NCBI GenBank assembly: GCA_016280445.1
Contig: JAEEGS010000044.1
Span: forward strand, 1-64,000
Reading direction: 5' to 3'
DNA: 64,000 nucleotides
Source of the DNA: Bacteroidaceae bacterium
GTDB taxonomy: Bacteria; Bacteroidota; Bacteroidia; Bacteroidales; Bacteroidaceae
Shown here: positions 1-64,000 of the stretch, piece by piece
How positions within the stretch are numbered: the stretch's first letter is position 1
Layout of the letters: each line of letters starts with the position of its first letter
The notes under the pieces: model-generated
The model's input: the letters and a program-made list of their open reading frames with translations, nothing else
The model's database searches: none
Told to the model about the DNA's origin: nothing
Translations under genes and position numbers: made by a program

Positions 1-99
1 AATCTATGCCACAACTCAAGGTCTGTCTGGAGTGAGCGATATATTAAAAATATAGCACAAGCAGCACGGAAGATTAAAAGCAGGACTTTTGTCTTCATG

Positions 100-1140
100 T
101 TACTTACTATTCTTCTTGTAATACTTGATGAGTTTTGGAACAACCTCTTCGATGGTGCCGTTGATGATGTAGTCGGCAATCTGGTTGATAGGAGCCTGTG
201 GGTCGTTGTTGATGGAGATGATGATACCTGAGTCCTTCATGCCTGCCACGTGCTGGATAGCACCAGAGATGCCGCATGCAATATAGACCTTAGGACGAAC
301 GGTGGTACCTGTCTGACCAATCTGACGGTCGTGGTCAATCCAACCTGCATCAACAGCAGCACGGCTGGCACCCACTTCTGCGTGAAGCTCCTTAGCGAGT
401 TCGAACAGAAGGTTGAAGCCTTCAGGACCACCTACACCGTAACCACCTGCCACGATGATAGGAGCACCCTTGAGGTTGTGCTTTGCTTTCTCCACATGAC
501 GGTCGAGCACCTTCACCACATAGTCAGTAGTTGGGATGTACTTGGCCACATCATGCTTAACTACTTCACCCTTGTAGTTCTCATCGAGGACTTCCTTCTT
601 CATCACACCGTCACGAACGGTTGCCATCTGTGGGCGATGCTCTGGGTTGACGATGGTGGCGATGATGGAACCGCCGAATGCAGGACGAATCTGATAGAGC
701 TGGTCTTCGTAGTGCTTATCGACCATATTGCCCTCAGCATCCTTCACCTTCATGTCGAATGAGCCAATCTCCAACTGTGTGCAGTCAGCTGTCAAACCAG
801 AGTGGAGTGCAGAAGACACACGAGGACCGAGGTCACGACCAATCACGGTAGCACCCAAGAGACAAATCTGTGGCTTCTCCTCCTTGAAGAGGTTCACCAC
901 AGCAGAAGTGTGGGGAAGTGAAGTGTAAGGGAAAAGTCCTTCTGCGTCGAAGATGTGTACACGGTCAACACCAAAAGGAATCACCTGCTTCTCAACGCCG
1001 TCGAGGCCTGTGCCTACAAGGACAGCCTCCAACTGTACACCAAGCTGGTTGGCGAGTTTGCGACCCTTGGTGCAAAGCTCCAAACTTACGTCAGCAACCT
1101 TGTTGCCTTCAAGTTCACAATATACAAATACGTTATTCAT
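100..1140 (-). CDS. etfA: Electron transfer flavoprotein subunit alpha
   Basis: 346 aa ORF; C-terminal FAD-binding pattern ([41 protein letters not shown]) typical of EtfA. Confidence 0.96.
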
Positions 1141-1142
1141 GA

Positions 1143-1952
1143 TTATCCGATGGTGTTGCTTTCCATGAGTTCAACAATCAGACTCTCCACATCGGCATCA
1201 GAAGATGTGAGGGTCTTGTTTTCTTTCGCCTTGAAGACAATGCTCTTCACAGCCTTTACGTTGGTGGGAGAACCTGCCTTGCCAATCTGTGCTGGGTCAG
1301 CATCAATGTCGGCAGCGCCCCAAGTGGTGAACTCACGGTTCTTGTTTGCCCACACACGCTTCACGTTGCGCACACGGCAAGGTGCAGCAGAACCGTTCAC
1401 GGTTACAACGATAGGGAGTGGACCTTCCACCGTCTCAACACCACCGTCGATGTGGCGGCGTGCCACAATCTTCTTGGCTGCTTTGTCGAGAGAGATAATC
1501 TCCTCGGTGTAAGTGATCTGGGTGAGCCCCAACTTCTCAGCCACCTGGGGACCTACCTGTGCGGTGTCACCGTCGATAGCCTGACGACCACAGAGGATGA
1601 TGTCGTAGTCACCCACCTTCTTGATAGCCTGAGCCAGTGTGTAAGAAGTGGCCAGCGTGTCAGCACCGCCAAGTGGACGGTCTGAAATGAGGATGCCTTC
1701 GTCGGCACCGCGATAGATACCTTCTTTCAGCACCTCGGCAGCCTTGGGCAGACCCATGGTGAGCATGGTGATAGTGGAACCTGGGTTCGCGTCCTTCAGG
1801 CGAAGAGCCTGTTCAAGGGCGTTCAAGTCCTCGGGGTTGAACACGGCTGGCAATGCGGCACGGTTCACGGTACCCTCTGGAGTCATCGCATCAGGGCCGA
1901 CGTTACGTGTGTCAGGCACCTGCTTAGCGAGTACAATAATTTTTAGACTCAT
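1143..1952 (-). CDS. etfB: Electron transfer flavoprotein subunit beta
   Basis: 269 aa ORF directly upstream of etfA; KIIVLAKQVPDT N-terminus and GRQAIDGDTAQVGPQVAE motif typical of EtfB. Confidence 0.96.
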   Translation of the reverse strand: MSLKIIVLAKQVPDTRNVGPDAMTPEGTVNRAALPAVFNPEDLNALEQALRLKDANPGSTITMLTMGLPKAAEVLKEGIYRGADEGILISDRPLGGADTLATSYTLAQAIKKVGDYDIILCGRQAIDGDTAQVGPQVAEKLGLTQITYTEEIISLDKAAKKIVARRHIDGGVETVEGPLPIVVTVNGSAAPCRVRNVKRVWANKNREFTTWGAADIDADPAQIGKAGSPTNVKAVKSIVFKAKENKTLTSSDADVESLIVELMESNTIG

Positions 1953-2037
1953 AAAATAGTGTTATTGATAGTTTTTGGTATATTTGTTCTCTTTCTAACC
2001 TTGTCTATCTGCGGTTTGGGCAAGATGTTCCGAGTTG

Positions 2038-2045
2038 CAAATTTA
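2038..2045 (-). promoter_or_regulatory. Candidate -7 element TAAATTTG for etfBA
   Basis: Matches the Bacteroidetes TAnnTTTG consensus on the minus strand upstream of etfB. Confidence 0.5.
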
Positions 2046-2110
2046 CCACATTTTTTCCGTATAGCCATGAATTAAAGATTTTTTAATGCTCAAAAGAACG
2101 AAAAGAGTGC

Positions 2111-2145
2111 AAAAAGGGCACAAAGTTCGAACTTTGCGCCCTTTT
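2111..2145 (-). terminator. Hairpin AAAAGGGCaCAAAGTTCGAACTTTGcGCCCTTTT
   Basis: Inverted repeat just downstream of the 2166-5525 gene stop. Confidence 0.6.
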
Positions 2146-2165
2146 CATATATACGTACGTGTGTG

Positions 2166-5100
2166 TTAGCGAACAAGCACCTTGCGGAATGTTCCGTCAG
2201 CATGGCGGATAATGTAGATGCCAGGTGTCTTCGTCCCTTGTGTTTTACGTCCGTCAAGAGTGTAGAATGCACTGCCTGTTGAGGCTGCGGATTTTATGCC
2301 GTTGATGGCGTCAGGCTCCTCTGGCAGTGGACTGAAGATGAGTTGGAAGTGGTCAATGCTCCACCACGCAGTTTTGTTGGCGTTGGTTGAGGCACCAATG
2401 GTGAGTTGGTCTCCATGCTTGATGGTGATGGGCTCTGTTTGAGCTTCCATCCATCCGTATGGATAGTCACTTCCCTCAATGGTTGAGGCGCCAACGCCTG
2501 TCACACTTTGGCTAAAGGTCTGGCTAGTGCCATCAGCCCTGTTCAAATCTGCTTTCAGCGTGATAGAGAGTCCGTCTGTTCCTCGGAATAACGCCTGGAG
2601 TTGATATTCACCTGCTGGCAGATAAGTGATGGTCTGCTGCAAGGAGGAGGTGAGGCTGCCTGACTTCCAGATATTGAAGTAGGGGTTGCTGACATCATTG
2701 TCGTAGGGGGTCTTGGTGTTCTCGTTGGAACTGGTGCTGAGGTTGTTGACCGTCCAACGGTCAGTGGTGCTTCGGCTGCAGTCAGCGTTGGCAATGAGGC
2801 CAGAAGCGTCGCGCTGGTTGTCACCAATGATGGGGAAAAGGTTGATGATGCCCTGTTCGGCGCTTCCTGTGACTTCTTGATAGGTCTGCGTCAGCACCTC
2901 TTCCTCTGTGCCCAGATAACTGAGGGCAAAATCGTCAGCTCCTGCCCATCGTGCGGTCATTTGTCCGATGTTGCGAATACCGATGCGGATGGAATTGTTG
3001 CGCACGATGATGGCATCGACGGTCAAGCGGTTGTTGCTGTCCATCTCGCTGTCGGTGGTGATAGGCGTGAAGTAGCCGATTCCATCAGCCACAGCATAGA
3101 GCCCGACGTTTCCGTTCACAGTTGCGCCCGCCTCATTGTTGGTGGAGTTGAAACATGCTGCAGAGAGTTTGTACACACCGTTGGGTATGTTGTTGATGTC
3201 TTGGTAGTAGTTGAAGTCCATTTGTGTGGCTACTGCTCCCCACACCTCAAAGTAGGTGTCTCCTGATGCAGCTTTGGTATAGCCATTCAAGGCGTTGCGT
3301 TCGCAAGTCCAACCTGGCACTTCGTTCTTGCTGTTCGTCACAATCTTCGGATTGGTGATGAAGCCTGTGCCCTTGTCCTCGCTGGTGGCTTCGCTGCCAT
3401 AGAGGTTGGTGGCAGCGACACGGAAGACGTCATTTTCGCGGTCGATGTCGTCGAGCGAGAGTGTGCAGGTGACTTTTTCGTTTTCCAGCTGAGAACGGTT
3501 GGTCACGCTATAAAGGTCTTCCCATGTGTCTCCCACTTTGCGTTGTAGGATGAGTTGATCGGTGGCATCACCATTGGTATTGCCGAGGGTGAAGGTGATG
3601 GTGTTGGCCGATGTATTGATGGAGTAGTCGATGGTGGGTGACTTCATGCTGGGTTGCCACCATGTGGGGACTTTGGTATAATCCTTATTGTAGGCAAAGG
3701 TGGCGCGGTGGTCGCGATACACCTGACCTGCTGGCGTGAGTCCCTCGCTGGTGTTGGCGTTGTAGAACATGTAGGTCTGCCACATGTCGGTGCCGTAGAT
3801 GGCATAGCGTTCAATCCATGGGCATTCGTCCATCTTCTGCAGCAGCACCTGCAGGTACTTGCGGTTCTGTTCGTAGCTGGTCACTTTGTTGCTGTTCCAC
3901 GATGCGCTGATTTCCATCTCTGTGAGCCATACGGGACGGCCTGTATTGTTCCAGATGCTTTTGCACTCAGTGTTGCAGAACCAATTGGCATAACTGGTTT
4001 CGTCGTAACTGGCGAGATCCCAGTATGCGTGGGTTACAGTGAAGTCGCATCGTTTGGCGTTGTTGTCCACATATTCGCAGAACTGCGTGAGATAGGAGAG
4101 GTCGGTGGGTTGTGGAGAACCGATTCGTCCGCCACCCTCAAGGAAGTCTGGCGACAGGAGGTAGGCTGTCCATGAGTCAATGGTGCCTCCGCAAGCACAT
4201 TTATCGTGTTGCTCGGAATGTTCTGGCTCGTTGAGTGAGATGGCGGCTGTGGCTGTATGGCTGTTCACGTCATCCTTGCTGGGCCAGTAGCGGTGTTGCC
4301 GACATGGCACATACTCATAGTCGGTGGTGGAGTTTTGGTCGGCACTCCACGTCCAGAACCAGGTGGCACGCAGTTTGTCGGTACCGGCCGAGCCACCAAG
4401 ATTTCCCCATCCCTTTTTTGACAGGTACTGCCAGTTCTTCACGTTCACCGATGTGACGCGTTTGGTCAGGGCTTTGGGCAAAGTGATTTCGAGGTCAGCG
4501 TGGTCGGCCACATATACGCGGCTGTAACCACTTCCGCTGGTGCCTGTTGCCAGAGTTGCCATATATCCGCGGCGGAGCACGAAACTGGTCATGGCGTTGC
4601 TCTGTTTGCTCAAGTTTGCGTGGTTGCCCACAGCAAGTGTGAACTCGCCGTTAGTGCCGTTGCAGGTCATCACGGCTGAAGGGAGCGGGATGACTGCTGC
4701 ACCGTTCAGGTAGATGGCTACACGGCAGTTGCTGCCGTTTCTGGCCTTTTTGCCGTTGATGGTCACATATTTGAGGCAACTGCTGATGACGTTGCTGGGT
4801 ATGATGTTGTCGAAGATGAGCCACGTCTTGTCGCTGCCCAGGTTGATGGTTGTGGTACCGAGCAAGGGATTGTCGTTTGCCGTGATGTGAATATCGATGG
4901 CGTCTGAGTAACTGATGCTTTTGTTCTTCAGTTGGCAATAGTCAATTTCGCTGATTCCCTGAGCGTTAGTGTACACTTCCGACTCGTAGCTCTGTCGTGC
5001 CACCGACCATGTTCCGCCTGCAGTGGGGATGGCCGAGAACTGGGAGTGACTGCCCTTTGGCTTGTCGTAGTAGAGAGCTACGTAGTCGGAACCCTTGTTG

Positions 5101-5525
5101 GCTCCATCCACACCCAGATATTTGCTGTTTTTCTTGTTGATGAGGTAGGTGTAGGTGCCTTCGTTCACTTTCCAAAGGAAACGGTCGGCGGTTGAGCGGT
5201 TGATCTCGAAAACAACACTATAGCTGTTGGAGCCACTGGCGGCAAGATACCGTCCGCTGCTCTTCTGGCGCAGCAGCACATATCCGCTGGTGCCAGATGC
5301 TTCTGCCACGAAGACGTAACTGTCGGCATCGCTGTTCTTTCCATAGGCGGAGATGGCTGGCTCATCGCCTTCTTGGTTGCTACCCAGCAACTTCTCATAG
5401 ATGTTGAGCCAGATGTAGTATTCGCCATTGTCGGTGAGGGCTGCCTGGGCAGTCAGGAAACAGGCGAAAAGGAGGGTGAAAGACAATGCTTTCCGTAGAT
5501 GAGTGAATAGGTTAGTGTAAATCAT
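2166..5525 (-). CDS. Large secreted putative glycoside hydrolase with N-terminal ricin-like/lectin region and C-terminal carbohydrate-binding and sorting-like tail
   Basis: Signal peptide; Asl1/Glyco_hydro_cc-like stretch (FTVTHAYWDLASYDETSYANWFCNTE...GRPVWLTEMEISASWN); C-terminus YTLDGRKTQGTKTPGIYIIRHADGTFRKVLVR. Confidence 0.65.
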   Translation of the reverse strand: MIYTNLFTHLRKALSFTLLFACFLTAQAALTDNGEYYIWLNIYEKLLGSNQEGDEPAISAYGKNSDADSYVFVAEASGTSGYVLLRQKSSGRYLAASGSNSYSVVFEINRSTADRFLWKVNEGTYTYLINKKNSKYLGVDGANKGSDYVALYYDKPKGSHSQFSAIPTAGGTWSVARQSYESEVYTNAQGISEIDYCQLKNKSISYSDAIDIHITANDNPLLGTTTINLGSDKTWLIFDNIIPSNVISSCLKYVTINGKKARNGSNCRVAIYLNGAAVIPLPSAVMTCNGTNGEFTLAVGNHANLSKQSNAMTSFVLRRGYMATLATGTSGSGYSRVYVADHADLEITLPKALTKRVTSVNVKNWQYLSKKGWGNLGGSAGTDKLRATWFWTWSADQNSTTDYEYVPCRQHRYWPSKDDVNSHTATAAISLNEPEHSEQHDKCACGGTIDSWTAYLLSPDFLEGGGRIGSPQPTDLSYLTQFCEYVDNNAKRCDFTVTHAYWDLASYDETSYANWFCNTECKSIWNNTGRPVWLTEMEISASWNSNKVTSYEQNRKYLQVLLQKMDECPWIERYAIYGTDMWQTYMFYNANTSEGLTPAGQVYRDHRATFAYNKDYTKVPTWWQPSMKSPTIDYSINTSANTITFTLGNTNGDATDQLILQRKVGDTWEDLYSVTNRSQLENEKVTCTLSLDDIDRENDVFRVAATNLYGSEATSEDKGTGFITNPKIVTNSKNEVPGWTCERNALNGYTKAASGDTYFEVWGAVATQMDFNYYQDINNIPNGVYKLSAACFNSTNNEAGATVNGNVGLYAVADGIGYFTPITTDSEMDSNNRLTVDAIIVRNNSIRIGIRNIGQMTARWAGADDFALSYLGTEEEVLTQTYQEVTGSAEQGIINLFPIIGDNQRDASGLIANADCSRSTTDRWTVNNLSTSSNENTKTPYDNDVSNPYFNIWKSGSLTSSLQQTITYLPAGEYQLQALFRGTDGLSITLKADLNRADGTSQTFSQSVTGVGASTIEGSDYPYGWMEAQTEPITIKHGDQLTIGASTNANKTAWWSIDHFQLIFSPLPEEPDAINGIKSAASTGSAFYTLDGRKTQGTKTPGIYIIRHADGTFRKVLVR

Positions 5526-5693
5526 CAGATAGTCAAGTTAATGAGCATAATATATTTGCGGGCAAAGGTAAACAAACTTTTTGGGATATCAAAGGTTCAG
5601 ATAAAAAAAATGCTTGTCACATTGTGGGTGTGTTACAAGACGAACAAAAAGAGGGATGATTGGTGGTGTTGTTTGAGGGAAAGGGATGAAGCG

Positions 5694-7718
5694 TCAGAGC
5701 GGATCCACGTCGTAATAGATGTTCAGATTTTTGGCGACGGGGAGGGCGAGCATCTGCTGCTGGATGGCGATGAGATTTTGCCGCACTTTCTCTGTGGAGG
5801 CCTGCAATTCGATTTTGAGCATAATCTTGCGGATGTAGAGGGAGTGGATGCGAGCCACAGGTGGCCGGTCAGGACCGAGCACACGCTGGCCAAACACGGC
5901 ACGGAGACGGGCGGCCATATCGGTGGCGAGGTGGTCGAGCAAAGTGTCGTCGCGGTGGCGCAGGTAGACGTAAATGAGGCGTTGGAAAGGCGGATAGTGA
6001 AACAACTGGCGTTCAGTCATTTGGGCGAGAAACATCTGCCAGTAGTCGGCTTGTGTGATTTGGCGGATGATGTCGCTGTCGGCCGAACGGGTTTGCAGGA
6101 TGACGTGTCCGCTGGTATTGTTGCGTCCAGCGCGTCCAGCCACTTGGCTGAGCGTCTGGAAGGTGCGTTCGTAACTGCGGAAATCGGGCAGGTTGAGCAT
6201 CGTGTCGGCATCGAGAATGCCCACAACGGAAACGTTGTCGAAATCGAGCCCTTTCGTGACCATCTGAGTTCCAATGAGGATGTCGGCTTTGTGCGCTGAG
6301 AAGTCGCTGATGATTTGCTCGTATTGGGCACGCGTTGTCGCTGTGTCGAGGTCCATGCGCAGGGTGGTGGCACCCTCGAAGAGTTTGGCCATCTGTTCTT
6401 CCACCTTTTCTGTGCCTGTGCCCACATCGGCAAATTTGTTTTCTTCGCAGGCGGGACAGCGTTCAGGAATGCGTGTGGTGTATCCGCAGTAGTGGCAAGT
6501 GAGGGTGCTGGTTTTCTTGTGGAGCGTCAGGGTGACATCGCAATGAGGGCAATGGGGCACCCAGCCGCATGTCTTGCACTCGATGAAGGAAGAGAAACCG
6601 CGACGGTTCTGAAACAGAATGATTTGTTCTTTCCGGTCGAGAGCGGCCTTCATCACCTCGATGAGCCGCGGGGAGAATAAGCCCTTCATGAGCCGTTTGC
6701 GCTTGGCCTCCTTGGTGTCAACAACCTCGATGGTGGGCAGTTGCATGTCGCGGTATCGCTGTGTCAGCCGCACATAGCCATAGCGCTCCTTCTTGGCCAA
6801 ATGATACACCTCGAAGGAAGGGGTGGCCGTTCCGAGGAGCGTTTTGGCTTTGAACATGTGGGCTAGCATGATGGCGGCATTACGAGCGTGATAGCGGGGT
6901 GCAGGCTCTTGCTGCTTGTAACTCTGTTCATGCTCTTCGTCGACGATGACAAGGCCAAGGTTTTGGAAGGGGAGGAAAACGCTGGAGCGCACACCCAGAA
7001 TCAGTTGATAGGGGGTGGAAGACGCCTGACGTTTGTAGATGTCAAGACGTTGTGCATCGGTGAATTTGGAGTGGTATACTCCCATGCGGTCGCCGAAAAA
7101 GTGGTGGAGGCGCTCGGTGATTTGAGTGGTTAGGGCAATTTCTGGCAAAAGATAGAGCACCTGCTTGCCTTGACTTAGGTACTTCTCGATGAGGTGGATG
7201 TAAATCTCCGTCTTGCCCGAAGAGGTGACGCCATGAAGCAGAGTGACGTTCTTGGTGAGGAAGAGCGTCTCTATCTCGTCGAAGGCTGTTTGCTGTGGGG
7301 AAGAAAGAGCCGAGAGGGGCGCGACGTCGTTGCTGTAGAGAGTGTCAATCGTGCTGCCTCGACGTTTGCGGGAAGACTCCCGCAGCGCCTTCTCGTCTTT
7401 GGGTTTCATGGCGCCAGGAAGGGCTGCCTTCATCACATCGCCGAGCGGGCAGAGGTAGTAGTTGGCCACCCATTGCCAAAAGGCGAATTGCGGCTCGTTC
7501 ACGACGGGAGTGCTGTCGAGCACCTCTATGATGGCCTTCATCTCCACGCCTTCCGGAGCATCGTTGTGGGTGCGGAGCACCACACCCGTGTAGATTTTAT
7601 TTTTGCCGAGGGGCACAACAACTCGACAGCCTCGCATCACTCTGTCCTCCAGGGCTGGAGGAATGAGGTATGTGAAGCTGTCGAATGGTATGGGGAGTAT
7701 GATGTCGGCAAACATCAA
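5694..7718 (-). CDS. priA: Primosomal protein N' (replication restart helicase)
   Basis: 674 aa; Walker A GVTSSGKTEIY, DEEH box, zinc-binding cysteines CKTCGWVPHCPHCDVTLTLHKKTSTLTCHYCG. Confidence 0.97.
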   Translation of the reverse strand: MMFADIILPIPFDSFTYLIPPALEDRVMRGCRVVVPLGKNKIYTGVVLRTHNDAPEGVEMKAIIEVLDSTPVVNEPQFAFWQWVANYYLCPLGDVMKAALPGAMKPKDEKALRESSRKRRGSTIDTLYSNDVAPLSALSSPQQTAFDEIETLFLTKNVTLLHGVTSSGKTEIYIHLIEKYLSQGKQVLYLLPEIALTTQITERLHHFFGDRMGVYHSKFTDAQRLDIYKRQASSTPYQLILGVRSSVFLPFQNLGLVIVDEEHEQSYKQQEPAPRYHARNAAIMLAHMFKAKTLLGTATPSFEVYHLAKKERYGYVRLTQRYRDMQLPTIEVVDTKEAKRKRLMKGLFSPRLIEVMKAALDRKEQIILFQNRRGFSSFIECKTCGWVPHCPHCDVTLTLHKKTSTLTCHYCGYTTRIPERCPACEENKFADVGTGTEKVEEQMAKLFEGATTLRMDLDTATTRAQYEQIISDFSAHKADILIGTQMVTKGLDFDNVSVVGILDADTMLNLPDFRSYERTFQTLSQVAGRAGRNNTSGHVILQTRSADSDIIRQITQADYWQMFLAQMTERQLFHYPPFQRLIYVYLRHRDDTLLDHLATDMAARLRAVFGQRVLGPDRPPVARIHSLYIRKIMLKIELQASTEKVRQNLIAIQQQMLALPVAKNLNIYYDVDPL

Positions 7719-8381
7719 TTAGAAGATATAAGTCAGAGAAATCTGATGGGTGTTGTTCTTGAGTTTACCCTTGGCTGCTCCTTCTATGTATCGGCCAAAT
7801 TGAGCCTCTGCCGTGTTGCCGAGCGCAATGTTGAAGTTGTAGCCTACGCGTACGTGGCTCATTACAATAGCACCGCAACCAACGTTCCAGCTGAATTGAG
7901 AACTTTTCATTTCCCAACCTTCGTCCAATTCGTCAAAACGCCAGTGACGGTCGCCGACGTTCCATGAGAACTGAGGACCTGTGGCGAGATAGACACTTGC
8001 CAAACTGCTCAAGCCCACGGTGTATTTCACGTTGATAGGCACTGAGATGTAGTGGAAAGTCTTGTGAGATTCAATCTGTCCGACTGGTATGATCTCATCA
8101 TCCTCATATTCTATCTCAGTGCCTCTAAGACCGATGCAGCGGTTGTCGTACAATAATGAAGCGTCAACGCCAAGACCCACAAGAGGAACAGTGACGTCGG
8201 CTGTCACACCTGCGAAGAAACCGTTGCGGTTTTTTTTGTTAACAGCCATAGGGAGATTCTTCACGCTAAAAGAGTTGACGTTAAGACCAGCCTTAACACC
8301 AAACTTGACTTGTGCCTGAGAAGGCATTGCGAATGCGAGTGCGGCCACAAGGACAGCAAGACTCAAGATGTTCTTTTTCAT
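7719..8381 (-). CDS. Outer membrane beta-barrel (PorT-like) protein
   Basis: Signal peptide; VKFGVKAGLNVNSF start and SLTYIF C-terminal beta strand. Confidence 0.75.
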   Translation of the reverse strand: MKKNILSLAVLVAALAFAMPSQAQVKFGVKAGLNVNSFSVKNLPMAVNKKNRNGFFAGVTADVTVPLVGLGVDASLLYDNRCIGLRGTEIEYEDDEIIPVGQIESHKTFHYISVPINVKYTVGLSSLASVYLATGPQFSWNVGDRHWRFDELDEGWEMKSSQFSWNVGCGAIVMSHVRVGYNFNIALGNTAEAQFGRYIEGAAKGKLKNNTHQISLTYIF

Positions 8382-8554
8382 ACGTTTTATGTGTTTTTGT
8401 TATTAAATAAATGGGTTTTCGTTGGCAAAGTAAACACTTTTTTCTTGAATACGGAAATGTTTTGGACGAAAAAATGTGTCAGCCGCGTTGAAAAAAGTCC
8501 TTCAGAGGTTCTTCGTTTGCCTCTGCTGCGGCTTTCCGTTTGCCGTCATTTCGG

Positions 8555-8655
8555 CACTGTCGTAACCTCCAAATCGACATCGTCGACGTCGGTTGGTCGA
8601 TGTCGACGATGTCGATTAACCGACGTCGACGACGTCGATTCAGAGGCAGTGGAAG
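8555..8655. repeat. Tripartite 17-nt palindrome element (copy 1, divergent core)
   Basis: Units 8575-8591 CGACATCGTCGACGTCG, 8598-8614 CGATGTCGACGATGTCG, 8621-8637 CGACGTCGACGACGTCG with 6-nt spacers; right flank CAGAGGCAGTGGAAG shared with copies 2 and 3. Confidence 0.7.
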
Positions 8656-8918
8656 GAAAGCAGGGGAGGTAGTTGATGAGGGGCGGATGTGGTTGTGTCG
8701 TAACCCTTTTGGTGGGTGCGAAAATGTTGGCGAAGTGGACAAACCGGTTGGCGATGATTGCGTTTTACATGCCATTTGTAAACTCCGACTTTGCAAATGG
8801 GCATTTCCCCCACGTTTTTTCAAAAAATTACAAATATTTATAAATATAACAAAATCAATAAAATAGATGGTTATTAACAATCTTGTTGATAACTTTTTTT
8901 TATTTTTTTTCATAAAAA

Positions 8919-8938
8919 GTGGGGAATTGTGGGGAATT
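8919..8938 (+). promoter_or_regulatory. Putative MraZ-binding repeats GTGGG-N5-GTGGG-N5
   Basis: GTGGGGAATTGTGGGGAATT immediately upstream of TATATTTG (8943-8950) and of mraZ; matches known MraZ operator architecture. Confidence 0.65.
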
Positions 8939-9016
8939 TCTGTATATTTGCACACGTTTTGAAAAACGCTACTTAAAAAGAGTTGAAAATCAGTAACAAA
9001 TCTCAACGGCGACAAT

Positions 9017-9481
9017 ATGGTTCGATTCATTGGTGAATACCCCGCAAAAACCGACGCGAAAGGGCGAGTTTTTCTGCCAGCAGCGTTCAGGAAGGTGCTT
9101 GAGGCAGAAGGCGAGCAAGGACTCGTTCTGCGTCAGGATGTCTTCCAGCATTGCCTGGTGCTCTACCCCGAATCGGTGTGGGGACGGCAACTCGAAGAAT
9201 TGCGCGGAAAGGTGAATCCGTGGAACAGCAAGCAGCAGATGCTGCTCCGTATGTTCGAAGCCGATGCAGAACCTGTGGAACTGGACAGTCAGGGACGCTT
9301 GCTCATCTCGAAGCGTAAGTTGCAATATGCAGGCATTGAGGGTGATGTGCGTTTCCTGTCGATGGTTGACCGCATAGAAATCTGGAGTAAGCAGGCGCTG
9401 GAGGAGGTGAAAGCACAGAACGAAAACCTTGGCCAAGAGCTGGAAGCGATGTTTGGACAGCCGGATACGCAGAACGATTGA
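9017..9481 (+). CDS. mraZ: Division/cell wall cluster transcriptional regulator MraZ
   Basis: 154 aa; DAKGRVFLPAAFR and DSQGRLLIS motifs; first gene of the dcw cluster. Confidence 0.95.
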   Translation: MVRFIGEYPAKTDAKGRVFLPAAFRKVLEAEGEQGLVLRQDVFQHCLVLYPESVWGRQLEELRGKVNPWNSKQQMLLRMFEADAEPVELDSQGRLLISKRKLQYAGIEGDVRFLSMVDRIEIWSKQALEEVKAQNENLGQELEAMFGQPDTQND

Positions 9482-9499
9482 TGAAGGAAGGAGGCGCTG

Positions 9500-10420
9500 A
9501 TGGCTGAACAAGGAACTGCTTACCACGTGCCGGTGCTGCTCAAGGAGAGCGTAGACGGATTGAACATCGGACAGGGCGGTTGCTATGTGGATGTTACGTT
9601 TGGTGGCGGTGGTCACAGCCGTGAAATCATGTCGAGGCTTGACGGGAACGGCCATTTGTACAGCTTTGATCAGGATGCCGATGCGGAAAAGAACGCAGAA
9701 GGGTTTGATGCGGAGAGGTTTACGTTTGTGAGAAGCAATTTCCGCTTCTTGAAAAACTTTCTCAAGTATCACGGCGTGGAGCAGATAGACGGTCTGCTAG
9801 CCGATCTGGGAGTGAGCTCTCATCACTTTGATGACAGCGAACGGGGCTTTTCTTTCCGTTTTGAGGGAAAACTTGACATGCGGATGAACCAAAGAGCGGG
9901 TTTGACAGCAGCTGATGTGGTGAACACGTATGATGAGAAGCAGTTGGCCGATGTTTTTTATCTCTATGGAGAACTGAAACAGAGCAGAAAGTTGGCAGCC
10001 GCCATCGTGAAAGCAAGGCATACGAAAATGGTGGTGACAATAGGCGACTTCTTGGAGATAGTCAAGCCGTTCTTCCGCAACGAGCGGGAAAAGAAAGAGT
10101 TGGCGAAGGTGTTCCAGGCGTTGCGCATAGAAGTGAACCATGAGATGGACGCTTTGCGTGACATGCTGAAAGGGGCGACGGAGATGCTCAAGCCCGGTGG
10201 ACGGTTGGTGGTCATCACATATCATTCGCTGGAAGACCGCATCGTGAAGAACCTGATGAAGACAGGCAACGTGGAGGGGAAAGAGGACAAGGACTTCTTC
10301 GGCAGGGTGAACACTCCTTTCAGATTGGTGAACCGACAGGTGATTGTGCCGAGTGAGGAGGAAATGGCGCGGAACCCGAGAAGCAGGAGCGCGAAACTGA
10401 GAGTGGCGGAGAGAGTGTGA
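9500..10420 (+). CDS. rsmH: 16S rRNA m4C1402 methyltransferase
   Basis: VPVLLKESVDGL, YVDVTFGGGGHSREI, LADLGVSSHHFDDSERGFSF motifs. Confidence 0.97.
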   Translation: MAEQGTAYHVPVLLKESVDGLNIGQGGCYVDVTFGGGGHSREIMSRLDGNGHLYSFDQDADAEKNAEGFDAERFTFVRSNFRFLKNFLKYHGVEQIDGLLADLGVSSHHFDDSERGFSFRFEGKLDMRMNQRAGLTAADVVNTYDEKQLADVFYLYGELKQSRKLAAAIVKARHTKMVVTIGDFLEIVKPFFRNEREKKELAKVFQALRIEVNHEMDALRDMLKGATEMLKPGGRLVVITYHSLEDRIVKNLMKTGNVEGKEDKDFFGRVNTPFRLVNRQVIVPSEEEMARNPRSRSAKLRVAERV

Positions 10421-10588
10421 AGAGAGTGTGAAGAGCCCGTTTGTAAAAGACTGTGAGCAAGTCTTGTGCTCAGCGCAAGATGACATTCAAATAGAAAAAT
10501 CCACGCCCGAAAAGAGGCGATAAAGTGAGTTAAACATTATTATATTAAAAGAAGAGGCTTGAGAAAATAGCCAACGAGAAAAAGCATT

Positions 10589-11317
10589 ATGTCCAAAAAA
10601 GAGGAAAAAAGGAATGTAGAGCAGGAGGAGTCGGTGATGACTCTTCCCGAAGACACTGGGGCGGAAGAAGTGGTGCTCACAGAGGAACAAGAGGCGATAG
10701 AAGCTATCCGCAAATTTACCAACGAGGATGACGATGACTTGGGAGAATTTTCGGTCAAGTCCATCCTCGGTGGTGATTTCTTGATGAGTAAATTCATGGT
10801 GAAGCAGATCATGTTTGTGATGTTCTGTGCGCTGTTGATGATTCTATATACAGGCAATCGTTATGATAGCCAGCAAGATGCCATCCTGATAGATAGTTTG
10901 CGTGGACGTTTGCAGGAAGTCAAATATAATGTGCTCACGCAATCCAGTGAGTTGATGAACTTGACAAGGCAATCGAACGTGGAGAAGATGTTGAAGGGCA
11001 CTCCCGATAGCCTTTTGCACAATCCGATAACGCCACCTTATCTCATCAAACAGAACGACCGCCGGAGTGTGGCTGACGAGGCAAAAGTGGAAGAAGTGCT
11101 GGTCGACTCATCCGAACTGGTGGCGGCGCAAGAACAACTGGATGCAACGAAAAAAGGTCAGGTAGAGAAGAAAAAGACAGAAGAGAAACCGACTGAAAAT
11201 CAGTCGCCAGAAGAGAAGAAGAGAGCCGGAGGAGAGGTGGCTGGAGAAACGGAAAATAAGACAAATGGTGTGACGGAAACCGAGGTGCAGAACCCTGTAA
11301 AAACTGAAGGACAATGA
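10589..11317 (+). CDS. FtsL-like division protein with extended N-terminus and charged C-terminal tail
   Basis: Position between rsmH and ftsI; single TM segment followed by a short coiled-coil region. Confidence 0.75.
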   Translation: MSKKEEKRNVEQEESVMTLPEDTGAEEVVLTEEQEAIEAIRKFTNEDDDDLGEFSVKSILGGDFLMSKFMVKQIMFVMFCALLMILYTGNRYDSQQDAILIDSLRGRLQEVKYNVLTQSSELMNLTRQSNVEKMLKGTPDSLLHNPITPPYLIKQNDRRSVADEAKVEEVLVDSSELVAAQEQLDATKKGQVEKKKTEEKPTENQSPEEKKRAGGEVAGETENKTNGVTETEVQNPVKTEGQ

Positions 11318-13524
11318 AATTCGACAAGAAATATATCAATACCCGCATTACGGTCATTGTGGTGATGGCAGCCTTGCTGATGCTTGCTATCATCGGCAAA
11401 GCTGTGTATACGGCCACAGTGCAGAATGAGAAATGGAAGAAGGTGGGTGCGGTGAGCGTGAGCGACACGATGTTGTTGAGGCCAAACCGAGGTAACATCT
11501 TGAGCGCTGACGGACAGTTGATGGCCAGCAGTTTGCCCGACTATAAGGTGTATGTGGACTTTCTGTCGGGTATAGAGTGGTGGTACGACTCGGTTGCTGT
11601 TGGCCAGAAAGAGAAAGTGTATGACCCTCAGCAGTTGCACGAGAAGGATTCCATGTGGATGGCTGAGGTGGACACCATTTGCCGCGGGTTGGTGGAGATA
11701 TGTCCGAAGTACACATTTGAGGAATACAAAACGCACTTGCTGGAGGGTTTGGAGAAACGCAAGCGTTATTGGGAAGTGTGCCCACACACGGTGTTGAATT
11801 TCATCCAATATAACCAATTGATCAAACTCCCCATTTTCAACCTGAAGAACCGCAATCGTAGTGGATTGGTGGCAGAAGAGCGTAACAACCGGAATAAGCC
11901 ATTTGGTTCGCTGGCTCGACGTACGTTGGGCGAAATGTATGGCGCGAAGGACTCGGCACGCTCGGGATTGGAATTGGCTTACGACTCGCTGCTGAGAGGT
12001 GAACCCGGAAAGGTTCATAATAAGAAAGTGTTGTCAAAGTATCTCTCCATCGTGGACAAGGAACCTGTGGACGGATATGATTTGGTGACCACCATTGATG
12101 TGAGTATGCAGGACATCTGCGAGAGTGCGTTGCGCGAGAAGTTGCACGAATTGGAAGCCTCAATGGGTGTGGTGATTCTGATGGAGGTGAAGACGGGCGA
12201 CGTGAAGGCAATCGTGAACCTTGTGCGTTATGATGACGGCAATTATTATGAAGCACAGAACTTTGCTTTGGCTGCCTTGATGGAGCCGGGTTCCACCTTC
12301 AAGACCGCTTCCATTCTTGTGGCATTGGATGATGGTTACATTACGGTGGACGATCAGGTGGATACCGGTAGCGGTATTTGCAATATGTACGGTGCGAAGA
12401 TGAAAGACCACAACTGGTATCGTGGTGGCTACGGCACCATTGATGTGCCACACGTGTTGATGTTCTCAAGCAACGTGGGTGTGAGCAAACTGATTGATGC
12501 TCATTATCATAACCAGCCAGAGAAGTTTGTGGAAGGCTTACGTCGTGTGGGTATTGGCACGCCGCTTGGATTACCTTTCGATGGTGCCGCTGAACCGAGA
12601 ATCCGCATGCCTCATAAAGACCACACAGGTGGTTACAAAATGTCGGACAATTGGTCTGCTACGGCTTTGGCGTGGATGTCGATCGGATATGAGACGCAGA
12701 TTCCTCCCATTAGTACCGTTTCCTTCTACAATGCGATTGCCAACAATGGAAAACTGGTGCGTCCACGCTTCGCAAAGGGCATTTCAAAGAATGGAGAGAT
12801 GGTGGAAGAGTTTCCTGTGGAGGTGATACGTACACACATCTGCCGTCAGGCTGCATTGGACGACATCCAGAAGATTCTCTATCGTGTGGTGAACGACCGT
12901 GAGGGACTTGGAAAGAAGGCGGGTAATCCGTATTTCCATGTGAGTGGAAAAACGGGTACAGCACAGGTGGCCGGTAAAGGTGGCTATAAAGGTGGTCAAA
13001 ATGAGCACTTGGTAAGTTTCTGTGGGTATTATCCTTCGGAAGACCCTAAATATACTTGTATCGTCGCCATTCGCCACGCTTACTATGTGGCCAGTGGTGG
13101 TGGCCAGGCAGGTCCTGTGTTCTCGAAGATTGCACAACGCATCTATTCCAAGAATGTGACTACCGACATCAATGTGGCGAAAGACTCGACAGCCGTTTTT
13201 GTCCCTGGTGTGAAGAACGGAAATGTGATAGCGGCACAGTATGTGCTCAACAAATTGGGTGTGAAGTCAGAAGGTGGTAAGGGATATGAGTGGGGAACCG
13301 CGGTGGCTGGTGATGATGCTGTTGAGTTTCAGTCGGTGAAGGTGAGCAATGATATTGTGCCCAACGTGTTGGGAATGGGAGCCAGAGATGCAGTTTGTGC
13401 ACTTAGCAATCGTGGATTGAAGGTGCGGATGACCGGACGTGGCAAGGTGGTTGCGCAGAGTGTGTCGAGTGGCAGCAAGGTGGTGAAAGGACAGACCGTG
13501 ACGCTGACTTTGGCGCTCAAATGA
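11314..13524 (+). CDS. ftsI: Penicillin-binding protein 3 (FtsI-type transpeptidase) with C-terminal PASTA domain
   Basis: LMEPGSTFKTAS, SSNVG, KTGTAQ motifs; C-terminal VPNVLGMGARDAVCALSNRGLKV PASTA-like. Confidence 0.95.
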   Translation: MKFDKKYINTRITVIVVMAALLMLAIIGKAVYTATVQNEKWKKVGAVSVSDTMLLRPNRGNILSADGQLMASSLPDYKVYVDFLSGIEWWYDSVAVGQKEKVYDPQQLHEKDSMWMAEVDTICRGLVEICPKYTFEEYKTHLLEGLEKRKRYWEVCPHTVLNFIQYNQLIKLPIFNLKNRNRSGLVAEERNNRNKPFGSLARRTLGEMYGAKDSARSGLELAYDSLLRGEPGKVHNKKVLSKYLSIVDKEPVDGYDLVTTIDVSMQDICESALREKLHELEASMGVVILMEVKTGDVKAIVNLVRYDDGNYYEAQNFALAALMEPGSTFKTASILVALDDGYITVDDQVDTGSGICNMYGAKMKDHNWYRGGYGTIDVPHVLMFSSNVGVSKLIDAHYHNQPEKFVEGLRRVGIGTPLGLPFDGAAEPRIRMPHKDHTGGYKMSDNWSATALAWMSIGYETQIPPISTVSFYNAIANNGKLVRPRFAKGISKNGEMVEEFPVEVIRTHICRQAALDDIQKILYRVVNDREGLGKKAGNPYFHVSGKTGTAQVAGKGGYKGGQNEHLVSFCGYYPSEDPKYTCIVAIRHAYYVASGGGQAGPVFSKIAQRIYSKNVTTDINVAKDSTAVFVPGVKNGNVIAAQYVLNKLGVKSEGGKGYEWGTAVAGDDAVEFQSVKVSNDIVPNVLGMGARDAVCALSNRGLKVRMTGRGKVVAQSVSSGSKVVKGQTVTLTLALK

Positions 13525-13557
13525 AATAAGGTGTGGAACTAAAAGAACATATAAACA

Positions 13558-15003
13558 ATGAAACTGGAAAATCTCGTAAGTAAACTCGATGTCCTCGCAG
13601 TGCAGGGCGACATGGAGCGTGACATCACTGGCGTGCAGATTGATTCTCGCCAGATTGTGGATGGAAACCTTTTTGTTGCCGTGCGAGGAACGGTGGCTGA
13701 TGGGCACAACTATATAGGCAAGGCGTTGGACAAGGGCGCTGTGGCTGTGTTGTGCGAAGAGATTCCCGCTGATGCCCAAGAAGGGGTCACTTATGTGAGA
13801 GTGGCCAATACGGAGCAGTCGGTTGGTCAGGTTGCCACCACTTTTTATGGCGATCCGACGAGCAAACTGAAACTGGTGGGTGTGACAGGCACCAACGGGA
13901 AGACCACGATTGCGACCGTGCTTTACGAGATGTTCCGTTACATGGGGCACAAGGCAGGACTTCTTTCCACCGTATGCAACTACATTGATGGTGAGGCGGT
14001 TCCAACAGAACACACCACTCCTGACCCCATCACGCTGAATGCCCTTTTGGCACGTATGGTGGAGGCGGGATGTGAATATGCCTTTATGGAAGTGAGCAGC
14101 CATAGTGTTGTGCAGAACCGTATTGGCGGTTTGAACTTTGTGGGCGGTCTTTTCACGAACATCACACGTGACCATCTCGACTATCATAAGACTTTCGAGA
14201 ACTACATCAAGGCAAAGAAACAGTTCTTCGACAACCTTCCCGACACAGCGTTTGCGGTCACGAATGCAGATGACAAGAACGGCCTGGTGATGGTGCAGAA
14301 CACGAAGGCGCAGGTGAAGACTTATTCTGTGCAGAGTCCTGCTGACTTCAAGGCGAAGATTATAGAGTGTCACTTTGAGGGTATGTATCTCGATATCAAT
14401 GGTAAAGAGGTTGGTGTTCAGTTCATCGGCAAATTCAATGTGAGCAACCTGTTGGCGGTGTATGGCGCTGCCATCATGTTGGGTAAAAGCGAACAGGAGG
14501 TGCTGGTGGCGCTGAGTGCAATGAAGCCTGTGAATGGACGTTTTGAGGCGTTGCGTTCCCCCTCGGGTTATACAGCCATTGTCGATTATGCCCATACTCC
14601 CGACGCCTTAGAGAATGTGCTCAATGCCATTCATGGTGTGCTGGAGGGAAAGGGTGAAGTCATCACCGTGTGCGGTGCAGGTGGTAACCGTGATAAAGGA
14701 AAGCGTCCGCTCATGGCTCGTGAGGCTGTGAAGCAGAGCGATCGTGTCATCATCACCAGTGATAATCCGCGTTTTGAAGAGCCTCAGGACATCATCAACG
14801 ATATGCTTGCAGGTCTTGACGAGGAGCAGATGAAGAAGGTGATAGCCATCGTTGACAGGCGACAGGCCATCAAGACCGCTTGTGTGATGGCCAAGCCAGG
14901 CGACGTGATTCTCATTGCCGGCAAGGGACACGAGGACTATCAGGACGTGAAGGGCGTGAAGCATCACTTTGATGACAAGGAAGAGGTGAGAGCCTGTTTT
15001 TAA
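13558..15003 (+). CDS. murE: UDP-N-acetylmuramoyl-tripeptide synthetase (MurE)
   Basis: [36 protein letters not shown] motifs. Confidence 0.97.
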
Positions 15004-15059
15004 TGTAAGATAGGCAGTAAAGCATAGACGATTAGTAACTAACATATTGATTAAACCCC

Positions 15060-16319
15060 ATGTTATACGACTTATTCAAATATCTGTCCGACTTTGACAT
15101 CCCGGGTGCGGGCTTGTTCTGTTATGTCTCCTTTAGGGCTTTGGCATCGCTCATTCTTTCCTTGTTCATCTCGATGGTGGCAGGTGAGTACTTCATCAAG
15201 TATATGCGAAAGAAGAAGCACATCGAGGAAGCTCGTGATGCTGCCATTGATCCTTATGGTGTACAGAAGAAGGGTGTGCCTTCAATGGGTGGCATCGTCA
15301 TTCTTGCTGCGGTGATTGTGCCGGCTTTGCTGTTTGGCCGATTGAATAATGTGTACGTGGTGTTGCTGATTGTGACTATTGCCTTCTTTGGCATCATCGG
15401 TTTCATGGATGACAAAATTAAGTTGTCAGGCAATAAGGATGGTCTTGCGCCACGATGGAAAATGTTGGCGCAATTGGTGTTTGGTGTTGCTGTGGGCCTG
15501 ACGCTGTGGCTCAGTCCTGACGCTGTGGTTCGCGAAAATGTGGAGCGTGAGATAGGTGAAAATGTGGAGGTGTACCATAAGAGTGAAGCGCGCAAGAGCA
15601 CGGTGACAACGGTGCCTTTCGTGAAGAGTAACAACATAGACTATTACGAAGTGTTCAGTTTCATTAAGGATGGTAAGACGAAACGTGCCTGTGGCTGGAT
15701 TCTCTTTGTGCTGGTGACCACTTTCGTCATTGCTGCAGTGAGCAACGGTGCCAACTTGAATGATGGTATGGATGGTATGTGTGCAGGCAACTCTGCCATC
15801 ATCGGTGTCACGTTGGGTATCCTTGCCTATGTGAGCGGTCATATTCGTTTTGCTGACTATCTGAATGTGATGTATATACCGGGTTCGGAGGAGATTGTGG
15901 TCTTCCTTAGTGCCTTTGTGGGTGCTCTGGTTGGCTTCCTTTGGTATAATGCTTATCCTGCCAAGGTGTTCATGGGTGATACGGGCAGTTTGGCCATCGG
16001 TGGTGTCATTGCCGTCACGGCGGTCATCATTCACAAGGAACTGTTGCTGCCCATCTTGTGTGGCATCTTCTTGATGGAAAGCCTCTCGGTGATGCTCCAG
16101 ATTGCCTACGCTAAGCAGGGCAACAAGAGGGGAAAGAAGTGGCGTGTGTTCAAACGTGCACCGTTCCACGACCACTATCGTCACAAGATGGAAGAGGGGG
16201 TCACATACCTCATCAAGCGTCCTAAGGGTTTGTTGTTTGAGTCGATGATTACGACGCGCTTCTGGATTGTCACCATCCTGTTGGCCGCCATCACCATCAT
16301 TACTTTGAAAATTAGATAA
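15060..16319 (+). CDS. mraY: Phospho-N-acetylmuramoyl-pentapeptide transferase
   Basis: KKGVPSMGGIVI, NLNDGMDGM, FMGDTGSLAIGG motifs. Confidence 0.97.
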   Translation: MLYDLFKYLSDFDIPGAGLFCYVSFRALASLILSLFISMVAGEYFIKYMRKKKHIEEARDAAIDPYGVQKKGVPSMGGIVILAAVIVPALLFGRLNNVYVVLLIVTIAFFGIIGFMDDKIKLSGNKDGLAPRWKMLAQLVFGVAVGLTLWLSPDAVVRENVEREIGENVEVYHKSEARKSTVTTVPFVKSNNIDYYEVFSFIKDGKTKRACGWILFVLVTTFVIAAVSNGANLNDGMDGMCAGNSAIIGVTLGILAYVSGHIRFADYLNVMYIPGSEEIVVFLSAFVGALVGFLWYNAYPAKVFMGDTGSLAIGGVIAVTAVIIHKELLLPILCGIFLMESLSVMLQIAYAKQGNKRGKKWRVFKRAPFHDHYRHKMEEGVTYLIKRPKGLLFESMITTRFWIVTILLAAITIITLKIR

Positions 16320-16334
16320 AATACGGAAAATAAG

Positions 16335-17666
16335 ATGAAAAGAATCGTTGTGTTAGGTGCTGCTGAGAGCGGTGCGGGTGCGGCCGTGTTGGCCAAGAAG
16401 AAGGGGTTTGATGTGTTTGTGAGCGACATGTCGAACATCAAGGATAAATACAAGAAACTCCTGAACGACCACGGGATTGTGTGGGAGGAAGGGCATCATA
16501 CGGAAGAGTTGATTCTCAATGCCGATGAGGTCATTAAGAGTCCGGGCATTCCTGAGAATGCACCGATGATTCAGAAACTCAAGGAGAAGAACATCCCGAT
16601 TATCTCCGAGATTGAGTTTGCCGGACGTTACACGAACGCGAAGATGATTTGTATTACGGGTAGTAACGGCAAGACGACCACGACCTCGCTGATTTACCAC
16701 ATCTTGAAGAATGCGGGATATAACGTAGGTTTGGCCGGAAACATCGGTAGCAGCCTTGCCTTGCAGGTGGCTGAGGAACAGCACGACTACTATGTGATTG
16801 AACTGAGCAGTTTCCAACTCGACAACATGTACGACTTCAAGGCCGACATTGCCGTGCTGATGAACATCACACCCGACCATCTCGACCGTTACGATTTCAA
16901 GATGCAGAACTATGTGGACTCCAAGATGCGCATCATCCAGAACCAGACGCCCGACGACGCTTTCGTCTTTTGGAACGATGACCCTATCGTGGCGGCTGAA
17001 CTGAAGAAATATAACATCAAGGCGCGTCTTTGCCCCTTCAGCGAGTTCAAGAGCGATAGTGTGATTGGTTATGTGGATGAGGACGAATACGTGATTGAGA
17101 GTCCCACGCCTTTCAACATGGAGCAGGAGGAATTGGCTTTGCGCGGCAAGCACAATCTCTACAACTCGCTCGCCGCCGGTATTACAGCCGATTTGGCAGG
17201 TGTGAGCAATGAGCAGATTCGTGAGGGATTGAAGAGTTTCGAGGGTGTGGAGCACCGTTTGGAGAAGGCTGGCCGTGTGCGCGGTGTGGAGTTCATCAAT
17301 GACTCGAAGGCCACCAACGTGAATGCCTGCTGGTATGCACTGGACAGCATGCGTACCCCCGTGGTGCTCATCCTCGGTGGAAAGGACAAGGGTAATGATT
17401 ATTCGGAGATTTTTGACCTCGTCAGAGAGAAGTGCATAGGCCTCGTCTTCTTGGGTGTTGACAACTCAAAACTCCATGCAGCGTTCGACAGTTTCGGTAT
17501 TCCGATTGCCGATGTGCGGAGCATGAAGGATTGTGTGGACGAGTGCTACAAGATGGCTAAACCGGGCAGCACCGTCCTGTTGAGCCCTTGTTGCGCGAGC
17601 TTCGATCTCTTCAAGAACATGGAGGACCGGGGCGAGCAGTTCAAAGAGTGTGTGAAGAATTTGTAA
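16335..17666 (+). CDS. murD: UDP-N-acetylmuramoylalanine--D-glutamate ligase
   Basis: ITGSNGKTTTTSL, NDSKATNVNA, LSPCCASFDLF motifs. Confidence 0.97.
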   Translation: MKRIVVLGAAESGAGAAVLAKKKGFDVFVSDMSNIKDKYKKLLNDHGIVWEEGHHTEELILNADEVIKSPGIPENAPMIQKLKEKNIPIISEIEFAGRYTNAKMICITGSNGKTTTTSLIYHILKNAGYNVGLAGNIGSSLALQVAEEQHDYYVIELSSFQLDNMYDFKADIAVLMNITPDHLDRYDFKMQNYVDSKMRIIQNQTPDDAFVFWNDDPIVAAELKKYNIKARLCPFSEFKSDSVIGYVDEDEYVIESPTPFNMEQEELALRGKHNLYNSLAAGITADLAGVSNEQIREGLKSFEGVEHRLEKAGRVRGVEFINDSKATNVNACWYALDSMRTPVVLILGGKDKGNDYSEIFDLVREKCIGLVFLGVDNSKLHAAFDSFGIPIADVRSMKDCVDECYKMAKPGSTVLLSPCCASFDLFKNMEDRGEQFKECVKNL

Positions 17667-17753
17667 GGAACGCTTGGAACAGACTGTCGGTGGGGAGGTC
17701 TCTCATAAGTTTGGAACAACGGCAGTCGAAAGAGTAAGAAAAAGAAACGTTAT

Positions 17754-19085
17754 ATGGGAAAGTTTGTGAACGCCCTCTTTGGGGGCAATCTTTTCAAGGG
17801 GGACAAGGGAGTGTGGATGATATACTTCTTCCTCTGTATGATTTCGCTGGTGGAAGTGTATAGCGCATCGAGCCGTCTGACGTTCGAGGGCGGCCACCAC
17901 TGGGCTCCAATGGTCAGCCAGGCAGGTTTCCTGTTGGCTGGATTGGTCATTATCCTTCTGGTTCACCGAATCCCTTGCAAATGGTTCATGCTTTTCCCGT
18001 TCATCCTGTTGCCTCTGGCGGTGCTTTTCTTGCTGATTGCAGTGCTGGGCGGTGGTGGCGAAATCAACGGAACCAACCGTTGGCTCAGTTTTGGCTCCAT
18101 CAGTTTCCAGCCCTCCGAGGTGGCAAAGGCGGCGTTGCTGATGACAGCGGCAGTGGTGTTGGCCAAGACACAAACCGAACGTGAGGATATGGTGCGCGGC
18201 AGGCGTCGCAAAGTGGTGGGTGCTATCAAGGGCAAGCGCTATCTGGCTTTTGCCATCGTGGGTGGCGCAGCGCTGCTGGTGTGTGGATTGATTATCATGG
18301 ATAATGTGTCCACCGCACTGATGCTCTTTTCGGTTGTCGTTGTGATGATGTTTATCGGCCAGGTGCCTAACGACCTCATGTTCAAGGGACTTGGCGTCAT
18401 TCTTGGCGCGGGTGTGTTCTTTGTGATGATGGTCATGGCCGTGCCCGAAACCACATGGGAACAAATCCCCGGTTGTAAGCGTGTGGTGACAGTGAAGCAC
18501 CGCATTGAGCGTAAACTCAACATAGGCGAAGATGTGGCTGAGAAAAGGGCGAAGAAAACAGAAACGCAGATTCTGCTCGACGATGAGAACTCGCAGACGA
18601 CCTACGCTTCCATCGCCATTGCTAATTCCGATGTCATTGGTCGTGGTCCAGGCAACTCCATTCAGCGAGACTTCTTGCAGCATGCGGAGTCAGACTTCAT
18701 CTACGCCATCATTGTGGAGGAGATGGGTGTTTTGGGTGCGTTCTTCGTGGCTTTCCTCTACCTGGCCTTGCTCATCCGCGTGGGACGAATAGCGCAGAAG
18801 TGCACAAGTTTCTTCCCTGCCTACCTGGTACTGGGCTTTGGTATCATGATGGTGTTGCAGGCGTTTGTCAACATGAGCGTGGCCGTTGGTTTGGCACCTG
18901 TCACGGGACAGACGCTCCCGCTCATCAGTAAGGGTGGAACGTCCATCCTGATAACGAGTTTCTACATCGGTGTCATCCTCAGTGTGAGCCGATACGCAGA
19001 GAAAAAAGAGCAGAATGCACCGTTGGTGACAGCCGTTCCTAATGGTGAGACCAGTGAGTATTACACGGACGGTGCAATGGCTTGA
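17754..19085 (+). CDS. ftsW: FtsW/SEDS peptidoglycan glycosyltransferase
   Basis: Polytopic; FQPSEVAKAALL, AESDFIYAIIVEEMG, LPLISKGGTSIL SEDS motifs. Confidence 0.95.
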   Translation: MGKFVNALFGGNLFKGDKGVWMIYFFLCMISLVEVYSASSRLTFEGGHHWAPMVSQAGFLLAGLVIILLVHRIPCKWFMLFPFILLPLAVLFLLIAVLGGGGEINGTNRWLSFGSISFQPSEVAKAALLMTAAVVLAKTQTEREDMVRGRRRKVVGAIKGKRYLAFAIVGGAALLVCGLIIMDNVSTALMLFSVVVVMMFIGQVPNDLMFKGLGVILGAGVFFVMMVMAVPETTWEQIPGCKRVVTVKHRIERKLNIGEDVAEKRAKKTETQILLDDENSQTTYASIAIANSDVIGRGPGNSIQRDFLQHAESDFIYAIIVEEMGVLGAFFVAFLYLALLIRVGRIAQKCTSFFPAYLVLGFGIMMVLQAFVNMSVAVGLAPVTGQTLPLISKGGTSILITSFYIGVILSVSRYAEKKEQNAPLVTAVPNGETSEYYTDGAMA

Positions 19086-19148
19086 GAGTCAAAAGGGACT
19101 CCATAAAAAATTTTTGCAAAATAAAAGTGTGATTTATGGGCATTTATG

Positions 19149-19179
19149 TTGGGAAATTCGAGGTTTTTTCGTACATTTG
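19149..19179 (+). promoter_or_regulatory. Internal dcw promoter upstream of murG (TTG-N20-TACATTTG)
   Basis: TTG at 19149-19151 and TACATTTG at 19172-19179 in an AT-rich 134-nt ftsW-murG gap. Confidence 0.6.
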
Positions 19180-19219
19180 CCCATTCAATGGTTCTATCAG
19201 AGCATAAGTGAAGTAGAAA

Positions 19220-20356
19220 ATGGATGATAATAGACCTTTTAGAGTGATTGTGAGTGGCGGCGGAACGGGTGGACACATATTCCCGGCCGTTTCGATTGCC
19301 AATGCCATCAAGAAACAACATCCCGAGGCGGAGATTTTGTTTGTGGGTGCTGAGGGGCGTATGGAGATGCAGCGTGTGCCAGCAGCGGGATACAAGATAG
19401 TGGGTTTGCCGGTGCGTGGCCTTTTGCGTCCGCTGTGGAACCCAAAGAACTTGGGCGTGATGTTGGATTTTTTCAAGAGCAAGAGGATGGTGAAGAAGAT
19501 TATCCGCGAATTCCGTCCGCACGTGGCGGTGGGCGTGGGCGGTTATGCCTCGGCTCCGACGTTGAATGCGGCTTATTCGATGGGCATACCTTGCTTGATT
19601 CAGGAACAGAACTCCTACGCGGGAGTGACCAATAAATCCTTGGCCAAGAAGGCGAAAGTGGTGTGTGTGGCGTATAACGGCATGTCACGTTTCTTCCCAG
19701 CCTCGAAGATTATCATGACGGGCAATCCTGTCCGCCAGAATTTGCTCGACAACAAGACGACAAAAGAAGAGGCTCGACAGAGTTTCGGTCTTGACCCCAA
19801 CAAGAAGACGGTGCTGATTGTAGGTGGAAGTCTGGGCGCGCGGACAATCAACGAAAGTGTGTTGTCTCATCTGGAGGATATCCGTCAAAGTGACGTGCAG
19901 TTCATCTGGCAGACCGGCAAGTATTATAGCCAGAGCATAGCAGAGGCCTTGAACAAGACGGATGAAGTGCCCAACATGAAGGTGATGGATTTCATCAGCA
20001 GCATGGACAACGCCTATGCAGCCGCCGACATTGTGGTGAGCCGCGCTGGTGCCAGTTCCATCTCGGAGTTATGTCTCTTGGGCAAGCCCTGCATCCTTGT
20101 GCCTTCACCCAATGTGGCGGAAGACCATCAAACGAAGAATGCGATGATGCTGTCGCACAGAGGAGCGGCTATCCTTGTGAAGGATAAGCACGCAAAAGAA
20201 ACTTTGATAGACGTTGCGCTTAAAACAGTGGTGGATGATTTGAAGTTGGAATCATTGAGCGGGAATGTAAAGGCGCTCGCTTTCCACAACTCGGCTGATG
20301 TGATTGCCGCAGAAGTGTACAAGCTGGCATGGGAATATAGAAACAAGAAAAACTGA
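19220..20356 (+). CDS. murG: UDP-GlcNAc--lipid I N-acetylglucosaminyltransferase
   Basis: SGGGTGGHIFPAVSIAN, GGSLGARTINESV, SRAGASSISEL motifs. Confidence 0.97.
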   Translation: MDDNRPFRVIVSGGGTGGHIFPAVSIANAIKKQHPEAEILFVGAEGRMEMQRVPAAGYKIVGLPVRGLLRPLWNPKNLGVMLDFFKSKRMVKKIIREFRPHVAVGVGGYASAPTLNAAYSMGIPCLIQEQNSYAGVTNKSLAKKAKVVCVAYNGMSRFFPASKIIMTGNPVRQNLLDNKTTKEEARQSFGLDPNKKTVLIVGGSLGARTINESVLSHLEDIRQSDVQFIWQTGKYYSQSIAEALNKTDEVPNMKVMDFISSMDNAYAAADIVVSRAGASSISELCLLGKPCILVPSPNVAEDHQTKNAMMLSHRGAAILVKDKHAKETLIDVALKTVVDDLKLESLSGNVKALAFHNSADVIAAEVYKLAWEYRNKKN

Positions 20357-20378
20357 AAGACTGAAAAATAGAATACTG

Positions 20379-21749
20379 ATGCAGACGAACGAGATAAAAT
20401 CGGTGTATTTTGTGGGCGCTGGTGGTATAGGCATGAGCGCGCTGGTGCGTTATTTCCTCACGAAAGGCTATCATGTGGGGGGATATGATAAAACGCCCAG
20501 CGAACTCACGGAGAAGTTGATAGAGGAAGGTGCCAAGATACACTACGAAGAGAATGTGGCGCGTATAGACGACTGCTTCAAACAAAAAGACAGCACTTTG
20601 GTGGTGTACACACCTGCCATTCCTGCAGAGCATGCGGAGTTGGTGTACTTCCGTGAAAATGGCTTTGAAATACAGAAGAGGGCTCAGGTGCTGGGTTTCC
20701 TCACACAGTCGCACAAGGGGTTGTGTGTGGCGGGTACGCATGGAAAGACTACAACCTCCACAATGGCGGCACATTTGCTACATCAGAGCCATGTGGATTG
20801 CAACGCCTTCTTGGGAGGTATCTCGAAGAACTACGGAACAAACTACATCCTCAGCGACAGCGACTATGTGGTGATTGAAGCCGATGAGTTCGACCGCTCA
20901 TTCCACTGGCTGAGACCCTATATGACTGTCATCACGGCCACTGACCCTGACCATCTGGATATCTACGGAACGAAAGAGGCATATCTGGAGAGTTTCCGGA
21001 AATATACCACCCTTATTCAGCCAGGCGGCGCCTTGATTATCCACAAGGGTTTGGAGATGAAGGCCGATGTGCAGGAAGGTGTGAAGGTGTATGAGTATTC
21101 ACGTGAGGAGGGTGACTTCCATGCCGAGAACATCCGCATTGGTGGAGGGGAAATAGTGTTTGACTTTATGCATCCAGGTGGAGTGGTGAAAGACATCCAA
21201 TTGGGTGTGCCTGTGAGCATCAACATAGACAATGGCATTGCTGCTATGGCATTGGCTATCTTGAATGGTGTGAAGGAGGAGGAACTGCGTGAAGGGATGA
21301 AGAGTTTTGGTGGGGTTGACCGTCGTTTTGACTTCAAGGTGAAGAAAGATGATATGGTGTTCCTCAGCGACTATGCACACCATCCCAACGAAATAGAACA
21401 AAGCGTGAAGTCTGTACGGGAGTTGTACAAGGACAAGAAGATTGCGGCCATTTTCCAGCCGCATCTCTATACACGTACCCGTGACTTCTATAAAGAGTTC
21501 GCCGCAGCCCTTTCGTTGCTTGACACGGTGTACTTGTGTGACATTTACCCTGCTCGTGAACTGCCGATAGAAGGGGTGACGAGCCAACTCATCTACGACC
21601 ATCTGCGTCCAGGCATCGAGAAACATCTCATCCACAAAGAGGACATCCTTGATGTGGCCCGTAGCAGAAATTTTGACGTGTTGATGTCGTTGGGTGCAGG
21701 AGACATTGAGAACTATGTTCCGCAGATTGCGGAGATTCTATCAAAATAG
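20379..21749 (+). CDS. murC: UDP-N-acetylmuramate--L-alanine ligase
   Basis: YFVGAGGIGMSALVRYF, GTHGKTTTSTM, DYAHHPNEI motifs; start placed at the ATG at 20379 inside the ORF that opens at 20304. Confidence 0.95.
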   Translation: MQTNEIKSVYFVGAGGIGMSALVRYFLTKGYHVGGYDKTPSELTEKLIEEGAKIHYEENVARIDDCFKQKDSTLVVYTPAIPAEHAELVYFRENGFEIQKRAQVLGFLTQSHKGLCVAGTHGKTTTSTMAAHLLHQSHVDCNAFLGGISKNYGTNYILSDSDYVVIEADEFDRSFHWLRPYMTVITATDPDHLDIYGTKEAYLESFRKYTTLIQPGGALIIHKGLEMKADVQEGVKVYEYSREEGDFHAENIRIGGGEIVFDFMHPGGVVKDIQLGVPVSINIDNGIAAMALAILNGVKEEELREGMKSFGGVDRRFDFKVKKDDMVFLSDYAHHPNEIEQSVKSVRELYKDKKIAAIFQPHLYTRTRDFYKEFAAALSLLDTVYLCDIYPARELPIEGVTSQLIYDHLRPGIEKHLIHKEDILDVARSRNFDVLMSLGAGDIENYVPQIAEILSK

Positions 21750-21803
21750 ACACAGAGAACCTCTTGGAGAAAACAAAGAATCACTCAAAATAAGAACAAG
21801 AAG

Positions 21804-22565
21804 ATGAAAGCAGGAAAGATTGTGAAGATTACGCTGGTGTCGCTGCTCGCCATAGGGCTGGTGGGCTACGTGGCGTATGCGATGCTGTTCTTGTCGGGGC
21901 CAGATGAGGAAGAGAGGTGCGTGTCTGTGGAATTGCAGGTGAAGCAGAATGAGAAGTCTGCTTTTATCGACAAGCAAGATGTGGAAAAGATGCTGAAACG
22001 TGCCCATGTTTATCCTACGGGTATGTTAATGAAGGATGTGGACACGGAGAAAATTGAGGAGACCATTGCCAAGAACGAGTTCATTTCGAAGGTGGAGTGC
22101 TACAAGACTTCTAATGGCAAACTCTGCATCAGCGTGGAACAACGTGTGCCCGTCATCTATGTGTCTCCTGATGGTAGAGACGGCTATTTTGTCGATGCAC
22201 AGGGCAATGTGATTCCGAACAAGAACAACGCTACCGACTTGGTGGTGGCTTCAGGTGATATAGATACACGGTATGCCAGCACGAAGTTGGCGGAGTTCGG
22301 ACAGTTCCTTCAGACCAACGAGTTTTGGAATAGCCAGATTGAACAGGTGTATGTGCAGAAGAACAGGAAGGGTGAGCGTGTGGTGGAACTTGTTCCTCGC
22401 GTTGGCAACCACATCGTTTTTTTAGGTAAGATGGATGACTATCAGAAGAAACTCCACAAACTCGAGATATTCTACAACAAGGCTGTAAAGACAGTGGGTT
22501 GGGAGAAGTATGCACGGGTGAACCTGGAGTATGATGGACAGATCATCTGTACCAAACGTGAATGA
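21804..22565 (+). CDS. ftsQ: Cell division protein FtsQ
   Basis: N-terminal TM, POTRA-like region, position between murC and ftsA. Confidence 0.88.
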   Translation: MKAGKIVKITLVSLLAIGLVGYVAYAMLFLSGPDEEERCVSVELQVKQNEKSAFIDKQDVEKMLKRAHVYPTGMLMKDVDTEKIEETIAKNEFISKVECYKTSNGKLCISVEQRVPVIYVSPDGRDGYFVDAQGNVIPNKNNATDLVVASGDIDTRYASTKLAEFGQFLQTNEFWNSQIEQVYVQKNRKGERVVELVPRVGNHIVFLGKMDDYQKKLHKLEIFYNKAVKTVGWEKYARVNLEYDGQIICTKRE

Positions 22566-22631
22566 AAAGAGTCGTAATGACAACGAGAGATAATCAATAG
22601 AAAACCAACAAATTCAAAGATATTCAAATAT

Positions 22632-24257
22632 ATGGCCAATTCAGATAAAGAGTTCATTGTTGCGGTGGAACTTGGCTCGTCCAAGATTTCTGGCATCGCA
22701 GGCAAGAAAAAGGATGGCACGATGCAGATTCTCGCCTATGCAGAAGAGAAAACTGTGGGGTGTGTGAAGCGTGGTGTCGTCTACAACATTGAGAAGACCT
22801 ACCAGAGTGTCAACAACATCATCGCGAAACTTGAGGCTGTGCTCAAGACAAAGATTTCTCGTGCTTATGTTGGCTTGGGTGGTCAGTCGGTGCGTTCCTA
22901 CAAGTGCATTATCAAGAGGAACCTGCTCACACAGAGTTACATCACCAACGAGGCAATCGACGCTATCCGTCAGGAGAGCTATGAGATTCCTTTCAATGAT
23001 TATGAAGTGCTGGAGAACTTCCCGCAAGAGTATGTAGTGGATTCCAGCATTATTGCAGACCCTGTAGGTGTGATGGGCACGAACATCGAAGGTGAGTTCC
23101 TTGATGTGATAGCCAAGTCTAATCTCCGCACGAACATTGAGACCGTGTTTGCTAACGCAGGCGTGTCGATTGCTGAGGGGCTGATTTCTCCGCTTCAGTT
23201 GGCCAATAATGTTTTGACTGATGCAGAGAAGCGTTCGGGCTGTGCGCTTGTCGACTTGGGTGCTGACACCACTACGTTGGTGGTCTACAAGAACAACATT
23301 GTTCGTTACCTTGTCACCATTCCATTGGGAAGCAACAATATCAACAAAGACCTTGCCACCTTGCCCATAGATGAGGCTGAGACGGAGGATGTGAAGTTGA
23401 AGTATGGCGATGCTTGCCAAGAAACAGACATGTCAGAGGAGGCAGATCCTCAGTTCTACACTACCTCGGATGGCCGACAGATAGAAATCGCCACTATCAA
23501 GAACGTGGCTGAGGCACGTATGAACGAAATCATTGCCAATGTGAGCAACCAGATTATTAACTCCGACTATAGTGGAAAACTCTTGGCGGGTTTGGTCATC
23601 ACAGGTGGTGGTAGCAACATGAAGAACATTGTTAAGGCCTTTGTGAAGGGTACAAAGATCGACAAGGTGCGTGTAGCCAACAAAGTGAACCAGATGGTGG
23701 TGAAGACTTCCAATGCCTCCAACATTGTGCTTGACAGCGCACAGTCGGCAACCATCGTTTCGTTGCTGCTTGGAGGTACTGTTTCTTGCGGTGGTGAGGC
23801 CTTTGACCGTGCTCCCGATATGTTCGACCAGCAACAGAAAGAAGAGGAGCGTCGCCGCCTCCGTGAAGAGGCGGATGCTGCCGCAGCAGCCGAGGCACAA
23901 GATGCCATTGCTTTCGATAACGTGAAGACCGAGATACGTATTGCTATTGACAAAGTCAAAAAGCAGAACGATGAGTTGCGGAAATATGGCAGTGACAAGA
24001 AGGTTCGTCAGAGTGCGAAAGAGCTTTCGTTGTCAATTCTCGATGAAACGATAGGCGAGAAGTACGAAAAGGCAGCCGCAGCCTTGCAAGGGAAGGACAA
24101 GTTCAAGCAGAGTCTCAAAGAAGGCGCTGACCTTGCCGACCTGCTGAAGGATGCTGTTGATGAACTGACGGAGAATGTGAACTATGCAAACAAGGAAAAC
24201 AGCGCTTGGGGACGATTCAAGCGTACACTTAATGACCTTGTGAGTGACGAACAATAA
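22632..24257 (+). CDS. ftsA: Cell division protein FtsA with long coiled-coil C-terminal extension
   Basis: VAVELGSSKISGIAGKK, ALVDLGADTTTLVVYK, LVITGGGSNM actin-fold motifs. Confidence 0.96.
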   Translation: MANSDKEFIVAVELGSSKISGIAGKKKDGTMQILAYAEEKTVGCVKRGVVYNIEKTYQSVNNIIAKLEAVLKTKISRAYVGLGGQSVRSYKCIIKRNLLTQSYITNEAIDAIRQESYEIPFNDYEVLENFPQEYVVDSSIIADPVGVMGTNIEGEFLDVIAKSNLRTNIETVFANAGVSIAEGLISPLQLANNVLTDAEKRSGCALVDLGADTTTLVVYKNNIVRYLVTIPLGSNNINKDLATLPIDEAETEDVKLKYGDACQETDMSEEADPQFYTTSDGRQIEIATIKNVAEARMNEIIANVSNQIINSDYSGKLLAGLVITGGGSNMKNIVKAFVKGTKIDKVRVANKVNQMVVKTSNASNIVLDSAQSATIVSLLLGGTVSCGGEAFDRAPDMFDQQQKEEERRRLREEADAAAAAEAQDAIAFDNVKTEIRIAIDKVKKQNDELRKYGSDKKVRQSAKELSLSILDETIGEKYEKAAAALQGKDKFKQSLKEGADLADLLKDAVDELTENVNYANKENSAWGRFKRTLNDLVSDEQ

Positions 24258-24281
24258 CTAAGTAAAAAAACAGAACAAGAT

Positions 24282-25595
24282 ATGGTAGAAGACGATAACA
24301 TTGGTGTTTTCAACTTTACGAAGGGCACTACGAGCATCATTAAGGTGATCGGTGTTGGCGGCGGCGGTAGCAATGCGGTCAACCACATGTACAATGAAGG
24401 TATCCACGATGTCACGTTCGTCGTATGTAATACGGATAACAAGGCGTTGCAGGACTCCCCAGTGCCAGAAAAGATTCAGTTGGGAAGTGAGGGTCTTGGA
24501 GCGGGCAACCGTCCTGATCGTGCACGTAAGGCCACTGAGGAGTCTATTGACGAGATCAAGAGCATGCTTTCCGATGGAACCAAGATGGCTTTCATCACGG
24601 CTGGTATGGGCGGCGGTACAGGTACTGGTGCTGCCCCGCTTATTGCCAAGACGGCCAAGGACATGGGCATCCTCACCGTGGGTATCGTGACTATTCCGTT
24701 CCGTTGGGAAGGTAACAAGAAGATTGACCAGGCACTTGACGGTGTGGAGGAGATGAGTAAGAATGTGGATGCGTTGCTTGTTATCAACAACGAGCGTTTG
24801 CGTGAGATTTATCAAGACTTCACCGTCATCAAGGCCTTTGCAAAGGCTGACGACACGCTCTGCAATGCGGCGCGTTCCATCGCGGAGATTATCACGATGC
24901 ACGGTATCATCAACCTCGACTTTAACGATGTTAGTACTGTGCTGAAAGATGGTGGTGTGGCCATCATGAGTACAGGATATGGTTCGGGCGAAAACCGCGT
25001 TACGAAGGGTATAAACGATGCTTTGAATTCTCCATTGCTCAACAATAACGACATCTATCGTGCCAACAAGATACTTATCCGCATCTCTGTGCCTGACGAG
25101 GCAGGAGAAGGCAATAACGCCCTGATGATGGACGAAATGAACGAGGTGCATGAGTTTATGGCCAAGGTGAAGCGTGATGACGTGGAGACCAAGTGGGGTC
25201 TTTCTGTTGACCCGTCGTTAACTGACCAGGTGAAGATTACCATTCTTGCCACAGGCTTCGGCGTGGAAGATATCGACTCTGATGAACTTGGTAATCGTCT
25301 GATGGCACGTGATAAGGAACAGCAGCAGCGTGATGCAGAGAAAGCAGAACTGGAGGCTGAACGTGCGCATCGTCGTGAGACCATTTATGGTCCTGATAAG
25401 AACCACAGCATCATCCGTCGTCCTATCTACAGTTACATCTTCAAGGAGGAAGATCTTGACAATGAAGATGTCATCAGTATGGTGGAGACATCACCTACCT
25501 ACAAGCGTTCGAAGGAAACATTGCGTCAACTCACAGATATGGGTTCTAATAAATCGAACATGTTGGAACCAGGAGCAACAATTCTTTTTAGTTGA
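24282..25595 (+). CDS. ftsZ: Cell division GTPase FtsZ
   Basis: GVGGGGSNAVNHM, GMGGGTGTGAAPLIA tubulin-signature motifs. Confidence 0.98.
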   Translation: MVEDDNIGVFNFTKGTTSIIKVIGVGGGGSNAVNHMYNEGIHDVTFVVCNTDNKALQDSPVPEKIQLGSEGLGAGNRPDRARKATEESIDEIKSMLSDGTKMAFITAGMGGGTGTGAAPLIAKTAKDMGILTVGIVTIPFRWEGNKKIDQALDGVEEMSKNVDALLVINNERLREIYQDFTVIKAFAKADDTLCNAARSIAEIITMHGIINLDFNDVSTVLKDGGVAIMSTGYGSGENRVTKGINDALNSPLLNNNDIYRANKILIRISVPDEAGEGNNALMMDEMNEVHEFMAKVKRDDVETKWGLSVDPSLTDQVKITILATGFGVEDIDSDELGNRLMARDKEQQQRDAEKAELEAERAHRRETIYGPDKNHSIIRRPIYSYIFKEEDLDNEDVISMVETSPTYKRSKETLRQLTDMGSNKSNMLEPGATILFS

Positions 25596-25613
25596 CTCCA
25601 TAATAAATAAGAC

Positions 25614-25657
25614 AAAGGCGCCGGCTATGCTGATGAAGCATAGCCGGCGCCTTTTGT
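25614..25657 (+). terminator. Rho-independent terminator after ftsZ
   Basis: Perfect 15-bp stem GGCGCCGGCTATGCT-gatga-AGCATAGCCGGCGCC followed by a T-rich tract. Confidence 0.93.
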
Positions 25658-25770
25658 TTTGTTGTCCTTTTGCCCTCTCCAAACATTTGAGGTGAAGAAA
25701 AAAGATGTGCCGACGCGGTTAGAATCACTTCTGGATGGTCGGCACGAGAATATATGTAAGAATTGAATGA

Positions 25771-25902
25771 AATGTTCGATTAAACGAGAACAATGTCAAG
25801 CTTGCTTGAACTTTGTCGAGCGTGAGAACATTCTGCAAATGTTCGATTAAGCGAGCACAATGTCAAACTGGCAAGAACAATGTCAAGTCGCTTGACGTTG
25901 TT
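25771..25902. repeat. Imperfect direct repeats between ftsZ and gyrB 3' ends
   Basis: AATGTTCGATTAA at 25771 and 25838; ACAATGTCAA at 25790, 25857 and 25877. Confidence 0.6.
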
Positions 25903-27878
25903 TATGCGTCGATGTTGGCGTAAGTGGCGTTCTTCTCGATGAACTCGCGGCGTGGACCGACGTCCTCACCCATCAACATGGAGAAGGTGTAGTCAGCCTC
26001 GGCTGCGTCGTCGATAGTCACTTGTTTCAGGAGGCGCGTGGCAGGGTTCATGGTGGTCTCCCAAAGTTGCTCTGGGTTCATCTCACCAAGACCTTTGTAA
26101 CGCTGTACCTTAATCTTGTCCTCTGAGCCCTCTCCGTAGGTGTCGATGAAGCGCTGCAGGGCAGATTCATCGTAGCAGTACTCGCTCACCTTTCCCTTTG
26201 TACACTTGTAGAGTGGGGGGGTGGCGATGTAGAGACGGCCGTCGCGAATCAACTGTGGCAAGAAGCGGAAGAACAAGGTCATCAGGAGGGTGTCGATGTG
26301 AGAACCATCGACATCGGCATCGGTCATGATGATGGTCTTGTAGTAGCGCAGTTTGTCGTAGTTGGCTTCCTTCTGGTCTTCGGGGTTGAGTCCGAACTTC
26401 ACGCCCAATGCCTGGAAGATGTTGTTCACCTCTTCATGCTCGAAAGCTTGGTGCCATTTTACGCGTTCCACGTTGAATATCTTACCACGTATGGGCAGGA
26501 TGGCTTGGAAGTGGCGGTCGCGACCTTGCTTAGCAGAGCCACCGGCCGAATCTCCCTCGACGATGAACATCTCGCAGTTCGCAGCGTCCTTGTCGGAGCA
26601 GTCAGCCAGTTTGCCTGGCAGACCACCACCCGTCATCGGGTTCTTGCGCTGCACCTTCTCGCGGGCAGCACGGGCGGCCACACGAGCCTCAGCAGCCAGC
26701 ACCACCTTGTCGATGACCATCTTGGCCTCTTTCGGGTGCTCTTCCAGATAGTATGCCAAAGCCTCGCCTACAGCCTGCTGTACGGCGCCTGCCACTTCGC
26801 TGTTGCCGAGTTTGGTTTTTGTCTGTCCCTCAAACTGAGGTTCTGCCACCTTCACGCTGATGACTGCTGTGAGACCTTCGCGGAAGTCTTCACCGCTAAT
26901 CTCTATCTTCTGCTTTTCCAGCTTCTCCGTAATCTTGTTGTCGTCAGCATACTTCTTCAGCACGCGGGTCAATGCCGTACGGAAACCTTGCAGGTGCGTA
27001 CCGCCTTCGATGGTGTTGATGTTGTTGACGTAAGAGTGGATGTTTTCGCTGTACGAAGTGTTGTACATGATAGCCACTTCGATAGGCGTGTTCTGCTTTT
27101 CCGTGTTCAGATAAATCACATCGTCGAACAGGCAGGTGCGTGTGGAGTCAATGTAGCGGACGAAGTCCTTCAAACCGCCTTCGCTGTGGAACACCTCCTG
27201 GCGGATGCCTTCGATGCCCACTTCGGCGTTCTTGTCCAGACGCATATCTGTCAACGTGATTTTGATGCCGGCATTCAGATAGGCAAGTTCGCGCATGCGG
27301 TTTGCCAAGATGTCATACTTGTATGTTGTGGTGATGAAGATGCTCTTATCAGGCCAGAACTGCTGACGGGTGCCTCGCAGTTCTGTCTCACCCACCACTT
27401 TCACGTCGTAGAGCGGTTTTCCCTTCTCATATTCCTGCTGATACACTTTGCCGTCGCGGAACACCTGCGAGGTCATGTGGGAGGAAAGAGCATTCACACA
27501 ACTCACACCCACACCGTGCAGACCGCCCGACACTTTGTATGAACCCTTGTCGAACTTACCGCCGGCGTGTAGCACGGTCATCACCACTTCGAGGGCGCTG
27601 CGGTGCTCCTTCTCGTGCATGTCCACGGGGATACCGCGGCCATTGTCCTGTACGGTGATGGAATTATCTTCGTTGATTGTCACTTCGATGTGCGTGCAGA
27701 AACCTGCCAACGCCTCATCGATAGAGTTATCCACGGTTTCATAAACGAGGTGGTGCAACCCCTTCTCGCTGATGTCACCGATGTACATGGCGGGGCGTTT
27801 TCTTACGGCCTCCAAGCCTTCAAGGACTTGGATGTTACTGGCAGAATAATCCGCCCCGTTCATAAGTGCTTCATCCAT
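25902..27878 (-). CDS. gyrB: DNA gyrase subunit B
   Basis: VRKRPAMYIGD, DNGRGIPVD, HGVGVSCVNALS, EGDSAGGSAKQGRDR, MTDADVDGSHI motifs. Confidence 0.98.
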   Translation of the reverse strand: MDEALMNGADYSASNIQVLEGLEAVRKRPAMYIGDISEKGLHHLVYETVDNSIDEALAGFCTHIEVTINEDNSITVQDNGRGIPVDMHEKEHRSALEVVMTVLHAGGKFDKGSYKVSGGLHGVGVSCVNALSSHMTSQVFRDGKVYQQEYEKGKPLYDVKVVGETELRGTRQQFWPDKSIFITTTYKYDILANRMRELAYLNAGIKITLTDMRLDKNAEVGIEGIRQEVFHSEGGLKDFVRYIDSTRTCLFDDVIYLNTEKQNTPIEVAIMYNTSYSENIHSYVNNINTIEGGTHLQGFRTALTRVLKKYADDNKITEKLEKQKIEISGEDFREGLTAVISVKVAEPQFEGQTKTKLGNSEVAGAVQQAVGEALAYYLEEHPKEAKMVIDKVVLAAEARVAARAAREKVQRKNPMTGGGLPGKLADCSDKDAANCEMFIVEGDSAGGSAKQGRDRHFQAILPIRGKIFNVERVKWHQAFEHEEVNNIFQALGVKFGLNPEDQKEANYDKLRYYKTIIMTDADVDGSHIDTLLMTLFFRFLPQLIRDGRLYIATPPLYKCTKGKVSEYCYDESALQRFIDTYGEGSEDKIKVQRYKGLGEMNPEQLWETTMNPATRLLKQVTIDDAAEADYTFSMLMGEDVGPRREFIEKNATYANIDA

Positions 27879-27903
27879 TGCTTATATTCTCTTTTATTCG
27901 TTA

Positions 27904-27911
27904 CAAAGTTA
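27904..27911 (-). promoter_or_regulatory. Candidate -7 element TAACTTTG for gyrB
   Basis: TAnnTTTG match on minus strand, 26 nt upstream of the gyrB start. Confidence 0.5.
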
Positions 27912-28005
27912 CGGAAAAAACTTGACATGACGAAATAAAAAGTGAAGAAAAGTTCCCCTTCGGGGAAAAAACTCTCAAAGAGGGCATTTTACCTTCCAAA
28001 AGGGC

Positions 28006-28040
28006 ATAAAAAAGGTCAAGATTCACACGGAATCTTGACC
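28006..28040 (-). terminator. Rho-independent terminator of rpsT
   Basis: GGTCAAGATTC-acacg-GAATCTTGACC; T-tract on the minus strand. Confidence 0.85.
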
Positions 28041-28114
28041 ACGTATCTCTAACGAATCGTTTTTGCTATGACCACCTTTTATGTTGTTGGTCTTTGCTTC
28101 TGCGTCGGTTTCGT

Positions 28115-28369
28115 TTAAGCGAGTTTTGCAATCATCTTGGCAGTACCTGACTTCAGGTTAGCGGCTTTCTTCCAGTGGATGATGTTCTGCTTAGCCAACT
28201 TGTCCAGCATCTTCTGGAGTTTTGGGAACATTTCCTGAGCCGTAGCCTTGTCCTTGGTGTTGCGGATGTCGCGGAGGTAGTTACGCATTGTCTTTGCGTA
28301 ATAACGGTTGTGGAGTCTGCGCTTCTCGTTCTGGCGGATGCGCTTCAGACATGATTTGTGATGTGCCAT
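28115..28369 (-). CDS. rpsT: 30S ribosomal protein S20
   Basis: 84 aa; [36 protein letters not shown]-like S20 pattern. Confidence 0.95.
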
Positions 28370-28510
28370 TTGTTTAAATTGTTAATTGTTAATGATGAAT
28401 TGTTTGGTGGAGTCCGATGTGGTATGGCGCTTAGACCTCGCACCCATCTCCATGTTTGTTTTCTTTGAGCGGCAAAAATCCTCTTCAAAAAAAACGCCCA
28501 GCGCGTGGGC

Positions 28511-28585
28511 TGGTAGCCCGTAGGAGAGTCGAACTCCTCTTTAGAGAATGAAAATCTCTCGTCCTAGCCGATAGACGAACGGGCC
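28511..28585 (-). tRNA. tRNA-Glu (anticodon TTC)
   Basis: Cloverleaf on minus strand: GGCCCGTTCGTCTATCGGCTAGGACGAGAGATTTTCATTCTCTAAAGAGGAGTTCGACTCTCCTACGGGCTACCA, encoded CCA. Confidence 0.96.
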
Positions 28586-28794
28586 AACCTGTAGGCAATT
28601 TTTTAATTGCGAGTGCAAAGGTACGACTTTTTCTCTGACTGCCAAAACTTTTCGGCACTTTTTTTATTCAACGCCTCATTTTAAGGCTTTCATTCTGCCA
28701 GCAGTTGCTTCACTGCCACGTCTTTGTGTTTCTTTGACCTGTTTTTCCTTGTGACGAGGGCAATGGATGCGGTGATGATTTCTTCTGCTCAGAT

Positions 28795-31170
28795 TCATTT
28801 CATCATTTCCAGTATTTTTACGAGATCCTCAAGGTTGCGGGCATCCACTTCTACGTCAAGCAGGTTGCCATCGCGGTTGAAGAGTTTGTAGGTGGGGAAC
28901 GAATGTACGTTCAGGTGACGTTCGATGGCGGCCTGTTGTTCGGCAGGCAGGTTGTAGTGAGCCACGTTGTCACCGCTCACGTTATACTCCTTGATGACGT
29001 TTTCCCACGAATCTTGAGGGCTTTGGTTGGCCAGATAGAGGAACTCGATGTCGTAGTCTTTCAGGCGTGCGTATTCTTCGGTGGAGTGCGAGAGGGCTTC
29101 CTTGCAAGGTCCGCACCACGTGCCCCAGATGTCGAGCAGCACGAACTTGCCCTTGTAAGGCTCAACGATTTTCTTCAGCAATGCCTCGCCTTCAGAGAGG
29201 TCTGCGAGGTTGTCGGACGACTTCAGCACCAGTTTGTCGAATTCTCTGTTTTCGAGGGCCACATAGTGGTTGTTTTTCTTTTCTGCTATCTCGATACAGA
29301 TAGGATTGGTCACAAGAGCCTTCAGCGTGTCCATCACTTCTGGGAGTAAAGAACAACGTCTGTGCTCAATCTCTTTGCACACCATTTGTGAGAGATACAT
29401 GTCCTTGATGAATGGAGATGCTTGGAGTGAGTCGAGCATCTGGAGATTGCCTTTCATCCTTGCCACCAGCAGTTGCCCACCCACGAGCCTCATGCCTTTA
29501 GAACCATTGAGAATCTTGTTTACCTGCTGAATCATGTCCGCATTCTTGGTGTTTAATTCCTCGGCCACTTTCATCTTCTCTTCTATTGTGGGCGCTTTTT
29601 CAACTGCTTCGTTGGCTTCGGCAATCCATTCCTTCCATCTTTTTAGCAAGGCCAGTTCCTCCTCGTTCGAGGCATATTCTTCAATATGGTCTTGGGGATT
29701 GATGGAGATTGAAGACTTCACGTTGTGGGCGGCATCGTCAAGATAGTCGGTGAGGAAATTGCTCAGGTCACGATGGAGAGTGTAAGGCTCTTCCATCTTT
29801 GTCCAGAAGGTTTCATAGGCATACTTGCGTGCGTTGTCAGGCAATTGGAACTGGGGAGCGCGGAAACGTGCCTGACCAAATTCGCGAGCCTGTTGAAAGC
29901 GTGTGTGGCCTTTGTGGTACAGGTTGAAGCGTGTAGAGAGTGTGGGATGTGCCTCGCAAAGCGCATCAATGTTTGCATACACCGCATTCAGCAGGCTATC
30001 GACAGAGACGATGTACTGGGCAAAAAATTCGGGCGTTCCTTCGCCAGCCCTGTCTCTCCCCACATTATTCCATCCGGTCGGATATTTGAAGAGTTCATTC
30101 TGCAGGCGGCAGTCGTCACCCATGAAGTAACGTCGTCCCTCCTTGAAGTCGTAGAGCAGGAAGTAGGTCTTGCCTGGTTCCAACATCATTTCGAGGAAGC
30201 AACGACGCCAGTCGCAGAAGAAGTCTGTACTGTTCAGCACCGGAATCTTCACCGTGAAGTGCCCCTGCTCGTCCAAGTCAGCATAGACAGATTCCTGTTC
30301 GCCGGTGAGGAAGTTCTCGAAACCGAACTCGAAGGTCTTGTCATTCTTGTATGCACCAGGCATGTCTTTAATCCAGCCCACCACCGTCACGGTATCCATC
30401 TTGTAGCCATTGTCGACGAACCCGGTGCGTGTGTCTTTTGTGGGGTAGTCAGGCATGAATCGGCTGGTTATCATGGAGTAAGTCACCTTCTGCTCGCCAA
30501 TCTGCATGGTGCGCTTGCCCTTTTTGTCTTTTCCCACCACAACCTTTATTTCCTTGTTGTCGCCATTGCTGAGCACCATCTCTGCCTCGCCCGTCTGAGG
30601 GTTCACGTTGCGTTGCTTATATGTCCAGAACAGGCAATCGTAGATGGCTCCCTCTTCCGTGAAGGCAATTTCCCAGTCGCCTGTCCGGTCATTGCGCCAA
30701 TAGGAGGGTAGCAGTTGTTTCCAACGCTCCTCCACAGGCTTGATGCCTATGATTTGGAAAGCGCCCAGTCCGTCGCCCTCGATGAAGTCAAACGACTTGG
30801 TGCCTTTAGGCAGAGCGGGGAAATGGAATGCCATCTCACGCTTGTTGTCCTTGCCCGTCTGCACGAACTTATTAAGTTCTATGCCGTCGGCTTTCACGAG
30901 CGGGTAGCGTTGGTCGCCCACCTTCAGATAGGTGTCGCCAGCAAACTGAAAGCAGAACTGCTCATAATCGGAACGTTCTGTCGCGGTGATATGCACCACA
31001 GTCTCGGTCTCCTTCAGTTCCACCTTCGTCACGTCAAGGGCGAGGTTGAAGTACCCGTCTCCGTAGTCAGTTCCATACTCAGTGGTGGGTTGTTCCCACA
31101 CAATTACTTTCTCTTTCGCTTGCCCCGCTAGCGCAAACAGGAAAAGAAGAGCGGTAAAGATAATTTTCAT
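28795..31170 (-). CDS. TlpA-like secreted thioredoxin-domain protein (TlpA1)
   Basis: 791 aa; signal peptide; C-terminal thioredoxin LLDIWGTWCGPCKEAL; N-terminal region homologous to the 33863-35731 product. Confidence 0.88.
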   Translation of the reverse strand: MKIIFTALLFLFALAGQAKEKVIVWEQPTTEYGTDYGDGYFNLALDVTKVELKETETVVHITATERSDYEQFCFQFAGDTYLKVGDQRYPLVKADGIELNKFVQTGKDNKREMAFHFPALPKGTKSFDFIEGDGLGAFQIIGIKPVEERWKQLLPSYWRNDRTGDWEIAFTEEGAIYDCLFWTYKQRNVNPQTGEAEMVLSNGDNKEIKVVVGKDKKGKRTMQIGEQKVTYSMITSRFMPDYPTKDTRTGFVDNGYKMDTVTVVGWIKDMPGAYKNDKTFEFGFENFLTGEQESVYADLDEQGHFTVKIPVLNSTDFFCDWRRCFLEMMLEPGKTYFLLYDFKEGRRYFMGDDCRLQNELFKYPTGWNNVGRDRAGEGTPEFFAQYIVSVDSLLNAVYANIDALCEAHPTLSTRFNLYHKGHTRFQQAREFGQARFRAPQFQLPDNARKYAYETFWTKMEEPYTLHRDLSNFLTDYLDDAAHNVKSSISINPQDHIEEYASNEEELALLKRWKEWIAEANEAVEKAPTIEEKMKVAEELNTKNADMIQQVNKILNGSKGMRLVGGQLLVARMKGNLQMLDSLQASPFIKDMYLSQMVCKEIEHRRCSLLPEVMDTLKALVTNPICIEIAEKKNNHYVALENREFDKLVLKSSDNLADLSEGEALLKKIVEPYKGKFVLLDIWGTWCGPCKEALSHSTEEYARLKDYDIEFLYLANQSPQDSWENVIKEYNVSGDNVAHYNLPAEQQAAIERHLNVHSFPTYKLFNRDGNLLDVEVDARNLEDLVKILEMMK

Positions 31171-31200
31171 GTTTATTTGTTATTGTTGCTATCATATATA

Positions 31201-31225
31201 ACGCAGTTCCTATGGAAAATGTGAC
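31201..31225 (-). promoter_or_regulatory. Candidate ECF promoter GTCACA-N15-GCGT of TlpA1
   Basis: Minus strand GTCACATTTTCCATAGGAACTGCGTTATAT; preceded by TTTAACG. Confidence 0.7.
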
Positions 31226-31276
31226 ATCAGGAAGCGTTAAATTTCCTTAACTTCGGAGGGGAAGCGAAAAAATCGC

Positions 31277-31284
31277 TACCTTTG
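31277..31284 (+). promoter_or_regulatory. Candidate -7 element TACCTTTG of recO
   Basis: TAnnTTTG 26 nt upstream of the recO start. Confidence 0.6.
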
Positions 31285-31309
31285 CCAAGCAAATTGCACA
31301 TGTGGTTCT

Positions 31310-32038
31310 ATGCAAGAGACACTTCGAGGCATCGTGTTGAGAACGGTGAAATATGGTGATGCATCCCTCATTGTCGATGTTTTCACAGAGAGTCGTGGAC
31401 GTCAGTCGTTCATGACCAGCACGACGCGTGCCAAACGTTCCGTGCGTAGCGTGTCTTTCTGGCAACCGCTGTCGATGGTGGAGTTCAGCGCCGAACTTCG
31501 TCCCAATGCGGGCAAACTTCCACGCCCAGCCGATGTGCATGCCTATTATAATTACACCGACCTTCCCTTTTCGCCCGTCAAGTCCTCTTTGGCGCTCTTT
31601 CTGGCCGAGTTCCTCAGTGCCGCCCTGCGCGAGGAAAAGGAAAATCCTCTCTTATTTAAATATGTGGAGTCCTCCCTTCAGTGGCTCGATATGGTCGATT
31701 CGCCTGCATCGATGGCCAACTTCCACGTTGCCTTCCTCATGCACCTCAGCCGCTTCATCGGCATCTATCCCAATTTAGAACGTCCCGATCGGTTTTTCGA
31801 CCTCCTTGCAGGCTCCTATTGCGATCGCCAACCTCCTCACGCCCATTTCCTTCGTGATGCAGAGGCGCGTGCCCTTCCCACGCTTTTCCGTATGGATTAT
31901 CCCACCATGCACCTTTTCCGTCTCTCGCGACAGGAGCGCCAACGCATTCTTCATGTCCTCAACGAGTATTATCGCCTCCACATCCCCAACTTTCCTGAAC
32001 TGAAATCTTTGGAGGTCTTGCAGGAACTTTATTCCTGA
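31310..32038 (+). CDS. recO: DNA repair protein RecO
   Basis: 242 aa; TLRGIVLRTVKYGDASLIVDVFTESRG N-terminal OB fold typical of RecO. Confidence 0.93.
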   Translation: MQETLRGIVLRTVKYGDASLIVDVFTESRGRQSFMTSTTRAKRSVRSVSFWQPLSMVEFSAELRPNAGKLPRPADVHAYYNYTDLPFSPVKSSLALFLAEFLSAALREEKENPLLFKYVESSLQWLDMVDSPASMANFHVAFLMHLSRFIGIYPNLERPDRFFDLLAGSYCDRQPPHAHFLRDAEARALPTLFRMDYPTMHLFRLSRQERQRILHVLNEYYRLHIPNFPELKSLEVLQELYS

Positions 32039-32094
32039 AAAAGTGGAACTGACACTTCCTCCCTTTCCTCACTTCCATCACCTCCCGCACCCTT

Positions 32095-32195
32095 CTTCCA
32101 CTGCCTCAAAAACGGTGTGACTCACACCGACCCTATCGGTCTGACTCAGACCGCCACCCTCGGTGTGACTCACACCGATTTCGAGGTAGTGGAAG
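32095..32195. repeat. Tripartite 17-nt palindrome element (copy 2)
   Basis: CGGTGTGACTCACACCG (32113-32129), CGGTCTGACTCAGACCG (32137-32153), CGGTGTGACTCACACCG (32161-32177), spacers of exactly 7 nt; flanks CTTCCACTGCCTCAAAA / TTTCGAGGTAGTGGAAG. Confidence 0.9.
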
Positions 32196-32356
32196 GGAGG
32201 CACAAGAGGTTGTTGCGTTGAGGTAGCGGTGGTTCTTACAGTGCTCCTTTTGAAAGGTTGGAAGGGGAGGGCCATTCATGAAGAAAACGTTGGTTTGAGG
32301 TGAAATAAATGGGAAAATGTTTGGTGGTTTGAAAAAAAGTTCGTACTTTTGTACAC

Positions 32357-32409
32357 AATATATGATGCGCTATTCTGTAAAATCTAAATTTATGCATAAT
32401 ATATGATGC
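32357..32409 (+). promoter_or_regulatory. Putative HipB operator pair (AATATATGATGC direct repeat)
   Basis: AATATATGATGC at 32357-32368 and 32398-32409, just downstream of TACTTTTG (32344-32351) and overlapping the hipB start. Confidence 0.55.
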
Positions 32410-32717
32410 AGAACAAGTATGTGTTTGACCCCTATCCGCTACAGGTGACGATGCAGCGGTTGGCTGAAAATCTGAAGGCTCGCAGGTTGGAGAAGAAAAT
32501 CTCGACGAAAAGCCTGTCGGAGATGAGTGGTGTGCCCGCATCCAGCATCCAGCGTTTCGAACTGAAGCACTCCATCTCTTTGGAGTCGTATGTGAAACTG
32601 GCCAAAGCCCTTGGCTACTCCGAGGACATCATGCTGCTGCTGTCTGAACCAAAATATGACACGATGGAGGAACTGTTGGAAATCAACAAAAACAAAACCA
32701 GAAAGAGAGGTGTGTGA
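32403..32717 (+). CDS. hipB: HipB-like HTH antitoxin
   Basis: 104 aa XRE-type HTH (STKSLSEMSGVPASSIQRFELKHSISLESYVKLAKALGY); overlaps the hipA start. Confidence 0.8.
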   Translation: MMQNKYVFDPYPLQVTMQRLAENLKARRLEKKISTKSLSEMSGVPASSIQRFELKHSISLESYVKLAKALGYSEDIMLLLSEPKYDTMEELLEINKNKTRKRGV

Positions 32718-33802
32718 TGAAAGATTTGCAATCAGTCATCGTGACTTATCATGGGAGGAAAGTCGGTGTGCTTTCCACCGGTAGCAAGCAGTCCTGTCAG
32801 TTTGAGTACGATAAGGATTGGCTTGCCGATGGCTTTTCCATTTCTCCATTGAAACTGCCTCTGAAGGCAGGTCTCTTTACCGCCGACTATCGCCCCTTCA
32901 ACGGGAACTTCGGTGTGTTTGAGGACAGCCTTCCTGGTGGTTATGGTGAGTATCTGCTTCGAAAGGTTCTCAGCAAATCGGGCATCAACTACGGAGCGTT
33001 GACCCCTGTTCAGCGATTGAGTCTTGTGGGCAGTTCGGGCATGGGTGCTCTCTGTTATGTCCCAGAGGTCAAGACACCTCAAAGCGACTGGCAGGGTTCG
33101 TTTGATGAGATGCAGCAGATGGCGCTCAATGTCCTGTCGGAGAAGACGGAAGAACATGCCGATGCGCTCTTCTTCCGAAGCGGCAACTCTGGCGGTGTCC
33201 GTCCGAAATGCATCTATACGGATTCGGAAGGTCATTGGCTGGTGAAGTTCCGTCACACCTACGACCCCAAGAACATCGGGGAGATGGAATACAAATACAA
33301 TCAGGTGGCCCGCCAGTGTGGCATCATCGTGCCTGATTTCAAACTGATGGATGGCAAATACTTTGCCACGCGCCGATTTGACATGGAAGATGGCAAGCGG
33401 TTTCATGTGGTGACAGCCAGTGGATTGCTCAACGAACCTATCCGCCCTCCCAAGATGGATTACCACAGCCTGTTGCAGTTGACGGGTTATCTCACGCAGT
33501 CGCCCGCTGAGGTGGAGCAGCAGTTCCGCAGAATGGCTTTTAATGTCTATGCCCACAACTACGACGACCATGCCCGCAACTTCAGTTTCATTTGCCGAGA
33601 TGGGGTGTGGACATTGGCTCCTGCTTACGACTTGACCAACGACAACACCTTGAGCGAACATGCCTCGACGGTCAACTATAAAGGACTCCCTACAGACGAA
33701 GACATGATAACTGTGGGGACCAATATCCGCATCACTCGCCCTCGCTGTATGGAGATACTCAAAGAAGTGAGGGAAGGAACAAAAGAACTTTTGTTTATTT
33801 AA
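32714..33802 (+). CDS. hipA: HipA-like serine/threonine kinase toxin
   Basis: 362 aa; N-terminal coupling region (FEDSLPGGYGEYLL), catalytic NYDDHARNFSF and APAYDLTNDN motifs of HipA. Confidence 0.88.
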   Translation: MMKDLQSVIVTYHGRKVGVLSTGSKQSCQFEYDKDWLADGFSISPLKLPLKAGLFTADYRPFNGNFGVFEDSLPGGYGEYLLRKVLSKSGINYGALTPVQRLSLVGSSGMGALCYVPEVKTPQSDWQGSFDEMQQMALNVLSEKTEEHADALFFRSGNSGGVRPKCIYTDSEGHWLVKFRHTYDPKNIGEMEYKYNQVARQCGIIVPDFKLMDGKYFATRRFDMEDGKRFHVVTASGLLNEPIRPPKMDYHSLLQLTGYLTQSPAEVEQQFRRMAFNVYAHNYDDHARNFSFICRDGVWTLAPAYDLTNDNTLSEHASTVNYKGLPTDEDMITVGTNIRITRPRCMEILKEVREGTKELLFI

Positions 33803-33812
33803 CGTTTTTTGT

Positions 33813-33837
33813 GTCACATTTTCCGTGTGTGCTGCGT
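33813..33837 (+). promoter_or_regulatory. Candidate ECF promoter GTCACA-N15-GCGT of TlpA2
   Basis: GTCACATTTTCCGTGTGTGCTGCGTTATAT; preceded by TTTAACG. Confidence 0.7.
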
Positions 33838-33862
33838 TATATAGGGTGTAATCATCTATAAA

Positions 33863-35731
33863 ATGAATATGAAACAAATGATCATCACCGCATTGCTGGC
33901 TCTTGTGGCAATGACGGGAAAGGCACAAAAGTCGGTTGTGTGGGAGAAACCATCGGCTTTTATGGGAAGGTTTAACTCGGAGTTTGTCATCACTAAGGTG
34001 GAGATGAAGCAGACGGAAACAGTGCTGCATGTCGATGCCAACTATAATCCGGGCAGTTGGATTCGCTTTGCCAAGGAGTCGTTCTTGCAGACACCTGACG
34101 GCAAAAAGTATGTCATTACAGGTGGCGAGGCTACCACAGAGAAGGAGTTCGACTTGGTACCTGACTCCCTCTTCTGGATGCCCCAAAGCGGAAAGGCAAG
34201 CCTTGCCCTTCACTTCAAACCCGTACCGCTCGACACGAAGGAGCTGGATTTCTCAGAAGGTGATTTCGAGGGCTCTTTCCAGTTCTGGAATATTTGCGAC
34301 AGCAAGACCAAGAAGAAACAGGAACTGCCTGCCGATTGGCAAAATGTGACCTACGCCAAAGACGAGACGCTGCCTGCCGCTAAGATCAACAAAGGTGTGG
34401 CGACCATCAAAGTGAAGATGCTGGGTTATAAGCCTGGCATGAAACTGGAGTTTTATGTGGGCGGTTTCAAACCTTTAGGTTCCAGAGAGCGTGTGGATAA
34501 GTTCTACACGTTTGCCAACGATGGTACCCTGAAGGTTGAAATGCCCCTGTGGCTGACTCGTGAGGTAGCTGTTGGTGTTCAAGGTATGGCATTCTCCAAG
34601 ATCGTGATCGCCCCAGGTCAAGAAACCTCCATCTTGATGAAGGTTTCTACAGACAATCGTCCGTTCATCGCTTTCAAGGGCTATCTTGCCAAGACCAACA
34701 TGGACTTAGTTGATGCCGACAACACTTTCGAACCTTATAGTATGGACGAAGAAAACTTCCTCAAAGTCAGGAAGTGCAAGACCAAGGAAGAACGCTTACA
34801 ATGCCTGACGGATATCTTCAACCAGCGTGTGGCTGCTTTCAAGAAGACCAAATATACGACAGCCGCCAAAGACCTGCTCTGTATGGCTGCAGAAGAAAAC
34901 TACATCAACTGGTCACGTCAGTTTGCCGTCAATTATTGCCAACATAGATTGGATGAAGATGGAACGGTTTATATGACCAGTATGGATTTCCAAGAGAATT
35001 ACCAGAAAAATAAGGATCTTCTTCCCTTGTCGGAAGAAGAAAGGGCATACACGTGGAAGTATCTGAATGAACCAGGCTCCCCTTGTAGCAGAGTGTTCTG
35101 GGATACCACTCTGAGTGCTTATGATAAGCAGCTGGTAAAACAACCCAATTATAATTTGGATCTTCAGTTGGTACCAACGCTTTTGGAGAATGATGATGAA
35201 CAATTTGTCAATCGTGTGCTTCAGACAATGAAGCATGAGGACTGCAAGGCCGTTATTCTCGAATATCAGGCAGAACAACAACGCATCGCCCAGCAACTGA
35301 CCAGTCAGGAGAGCGTATTCTTCCAGAAGTACGACGATGTGGCTCCTGAAAACATCCTCCAAACCATTCTTGACAAGTATAAGGGCAAGACGGTTGTGAT
35401 AGACATTTGGGCAACCTGGTGTGGTCCTTGTCGTGCAGGCCATCAGGCAATGAAACCGATGAAAGAAGAGATGAAGGGCAAGAACATCCAGTTTGTCTAT
35501 ATCACTTCTCCTACCTCGCCTCTGAATACTTGGCAGGAGATGATCAAGGATATTGATGGCGACCACTACTATCTGACCAAGGAGCAGTACAGCTATGTCC
35601 TTAACAAGTATGAGTCAGAGGGTATTCCCACCTATGCCATCTACGACAAAAATGGCAATCAGACCTTCAAGACCATCGGCTTCCCAGGTCTCGAACCAAT
35701 CAAGACGGAGATAGAGAAAGCTATGCTATAA
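33863..35731 (+). CDS. TlpA-like secreted thioredoxin-domain protein (TlpA2)
   Basis: 622 aa; signal peptide; VIDIWATWCGPCRAGH thioredoxin motif; N-terminus parallels TlpA1 (VVWEKP...KVEMKQTETVLH). Confidence 0.9.
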   Translation: MNMKQMIITALLALVAMTGKAQKSVVWEKPSAFMGRFNSEFVITKVEMKQTETVLHVDANYNPGSWIRFAKESFLQTPDGKKYVITGGEATTEKEFDLVPDSLFWMPQSGKASLALHFKPVPLDTKELDFSEGDFEGSFQFWNICDSKTKKKQELPADWQNVTYAKDETLPAAKINKGVATIKVKMLGYKPGMKLEFYVGGFKPLGSRERVDKFYTFANDGTLKVEMPLWLTREVAVGVQGMAFSKIVIAPGQETSILMKVSTDNRPFIAFKGYLAKTNMDLVDADNTFEPYSMDEENFLKVRKCKTKEERLQCLTDIFNQRVAAFKKTKYTTAAKDLLCMAAEENYINWSRQFAVNYCQHRLDEDGTVYMTSMDFQENYQKNKDLLPLSEEERAYTWKYLNEPGSPCSRVFWDTTLSAYDKQLVKQPNYNLDLQLVPTLLENDDEQFVNRVLQTMKHEDCKAVILEYQAEQQRIAQQLTSQESVFFQKYDDVAPENILQTILDKYKGKTVVIDIWATWCGPCRAGHQAMKPMKEEMKGKNIQFVYITSPTSPLNTWQEMIKDIDGDHYYLTKEQYSYVLNKYESEGIPTYAIYDKNGNQTFKTIGFPGLEPIKTEIEKAML

Positions 35732-35754
35732 GAAATGCAGGAAACGCTGAGGGG

Positions 35755-35870
35755 CACCGTTCTCAACACGATGCCTCGCAGGGTTTCTTGCATACCACAA
35801 CTGCTATTTGCGTGGCAAAGGTAGCGAAATTTTCGCTTCCCTCCCGCAGTTAGGGAAATTTAATGCTTGC
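35755..35870 (-). pseudogene. Inverted, truncated copy of the recO promoter and 5' end
   Basis: Reverse complement reads TTAAATTTCCCTAACTGCGGGAGGGAAGCGAAAATTTCGCTACCTTTGCCACGCAAATAGCAGTTGTGGTATGCAAGAAACCCTGCGAGGCATCGTGTTGAGAACGGTG, parallel to 31236-31348. Confidence 0.85.
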
Positions 35871-36034
35871 CCAACGATTATATTATAGGTGTGGTGGCGG
35901 AAAACTGAAGAGATTGAGCCATTCTTGTGGCGAAATATTGGGAGAAATACATCTGCATGTGTATCGTTCGCTCCGCGCAAGGTACTCACGTTCGGAATTA
36001 TTCAAATAAATTTGATATTTCTCTCACTTAATCG

Positions 36035-36042
36035 TACCTTTG
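36035..36042 (+). promoter_or_regulatory. Candidate -7 element TACCTTTG
   Basis: TAnnTTTG upstream of the 36075 gene. Confidence 0.5.
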
Positions 36043-36074
36043 TCCACGTTTTATTAACCTAAACTGAAAGAACT

Positions 36075-36629
36075 ATGGCAAAGATTCTCTTTATCGTTGG
36101 GTCGTTGAGGGCAAAGTCCTTCAACCGCCAGTTGGCCAATGCAGCCAAAGCCATTATCGGCAACCGTGCCGAGGTGGCAGAACTCGACTACAGCGACCTT
36201 CCGCTCCTCAATCAGGACATTGAGCAGCCAGAACCTGCTGCTGTGGCTCGAATCCGCCAAACCATCACGGATGCCGATGCGCTGTGGATTTTCACACCTG
36301 AGTACAACCTCAGTTATCCGGGTCATGTGAAGAACCTGCTCGACTGGATGTCCCGTCCGGTGAAACCGCTGGATTACGCTACACCTACCTGCATCAACGG
36401 CAAGAAAGTGGCGGTCAGCGGTGCGGGCGGTAAGTTTGCCACAGCCAACAGTCGTGCCAAACTGTCCGAACTCCTCACGTTCATCAAAGCGAACCTCTTG
36501 CCCGAACAGACGGGTGTGGCTGTCAATCCCGAAGCATGGGCCACTGATGTTCTCACTCTGACTGACGAGCAGAAGGCCGAACTGACTGCCCAAGCAGAGG
36601 CGCTGCTGAAGGCTCTCGCAGTTTCTTGA
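36075..36629 (+). CDS. NADPH-dependent FMN reductase family protein
   Basis: 184 aa flavodoxin-like; LFIVGSLRAKSFNRQLANAA, FTPEYNLSYPGHVKNLLDW motifs. Confidence 0.92.
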   Translation: MAKILFIVGSLRAKSFNRQLANAAKAIIGNRAEVAELDYSDLPLLNQDIEQPEPAAVARIRQTITDADALWIFTPEYNLSYPGHVKNLLDWMSRPVKPLDYATPTCINGKKVAVSGAGGKFATANSRAKLSELLTFIKANLLPEQTGVAVNPEAWATDVLTLTDEQKAELTAQAEALLKALAVS

Positions 36630-36754
36630 TGACAGAATCCCCTTTCTCCCCTAAAAGAGTTTAAAAGCGAGGGGGCATCTGCTAAAGAAAAATAAAAAAG
36701 TTGTGAGAGTCAGCGGGTTGGCTTACCTTTGTGGCGTTTCCCGTAACTCTCTCC

Positions 36755-38011
36755 ATGAATAAGTCGTGTATATATTATATATGTGTAGCCATCTGCCTGT
36801 TGCAGACGGCTACATTGTTTGCTGTCCCTCTGCCGCAGTCGAAACCTGTACACATTGAGGTGAGGCACGGGTGGGGTGGCAGTCATGTCATGTACTTCTG
36901 GCTGACAGACTTGTACACGAAGGAGGAGAAGAAGGTGAGGTCGGAGTATCGGGGCAGCGGGGTGGAGGTGCTGAACTTTGACCTTTACCACCCGTTGTAC
37001 GATGAGTTGGTGGTGGGTGGCAGCAGGCGTGTCCCTTTCTATGTGGAACCAGGCGACACACTCATTATCCGTTTGGAGAAAAACGGCGCTGTTGAGGGGT
37101 ATGAGCGAAAGGATGGCACTCCTGCGAAGTACAGGAACCTGCTGCTGCACGACATTTCCAATCGGATGTTCTACACCCAGAAGGATTTCGAGAAGGACAA
37201 GGAAGGATGCCTCTTTCCTGCTTTTGTGGAAAAGGTGACAGGGAGGATGCAGTTGGCTCTCGACAGTGTGAGCCATGTGGCCGACAGATACGGCTTTACG
37301 GCCGAGGAACGGAATCTGGCGCGATGCAATGTGCAGATGCAGTTTGCCTTGTGGATATTTGAGTATGCGCCCATGAAGACGTCCGAGCTTCTTGTGTATG
37401 CGAATCAGCACGAAGGTGGGTGGCAGAGTTTGCCTGAGCAGGACAGGGAGATAGAGGCGATTCAAGACCTCCGCAACTATGGCTTTATGCGCGACTTGTC
37501 GCTGAACGACAGCACCTTTCTCGCCTCGAAGTTCTTTCCGCTTTTCATGCTGAGTTACGAACACACCCAGGCATTGAACTATGACCAGTACCTGTATGTT
37601 GGCACAACCGCCGATGCTGTTGCCCGCATGGATTCTGCTTTTGTGGCAAAGGATATGGTCATCACCCATCTTGATAAACCTTCTCTTTTCATGGATATGG
37701 CGATGGTGCGTCGTCATGTTGAGGTGCCCCCTCCTGTGGATGATGGCAGCATTCAGTTGCAGGAGGTGCAGGTGATGGGCACCAATCTCGACCAGTTCTA
37801 TCGCGTGTTTGGCAGGTCGGAATACAATCCCGAAGAAGTGGTGAGACGGGTATGGGGGCACGATGTGAACCTGAAAGGCCCACTCTCGTCGCTCGTTAAT
37901 CGCAAGAAAATCAAACGTTATAAACGTGCCAAGAAACTCGTGGAGCAATATGGCGCTGACGATGCTGAACGGGAGGCGTTGATGCGGGCTTATGAGGGAA
38001 TGAAAAAGTGA
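36755..38011 (+). CDS. Secreted hypothetical protein, resembles the middle region of TlpA-like proteins but lacks thioredoxin
   Basis: Signal peptide MNKSCIYYICVAICLLQTATLFA; VEPGDTLIIRLE segment parallels TlpA1 LEPGKTYFLLYDF; no CxxC. Confidence 0.7.
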   Translation: MNKSCIYYICVAICLLQTATLFAVPLPQSKPVHIEVRHGWGGSHVMYFWLTDLYTKEEKKVRSEYRGSGVEVLNFDLYHPLYDELVVGGSRRVPFYVEPGDTLIIRLEKNGAVEGYERKDGTPAKYRNLLLHDISNRMFYTQKDFEKDKEGCLFPAFVEKVTGRMQLALDSVSHVADRYGFTAEERNLARCNVQMQFALWIFEYAPMKTSELLVYANQHEGGWQSLPEQDREIEAIQDLRNYGFMRDLSLNDSTFLASKFFPLFMLSYEHTQALNYDQYLYVGTTADAVARMDSAFVAKDMVITHLDKPSLFMDMAMVRRHVEVPPPVDDGSIQLQEVQVMGTNLDQFYRVFGRSEYNPEEVVRRVWGHDVNLKGPLSSLVNRKKIKRYKRAKKLVEQYGADDAEREALMRAYEGMKK

Positions 38012-38036
38012 ATTAATCATTTTTAACGCTATCCGT

Positions 38037-38061
38037 GTCACAAATAGGTTCCTTTCTGCGT
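38037..38061 (+). promoter_or_regulatory. Candidate ECF promoter GTCACA-N15-GCGT of the OMP gene
   Basis: GTCACAAATAGGTTCCTTTCTGCGTATATAT; preceded by TTTAACG. Confidence 0.7.
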
Positions 38062-38095
38062 ATATATCAGTAGCAAACTTTACAAAGAAAGAAGG

Positions 38096-41000
38096 ATGAA
38101 ACCAACCAAGAGTGTAAGCTTGACGCTGCTTTTTATGCTGTTGTCAATGCTGACGATGGCACAAGAGAGTAAAACCGATACCGTCAAGACAGACATGGTG
38201 AAAACGAAGGAACGTGCCCTGCAAGTGGTCGCAGAAGTGAAAGACCACATGACCCATGACCCCATCAAAGGTGTGAAGGGTGAACTGCTTTATGCGGCTG
38301 ACAGCACCTTTGCTGACACGTTGGAGATACGCTACGAGGAAGAGGGGGATTGGAAATATAGCTACTTTATTTCTCGTATCAAGCGGGCGGGCAATTATCT
38401 TGTCAGGTTGGAAGCCGAGGGCTACCAACCGATGTATGTGCCCCTTGACATCAAGAAACTCTACAAGCACGAGCAACATCGCAGTTTGAAGACGGTCTAT
38501 CTGCGGAAGATACCTAAGAAGAATGAAATAGAACTGGATGAGGTGGTTGTCACAGCCACGAAACTGAAGTTCTATATGGACGGCGACACGCTCGTCTATG
38601 ATGCCGATGCGTTCAATATGGCGGAAGGTTCCATGCTGGATGCGCTCTTGAAGAAGTTGCCCGGTGTGGAGGTGGAGCAGGGTGGTGTCATCAAGGTGAA
38701 CGGCCGTCAGATAGATGCCCTGCTGCTCAATGGAAAAGACTTCTTCGACAGCGACCGGGAGTTGCTGTTGGAGAACATGCCCACCTACATGGTGAAGAAC
38801 GTGCAGAGTTATGAGCGTGTGCCCGACGAGGTGAAGGGGACGAACCGCGAGAAGAGCACTCCAAAGGAACTGGTGATGAATGTGAAATTGAAGAAGGAGT
38901 ATAGCAAAGGTTGGATTGCCAATGCCGATGTGGGCGGTGGAGCCACCTTCTTCAAGAACACGGAAGGAAAGCATGACGGTAAGTATCTCGGCCGACTCTT
39001 TGGCATGCGGTTTACCGACAACAGCCGCTTGGCACTCTTTGCCAATGTGAACAACTTGAACGACTACCGCACCCCTGGAGAGAAAGGTGAGTGGTCGCCG
39101 CTCACACAGTCGGAAGGACTGACCAAACAGGTGCAGGTGGGTGCCAACTATCGTACCGAGAAAGAAGACCACTACCGTTATGAGGGCAGCATCAAAACCA
39201 GCTATGCTGACAAGGAAGATGCTAACAACACCAGCAGCGAGACCTACCTTGACAACGGCAGCACGTTTGGTCGTTCCTTCTATGGCAAGCGGAGTTACGA
39301 CTGGCAAGTGGAATCGCAGCACAATTACAACTACTATCACCGTGAACCCGTTGGCGATTGGCTCAAATATTTCCAGTTCAGCCTTCAACCCTATTTCCAA
39401 TATCTGAAGTGGAATAATCACACGCAGTCAGCCAGTGTCACGCTGTCGGAAGATGTAGCATCGAATCTGGGCAAGGCCTGGATGGACAGCATCGTGGCTC
39501 CCAATGCCGGCGAACTGCTGAGAAAGTATACCATTAACCGAACCATCAACCGCACCAAGGGTGTCGGGCATTGGCTCGAAGGCAGCAGTTTTGGTTATTT
39601 TTCCACTACTCCTGCCCATAATGACTACATTGACTTGTTTACGGTATTTCGATTCAGTCTTACCGACAAACAAGAGGACAACTACTCCCACAACCTCTAT
39701 GAGTATGCTGCAACTTCGTCTCAGCCCACAGACTTCCGTAACCGCTTCAATCCTACTGAAGCCCGAACACGTTCTTTCTATGTGGACCCTCGACTGATGA
39801 TTGCCTTAGACGAGAAGCACCACCATAACCTCAACTTCGAATACACCTACAACTACGCTTACAACTACAGCAACAGCCCTCTCTACTTGTTGAACAAACT
39901 GGCAGAATGGGACAATGCGGAAAATCATGCCTTGGGCACACTCCCTTCGGTGGATGAGATGTTGACCACACTGGATGCCAACAACACTTCGCGCTCCACT
40001 ACCACCACCCATACGCATACGCCAAGAGCGGGCTACACCTTCAGCAAGAACAGCGAAGATGCTTATTCCATGCTAGAACTTTCCCTGAATGTACCCTTCC
40101 GCCACGAAAGCCTCGACTACCAGCGGGGCTCACAGGTGGATACGCTGATGCGACGCAACACCGCCTTTCTCTCGCCTAGAATCCGCTTCTTTCACAGCAA
40201 CTGGAAACGGAACCGAAGCATTCAAGCGAACTACTCCATGGAGACTTCGGCACCAGCGATGACCAATCTGCTCGACATCCGCGATGACTCCAATCCTCTC
40301 TATATCACTTTGGGTAATCCGAACCTGAAGAATACCCGTCGGCATAACCTCAATGGCGACTATCACGATAAGTTCGGCAAAACGCTTTTCAATGTCGGCA
40401 TCGGTGCCACTCTCACAGAGAACGCTGTGGCTTCGGGCTTCATCTACAACAAGGAGACAGGTGTACGCACTGTCACCCCCGACAATGTGAATGGCAACTG
40501 GAACATGAATGCTTCGTCAGGTGTTGACTTTCCGTTGGACAAGAACGACCGCTTCCGTCTGAAGGAGAATGTTTCCTATAACCACACTCGCAGCGTTGAC
40601 TTGAGCGGTACCAACGAGAGCCTCGTTGCGACACGCTCTGTGGTCACTACAAATCTGTTCGACGAGAGTCTCGCCTTCAGTTGGAAGCCAACCAGCAAGA
40701 TGGAGTACGGCATCAATGGTAAACTGAACTATCAGCACTCTGTCAGTCAGCGTGAAGGCTTCACCAACATCAACGCGTTCACCTATCAGTACGGTGTGAG
40801 CGGGCAGGTGGAGTTGCCGTGGAACATTCAAGTGTCTACCGACCTGACTATGTACAGCCGACGTGGCTATAGCGAAGCAGCCATGAACACGAATGAACTC
40901 GTATGGAATGCCCGTCTCTCCAAACGTCTGCCCAAGCAGAACCTAACCATCCTCTTTGATGGTTTCGACCTGCTTGGTAAACTCTCCAACGTGCGTCGTT

Positions 41001-41104
41001 ACATCAATGCTCAAGGTCGTACAGAGACTTTCTACAACGTCATTCCTTCCTATGGCCTTCTTCATGTGATTTATCGTCTAAACAAAGAACCGAAGAAAAA
41101 GTAG
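38096..41104 (+). CDS. Outer membrane beta-barrel protein with TonB-plug-like region
   Basis: 1002 aa; signal peptide; carboxypeptidase-regulatory-like N-terminus; LDEVVVTATKLKF, LLKKLPGVEVEQGGVIKVNGRQIDALLLNGKDFF. Confidence 0.88.
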   Translation: MKPTKSVSLTLLFMLLSMLTMAQESKTDTVKTDMVKTKERALQVVAEVKDHMTHDPIKGVKGELLYAADSTFADTLEIRYEEEGDWKYSYFISRIKRAGNYLVRLEAEGYQPMYVPLDIKKLYKHEQHRSLKTVYLRKIPKKNEIELDEVVVTATKLKFYMDGDTLVYDADAFNMAEGSMLDALLKKLPGVEVEQGGVIKVNGRQIDALLLNGKDFFDSDRELLLENMPTYMVKNVQSYERVPDEVKGTNREKSTPKELVMNVKLKKEYSKGWIANADVGGGATFFKNTEGKHDGKYLGRLFGMRFTDNSRLALFANVNNLNDYRTPGEKGEWSPLTQSEGLTKQVQVGANYRTEKEDHYRYEGSIKTSYADKEDANNTSSETYLDNGSTFGRSFYGKRSYDWQVESQHNYNYYHREPVGDWLKYFQFSLQPYFQYLKWNNHTQSASVTLSEDVASNLGKAWMDSIVAPNAGELLRKYTINRTINRTKGVGHWLEGSSFGYFSTTPAHNDYIDLFTVFRFSLTDKQEDNYSHNLYEYAATSSQPTDFRNRFNPTEARTRSFYVDPRLMIALDEKHHHNLNFEYTYNYAYNYSNSPLYLLNKLAEWDNAENHALGTLPSVDEMLTTLDANNTSRSTTTTHTHTPRAGYTFSKNSEDAYSMLELSLNVPFRHESLDYQRGSQVDTLMRRNTAFLSPRIRFFHSNWKRNRSIQANYSMETSAPAMTNLLDIRDDSNPLYITLGNPNLKNTRRHNLNGDYHDKFGKTLFNVGIGATLTENAVASGFIYNKETGVRTVTPDNVNGNWNMNASSGVDFPLDKNDRFRLKENVSYNHTRSVDLSGTNESLVATRSVVTTNLFDESLAFSWKPTSKMEYGINGKLNYQHSVSQREGFTNINAFTYQYGVSGQVELPWNIQVSTDLTMYSRRGYSEAAMNTNELVWNARLSKRLPKQNLTILFDGFDLLGKLSNVRRYINAQGRTETFYNVIPSYGLLHVIYRLNKEPKKK

Positions 41105-41122
41105 ATTTTTTGTCGTTTTTCT

Positions 41123-41147
41123 GTCACAAAAAGCCGTAACTTTGCGT
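41123..41147 (+). promoter_or_regulatory. Candidate ECF promoter GTCACA-N15-GCGT (autoregulatory) upstream of the ECF sigma gene
   Basis: GTCACAAAAAGCCGTAACTTTGCGTCATGTA; overlaps a TAACTTTG (41136-41143) housekeeping-like box. Confidence 0.6.
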
Positions 41148-41193
41148 CATGTAATCAGAAAGCCCTCCTGAGAAGGATGGGAAGATCTAAGTC

Positions 41194-41676
41194 ATGACGA
41201 TAGAGACATTCAAAGAAAAGGCTCATACAATGCGCCCGATGCTAATGGCCACTGCCCGACGGATTGTGGGCGATGAAGCGGAGGCTGAGGACTTGGTGCA
41301 AGATGCGCTGCTGCGGTTGTGGCAGTTGCGTGATGAACCTATCCAGAATGTGGAAGGAATGGCAAGGGTGGTGGTGCGGCATCTGAGTTATGACGCGGTA
41401 AGGCGACGGCATGAGTGTGTCGCCATCGAGGAGACAGATGTGGCGGACAATTCACCATCCGAAGGACTGACAGATGTGGAGGTGCGGATGATGACACTGG
41501 TCGGTCAGTTGCCCACTCTGCAGCAGACGGTGTTGCGGCTCCGACACGTGGAGGAGATGGAGATGAGGGAAATTGCCGAACTCATCGGCGCGACGGAGGC
41601 GATGGTGAGACAATCGCTGAGCAGGGCACGACGGAAACTATTGGAACAATTTACACAAAAAGGATTGAGCAGATGA
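41194..41676 (+). CDS. ECF-type RNA polymerase sigma factor
   Basis: 160 aa; sigma2 DEAEAEDLVQDALLRLWQL, sigma4 LPTLQQTVLRLRHVEEMEMREIAELIGATEAMVRQSLSRARRKL. Confidence 0.95.
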   Translation: MTIETFKEKAHTMRPMLMATARRIVGDEAEAEDLVQDALLRLWQLRDEPIQNVEGMARVVVRHLSYDAVRRRHECVAIEETDVADNSPSEGLTDVEVRMMTLVGQLPTLQQTVLRLRHVEEMEMREIAELIGATEAMVRQSLSRARRKLLEQFTQKGLSR

Positions 41677-42683
41677 AAGAACAACATATATATACGTTGG
41701 TGGAGCGTTTCCTTGAAGGGGAGACGACGCTGGAGGAGGAACGGAGGCTTTACGCTTTCTTCCAGCGGGATGATGTGCCCGAGGAGATGAAGGAATATCA
41801 AGAGATGTTCAGGGCATACGCAGCCATCGCTCAGAAAACGGCAAAGAAACAGGTGATGCGCCCCATCTGGCTTCGTGTGACAAGCATAGCAGCGGCGGCA
41901 TGCCTAGTGGCGGTTTCGCTGATTGGATATAACTTGTATACAGAAAAGACTTCCAGCCCCCAAGGTGAGGTTCGGTTGGTCAAGAACGAGAAGTCAAAGC
42001 AAGGTGGAGAAAAGGTGGTTGCCACTCAAATGTCACCAAATCCTCCTGAAAATCTGTTGGCAGAGCAAGTGAAGCAGCCTCAGCAACCGAAGGTGAGAAG
42101 GGGGAGGCAGAAAGAGACCATAGCCCAAGAGAGGGTGGAAACAGTTTCTTCCGTGCAGACACCTTCCATAGGGATGATACATCAGGTCAGTAACCCTGTG
42201 AGTGACCTTTCCGAGGGAAACTTCATCTATGCATCCAACGATACGAAGGTGGATACCGTTCCTTATCAGGATCCTGCTCGGGTGGACGAATTTATAACCA
42301 AGTTCGCCAATTATTACCAAGTGAAGGAGGGGGAACTGAAGTGTTCCGTTCCGAAGGACAGTTGTGTGGTCAGCGCCGTTTATGTCTTTCCTGATAAAAA
42401 AGAAGTGGATGTCTTCGGACGATTGTTGCAGGCTGCTTGTTGGTATAACGATGCGACACCTGGATACCTCCTGACCTTCTCGCATCAGCAGTTCTTCTTT
42501 GAACTGAAAGATATGCGGAAGCAGTTGCAATATCGCTGGATAGCAGAGCGTGTGAATGGTAAGATACTGCTTTACAGCACCCGCTCACCCATCAATGTTT
42601 CTGTCTCATCGACCTGCTATCAGGCATATAGAGAAGAATTGATGCACGCAAAGAGTATTAACATTAAAAATGTAGACATATGA
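41673..42683 (+). CDS. Putative membrane anti-sigma factor
   Basis: ATGA overlap with the sigma gene; N-terminal cytoplasmic helix region, one TM (VTSIAAAACLVAVSLIGYNLY), extracytoplasmic C-terminal domain; start reset from 41415 to ATG 41673. Confidence 0.75.
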   Translation: MKEQHIYTLVERFLEGETTLEEERRLYAFFQRDDVPEEMKEYQEMFRAYAAIAQKTAKKQVMRPIWLRVTSIAAAACLVAVSLIGYNLYTEKTSSPQGEVRLVKNEKSKQGGEKVVATQMSPNPPENLLAEQVKQPQQPKVRRGRQKETIAQERVETVSSVQTPSIGMIHQVSNPVSDLSEGNFIYASNDTKVDTVPYQDPARVDEFITKFANYYQVKEGELKCSVPKDSCVVSAVYVFPDKKEVDVFGRLLQAACWYNDATPGYLLTFSHQQFFFELKDMRKQLQYRWIAERVNGKILLYSTRSPINVSVSSTCYQAYREELMHAKSINIKNVDI

Positions 42684-43825
42684 AAAAAGTGATGATTCTT
42701 GGCCTTCTGGCTTTTTGTAGCATCGCCATGCAGGCACAACCGAAAGATGTGAAGTTTCTGGCAAAGGCCCCAGGTGTCTATATGGTGCCTTGTCCTGAAG
42801 CCGTCGTGGACAAGAAAACTAAGAAAAAGACGATTGTTTGGCCTGACACGGAGAACAACTCGTGGCATGAGAACATGGGCATGATAGACAACGTCCCCAC
42901 AATTGACAACTTTGAGAGTATTTTCCCAGAGTCCCATATCCCTAATAATTCTTCTTACAGTCCTGTGGTATGGCTGTTGACGGAGGAGAACGACGAGACT
43001 GTGCTGCATTGCTACTTCCGTATGCCTGCCGATGTGGTGACCAACATGTGGCTGGTAAGCAACGAGTGTGTCATTCTTGATAAAGAGACAGGCACCATCT
43101 ATCAGTCGCGCCGTACAAATCCCGACTGCTATGGCAAAGTGTTTAGCGTGAAGGCGAAAGAAGGAAGCATTCTTGACTTCCAGATCTTTTTCCCAAAACT
43201 GGAGGAGAATACCAAAGAGATTTGTATTTACGGTGTTCCCAACTGGTACATGCGAGGTATGGATGTGACGCTGTATGAGGCACGACAGAAGTTTTTTGGA
43301 ACCAAGTTGGGCTATGATGACGTGCCGCAGTTCCATAAGGCGCATCTTGTCAGCGAGGCGAAGGACTACAACAAGGACAACCATAAGTCGTGGGCTGTAT
43401 ACGACGACGCACACCTTATCAAGCCAGTGAAGGAGGGAACAATGGCCATTTGGTGCACTCCTGATGCCACCTATCTGGCTGTGGCCACTGAGATGAATTG
43501 GATGAGAGAGTATTTTGGTCGTGGTGGCAACAACATGCTCATCGATTCATCAGGACATCAATATAAGTGTAAGGATGTATTAGGCTATCCGAATGAAAAA
43601 CTCTTCTGGCTGGAAGGTTGTACAGGCGACTACTTCGCCATCGTGCAGGTGTTCGAACCTGTGCCGCTCAGCATCGAAACGATTACCTATATCGTACCGG
43701 AGGGTGAACCCTTTGCTATGTGGGGAGCAAATTGGAGTGGCGAAGTCCATCCAGACCTCAACATACAAGAACTTCGTGATAACCAAAAACTCTTTGAGTA
43801 TCACGAAAGGGTGATTAAAAAATAA
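42680..43825 (+). CDS. Secreted hypothetical protein in the ECF operon sharing the ETVLH-type N-terminal domain of the TlpA-like proteins
   Basis: ATGA overlap with upstream gene; signal peptide; ENDETVLHCYFRMPADVVTNMW...LDFQIFFPKLEENTKEICIYG. Confidence 0.7.
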   Translation: MKKVMILGLLAFCSIAMQAQPKDVKFLAKAPGVYMVPCPEAVVDKKTKKKTIVWPDTENNSWHENMGMIDNVPTIDNFESIFPESHIPNNSSYSPVVWLLTEENDETVLHCYFRMPADVVTNMWLVSNECVILDKETGTIYQSRRTNPDCYGKVFSVKAKEGSILDFQIFFPKLEENTKEICIYGVPNWYMRGMDVTLYEARQKFFGTKLGYDDVPQFHKAHLVSEAKDYNKDNHKSWAVYDDAHLIKPVKEGTMAIWCTPDATYLAVATEMNWMREYFGRGGNNMLIDSSGHQYKCKDVLGYPNEKLFWLEGCTGDYFAIVQVFEPVPLSIETITYIVPEGEPFAMWGANWSGEVHPDLNIQELRDNQKLFEYHERVIKK

Positions 43826-43851
43826 AAAACAGGCGAAAAGTTTTTTTAGTG

Positions 43852-43893
43852 GGGGGCGATGACATGCAGGCGTGCATGCACCGCCCCTTTTTT
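43852..43893. terminator. Hairpin between convergent ECF operon and uxuB
   Basis: GGGGCG...CATGCAggcgTGCATG...CGCCCC followed by TTTTTT. Confidence 0.6.
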
Positions 43894-43937
43894 GTTGATA
43901 CAAAGGGTGAGATTGGCAGTTCTCACCCTCAATGGGA

Positions 43938-45533
43938 TTATCTTGCTGCCACGTACTTGTGCAGCGTGGCACGTACGGCTCCGTTCCCAGCGTAGAGTTC
44001 CTTCACCATACCTTCAATCTGTTCGCCAAGCCCTGCTTCGTAGAGGTCAACGCCGAAGACATCGGAACGGCTGTAAAGTGATTTCAGGCATGAGTAGTCC
44101 TGCTCTGCCTTTCCCACTTTGAGAGGTGCAACGATGGCTTGCAGTTCTGCAAGCATAGGGTCGGGTGATGGTTCGAAGGGTGTACCGTCATCCTTAATGC
44201 CTTTTAGATAGCGGGCATAGCCAGCCAGCGTGAGCGGGATGAGCACGAGGTTGGACTTGTCGAGTCCACGTGCCAGATACTTCTTGATGGTTTCACCGAA
44301 ACGGATTGGCAGTTTCTGGCTGGTGTCCATGGCGATGCGCTGGGGTGCGTCGGGCATGAAAGGATTCGGAAGTCGGCGGTTGATGACGGCACCGATGAAC
44401 TCGTAAGGGTTCAGCACACCAGGGTCGGTCACTACAGGCATGGCCTCCATATAACCAATCTTTTGGATGAAGGCGCGGAGGTCTTCGTCTGCCATCTCTG
44501 CTGAAATGAGTGTGTAGCCGAGCATGCAGCCGTAGATGGACATGGCGGTATGAAGCGGGTTGAGACACGTGGTCACCTTCATGGTCTCCACCTTGTCGAC
44601 GGTCTCACGGGTGGTGTAGAGGGCTCCGCCAAGGTCGAGTGGGGGACGGCCGTTGGTGTAGTTGTCCTCGATGACGAGATACTGCACCTCTTCAGCATTC
44701 ACAAACGGTGCTGTGAAGGTGTGTTTCTCGGTTTCGATGTAGTCGTTATCCTCAAAGCCGTCTTGAGCCAACATCTCCTTCACTTTCTCGTGGGGACGAG
44801 GGGTGATCTTGTCAATCATTGACCAAGGGAAGGTGATTTTCTTCTCATCTTTCAGATAAGACAAGAAGCCTTCGGGCACGAGTCCGTCCTTCACCCATCG
44901 TTCAGCATAGGCAAATACGCCAGCCTTGACTTTGTCGCCGTTGTGCGAGCAGTTGTCCATGCTCTGGATGGTCAGAGGAAGAGCCCCTGCCTGCCAGCGT
45001 TCGAGGAGCAGTGCTGTCACCTTACCCATTGCGAAAACGGGCTTCAAGCCTCGTGCCAAATCTGCGTCGTTATAGGTGTAGCCCTTCTCGGTGATGGTGA
45101 ACGAAATCATCTGGAGCGATGGGTTCTTGAAAATTTCCACGAGGCGCTGCCAGTCGCTGAACTGGTAGTCGGCTTTCAGTGCTTCTGTCACTGAACCAAT
45201 CACCTTCTTCTCGATGGTGCCTGTAGATTGTAGACTTACCAAAAGCGAGAGGTTGTTGTAAGGGGTGTAAGCCTTGTCAATCACTTCGAAGTCAAACGTC
45301 TCAGCCACGATGACGCCACGGTCGTATTTGCCCGTGTTCAGCGCATCGTTGAGAATGGCGGCAGGGAAGGCGCGGAAAATGTTGCCTCCGCCGAAGTGTA
45401 CCCATGTCGGTTCATCATGCGTTTTCTTCACCACGGCAGCCCTGTCAAATTGGGGAAGCTGGTAGCCTTTCGCTTCCCACTCTGCGGCATTGAAGTTGCC
45501 GCTCACGATATCGTTCAGTTTCATAACTTTCAA
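43938..45533 (-). CDS. uxuB: Mannitol dehydrogenase-family fructuronate reductase (D-mannonate oxidoreductase)
   Basis: 531 aa; VHFGGGNIFRAFPAAIL, TCLNPLHTAMSIYGCMLGY motifs; adjacent to uxuA. Confidence 0.88.
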   Translation of the reverse strand: MKVMKLNDIVSGNFNAAEWEAKGYQLPQFDRAAVVKKTHDEPTWVHFGGGNIFRAFPAAILNDALNTGKYDRGVIVAETFDFEVIDKAYTPYNNLSLLVSLQSTGTIEKKVIGSVTEALKADYQFSDWQRLVEIFKNPSLQMISFTITEKGYTYNDADLARGLKPVFAMGKVTALLLERWQAGALPLTIQSMDNCSHNGDKVKAGVFAYAERWVKDGLVPEGFLSYLKDEKKITFPWSMIDKITPRPHEKVKEMLAQDGFEDNDYIETEKHTFTAPFVNAEEVQYLVIEDNYTNGRPPLDLGGALYTTRETVDKVETMKVTTCLNPLHTAMSIYGCMLGYTLISAEMADEDLRAFIQKIGYMEAMPVVTDPGVLNPYEFIGAVINRRLPNPFMPDAPQRIAMDTSQKLPIRFGETIKKYLARGLDKSNLVLIPLTLAGYARYLKGIKDDGTPFEPSPDPMLAELQAIVAPLKVGKAEQDYSCLKSLYSRSDVFGVDLYEAGLGEQIEGMVKELYAGNGAVRATLHKYVAAR

Positions 45534-45547
45534 TTTTCAACTTTCAA

Positions 45548-46801
45548 TTAATCAAAGAATCCAGGTTGTTTGTATTCGATGCCTAACTCTCTGTCGACAG
45601 TGGCGAGGATGCCCTGCACCTGTCCCATAGCGAACATACGGCCGAGGAGTGTGTAGCCTGAGTTGTGGCCGTGATTGCTCTCGTCGAAGATGCCGCCAGG
45701 CTTGTCGGTGAAGGTCATGCCGTGGTCAACACGCATGGGCAGTTGTGGGTTCTCCTTTTCGAAGATGCGGCACAACTCAATGAGGTCGGCACGTCCTCCA
45801 AGGTGAGAAGCCTCGGTGAAGTCGCCGTTGGGGAAGATGTGGCAGGAGCGTAAGTGTACGAAATGAGTACGTGAGGCGAACTTCTTTGCCATTTCCACCA
45901 CGTTGTTGTATGCACCGGCAGAGAGTGAACCTGCACAGAAGGTGAGTCCGTTATGCTTGTTGGGCACTGCGTTGAGGAACCATTCGATGTCCTCTTCAGT
46001 GCGTACGATGCGTGGTAGACCGAGCACCTCGATAGGTGGGTCATCGGGGTGTACGCACATGTTCATGCCGTATTCCTCGCAGGTGGGCATGATAGCTTCG
46101 AGGAAATATTTCATGTTGGCACGAAGTTGTGCCTTGTCAATGCCTTTGTAGAGGTCGAGGAAGTCGCGGAACTTCTGGATGGGTGCCTCGTCGTTCTCGC
46201 TGAAGTTACCAGACACGAAACCTTGTGTCTTGATGATGATGTTCTCCACCAGTTTGTGGTCTTTCTCAGGGGTCATCGTCTTGGCGAGTTCGTCGCACTC
46301 GGCCAATACGTTACGGCCAGCACCCACACCGGCGGGGAACTCGAACTTTGCCCATTCCTCGCGAGCACCTTCACGCTTCAGAATGTAGATGTCGAAGTAA
46401 GCGAACTCGGCATAATTGAAGTAGAGGTTCGTGGAACCGTTAGGATTCTCGTGCAGCAAGTCAGTACGTGCCCAATCGAGCACAGGCATGAAGTTGTAGC
46501 AGATGCAGTGGATGCCCTCGGCAGAAAGATTCCTCAGCGATTCCTTGTACACTTCTATCTGGTGGTCACGATCGGGACCTCCGTATTTGATGGTCTCCAC
46601 GACTGGAAGCGACTCCACCACGCTCCAACGCATTCCATAACTTTCGATATACTCTTTCAAGTCGTGAATTTTCTCACGTGTCCACACCTCGCCAAGAGGT
46701 ACGTCGTGCAGGGCGGTCACGATGCCCTCCACGCCAATCTGTTTCAGTTGGGCAAGGGTAATCTTATCCTTCTTGCCAAACCATCTCCATGTTCTTTCCA
46801 T
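45548..46801 (-). CDS. uxuA: Mannonate dehydratase
   Basis: MERTWRWFGKKDKITLAQLKQIGVEGIVTALHDVPLGEVW and MCVHPDDPP motifs; start moved from 46825 to the internal ATG at 46801 because the -7 box lies at 46828-46835. Confidence 0.93.
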   Translation of the reverse strand: MERTWRWFGKKDKITLAQLKQIGVEGIVTALHDVPLGEVWTREKIHDLKEYIESYGMRWSVVESLPVVETIKYGGPDRDHQIEVYKESLRNLSAEGIHCICYNFMPVLDWARTDLLHENPNGSTNLYFNYAEFAYFDIYILKREGAREEWAKFEFPAGVGAGRNVLAECDELAKTMTPEKDHKLVENIIIKTQGFVSGNFSENDEAPIQKFRDFLDLYKGIDKAQLRANMKYFLEAIMPTCEEYGMNMCVHPDDPPIEVLGLPRIVRTEEDIEWFLNAVPNKHNGLTFCAGSLSAGAYNNVVEMAKKFASRTHFVHLRSCHIFPNGDFTEASHLGGRADLIELCRIFEKENPQLPMRVDHGMTFTDKPGGIFDESNHGHNSGYTLLGRMFAMGQVQGILATVDRELGIEYKQPGFFD

Positions 46802-46827
46802 ATAGTTAGGTTTAATAAAATTCATTG

Positions 46828-46835
46828 CAAAGATA
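46828..46835 (-). promoter_or_regulatory. Candidate -7 element TATCTTTG of uxuAB
   Basis: TAnnTTTG on minus strand. Confidence 0.5.
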
Positions 46836-46928
46836 GTCTAAAATCCACATTCTAACTTGTTATTCCGTATCATTTTTGTTTGATGTCGTACCAATTTCGT
46901 ATTTTTGCATCAGAAAGAGATTTGACTT

Positions 46929-49136
46929 ATGAAAAGGACATGTCTTCTATGGATGGTGTGTGTGATGGCTGTGATGGCTCATGCGCAGGATTTCATTCTC
47001 CCGCATGGGGAGGATGTGAACATCTATGTCCAGATGGTGAAAGAACCCGTAGCAGCCACTGCTTGCGAGATGTTGGCCTCAGACGTAAAAAAGGTGTTGG
47101 GGGCGGAATTGGTGCGTGTGAAGAAACCGACGAAGGCGAAAGTGGTGGCGGTGCTGGACGATTGCTTGCCTCGCGAGGGCTTCCGGCTCTATGTGGAGCG
47201 GGGGCAACTCTTTGTGAGAGGAGCTGATGCGCATGGTTTGGCGTATGGGCTGTTGGAAGTTTCGCGGCTGATGGGTGTCTCGCCGTGGGAATGGTGGGCA
47301 GACAGTTCTCCAAGTCCTCTTCGGGAAGGAGAGCGTTATGTTCTTCCTGTCGGTTTCACCTCACAGCAAAGCCCTGCGGTGTCCTATCGTGGCATTTTCA
47401 TCAACGACGAGGATTGGGGCATCCTTCCTTGGAGTGGAGGAGTGATAGGGCCAGAGACGAACGAGAAGATTTTCCAATTGATGTTACGGCTCAGGGCCAA
47501 CTACTATTGGCCGTCGATGCATGAGGTGAGCAAACCGTTCTTCACCATCGAGGGCAACCGTGAGATGGCGTACAAGTATGGAATCTATGTAGGTGGATCG
47601 CATTGCGAACCGATGGCCACATCGCCTGCCACCGAGTGGAAACTGCGTGGAGTGGGCGACTATAACTATGTGACGAACCGAGCAGCGGTGCTGCAGTTTT
47701 GGTGTGACCGTGTGGAAGAGGTGAAAGGACAAGACATCGTCTATACGCTTGGCATGCGGGGCGTGCATGATGGTTCCATGCAGGGCGTCAAGACAAAGGA
47801 AGAAAAATTGTACTATCTGCAACAGGTGATTGACGACCAGCGTGAGATGTTGGCTTCTCTTGTGAACCCCGATGTGACTCAAGTTCCACAGGTGTTTGTG
47901 CCATATAAGGAAGTGTTGGACATCTATCATGCAGGGTTACGAGTGCCTGACGATGTGACGCTCATGTGGACAGACGATAATTATGGGTATATTCGCCACT
48001 TCCCAGATGAACAGGAGCGTTCCCGCAAGGGCGGTAATGGATTATATTACCACATTTCCTATTGGGGAAGGCCTCATGACTACCTTTGGCTTGGCACTTT
48101 TTCGCCGTTCCTTCTGCGTCAACAACTCACGGAGGCTTACCAACGTGGCATTTGCCGAATGTGGGTGCTGAATGTAGGTGACATCAAACCTGCAGAGTAT
48201 CAGATAGAGGATTTCATGAACATGGCGTGGGAAGGTGTTGATGGAAAAGCAGACGAGCGGAGCCAAATACGGCAATTTCTGGGGCGTGAGTTTGGGGAAC
48301 ATCTTGCCGACACCCTCACTTCTGTCATGATTGATCATTACCGTCTGGCCTTCGATCGTAAGCCCGAACACATGGGCGGTACCAGAGTGGAGGAGGCTGA
48401 CAAAGCGTATTGGGGCACGTTTCGCCCTATTGCTGAATGGACGAAGGAAGATGTGCAGCAGCGTGTGGATGACTATCAGCGGTTGTCGGATGCGGTGGAA
48501 GCATTGGTTGAACAGGTACCTGTTCATCGTCGAGACACCTATTTCCAATTGGTGAGATATCCTGTTCAGGCAGCGGCACAGATGAATTTCAAGTTTCTTG
48601 TGCCTGAACGGAGTGGAGAAGCCTATGACAGTATTGTCGCCTTGACACATATATATAATAGTAACCCACGCTGGCAGGGCATCATGAATATGGAACCAAG
48701 AAAGTTGGCGGTGTTTGGGAAGGTGGGAGAGCCGATGGCGTATCCTGCTTCTCCATCTGCCAAGGATGGTGTTGCAGAGAATCTTTTGTTCTCAGAAGAC
48801 ACGTGGCTATCGGTACGATTGGGCGATGCCTTGACGTTCCCTTTCGAGGCATCGGCGGACAGCGTGACATTTGACATCCGTCTCTTGCCCAACCTGCCAG
48901 TCGGTGGGGAACGGCTTACGTTTGCGGTGTCGGTGGATGGTGGTGAGGAACAGGTGTTCCACTATGAGACCTACGACCGAAGTGAGGAGTGGAAGCAGAA
49001 TGTGCTCCGCAATTACGCTCAACGCTTTGCAACCTTTTCTTTGCACACGAAAAAGACAGCCGACTCGCACCATGTCCTCACTTTCAAGGCACTGACGGAA
49101 GGCGTGAATCTGCGCAGTATTCGTCGGACAAAGTAA
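46929..49136 (+). CDS. GH115-family alpha-glucuronidase-like protein
   Basis: 735 aa; SYRGIFINDEDWGILPWSGG, ANYYWPSMHEVSKPFF, WTDDNYGYIRHFPDEQERSRKGGNGLYYHISYWGRPHDYLW. Confidence 0.88.
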   Translation: MKRTCLLWMVCVMAVMAHAQDFILPHGEDVNIYVQMVKEPVAATACEMLASDVKKVLGAELVRVKKPTKAKVVAVLDDCLPREGFRLYVERGQLFVRGADAHGLAYGLLEVSRLMGVSPWEWWADSSPSPLREGERYVLPVGFTSQQSPAVSYRGIFINDEDWGILPWSGGVIGPETNEKIFQLMLRLRANYYWPSMHEVSKPFFTIEGNREMAYKYGIYVGGSHCEPMATSPATEWKLRGVGDYNYVTNRAAVLQFWCDRVEEVKGQDIVYTLGMRGVHDGSMQGVKTKEEKLYYLQQVIDDQREMLASLVNPDVTQVPQVFVPYKEVLDIYHAGLRVPDDVTLMWTDDNYGYIRHFPDEQERSRKGGNGLYYHISYWGRPHDYLWLGTFSPFLLRQQLTEAYQRGICRMWVLNVGDIKPAEYQIEDFMNMAWEGVDGKADERSQIRQFLGREFGEHLADTLTSVMIDHYRLAFDRKPEHMGGTRVEEADKAYWGTFRPIAEWTKEDVQQRVDDYQRLSDAVEALVEQVPVHRRDTYFQLVRYPVQAAAQMNFKFLVPERSGEAYDSIVALTHIYNSNPRWQGIMNMEPRKLAVFGKVGEPMAYPASPSAKDGVAENLLFSEDTWLSVRLGDALTFPFEASADSVTFDIRLLPNLPVGGERLTFAVSVDGGEEQVFHYETYDRSEEWKQNVLRNYAQRFATFSLHTKKTADSHHVLTFKALTEGVNLRSIRRTK

Positions 49137-49242
49137 TGTTGACGAAAAAAAGTGTAACATGAGAAGGTGATGGTTTCGGAGGGAATGGTTACCTTTGCAA
49201 CGGAAAAGACTTTGAAGAGAAAACAAAACCTATTATACGTTT

Positions 49243-51264
49243 ATGAAGAAAATTTTATTGGCAGTGCTTGCGATGGCAAGTGTGTGTATGTCGGCATGGT
49301 CGGCAGAAAAGAGTTTTAGTAGTCCTAATGGCAAGTTGACGGTGACTGTTGACGATGCCAACGGAGTTTTCACTTATCGTGTCACATTGGATGGCGCAGA
49401 GTTCATCGCTCGTTCGCCGTTGGGATTGAAGACGAACATTGGCGACTTCACCAAGGATCTCACTTTGTCGGCATGCGAAGTGAAGAATGTGAAGGAACAG
49501 TATCAACTTCGCAACATCAAGCAGAGCAATGTGAATTATGAAGCCACCGAGGCTGTGTGTACGATGGAGCAGGGCGGCAAGAAGGTGATGGACGTTGTGT
49601 TCCGTGTGAGCAACCGCGATGTGGCTTACCGTTACACGCTCTATCCAAAGGGGCAGACGCTCGTGGCTGTTATCGAAGGCGAAGCAAGTGGCTTCCAGTT
49701 GCCAAAGGGAACGACGACTTTCTTGTGCCCGCAATCTCGTCCGATGGGTGGTTTTGCCCGCACGTCTCCCAGTTATGAAACCAGTTACACGCTCGACGAC
49801 CAGATGGGTAAGAACGGTTGGGGTGAAGGCTATTCGTTCCCTTGCCTGTTTAAGGTTCCCCTGAATGGTGAAGGTGGCTTGGTGATTGGCATCGGACAAT
49901 CAGATGCTGATGGTGGTTCTGCCATTAGAATCAAAGCAAATAATCAGGTGGGTTGGGTGCTCATCAGCGAGACAGGTGTGGATGGCAAGTATGTGGCCAG
50001 CCGCCTGTTGAATACGCAGGATGGTCTCTATCAGATTGGCTTCCCTCAGCAGGGCGAGTGCAACGGCTTCGGCTCCACCTCTGCGATGGTGGCATTGCCT
50101 TGTGCCACTCCTTGGCGCACCATCACTGTAGGCACCACGTTGGCGAACATCGTGGAAACTACGGTGCCGTTCGACCTTGTGGAACAGAAATATAAAGCCT
50201 CTCAGGAGTACATCTATGGTAAGGGCTCCTGGAGTTGGATTATTGGTATGGATTCCAGTTGTAACTTCGATGAGCAGAAGCGTTACATTGATTTCTCTGC
50301 TGCGATGGGGTATCAGACAGTGCTCATCGACGCCCTTTGGGACAAGCAGATTGGCTATGAGAAGATGGCGGAACTGGCTGCCTACGGCAAGAGCAAAGGT
50401 GTGGGGCTGTTCCTTTGGTACAACTCCAATGGTACTTGGAACGATGCACCTCAGTCGCCTATCGGCAAGATGGACAAGAGCCGTGAGCGCCGTGCGGAAA
50501 TGGCATGGATGAAGAGTATCGGCATCCGAGGCATCAAGGTCGATTTCTTTGGTGGCGACAAGCAGAACATGATGCAACTTTACGAGGACATCCTCTCCGA
50601 TGCCAACGACTTCGGCATCCTTGTGATTTTCCACGGTTGCACCTTGCCACGCGGATGGGAGAAGATGTATCCCAACTATGCAGCAAGCGAGGCAGTGCTG
50701 GCGTCGGAGAACCTGCACTTCGGACAGGGTGCCTGCGATGCTGAGGCCCGCAATGCGACGATTCACACATTTATCCGCAACACCGTCGGTTCTATGGATT
50801 TTGGCGGCTCCACCCTTAACAAGTTCTATAATGCTGACAACAAGCGCGGCACCCATCGTGTCACGTCCGATGTCTATGCGCTTGCCACAGCGGTGCTCTT
50901 CCAGAGTGCGGTGCAGCACTTTGCCCTTGCTCCCAACAACCTCACCGATGCACCTGCATGGGCTATCGACTTCATGAAGAATGTGCCCACCACTTGGGAC
51001 GAGGTGAAGTTCATCGACGGTTATCCAGGCAAGTACGCCATCATCGCCCGTCGCACAGGCAACAAATGGTTCGTGGTCGGCATCAATGCAGAAGATGCAA
51101 CGCTGAAGAAGACCATCTCCCTGCCGATGTTCGACAAAGGCGCAGAACTGGAGATGTATAGCGACGATGCAGAACTGAACGGCAGCGTCAGCACCATCAA
51201 GGCGAAGAAGCAAATCACGGTGACCATCCCCAAGAATGGCGGTTTGGTGATTGTGAACAAGTAA
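49243..51264 (+). CDS. GH97-family (SusB-like) alpha-glycosidase
   Basis: 673 aa; signal peptide; YIDFSAAMGYQTVLID, GIRGIKVDFFGGDKQ, IFHGCTLPRGWEKMYPNYAASEAV. Confidence 0.93.
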   Translation: MKKILLAVLAMASVCMSAWSAEKSFSSPNGKLTVTVDDANGVFTYRVTLDGAEFIARSPLGLKTNIGDFTKDLTLSACEVKNVKEQYQLRNIKQSNVNYEATEAVCTMEQGGKKVMDVVFRVSNRDVAYRYTLYPKGQTLVAVIEGEASGFQLPKGTTTFLCPQSRPMGGFARTSPSYETSYTLDDQMGKNGWGEGYSFPCLFKVPLNGEGGLVIGIGQSDADGGSAIRIKANNQVGWVLISETGVDGKYVASRLLNTQDGLYQIGFPQQGECNGFGSTSAMVALPCATPWRTITVGTTLANIVETTVPFDLVEQKYKASQEYIYGKGSWSWIIGMDSSCNFDEQKRYIDFSAAMGYQTVLIDALWDKQIGYEKMAELAAYGKSKGVGLFLWYNSNGTWNDAPQSPIGKMDKSRERRAEMAWMKSIGIRGIKVDFFGGDKQNMMQLYEDILSDANDFGILVIFHGCTLPRGWEKMYPNYAASEAVLASENLHFGQGACDAEARNATIHTFIRNTVGSMDFGGSTLNKFYNADNKRGTHRVTSDVYALATAVLFQSAVQHFALAPNNLTDAPAWAIDFMKNVPTTWDEVKFIDGYPGKYAIIARRTGNKWFVVGINAEDATLKKTISLPMFDKGAELEMYSDDAELNGSVSTIKAKKQITVTIPKNGGLVIVNK

Positions 51265-51278
51265 ACCACATATATGAT

Positions 51279-51326
51279 ATGAAGAGCGGGGCTTGTGTCT
51301 GGCACGACACAAGCCCCGCTCTTCAT
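51279..51326 (+). terminator. Long perfect hairpin after the GH97 gene
   Basis: ATGAAGAGCGGGGCTTGTGTC-tggcac-GACACAAGCCCCGCTCTTCAT, 21-bp stem. Confidence 0.8.
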
Positions 51327-51388
51327 GTCTTCCAAAACGCCACTTCCACTGCCTCCATGATGTTCCCTCCACATCCTCCGATACGGTT

Positions 51389-51489
51389 CTTCCACTGCCT
51401 CAAAATCGGTCTGAGTCACACCGCACCCCTCGGTGTGACTCAGACCGACCCTATCGGTGTGACTCACACCGTTTTTGAGGTTGTGGAAG
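51389..51489. repeat. Tripartite 17-nt palindrome element (copy 3)
   Basis: CGGTCTGAGTCACACCG (51407-51423), CGGTGTGACTCAGACCG (51431-51447), CGGTGTGACTCACACCG (51455-51471), spacers of exactly 7 nt; flanks CTTCCACTGCCTCAAAAT / TTTTTGAGGTTGTGGAAG; 101 nt like copy 2. Confidence 0.9.
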
Positions 51490-51754
51490 TGGCTCGCCAG
51501 AGGTAGTGGAGTTGCCTTCTTGGTGGCAGTGGAAGTGCCTCCTCAGAGGGTGCTTCTTCTCCGTTTTTTGTGTGGTGTGATAAAAATAGCAGTTAAGCCG
51601 AGGTGTGTAACTGTTCAGCGATTATCTTTCGGCTGAGTGGCCTAACGGCTCAGAAACGATTGAAAACCATGAAAAAAGCCATGTTTGAACACTTTTTTCG
51701 TTCTTTTTTGAAAAAAAACTCCCAACTCCTCACTCCTAACTCCCAATTATTTCG

Positions 51755-51762
51755 TACCTTTG
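51755..51762 (+). promoter_or_regulatory. Candidate -7 element TACCTTTG of rplS
   Basis: TAnnTTTG match. Confidence 0.55.
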
Positions 51763-51882
51763 CAACCGTTTTTGGCGAAGCCGCTGTCTGATAGGGAGAG
51801 AGCCCAAGGAGTTGAGACAAAGGGTTTCAATATTCTGAAAAGGAGAATGCTTCGCTGTAACTCTTTAATCATCAAACCAATT

Positions 51883-52260
51883 ATGGCAGTAGATTTAATT
51901 AAAGTGGCTGAGGAGGCTATGAAGACCTCTGAGCCAAAGCAGCATCCAGAATTCAAGGCTGGTGACACAGTAACAGTGGCTTACAAGATTGTCGAGGGTT
52001 CTAAGGAGCGTATCCAGTTGTACCGCGGTGTTGTTATCAAGATTGCAGGTCATCAGGACAAGAAGCGTTTCACGGTTCGCAAGATGTCTGGCACCGTAGG
52101 TGTGGAGCGTATCTTCCCACTCAACTCACCCAACATCGATTCTATCGAGGTGAACAAGGTAGGTAAGGTGCGTCGTGCTAAACTTTACTACCTGCGCAAG
52201 CTCACTGGTAAGAAGGCACGCATCAAGGAAAAGCTTTCAGGTAAGAAGGCTGAGGCGTAA
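51883..52260 (+). CDS. rplS: 50S ribosomal protein L19
   Basis: [53 protein letters not shown]; start placed at internal ATG 51883. Confidence 0.96.
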
Positions 52261-52436
52261 GACCATTCGGAACCTTACGAGTTATAGAGAGAATTGCAGT
52301 TTGCAGTTCTCTCTTTTTGTTCTTTATGTAGGGAAAGAGAAATCTTTTTGTCCCAAATGTTTGAAAAAGCGAACCTCGCCTACCTTGTTCATTTTTTTTT
52401 ATCTATCTTTGTGGCAAAATTCAAATGCATTCATAT

Positions 52437-52901
52437 ATGGGAAAGTTGATTGTTAACTCATACGATGAGTTTGCCTCACATCTGGGCGAAGTGATTGGAA
52501 CAAGCGAGTGGCTCGAAGTATCGCAGGAGCGCATCAACCTTTTTGCCGATGCCACCCTCGACCACCAGTGGATACATGTAGACCCTGAGCGCGCAAAAGT
52601 GGAGAGCCCCTACAAGTCCACGATTGCTCATGGTTATTTGACGCTTTCTCTCCTTCCGCACTTGTGGCAGGAGCTGATTCAGGTGAACAATGTGAAGATG
52701 TTGGTCAACTATGGCATGGATCAGATGAAGTTCGGACAGCCGGTTTTGTCTGGTCAGCGTGTGCGCCTCACGGCCTCCCTTCACGATATAGCGAACATTC
52801 GTGGCATCTGCAAGGCCCAAATCAAGTTCAAACTGGAGATTGAGAACCAGAAGAAGCAGGCACTGGAGGGTTTGGCCACCTTCCTCTACTATTTCGAGTG
52901 A
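52437..52901 (+). CDS. MaoC-like (R)-specific dehydratase/hotdog protein
   Basis: VSQERINLFADATLDHQWIHVDPERAK...STIAHGYLTLSLLP. Confidence 0.9.
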   Translation: MGKLIVNSYDEFASHLGEVIGTSEWLEVSQERINLFADATLDHQWIHVDPERAKVESPYKSTIAHGYLTLSLLPHLWQELIQVNNVKMLVNYGMDQMKFGQPVLSGQRVRLTASLHDIANIRGICKAQIKFKLEIENQKKQALEGLATFLYYFE

Positions 52902-52932
52902 ATCAGCACGGCCGTTCAGGCGTCATGACAAA

Positions 52933-52974
52933 TAGAGAAGCCCCTGACAAGTCAACTTGTCAGGGGCTTCTCTA
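52933..52974. terminator. Perfect 19-bp stem hairpin abutting the tRNA-Phe 3' end
   Basis: TAGAGAAGCCCCTGACAAG-TCAA-CTTGTCAGGGGCTTCTCTA. Confidence 0.75.
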
Positions 52975-53050
52975 TGGTGGTACCACCAGGATTCGAACCG
53001 GGGACACACGGATTTTCAGTCCGATGCTCTACCAACTGAGCTATGGCACC
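52975..53050 (-). tRNA. tRNA-Phe (anticodon GAA)
   Basis: Minus strand GGTGCCATAGCTCAGTTGGTAGAGCATCGGACTGAAAATCCGTGTGTCCCCGGTTCGAATCCTGGTGGTACCACCA; cloverleaf and encoded CCA. Confidence 0.96.
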
Positions 53051-53182
53051 AACGGGGTTGCTTTTGTTTTGCGAGTGCAAAGGTACGCCTTTTTTCCGTT
53101 CTGGCAAAACTTTTGGCTACTTTTTTTGCTTGAGGCGCTAAAAAAGGGCAGGAAGGGAGTTCGGAAAGTGGTTTGATGGGGA

Positions 53183-53596
53183 TTACATGAGCGAACCGAA
53201 GGGCATGTCGCGCTTCGTGCGATAGGCCAATCCCGTCATCGCCGCCAGCAGTTCTCCATGCTGGTTGGTCACCTTGATGTCGCAGTAGGGCAGTTTGTGG
53301 TGGTCGAGCGTTTCGGTGCATTCCGCAATGATGTGGTCGCCCAGTTGTCCTGACTTCAGGAACGTGATGCTGTTGCTGATGCCCAACGTCAGTGTGCCGT
53401 GACAATTGGCCACACCTGCGAAGGCAAGGTCGGCCAGCGTGTATATAACGCCTCCCTGGCATACGTTGGCACCATTCAGATGCCGTTCTTCCACGGTCAG
53501 TTCTGCTTTTGCGTAGCCCTCACGTATCTCTGTGAGTTGTGCCCCGATGCTGTGGGCAAAGCGGTCGTTTGTATTGAGATTTTCGAGCAGTGTCAT
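53183..53596 (-). CDS. PaaI-family hotdog thioesterase
   Basis: ERHLNGANVCQGGVIYTLADLAFAGVANCHG motif. Confidence 0.88.
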   Translation of the reverse strand: MTLLENLNTNDRFAHSIGAQLTEIREGYAKAELTVEERHLNGANVCQGGVIYTLADLAFAGVANCHGTLTLGISNSITFLKSGQLGDHIIAECTETLDHHKLPYCDIKVTNQHGELLAAMTGLAYRTKRDMPFGSLM

Positions 53597-53719
53597 AAGT
53601 GTTTGATGTTTTTGCCCTACAAAGGTAGGAGTTTTTGTTCTTTTTGGGGAAAAAATTTGTTTCTTTTTGAATGTTTTGTCTATATTTGCAAGACTAACAA
53701 ACTAAGAAAGACCTTTTGT

Positions 53720-56700
53720 ATGATGAAGAAACTGTTATTCTCAACATTTTTGTTATTGGTTTCTGTACTTCTTGTGCGGGCTCAGGACACAGACACTTAT
53801 AGTGGTTCGGTAGTGGCAGAAGAAGGTGCGTGGTGCTGGTTTGCCGACCCGCGTGCCCTGCACTATGAGAATGAAGCAGGAACCATCAACGCGACCTATC
53901 TGGGATACATTGATGTGCATGGAAACGTGAAAGCCACGCAGTATGACTGGTTGACGGGACGGAAGACGGACGTGCTGATTCGTTCTTACTTTCAGCCCGA
54001 TGACCACAATAACCCGACCTTTGTGGTGCTGCCCGATGAGCGTGTGATGATTTTCTACACACGCCACACAGACGAGGCAAAGATTTGGTATCGCATCTCA
54101 CGGAAACCTGGTGACATTACGGCACTGGGTGAGGAGAAATATCTGGCGACCGCAAACAACACCACCTATCCTTCACCCTTCCTCTTGAGCGATGACCCCA
54201 ACCACGTTTATTTGTGTTGGCGCGGCATTGGCTGGCATCCGACCATTGCACGGATTACGATGCCTGATGCAGATGACAACTGCCAGTTTGACTTCGGGCC
54301 TAAACAAATAGTACAAAGTACGGGCGCGCGCCCGTATGCGAAGTATCAAAGCAACGGCAAGGACAAGATTTACGTCAGTTACACGACGGGACACCCTGAC
54401 AACGAGATGCCCGACTGGCTCTACTTCAATGTCATCGACATCAACAACGGAAATGGTCCCATCCTGCGTGACCTGAACGGCACGCAACTGAGTGTCATCC
54501 AGAATGGTGTGTTCAACGTGAACAAGTCCGACTCCTATGCCAACGCTTACCCTGCCACCATCGTGGATAAGTCGGCCAACGTCCGTAACTGGGTGTGGCA
54601 GATTGTACTCGACAAGGACGAGCATCCCGTCATTGCTTATCCCCACATCGATAACGACAAGACCACTCATGTTTATTGGTATGCCCGATGGAATGGATCT
54701 TCGTGGAAAAACACATGGGTACAGTATGGTGGTCATGCTTTCCATCAGAATTGGAATTCGACGGAGCGTTGCTACAGTGGTGGCATGAGTCTTGACCCCG
54801 ACAACATCAACGACCTCTATCTCTCCATTCCCACCAAGGATGGCGCCTATAACAAGGACGGAGTGTATGAAATATGGAAATACACCATTGACGATGATGG
54901 CCAGGTGGCGGGCTCGGAACAAATCACCAAGAATAGCCAGAAAAACAATGTGCGGCCATATGTCATCCCTGGTTCGAAGAACTCGAAAATGCGTCTTGGG
55001 TGGATGAATGGTGACTACTACTATTGGATGGTGAAGCAGGGCTATCCGAAGGGTTATCCCACCGATATGCGATGTGACTATGCCTGGGGAGAGGAACTGA
55101 CCCCGCAGCAGGAGAATGCGCCACAAAAAGACCAATTCTGTCTTTGCAAAGACAATACGTTGAGTTTCCTTTTCCACACCAGTGGAGGGTGGAAGAACTA
55201 CAAAGGTACGCTCCTCTCAAATGGTAGCGACTGTTCTTATGTCATCGATGATGATTACTATCCGGTCTTCACCATCGGTGGTAAGAGTTATAAGAGCCAG
55301 AACCGTCTGCTCACCTCCGATAACTGGGCAACCCAAAGCACTGGCACCAATGGCGACAACCACCCGACGGAATATTCGTCGTGGGTGCTTACGATGACTT
55401 ACGATGGCCAAGTGCTCACTACCTACCGCAATGGACTTGTTGACCAGGTGATAGAGGTTGAGGGCTTGCAAGATGTTGTGCTTGATGGCAATGGAGAGGA
55501 GTTTGGCCAAGGTCTTTGGGCAACACATGAGTATTATGCCTGCGCTTCCCCCATCACGGTGCAGAGTCTTGTGAAGAAAATGCAGGCTGCATACAAGAAG
55601 GAAGAGGATCAAAGGGTTCTTAATTCCCTCATTCATCTGCCCACAGAAACCCGTACCGACCTTGTGTTGCCCAAGGCCGTGTTGAATAATCAAGTGGATG
55701 TGACGTGGACATCGTCTAATGAAAGCGTCATCACCTCCGACGGTGCGCTCATGCCTTTGAAAAAGGATGCCGCGGTAACACTCACTGCCACTGTTGGCGA
55801 GGCAAGTCGCATTTTTGAGGTGAAGGCTTTGGCTCGTGATATCCCAAAGAACCTCATTTATTCCAAAGATGGGATTGACCTGACTGGCAATACTGCTGAT
55901 GGGTGGAACTCAAATCAGTATGAGGTGGCTCCTGAAGGGTTGCTGAACGGCTTGCGTTCCTATACCTTCCTCGCCACTATCAATGCCAAGAGTCTGACGA
56001 AGGCACCACGTATTTATGACTTTGGTTCGGGCAACGGTAACAGTCTTTTCTTGAGAGCCAATCCATTGTCGGCTGGTGTGAAATATAATGGAGGCACCAC
56101 CACGATGGTGAATGGCACCACCACATTGACTACAGATAAAGAGTATAAGTTGGCCGTCAGTTACGATGCTGCCACTAAGTTGACAACTATCTATGTGGAT
56201 GGTGAGGTGAGTGCGAGCGGTATGGCGAATCTGGTGGAGGCATACCAGTTGGAAGAACTGGCAAAGGATACCCGTAACTACATCGGGCGCACTCAGTGGT
56301 GGGATAGCAGTTACAAGGCCGACAACGTGGACTTTGTAGGAACTATTGATCAGTTCAGAATGTACGATGTATGTCTCACCCGTAAAGAAATCTGTGAGTT
56401 GCAAAGCCTCCCTTTTGAGGTGGCGGAGTTGCCGACTGACTTGCAGAACGGTGACTTCGAGGGAACATACACTGTGCTGTCTGGCAGTGGAGTGAGCAGC
56501 GACCGTGCCATCTATGTGCCCGAAGGTTGGACGGTGGATTATTCAGTTCGCAATGAGAATGATTTCAATGCATTTAAGGGAGGTGATTTCTACTATAACC
56601 AATTCTTTGCCGCCAAGTCACAAAATGCTGAAGGTGGCAATCAGACCCTTTGGGTGCGTCAGCGTTGGGGACAATCCAGTATCGGCTTCTATCAGGAGGT

Positions 56701-57097
56701 GAAACTGCCTGCAGGGCGTTACACCCTGTCGGCTGACCTCTATGCTTCCGACACCAGCGATGAAACCTATGTGTATGTGAATAAGCAGCAGAAGAAGGTG
56801 TCGGCGGCTCATGCGTGGGAAACCGTTTCCTTTGATGTTGAAGCAGATGGAGAGGAAGCGTTCCGCGTGGGGTGTCAGACGTTACATGTCAATGCTGACG
56901 ACGAACGTATTTGTGCCTTCGACAATTTTAAGTTGGCATTGGTAGAAGAGACGCCCGATGCCATCAGTCAACCGTCGGCAGACAGTAATCCTCGTGCCTA
57001 TTACTCGTTGTCGGGAGTGCGTCTTTCTGCTCCGATACGGGGATTTAACATCGTCAAGGAGTCAGATGGAAAATATCAGAAAGTGCTGGTGAAGTAG
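53720..57097 (+). CDS. Secreted BNR_4-type protein with LamG-like and C-terminal carbohydrate-binding modules
   Basis: Signal peptide MMKKLLFSTFLLLVSVLLVRAQ; WCWFADPRALHYENEAGTINATYLGYID; LamG-like region; C-terminus GFNIVKESDGKYQKVLVK; start reset from 53399. Confidence 0.78.
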   Translation: MMKKLLFSTFLLLVSVLLVRAQDTDTYSGSVVAEEGAWCWFADPRALHYENEAGTINATYLGYIDVHGNVKATQYDWLTGRKTDVLIRSYFQPDDHNNPTFVVLPDERVMIFYTRHTDEAKIWYRISRKPGDITALGEEKYLATANNTTYPSPFLLSDDPNHVYLCWRGIGWHPTIARITMPDADDNCQFDFGPKQIVQSTGARPYAKYQSNGKDKIYVSYTTGHPDNEMPDWLYFNVIDINNGNGPILRDLNGTQLSVIQNGVFNVNKSDSYANAYPATIVDKSANVRNWVWQIVLDKDEHPVIAYPHIDNDKTTHVYWYARWNGSSWKNTWVQYGGHAFHQNWNSTERCYSGGMSLDPDNINDLYLSIPTKDGAYNKDGVYEIWKYTIDDDGQVAGSEQITKNSQKNNVRPYVIPGSKNSKMRLGWMNGDYYYWMVKQGYPKGYPTDMRCDYAWGEELTPQQENAPQKDQFCLCKDNTLSFLFHTSGGWKNYKGTLLSNGSDCSYVIDDDYYPVFTIGGKSYKSQNRLLTSDNWATQSTGTNGDNHPTEYSSWVLTMTYDGQVLTTYRNGLVDQVIEVEGLQDVVLDGNGEEFGQGLWATHEYYACASPITVQSLVKKMQAAYKKEEDQRVLNSLIHLPTETRTDLVLPKAVLNNQVDVTWTSSNESVITSDGALMPLKKDAAVTLTATVGEASRIFEVKALARDIPKNLIYSKDGIDLTGNTADGWNSNQYEVAPEGLLNGLRSYTFLATINAKSLTKAPRIYDFGSGNGNSLFLRANPLSAGVKYNGGTTTMVNGTTTLTTDKEYKLAVSYDAATKLTTIYVDGEVSASGMANLVEAYQLEELAKDTRNYIGRTQWWDSSYKADNVDFVGTIDQFRMYDVCLTRKEICELQSLPFEVAELPTDLQNGDFEGTYTVLSGSGVSSDRAIYVPEGWTVDYSVRNENDFNAFKGGDFYYNQFFAAKSQNAEGGNQTLWVRQRWGQSSIGFYQEVKLPAGRYTLSADLYASDTSDETYVYVNKQQKKVSAAHAWETVSFDVEADGEEAFRVGCQTLHVNADDERICAFDNFKLALVEETPDAISQPSADSNPRAYYSLSGVRLSAPIRGFNIVKESDGKYQKVLVK

Positions 57098-57184
57098 GAG
57101 AGTGTGGATATATGAAAAGAAAATCCCTATACCTAAGGTGGTGGATAATAGGGAGTTTGAGTATTAACCTAAAACCAAACAAAA

Positions 57185-57865
57185 ATGAACAAGACAGGAA
57201 ATCTTTTGGTCGCTGGTGCAATAGCACTGACGGCTTGTGTGTTCTCCGCTTGTGGAGAAAGTGGCAACGGTACAACGGCGGAAGCGGAAGCTGCATCACT
57301 GCCTACTGATGGCATCTTAGGAGAACTGCCTAAGGTGGTTGCCGAATATGAGGCTGCAGAAGCAGCGGCAGAGGCTCAATATGAGGAACTAAAGCAGAGC
57401 GATCCCGAGAAGGCGAAGGAGTTTTGGCGTGATCATATCGCGCAAGGAAACACTACGAAGTTCAAAAAAGAAACTTTACCTGCTGTGACAAAGACACTGG
57501 AAGGTAGGGAGATTCCAGGAGAGGTGGCTGAAGGTCTGCCCATCAAGCTCGAAAAGAACTTCACGCTTGATGATAAGCGCGATGCCAGTACCACTGGCGT
57601 GTTTGTCGCAGGAGCTTCGAATGAAACCATGGTAATCAACTACTATCCAGTGGCTTTTGATGCGGACGGCAATGCCATCGGTGTTGGCCGCAACATTAGC
57701 TTCAGTGACTATCCCATCAAAGAAGGCAAGACGTTCCGCGTCAGCATCTACATGAGTGTCAAGGGTGAAAATGCAGCCCAGTGGGCTCGTTTGGCCAAGA
57801 TTGTTGTGATGGACAAGACGAGCGATGCCTACAAGCAGGTGGAGGCACAACTTGAGGGGAAATAA
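57185..57865 (+). CDS. Putative lipoprotein, function unknown
   Basis: Lipobox-like FSAC after hydrophobic N-terminus; Ala/Glu-rich helical segment. Confidence 0.7.
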   Translation: MNKTGNLLVAGAIALTACVFSACGESGNGTTAEAEAASLPTDGILGELPKVVAEYEAAEAAAEAQYEELKQSDPEKAKEFWRDHIAQGNTTKFKKETLPAVTKTLEGREIPGEVAEGLPIKLEKNFTLDDKRDASTTGVFVAGASNETMVINYYPVAFDADGNAIGVGRNISFSDYPIKEGKTFRVSIYMSVKGENAAQWARLAKIVVMDKTSDAYKQVEAQLEGK

Positions 57866-57875
57866 CGCACTAAAC

Positions 57876-57915
57876 AAAAAGGGGGCTCTGCTTTCACGCA
57901 GAGCCCCCTTTTTTG
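57876..57915 (+). terminator. Rho-independent terminator
   Basis: GGGGGCTCTGC-tttcac-GCAGAGCCCCC followed by TTTTTTG. Confidence 0.93.
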
Positions 57916-57982
57916 TTTCCAATGTCCCATTTGAATCTGTGACCAAGGTGTTTTCTTGGTTGGGATAGAAGCGCCTGACCGT

Positions 57983-58402
57983 TTACTGGAAGTCAACCTC
58001 TGTCATGAATGACAGTTTGTTCAGCATGATGGTCTCCTTCGCCTTCTCGCTTTGGTCAGTGCGGAACGCGAGCACACCCTTATTCTGCCAAAGGAAAGAG
58101 TAGAGGTAGAGGATGTTGACTCCAGCAGCAGAGAATTCCTTGATGGCGTCGGCTGCACGGCCCGGCTGGTCGTCGATGCTGAGGGCAAACACGTCGGAGA
58201 GCTGCACGTTGATGCCCGCCTCTTTCAAGATGATGTATGCTTGTGCAGAGTTATTGGTTAGCACACGATAAATTCCGTAGTCTTTCGTGTCGGCTACGGT
58301 GGAGGCGATAATCTGTATGCCAGCTTTGCTTAGCAGGTCGAGAACCTTAATCAGTGTACCTCCTTTGTTCTCGATGAAGATGGATAGTTGCTTGATAGTC
58401 AT
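57983..58402 (-). CDS. ACT-domain regulatory protein (tandem ACT)
   Basis: 139 aa; IFIENKGGTLIKVLDLLSKAGIQI and DQPGRAADAIKEFSAAGVNILYLYSF. Confidence 0.9.
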   Translation of the reverse strand: MTIKQLSIFIENKGGTLIKVLDLLSKAGIQIIASTVADTKDYGIYRVLTNNSAQAYIILKEAGINVQLSDVFALSIDDQPGRAADAIKEFSAAGVNILYLYSFLWQNKGVLAFRTDQSEKAKETIMLNKLSFMTEVDFQ

Positions 58403-58414
58403 GATGCTTCTTTT

Positions 58415-59731
58415 TTATTGATATACTTTTCTCTTATCTACCACTCTCACGGCTTTGCCTTCACTAACAGGCAGACTGCCCTTTGGCACAAGCTTCACAT
58501 GTGGGGTGAGGAGGATTTCGTCTTTCAGACGGCGTTTGATTTCCTTTTGCAGTGCGAGGAGGCGTGTGAAGTCATCAGTGAAGAGTTCTTCCAGTTCCAC
58601 CTCTACGGTCATGTTATCGTTGTCCTCGTCAGTGGTGAGGGTGATGAGGTAGTTGTTGGCAAGTTCCTTGAACTGCATGAGAATCTTCTCAATCTGAATG
58701 GGGAAGATGTTCACGCCGCGGAGCACCATCATGTCATCGCTACGTCCACGCATGCGGTCAAGACGGATGTGGTTGCGACCACAAGGACAAGTGTGACCCA
58801 GCACACGGGTCAGGTCGCGGGTTCGGTAGCGGAGCAATGGCATCGCTTCACGGCAGAGGGTGGTGAGCACCAGTTCGCCAATTTCTCCTTCTGGTACCGG
58901 CTCCAATGTTTCTGGGTCAACAATCTCCACGATGTAGTAGTCTTCCCAAAAGTGCAAACCATTCTGTTCCTGACACTCGAACCCCACACCAGGACCACAC
59001 ATCTCGCTCATGCCGAACGAGTTGTAAGCCTTTACGCCCATCATATCCTCGATGCGCTTGCGCTGTTCCTCGCTGTGAGGCTCAGCACCGATGGCCAGCA
59101 CCTTCAGTTTCGTGTCCTTGCGAGGGTCAACTCCTTCCTGTTGCATCACCTCATACAGGCGGGTCACATACGAAGGCACTGCATGGATGGCAGTGGTGCC
59201 AAAATCTTTGATGAACTTGATTTGACGGAGTGAATTACCTGCTGCCGCAGGGATGGTGAGCATACCGAGTTTCTCAGCACCATACTGGAATCCCAAACCA
59301 CCTGTGAACATACCGTAGCCTGAAGAGTTCTGGAACACGTCGTCAGGACGAAGACCCACCATCCAGAGGTTGCGAGCCACTTGGTTCGCCCACTCATCAA
59401 GGTCTTTCTTCGTGTGTAGAATCACTGTCGGATTACCCGTCGTGCCTGACGAAGAGTGCAGACGTACACACTCGCGGAGCGGTGCACTGGCCATGCCGAA
59501 GGGATACGTTTCGCGCAAGTCTTGCTTGGTGGTGAAAGGAATCTTGCGGATGTCGTCGAGGCTTTTGATATCCTCAGGCTTCAGTCCGATTTCCTCAAAA
59601 CGCTGCTTGTAGAAAGGAGAGTTCATGCAGTGCTTCACCGTTGCCTGCAGTCGCTCCAGTTGCAGTTTCTGAATCTCCTCACGGGACATCGTCTCGTATT
59701 GAGGATGAAAGTAGGGTGATTGATAGTTCAT
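58415..59731 (-). CDS. paaK: Phenylacetate-CoA ligase (copy 1)
   Basis: HSSSGTTGNPTV AMP-binding motif, YNSFGMSEMCGPGVGFEC, RTRDLTRVLG; start moved to the internal ATG. Confidence 0.93.
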   Translation of the reverse strand: MNYQSPYFHPQYETMSREEIQKLQLERLQATVKHCMNSPFYKQRFEEIGLKPEDIKSLDDIRKIPFTTKQDLRETYPFGMASAPLRECVRLHSSSGTTGNPTVILHTKKDLDEWANQVARNLWMVGLRPDDVFQNSSGYGMFTGGLGFQYGAEKLGMLTIPAAAGNSLRQIKFIKDFGTTAIHAVPSYVTRLYEVMQQEGVDPRKDTKLKVLAIGAEPHSEEQRKRIEDMMGVKAYNSFGMSEMCGPGVGFECQEQNGLHFWEDYYIVEIVDPETLEPVPEGEIGELVLTTLCREAMPLLRYRTRDLTRVLGHTCPCGRNHIRLDRMRGRSDDMMVLRGVNIFPIQIEKILMQFKELANNYLITLTTDEDNDNMTVEVELEELFTDDFTRLLALQKEIKRRLKDEILLTPHVKLVPKGSLPVSEGKAVRVVDKRKVYQ

Positions 59732-59799
59732 ATTAGTAAAAGTTGAAGTTGCTTGTTTCCGGAATTCTCGGAACACCCAAGTCTTCTGATTATTCCGCT

Positions 59800-61134
59800 T
59801 TATCCATGATTCTTGTGAAAAATCTCTATTCTTTCCTTAAACATAGGCTCTTGCTCCTTTGAGAAGAATGAGGTGCAGATGCGCACACCCTGCTCATTCG
59901 AGCCCATCGTGTCGAGTGGGAACACCGCGATGCCGTAGTACATCAGTTCTCGGGTCAGTTCAAGGTCTGTCATACCCGGATACTGAACCGTGAAGTAGAA
60001 ACCATCTGCCAAAGGCGCACCGAGGTCGTTGTCATACACAAGGTAGAAGCCATTAGCGAGCAACACGTCCTTCATGAATTTGGCTCTGCGACCATATTCC
60101 CTCACGTCTGCGAGGAAATTGTAACTTCCGTCACACGCTGCTTCCATCAGTGCCGCCATTGCATGCTGCACACTGTGGGTCGTTCCGCTAGAGAGTGTGT
60201 ACATCAGTCGGTTGCAGAAGAAGTTGCCGAACTCACCCACACCGAAATTCTTTTCTAAGGCTGGATACACACGGTGATAGAGTGTGTTGCTGATACAAGC
60301 CACGCCGATGCGCTGGCCAGCATACGAAAAAGCTTTACTGCCTGAAACCGCCAAGATATACTTGTCTGTGTATCTTGCTACTGTCGCTTGGAACGGTGCT
60401 TCAAATGGATGACTTAAATCTCTGCGGAAATCCATAGCAAAGTAAGCCAAATCCTCCAAGATGATGCAGTCGTGTTTGTCAGCCAAATTGGCAATGCCCT
60501 TCAACTCTTCCTCGTTGAAGCACACCCACGAAGGGTTGTTCGGATTAGAATAAACAATGCCACAGATATTACCAGCTGAGAGGATTTCTTCCAACTTTTG
60601 GATGAGTGCCTCACCACGGTAATCATGGATATCCAGTCCGATGTGTTTCAGTCCAATCACATCGCACTGTGTGGTTTGTACGGGGAAACCTGGGTGGATG
60701 AACAGCACCGTGTCTTTCTCAGGCATGGCGTGATGCCAAGCTGTGAAGGTTGCGAAAGTGCCTTGCATCGAACCAGTTGTCGGGATGCAGCATAGTGGGT
60801 CGATGTCCACATCAATAAACGCTTTCACGAAGCGTGAAGCCGCATTCTTGATGCGTGGAATGCCGCCATTCGGTGGGTAAACCGTGGCACAGCCCTTATC
60901 CAGAGCCTCCTGTTCTGCTTTCAATGCGATGTCGGAAGGTTGCAGTCCTGGTACACCCATTTCAAGGTGTATCACTGTCTGTCCCGTCTTCTCTTCCAAC
61001 ACTTTCGAGAGTGATTGAATGTCACGGATGGTGGCTTGTGAGAAGTCACCGAGACTCATGCTGTCAATGGCCTCGGTGACGGTCTGGTAATCAAGTGGTG
61101 TATTTGTCATATAATCTTTGATTTTCTGTTCCAT
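59800..61134 (-). CDS. PLP-dependent class I/II aminotransferase
   Basis: IVYSNPNNPSWVCF, ILEDLAYFAMDF, SGSKAFSYAGQRIG (PLP lysine). Confidence 0.93.
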   Translation of the reverse strand: MEQKIKDYMTNTPLDYQTVTEAIDSMSLGDFSQATIRDIQSLSKVLEEKTGQTVIHLEMGVPGLQPSDIALKAEQEALDKGCATVYPPNGGIPRIKNAASRFVKAFIDVDIDPLCCIPTTGSMQGTFATFTAWHHAMPEKDTVLFIHPGFPVQTTQCDVIGLKHIGLDIHDYRGEALIQKLEEILSAGNICGIVYSNPNNPSWVCFNEEELKGIANLADKHDCIILEDLAYFAMDFRRDLSHPFEAPFQATVARYTDKYILAVSGSKAFSYAGQRIGVACISNTLYHRVYPALEKNFGVGEFGNFFCNRLMYTLSSGTTHSVQHAMAALMEAACDGSYNFLADVREYGRRAKFMKDVLLANGFYLVYDNDLGAPLADGFYFTVQYPGMTDLELTRELMYYGIAVFPLDTMGSNEQGVRICTSFFSKEQEPMFKERIEIFHKNHG

Positions 61135-61164
61135 CCCTCCTCCCCTTGGGGAGTTCGAGAGAAC

Positions 61165-62481
61165 CTACTTCCAATCTGACAAGAGTGTTCTCTTATCGAG
61201 TACGTGCTTTGCCTTACCTGTAGAACGCTCGATGTTGCCTGGTTCCTTAATGTGGATGTTTGGCTTAATGCCCACCATGCTGACGATACGGTCGTAGAGT
61301 GGCTTGATGAATGGCATCTGCTTCGCAGGGTTGGGTGAGAAGTATTCTGCACGCAACTCGACATCGAGATCGAAGGTGTCTTCGTTGTTCTTGCGGTCCA
61401 CCGTGATGAAGTACTGTGGAGTGAATACAGGGAACTCTGTCAGGATGGTCTCAATCTGTGATGGGAATACGTTGACGCCACGGATAATGAGCATATCATC
61501 GCTACGACCCAAGATTTTTCCAAGTCGGACGGTGGTTCGTCCACATTCACAAGGCTCATAGATGAGGTGTGTGAGGTCACGAGTACGATAGCGGAGGATT
61601 GGCATAGCTTCCTTGCACAAGGAAGTGAATACCAACTCGCCTTCTTCGCCTGGTGCCACAGGCTCCAGTGTTTCAGGGTTGATGATTTCTGGATAGAACA
61701 TGTCTTCTGCCACGTGGGTGCCGTTCTGGAATTGGCATTCACCACCTACACCAGGACCACACATCTCAGTCAGTCCATAGATGTCAATAGCCTTGATGTG
61801 CAGTTTCTTCTCCAATTCGCGGCGGATACCCCATGTCCAAGGTTCTGCTCCGAAGAAACCGACTCTTAACTTCAGGTCTTCTGCGTTGATGTCTGGATTT
61901 TGTTCGATTACTTCTGCCAGATGCAGGGCATATGAAGGGGTACAGCAAAGAGCTGTTGTACCAAAGTCTTTCATCAGCATGATCTGCTTGGCGGAGTTAC
62001 CTGCTGAGGTGGGCAACTGAATGGCTCCACGTACTGCAGCTCCATCGTGTGCGCCAAGACCACCAGTGAAGAGTCCGTATCCGTATGCTACTTGTACAAC
62101 ATCACCAGGACCTACATCGCCAACTGCCATCACGCGTGCTACACACTCTGCCCACATCTTCAGGTCGTTCTCGGTATAGGTGCCCACAACAGGCTTGCCA
62201 GTTGTACCAGATGAAGCATGTATACGGCGGATCTCACTTTGGGGAACAGCCTGTAGACCGAATGGATATTCATCGCGCAAGTCATGCTTGGTGGTGAAAG
62301 GCAACTTGTAGATATCATCTATGCTGCGGATATCTTCGGGCTTGACACCCATATGATCCATCTTCTTCTTATAGAAGGGAACCTTCTCGTAGCATGTTTT
62401 TACAGTTTTAATCAGACGTTCTGATTGCAATTTGCGCATAGACTCTCTGTCCATGCATTCCATTTCAGGATTGTGAATCAT
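61165..62481 (-). CDS. paaK: Phenylacetate-CoA ligase (copy 2)
   Basis: HASSGTTGKPVVGTYT, DIYGLTEMCGPGVGGEC motifs; paralog of 58415-59731. Confidence 0.93.
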   Translation of the reverse strand: MIHNPEMECMDRESMRKLQSERLIKTVKTCYEKVPFYKKKMDHMGVKPEDIRSIDDIYKLPFTTKHDLRDEYPFGLQAVPQSEIRRIHASSGTTGKPVVGTYTENDLKMWAECVARVMAVGDVGPGDVVQVAYGYGLFTGGLGAHDGAAVRGAIQLPTSAGNSAKQIMLMKDFGTTALCCTPSYALHLAEVIEQNPDINAEDLKLRVGFFGAEPWTWGIRRELEKKLHIKAIDIYGLTEMCGPGVGGECQFQNGTHVAEDMFYPEIINPETLEPVAPGEEGELVFTSLCKEAMPILRYRTRDLTHLIYEPCECGRTTVRLGKILGRSDDMLIIRGVNVFPSQIETILTEFPVFTPQYFITVDRKNNEDTFDLDVELRAEYFSPNPAKQMPFIKPLYDRIVSMVGIKPNIHIKEPGNIERSTGKAKHVLDKRTLLSDWK

Positions 62482-62502
62482 GTTTGTAATTGTGTTTGAT
62501 TG

Positions 62503-63081
62503 TTATTTTTTACTTGCCTCCACACCCATGTCGAAAGCTTTTAGGTTGGCTTCGACTATGGCTTCACCCTTACGGGCAAAGATGACGGAGATGGCTTTGC
62601 GGAGTTGTTCTACAGTGAGAATCTCAATGAAGGGGGCAGCCATACCGAGGAGCACCATATTGGCACCACGCACATTGCCTGCGTCCTTCGCCACACTTTC
62701 GATGTCGAGTTTCACGACAGAAGGCATACTGTCAAGTTCTGCCATGAGTGCCGTTTCGTCAGGATAGTTGGGAATGTTGACAAAAGGCTTGCTGCTGGTC
62801 ACGATGGTACCCGTCTTGGCGAGGTAGGGCAGATAGCGAAGGGATTCCATGGGCTCCATGCTGATGACCACATCAGCGCCACCCTGTGGAATAAGGTCAC
62901 TGTAAATGTTTTCTGTGGAGAGTCGGAGGTTAGACTGCACGTCACCGCCACGTTGGCTCATTCCATGCACCTCTGCTTGTTTCAAGTTGATACCAGCCTC
63001 CGTGGCTGCTTCTCCGATGATAGTGGCGATGGAGAGGATGCCTTGTCCACCCACACCGCACAGGATGATATCTTTTTTCAT
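62503..63081 (-). CDS. iorB: Indolepyruvate oxidoreductase subunit beta
   Basis: MKKDIILCGVGGQGILSIATIIGEAATEAGINLKQAEVHGMSQRGGDV; start moved from 63141. Confidence 0.92.
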   Translation of the reverse strand: MKKDIILCGVGGQGILSIATIIGEAATEAGINLKQAEVHGMSQRGGDVQSNLRLSTENIYSDLIPQGGADVVISMEPMESLRYLPYLAKTGTIVTSSKPFVNIPNYPDETALMAELDSMPSVVKLDIESVAKDAGNVRGANMVLLGMAAPFIEILTVEQLRKAISVIFARKGEAIVEANLKAFDMGVEASKK

Positions 63082-64000
63082 TTGTTTGCCTCCTTTGCTT
63101 TTTGACGTTCTCTTGCGTGACGTGCAGCCGTCTGGATACACTCACGACGTGGGATAATCACTGAAACTCCATTGTATTCAATCTCTTCTTTCAGGATACG
63201 GGTGATTTCAGGCATGTTTTTAGGAAGTGGAACGACTACACGCACGTGTTCTGGCTCCACGCCAAGTCCCAGGCAGATGGCTTCGAACTTGTTGGTACCA
63301 GCTGAGTCCTGTCCACCCGTCATACCTGTGGTCAGGTTGTCAGAGATGACAACGGTGATGTTTGACTTGTCGTTCACTGCGTCCAAAAGACCCGTCATGC
63401 CACTATGTGTGAAAGTCGAGTCGCCGATGATAGCCACAGCAGGGAACAATCCTGCATCTGCAGCACCCTTCGCCATCGTGATGGAAGCACCCATGTCAAC
63501 GCACGATGAAAGTGCCTTGAATGGTGGCAGTGCTCCAAGCGTATAGCAGCCAATGTCACCAAACACACGATAATCAGGATATTCGGCCAGCACCTCGTTC
63601 AGTGCTGCATACACGTCGCGGTGTCCGCAACCTTGGCAGAGCTGAGGAGGACGACCTGCGAGGTTCTTGGCATTGTCGAAAGCGGGACCTGCGGGTTTGC
63701 CCAATGCTTTTGCCACACAGTCAGGAGTCAACTCGCCCGTACGGGGCAGATCGCCTGTGAGACGTCCCTTGATGGGGTAGCCTGCACCCAGAAGACCCTT
63801 CAACTGCTCTTCCACCACGGGCTGACCATCTTCCACTACGAGAATGGCGTCATTCTCTGCTGCCAATGCTTGAATCTTTTCTTCAGGCAATGGATATTGG
63901 CTCACCTTCAAGATGTTGGCATTGTCACCCACATTCTCCTTTACGTAGTTGTAACCAATGCCACAGGCTATGATGCCGAGACGTTGCTGACCACCTTTCT
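63078..64000 (-). CDS. iorA: Indolepyruvate oxidoreductase subunit alpha (partial, runs off window)
   Basis: CQGCGHRDVYAALNEVL, FGDIGCYTLGALPPFKA TPP-binding motifs; frame stays open to 64000 (KGGQQRLGIIACGIGYNYVKEN). Confidence 0.92.
   Translation of the reverse strand, partial: KGGQQRLGIIACGIGYNYVKENVGDNANILKVSQYPLPEEKIQALAAENDAILVVEDGQPVVEEQLKGLLGAGYPIKGRLTGDLPRTGELTPDCVAKALGKPAGPAFDNAKNLAGRPPQLCQGCGHRDVYAALNEVLAEYPDYRVFGDIGCYTLGALPPFKALSSCVDMGASITMAKGAADAGLFPAVAIIGDSTFTHSGMTGLLDAVNDKSNITVVISDNLTTGMTGGQDSAGTNKFEAICLGLGVEPEHVRVVVPLPKNMPEITRILKEEIEYNGVSVIIPRRECIQTAARHARERQKAKEANK

Follow-up and report, generated by a model that had tools for sequence, protein, structure and literature searches.

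This locus raises the question of whether four copies of one bipartite motif are the promoters of a single regulon read by the ECF sigma factor that is encoded beside them. In the window, meaning the whole stretch of 64,000 nt that was analyzed, GTCACA-N15-GCGT occurs at 31201-31225 on the minus strand and at 33813-33837, 38037-38061 and 41123-41147 on the plus strand, with the constant 15-nt gap described in the first-pass annotation, and a scan of the full window found no fifth exact site. A T precedes both GTCACA and GCGT in all four copies, so that TGTCACA-N16-CGT(T/A/C) describes the element better, as does, more fully, TGTCACA-N15/16-CGT(A/T/C).

Each copy lies upstream of a gene. The putative TlpA1 promoter (31197-31226, minus strand; -35 TGTCACA at 31220-31226, 16-nt spacer, -10 CGTTATA) precedes a gene for a secreted protein of 791 aa with a thioredoxin-like domain at its C-terminus (28795-31170, minus strand), and that of TlpA2 (33812-33841, plus strand; -35 TGTCACA at 33812-33818, -10 CGTTATA) precedes a gene for a secreted protein of 622 aa, likewise ending in a thioredoxin-like domain (33863-35731, plus strand). 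The third candidate promoter (38036-38065, plus strand; -35 TGTCACA at 38036-38042, -10 CGTATAT) belongs to a gene for an outer membrane beta-barrel protein (OMP; OMP_b-brl_3, 1002 aa; 38096-41104, plus strand), and the fourth (41122-41150, plus strand; -35 TGTCACA at 41122-41128, -10 CGTCAT), which is conserved in orthologues, to the ECF sigma factor gene itself (41194-41676, plus strand). As had been noted earlier, a TTTAACG box accompanies the first three copies (31235-31241, 33798-33804 and 38022-38028), placed 9, 8 and 8 nt before GTCACA for TlpA1, TlpA2 and the OMP gene, respectively; it is without counterpart in the sigma promoter of the window.

Against the four exact sites, 400 dinucleotide shuffles of the window contained 0.175 on average and never more than 2. 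With up to two mismatches there was no enrichment (60 matches in the window versus 63.8 expected), and thus the signal is confined to the exact form. The home genome (3.07 Mb) holds ten exact sites where chance predicts about six, and four of them fall within these 10 kb, where 0.02 would be expected; in the stricter form TGTCACA-N14-TGCGT, only two further exact sites accompany the four of the window. Chance recurrence of a short pattern, which the six other exact sites might suggest since they about equal the chance yield, is already refuted and vanishingly improbable in view of this clustering and of the family-wide footprint before sigma orthologues described below.

ECF (group 4) sigma factors consist of regions 2 and 4 only and span about 160-200 aa. 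The sigma factor of the window belongs to this group, with Pfam domains Sigma70_r2 and Sigma70_r4_2 in 160 aa. It scores just above the cut-off of NCBIfam family NF058625, named after Porphyromonas gingivalis PG0214 (about 135 bits, 134.1-135.1, versus 130), and genomes of this genus contain 4-13 matches to the family. Four orthologues (G035, G041, G030 and G007) score below the cut-off, so family membership is marginal. As in the PG0214 family, the sigma factor is paired with a small membrane protein resembling an anti-sigma factor, here of 336 aa and encoded with a 4-nt overlap (41673-42683, plus strand). The N-terminus of this protein, predicted to be cytoplasmic, is conserved in orthologues, and a single hydrophobic stretch near residues 67-85 would span the membrane; a Pfam search returned no match at all, and hence no anti-sigma domain. 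It is probably the anti-sigma factor that would hold the sigma. A third gene of the conserved operon encodes a secreted protein of 381 aa with no assigned family (42680-43825, plus strand). Beyond the genus, relatives again have genes for a small membrane protein and for further small secreted proteins after the sigma gene, indicating that the pairing of sigma and membrane partner is general and that the TlpA/OMP targets are not. The leader of the sigma mRNA (41151-41190 in the window; L012, L014-L017) is strongly conserved in five orthologues of the genus, reading ATGTAATCAGAAAGCCCTYCTG..., though not in G035, and possibly forms a small hairpin.

The strongest evidence comes from the promoter of the sigma gene. 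Thirty-one orthologous sigma genes from about ten genera, with 41-97% identity to the window sigma, were compared; 21 lie outside the genus and were taken at E below 1e-30 across the family, and those within it share 60-97% identity, with G027 in addition at 44%. Directly upstream of the start codon, 28 of the 31 carry TGTCACA-N15/16-(C/T)GT. Of the three exceptions, two show AGTCACA or TGTTACA at similar spacing and one has nothing comparable. Sixty other ECF genes from this NCBIfam family served as a control and all lacked the element, a difference (Fisher P about 2e-20) whose significance is overstated because the test ignores relatedness. In a phylogenetic tree all 31 orthologues fall on one branch (95/95), as a set that had been picked by similarity to the query. 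Within the genus both boxes, TGTCACA and CGT (in G027, TGT), are retained at the same spacing, and in several orthologues the two boxes persist where the flanking DNA has diverged, in agreement with the earlier proposals of a rigid bipartite ECF promoter and of autoregulation. The regulon motif thus stands in the sigma factor's own promoter, the arrangement of an autoregulated ECF system. Other ECF paralogues, inspected by eye in their intergenic leaders, have different -35 regions (e.g. CAACTTAA, TTGTTTAA, TTTGACTT), and CGTATA or CGTTAT (CGTNTA) recurs as their -10, which suggests that it is the -35 box that would discriminate between the paralogues.

The first-pass annotation had cautioned that the sigma-gene copy overlaps a housekeeping-like box. 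The overlap is real, as TAACTTTG lies on the -10 of the sigma promoter, but it is not a conserved feature: of the 28 orthologous promoters, only 8 contain TAnnTTTG, which is absent or broken in the other 20, among them those of G041 and G030, where the box reads CACCTCTG and TGTCACA and CGT are intact. The retention in eight orthologues leaves only a very small probability that the sigma gene is read from a housekeeping promoter at this site and that GTCACA and GCGT are incidental there. An overlapping basal housekeeping promoter is possible in the home species, and the conserved element is a different one. Taken together, the orthologue comparison and the rarity of the housekeeping box make autoregulation through TGTCACA well supported, in that the sigma gene would activate itself through this element.

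Divergence of the spacers had been cited against an origin of the four copies by duplication. This holds for the OMP and sigma gene promoters, and for two further promoters found elsewhere in the genome (C21 and C81), whose spacers are identical at 2-7 of 15 positions. It fails for TlpA1 and TlpA2, whose spacers agree at 10 of 15 positions inside a 32-nt block of 84% identity, so these two promoters are not independent. That block, and the similar signal-peptide DNA of the paralogues, would be expected if the sites were common through copying of promoter-bearing segments among TlpA paralogues and not through a factor that reads them. Given the unrelated spacers of the other four promoters, we assign this explanation a small probability overall; for the sigma promoter it is largely refuted by the sequence comparison, since recent copying cannot explain an element conserved across about ten genera.

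Exchange of coding segments behind such a promoter may have occurred at the TlpA2 locus, as a comparison with the sister species G011 shows. Its DNA is 98.4% identical to window positions 31309-33931, a stretch that runs from recO across the promoter and includes the whole signal peptide; at the TlpA2 locus (L244, G011:C38, 2246-3715) the mature secreted protein is 24% identical in the aligned part, and 91% DNA identity resumes at 35899. We tentatively suggest that the ECF promoter and the signal-peptide 5' end may form a fixed expression cassette and that the mature TlpA-like parts may be swapped by recombination. An inverted repeat of 85-87% identity (31232-31348 and 35755-35868) flanks recO, hipBA and TlpA2, its right copy (35755-35868) including a decayed recO/TlpA1 intergenic region with TTTAATG and no TGTCACA. 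A 75%-identical piece of the recO 3' end is found past the sigma operon, on its downstream side, in G011 (L108, G011:C51, 6498-6810), and recO is the immediate upstream neighbor of the sigma gene in G015, which together point to repeated rearrangement around recO.

To delimit the regulon, the home genome was scanned without bias for TGTCACA-N15..17-CGT, a pattern search that, as opposed to a weight matrix, may miss diverged targets. The scan returned 25 matches, compared to 15 for a control pattern. Seven of these lie between genes, 51-77 nt ahead of a start codon, a position in which chance would place 0.17 for an assumed total of 2,500 genes; among the other 18, most fall within or across an open reading frame of at least 80 codons, and one that does not (L223) lies in an apparent terminator with no start downstream. 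In addition to the four promoters of the window, the seven include three outside it (C76:2049, C81:51414 and C21:81332), and the regulon, although small, is not local as had been supposed. Apart from the sigma and OMP genes, every gene that follows one of the seven matches encodes a secreted protein. The C76 and C81 products are secreted and end in a thioredoxin-like domain, as do TlpA1 and TlpA2; the C21 product has the N-terminus of a secreted protein and no Pfam match. Four of the five secreted-protein targets other than the OMP thus have a thioredoxin-type domain, a functional coherence in keeping with the grouping of two thioredoxin-type proteins and an OMP in the first-pass annotation.

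We consider it likely, on comparative grounds, that the four sites are the promoters of one ECF sigma regulon that includes the sigma gene. In the mechanism that we propose, the membrane protein encoded beside the sigma factor would hold it by anti-sigma action; once released, the sigma would direct RNA polymerase to TGTCACA (-35) and, after 15-16 nt, CGT(A/T/C) (-10), and would switch on its own operon and, in this species, the OMP gene, TlpA1, TlpA2 and the three secreted-protein genes elsewhere. The trigger may be a stress signal.

Several observations do not fit a fixed set of targets. Three genomes (G006, G043 and G019, the last only 83% complete) retain TTTAACG-TGTCACA-CGTATAT or close forms before TlpA-type genes, and their best matches to the sigma do not exceed about 40% identity. 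In the TlpA1 orthologues of G034, G031, G016 and G028 (L188, L191, L192 and L193) the -35 reads TGCAATG within the same frame, with TTAAC(G/A) upstream and CGTATAT or TGTATAT downstream, which looks like a takeover by a different sigma. Five further relatives that do have the sigma (G035, G021, G041, G030 and G014) yield, under strict patterns, little besides the sigma gene's own promoter, and the sister species G011 has other DNA in place of the OMP promoter. These cases indicate that target membership turns over quickly. The replacing DNA in G011 (L244 1-136 / L108 1-138), roughly 150 nt with GGAAGATA/TATCTTCC-like inverted repeats, is possibly a small mobile repeat. Outside the genus, the motif was not found at OMP homologues of 30-59% identity.

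Another factor may therefore read some of the TlpA/OMP promoters. The fullest form of this explanation, which we regard as unlikely though with an appreciable probability, is that the sigma autoregulates via TGTCACA and the TlpA/OMP promoters are read mainly by another ECF sigma or need a TTTAACG-binding activator, the common -35 being partly coincidental or inherited. It would account for the three genomes with a TlpA-type promoter and no close sigma orthologue and for the four with TGCAATG, and it draws on the presence of TTTAACG at the three window targets and not at the window's sigma promoter, as well as on the several ECF paralogues with similar CGTNTA -10 boxes. However, both kinds of promoter occur together in the home and sister genomes, none of the 60 other sampled ECF genes has TGTCACA at its own promoter, and TTTAAC also precedes the sigma gene in G021, G015, G007 and G275. 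The TTTAACG box may be the site of a second protein. It is a local feature, since in a search of 399 family genomes TTAACG-N6..8-TGTCACA rose above background level only in a few species of the genus. Several target promoters (window 31230-31250; L240, L241, L246 and L247) also display a pair of TTAA(C/G)-like boxes, separated by 10 nt and immediately preceding the -35, as in TTTAACGATATTTAACG, an arrangement suggestive of an activator site.

To our knowledge, ECF sigma factors are abundant in Bacteroidaceae and few have a known promoter. For PG0214 itself the papers found gave no promoter, and among sampled members of its family the TGTCACA own-promoter is found in the window's clade only, with TlpA/OMP targets specific to a few species. 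In the literature accessible to our search, we found no report of this promoter for Bacteroidaceae. The closest known element is the experimentally tested ECF41 consensus promoter, TGTCACA-n16-CGTC (PMC3426412), which the sigma gene matches at 41122-41148 with an identical -35, the same spacing of 16 +/- 1 and the same CGTC -10. ECF41 proteins carry a fused C-terminal regulatory domain and have a COE gene as neighbor (PMC3426412). We rejected assignment of the window sigma to ECF41, as it ends after region 4 at 160 aa without such a domain and has a separate membrane partner instead. TGTCACA has been described as specific for ECF41 (PMC3426412), and the present sigma would thus represent a second ECF clade using it. 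EcfO-Reo of Bacteroides and CirYZ of Phocaeicola, from the same order, are likewise ECF sigma/anti-sigma pairs with surface or periplasmic targets; compared by description, these are NigD lipoproteins for EcfO and a Spy-like chaperone for CirYZ (PMC13114119), as opposed to TlpA and OMP proteins here. SigW-1 and SigH-1 of B. thetaiotaomicron also govern ECF regulons with non-housekeeping promoters, and the accessible part of that report describes a non-canonical -30/-10 promoter with a motif centered on TGTT at -10 and does not mention TGTCACA (PMC12596196).

A sigma promoter set that includes the sigma's own gene is a new example of a familiar bacterial circuit, with an unusually clean cross-genus footprint. 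A -35/-10 pair that holds across about ten genera and is specific to one clade among paralogues provides a testable assignment of sigma to promoter, and the motif offers a read-out of the regulon in any relative. Finally, it ties secreted thioredoxin-type proteins of unassigned role to what is likely one regulator.
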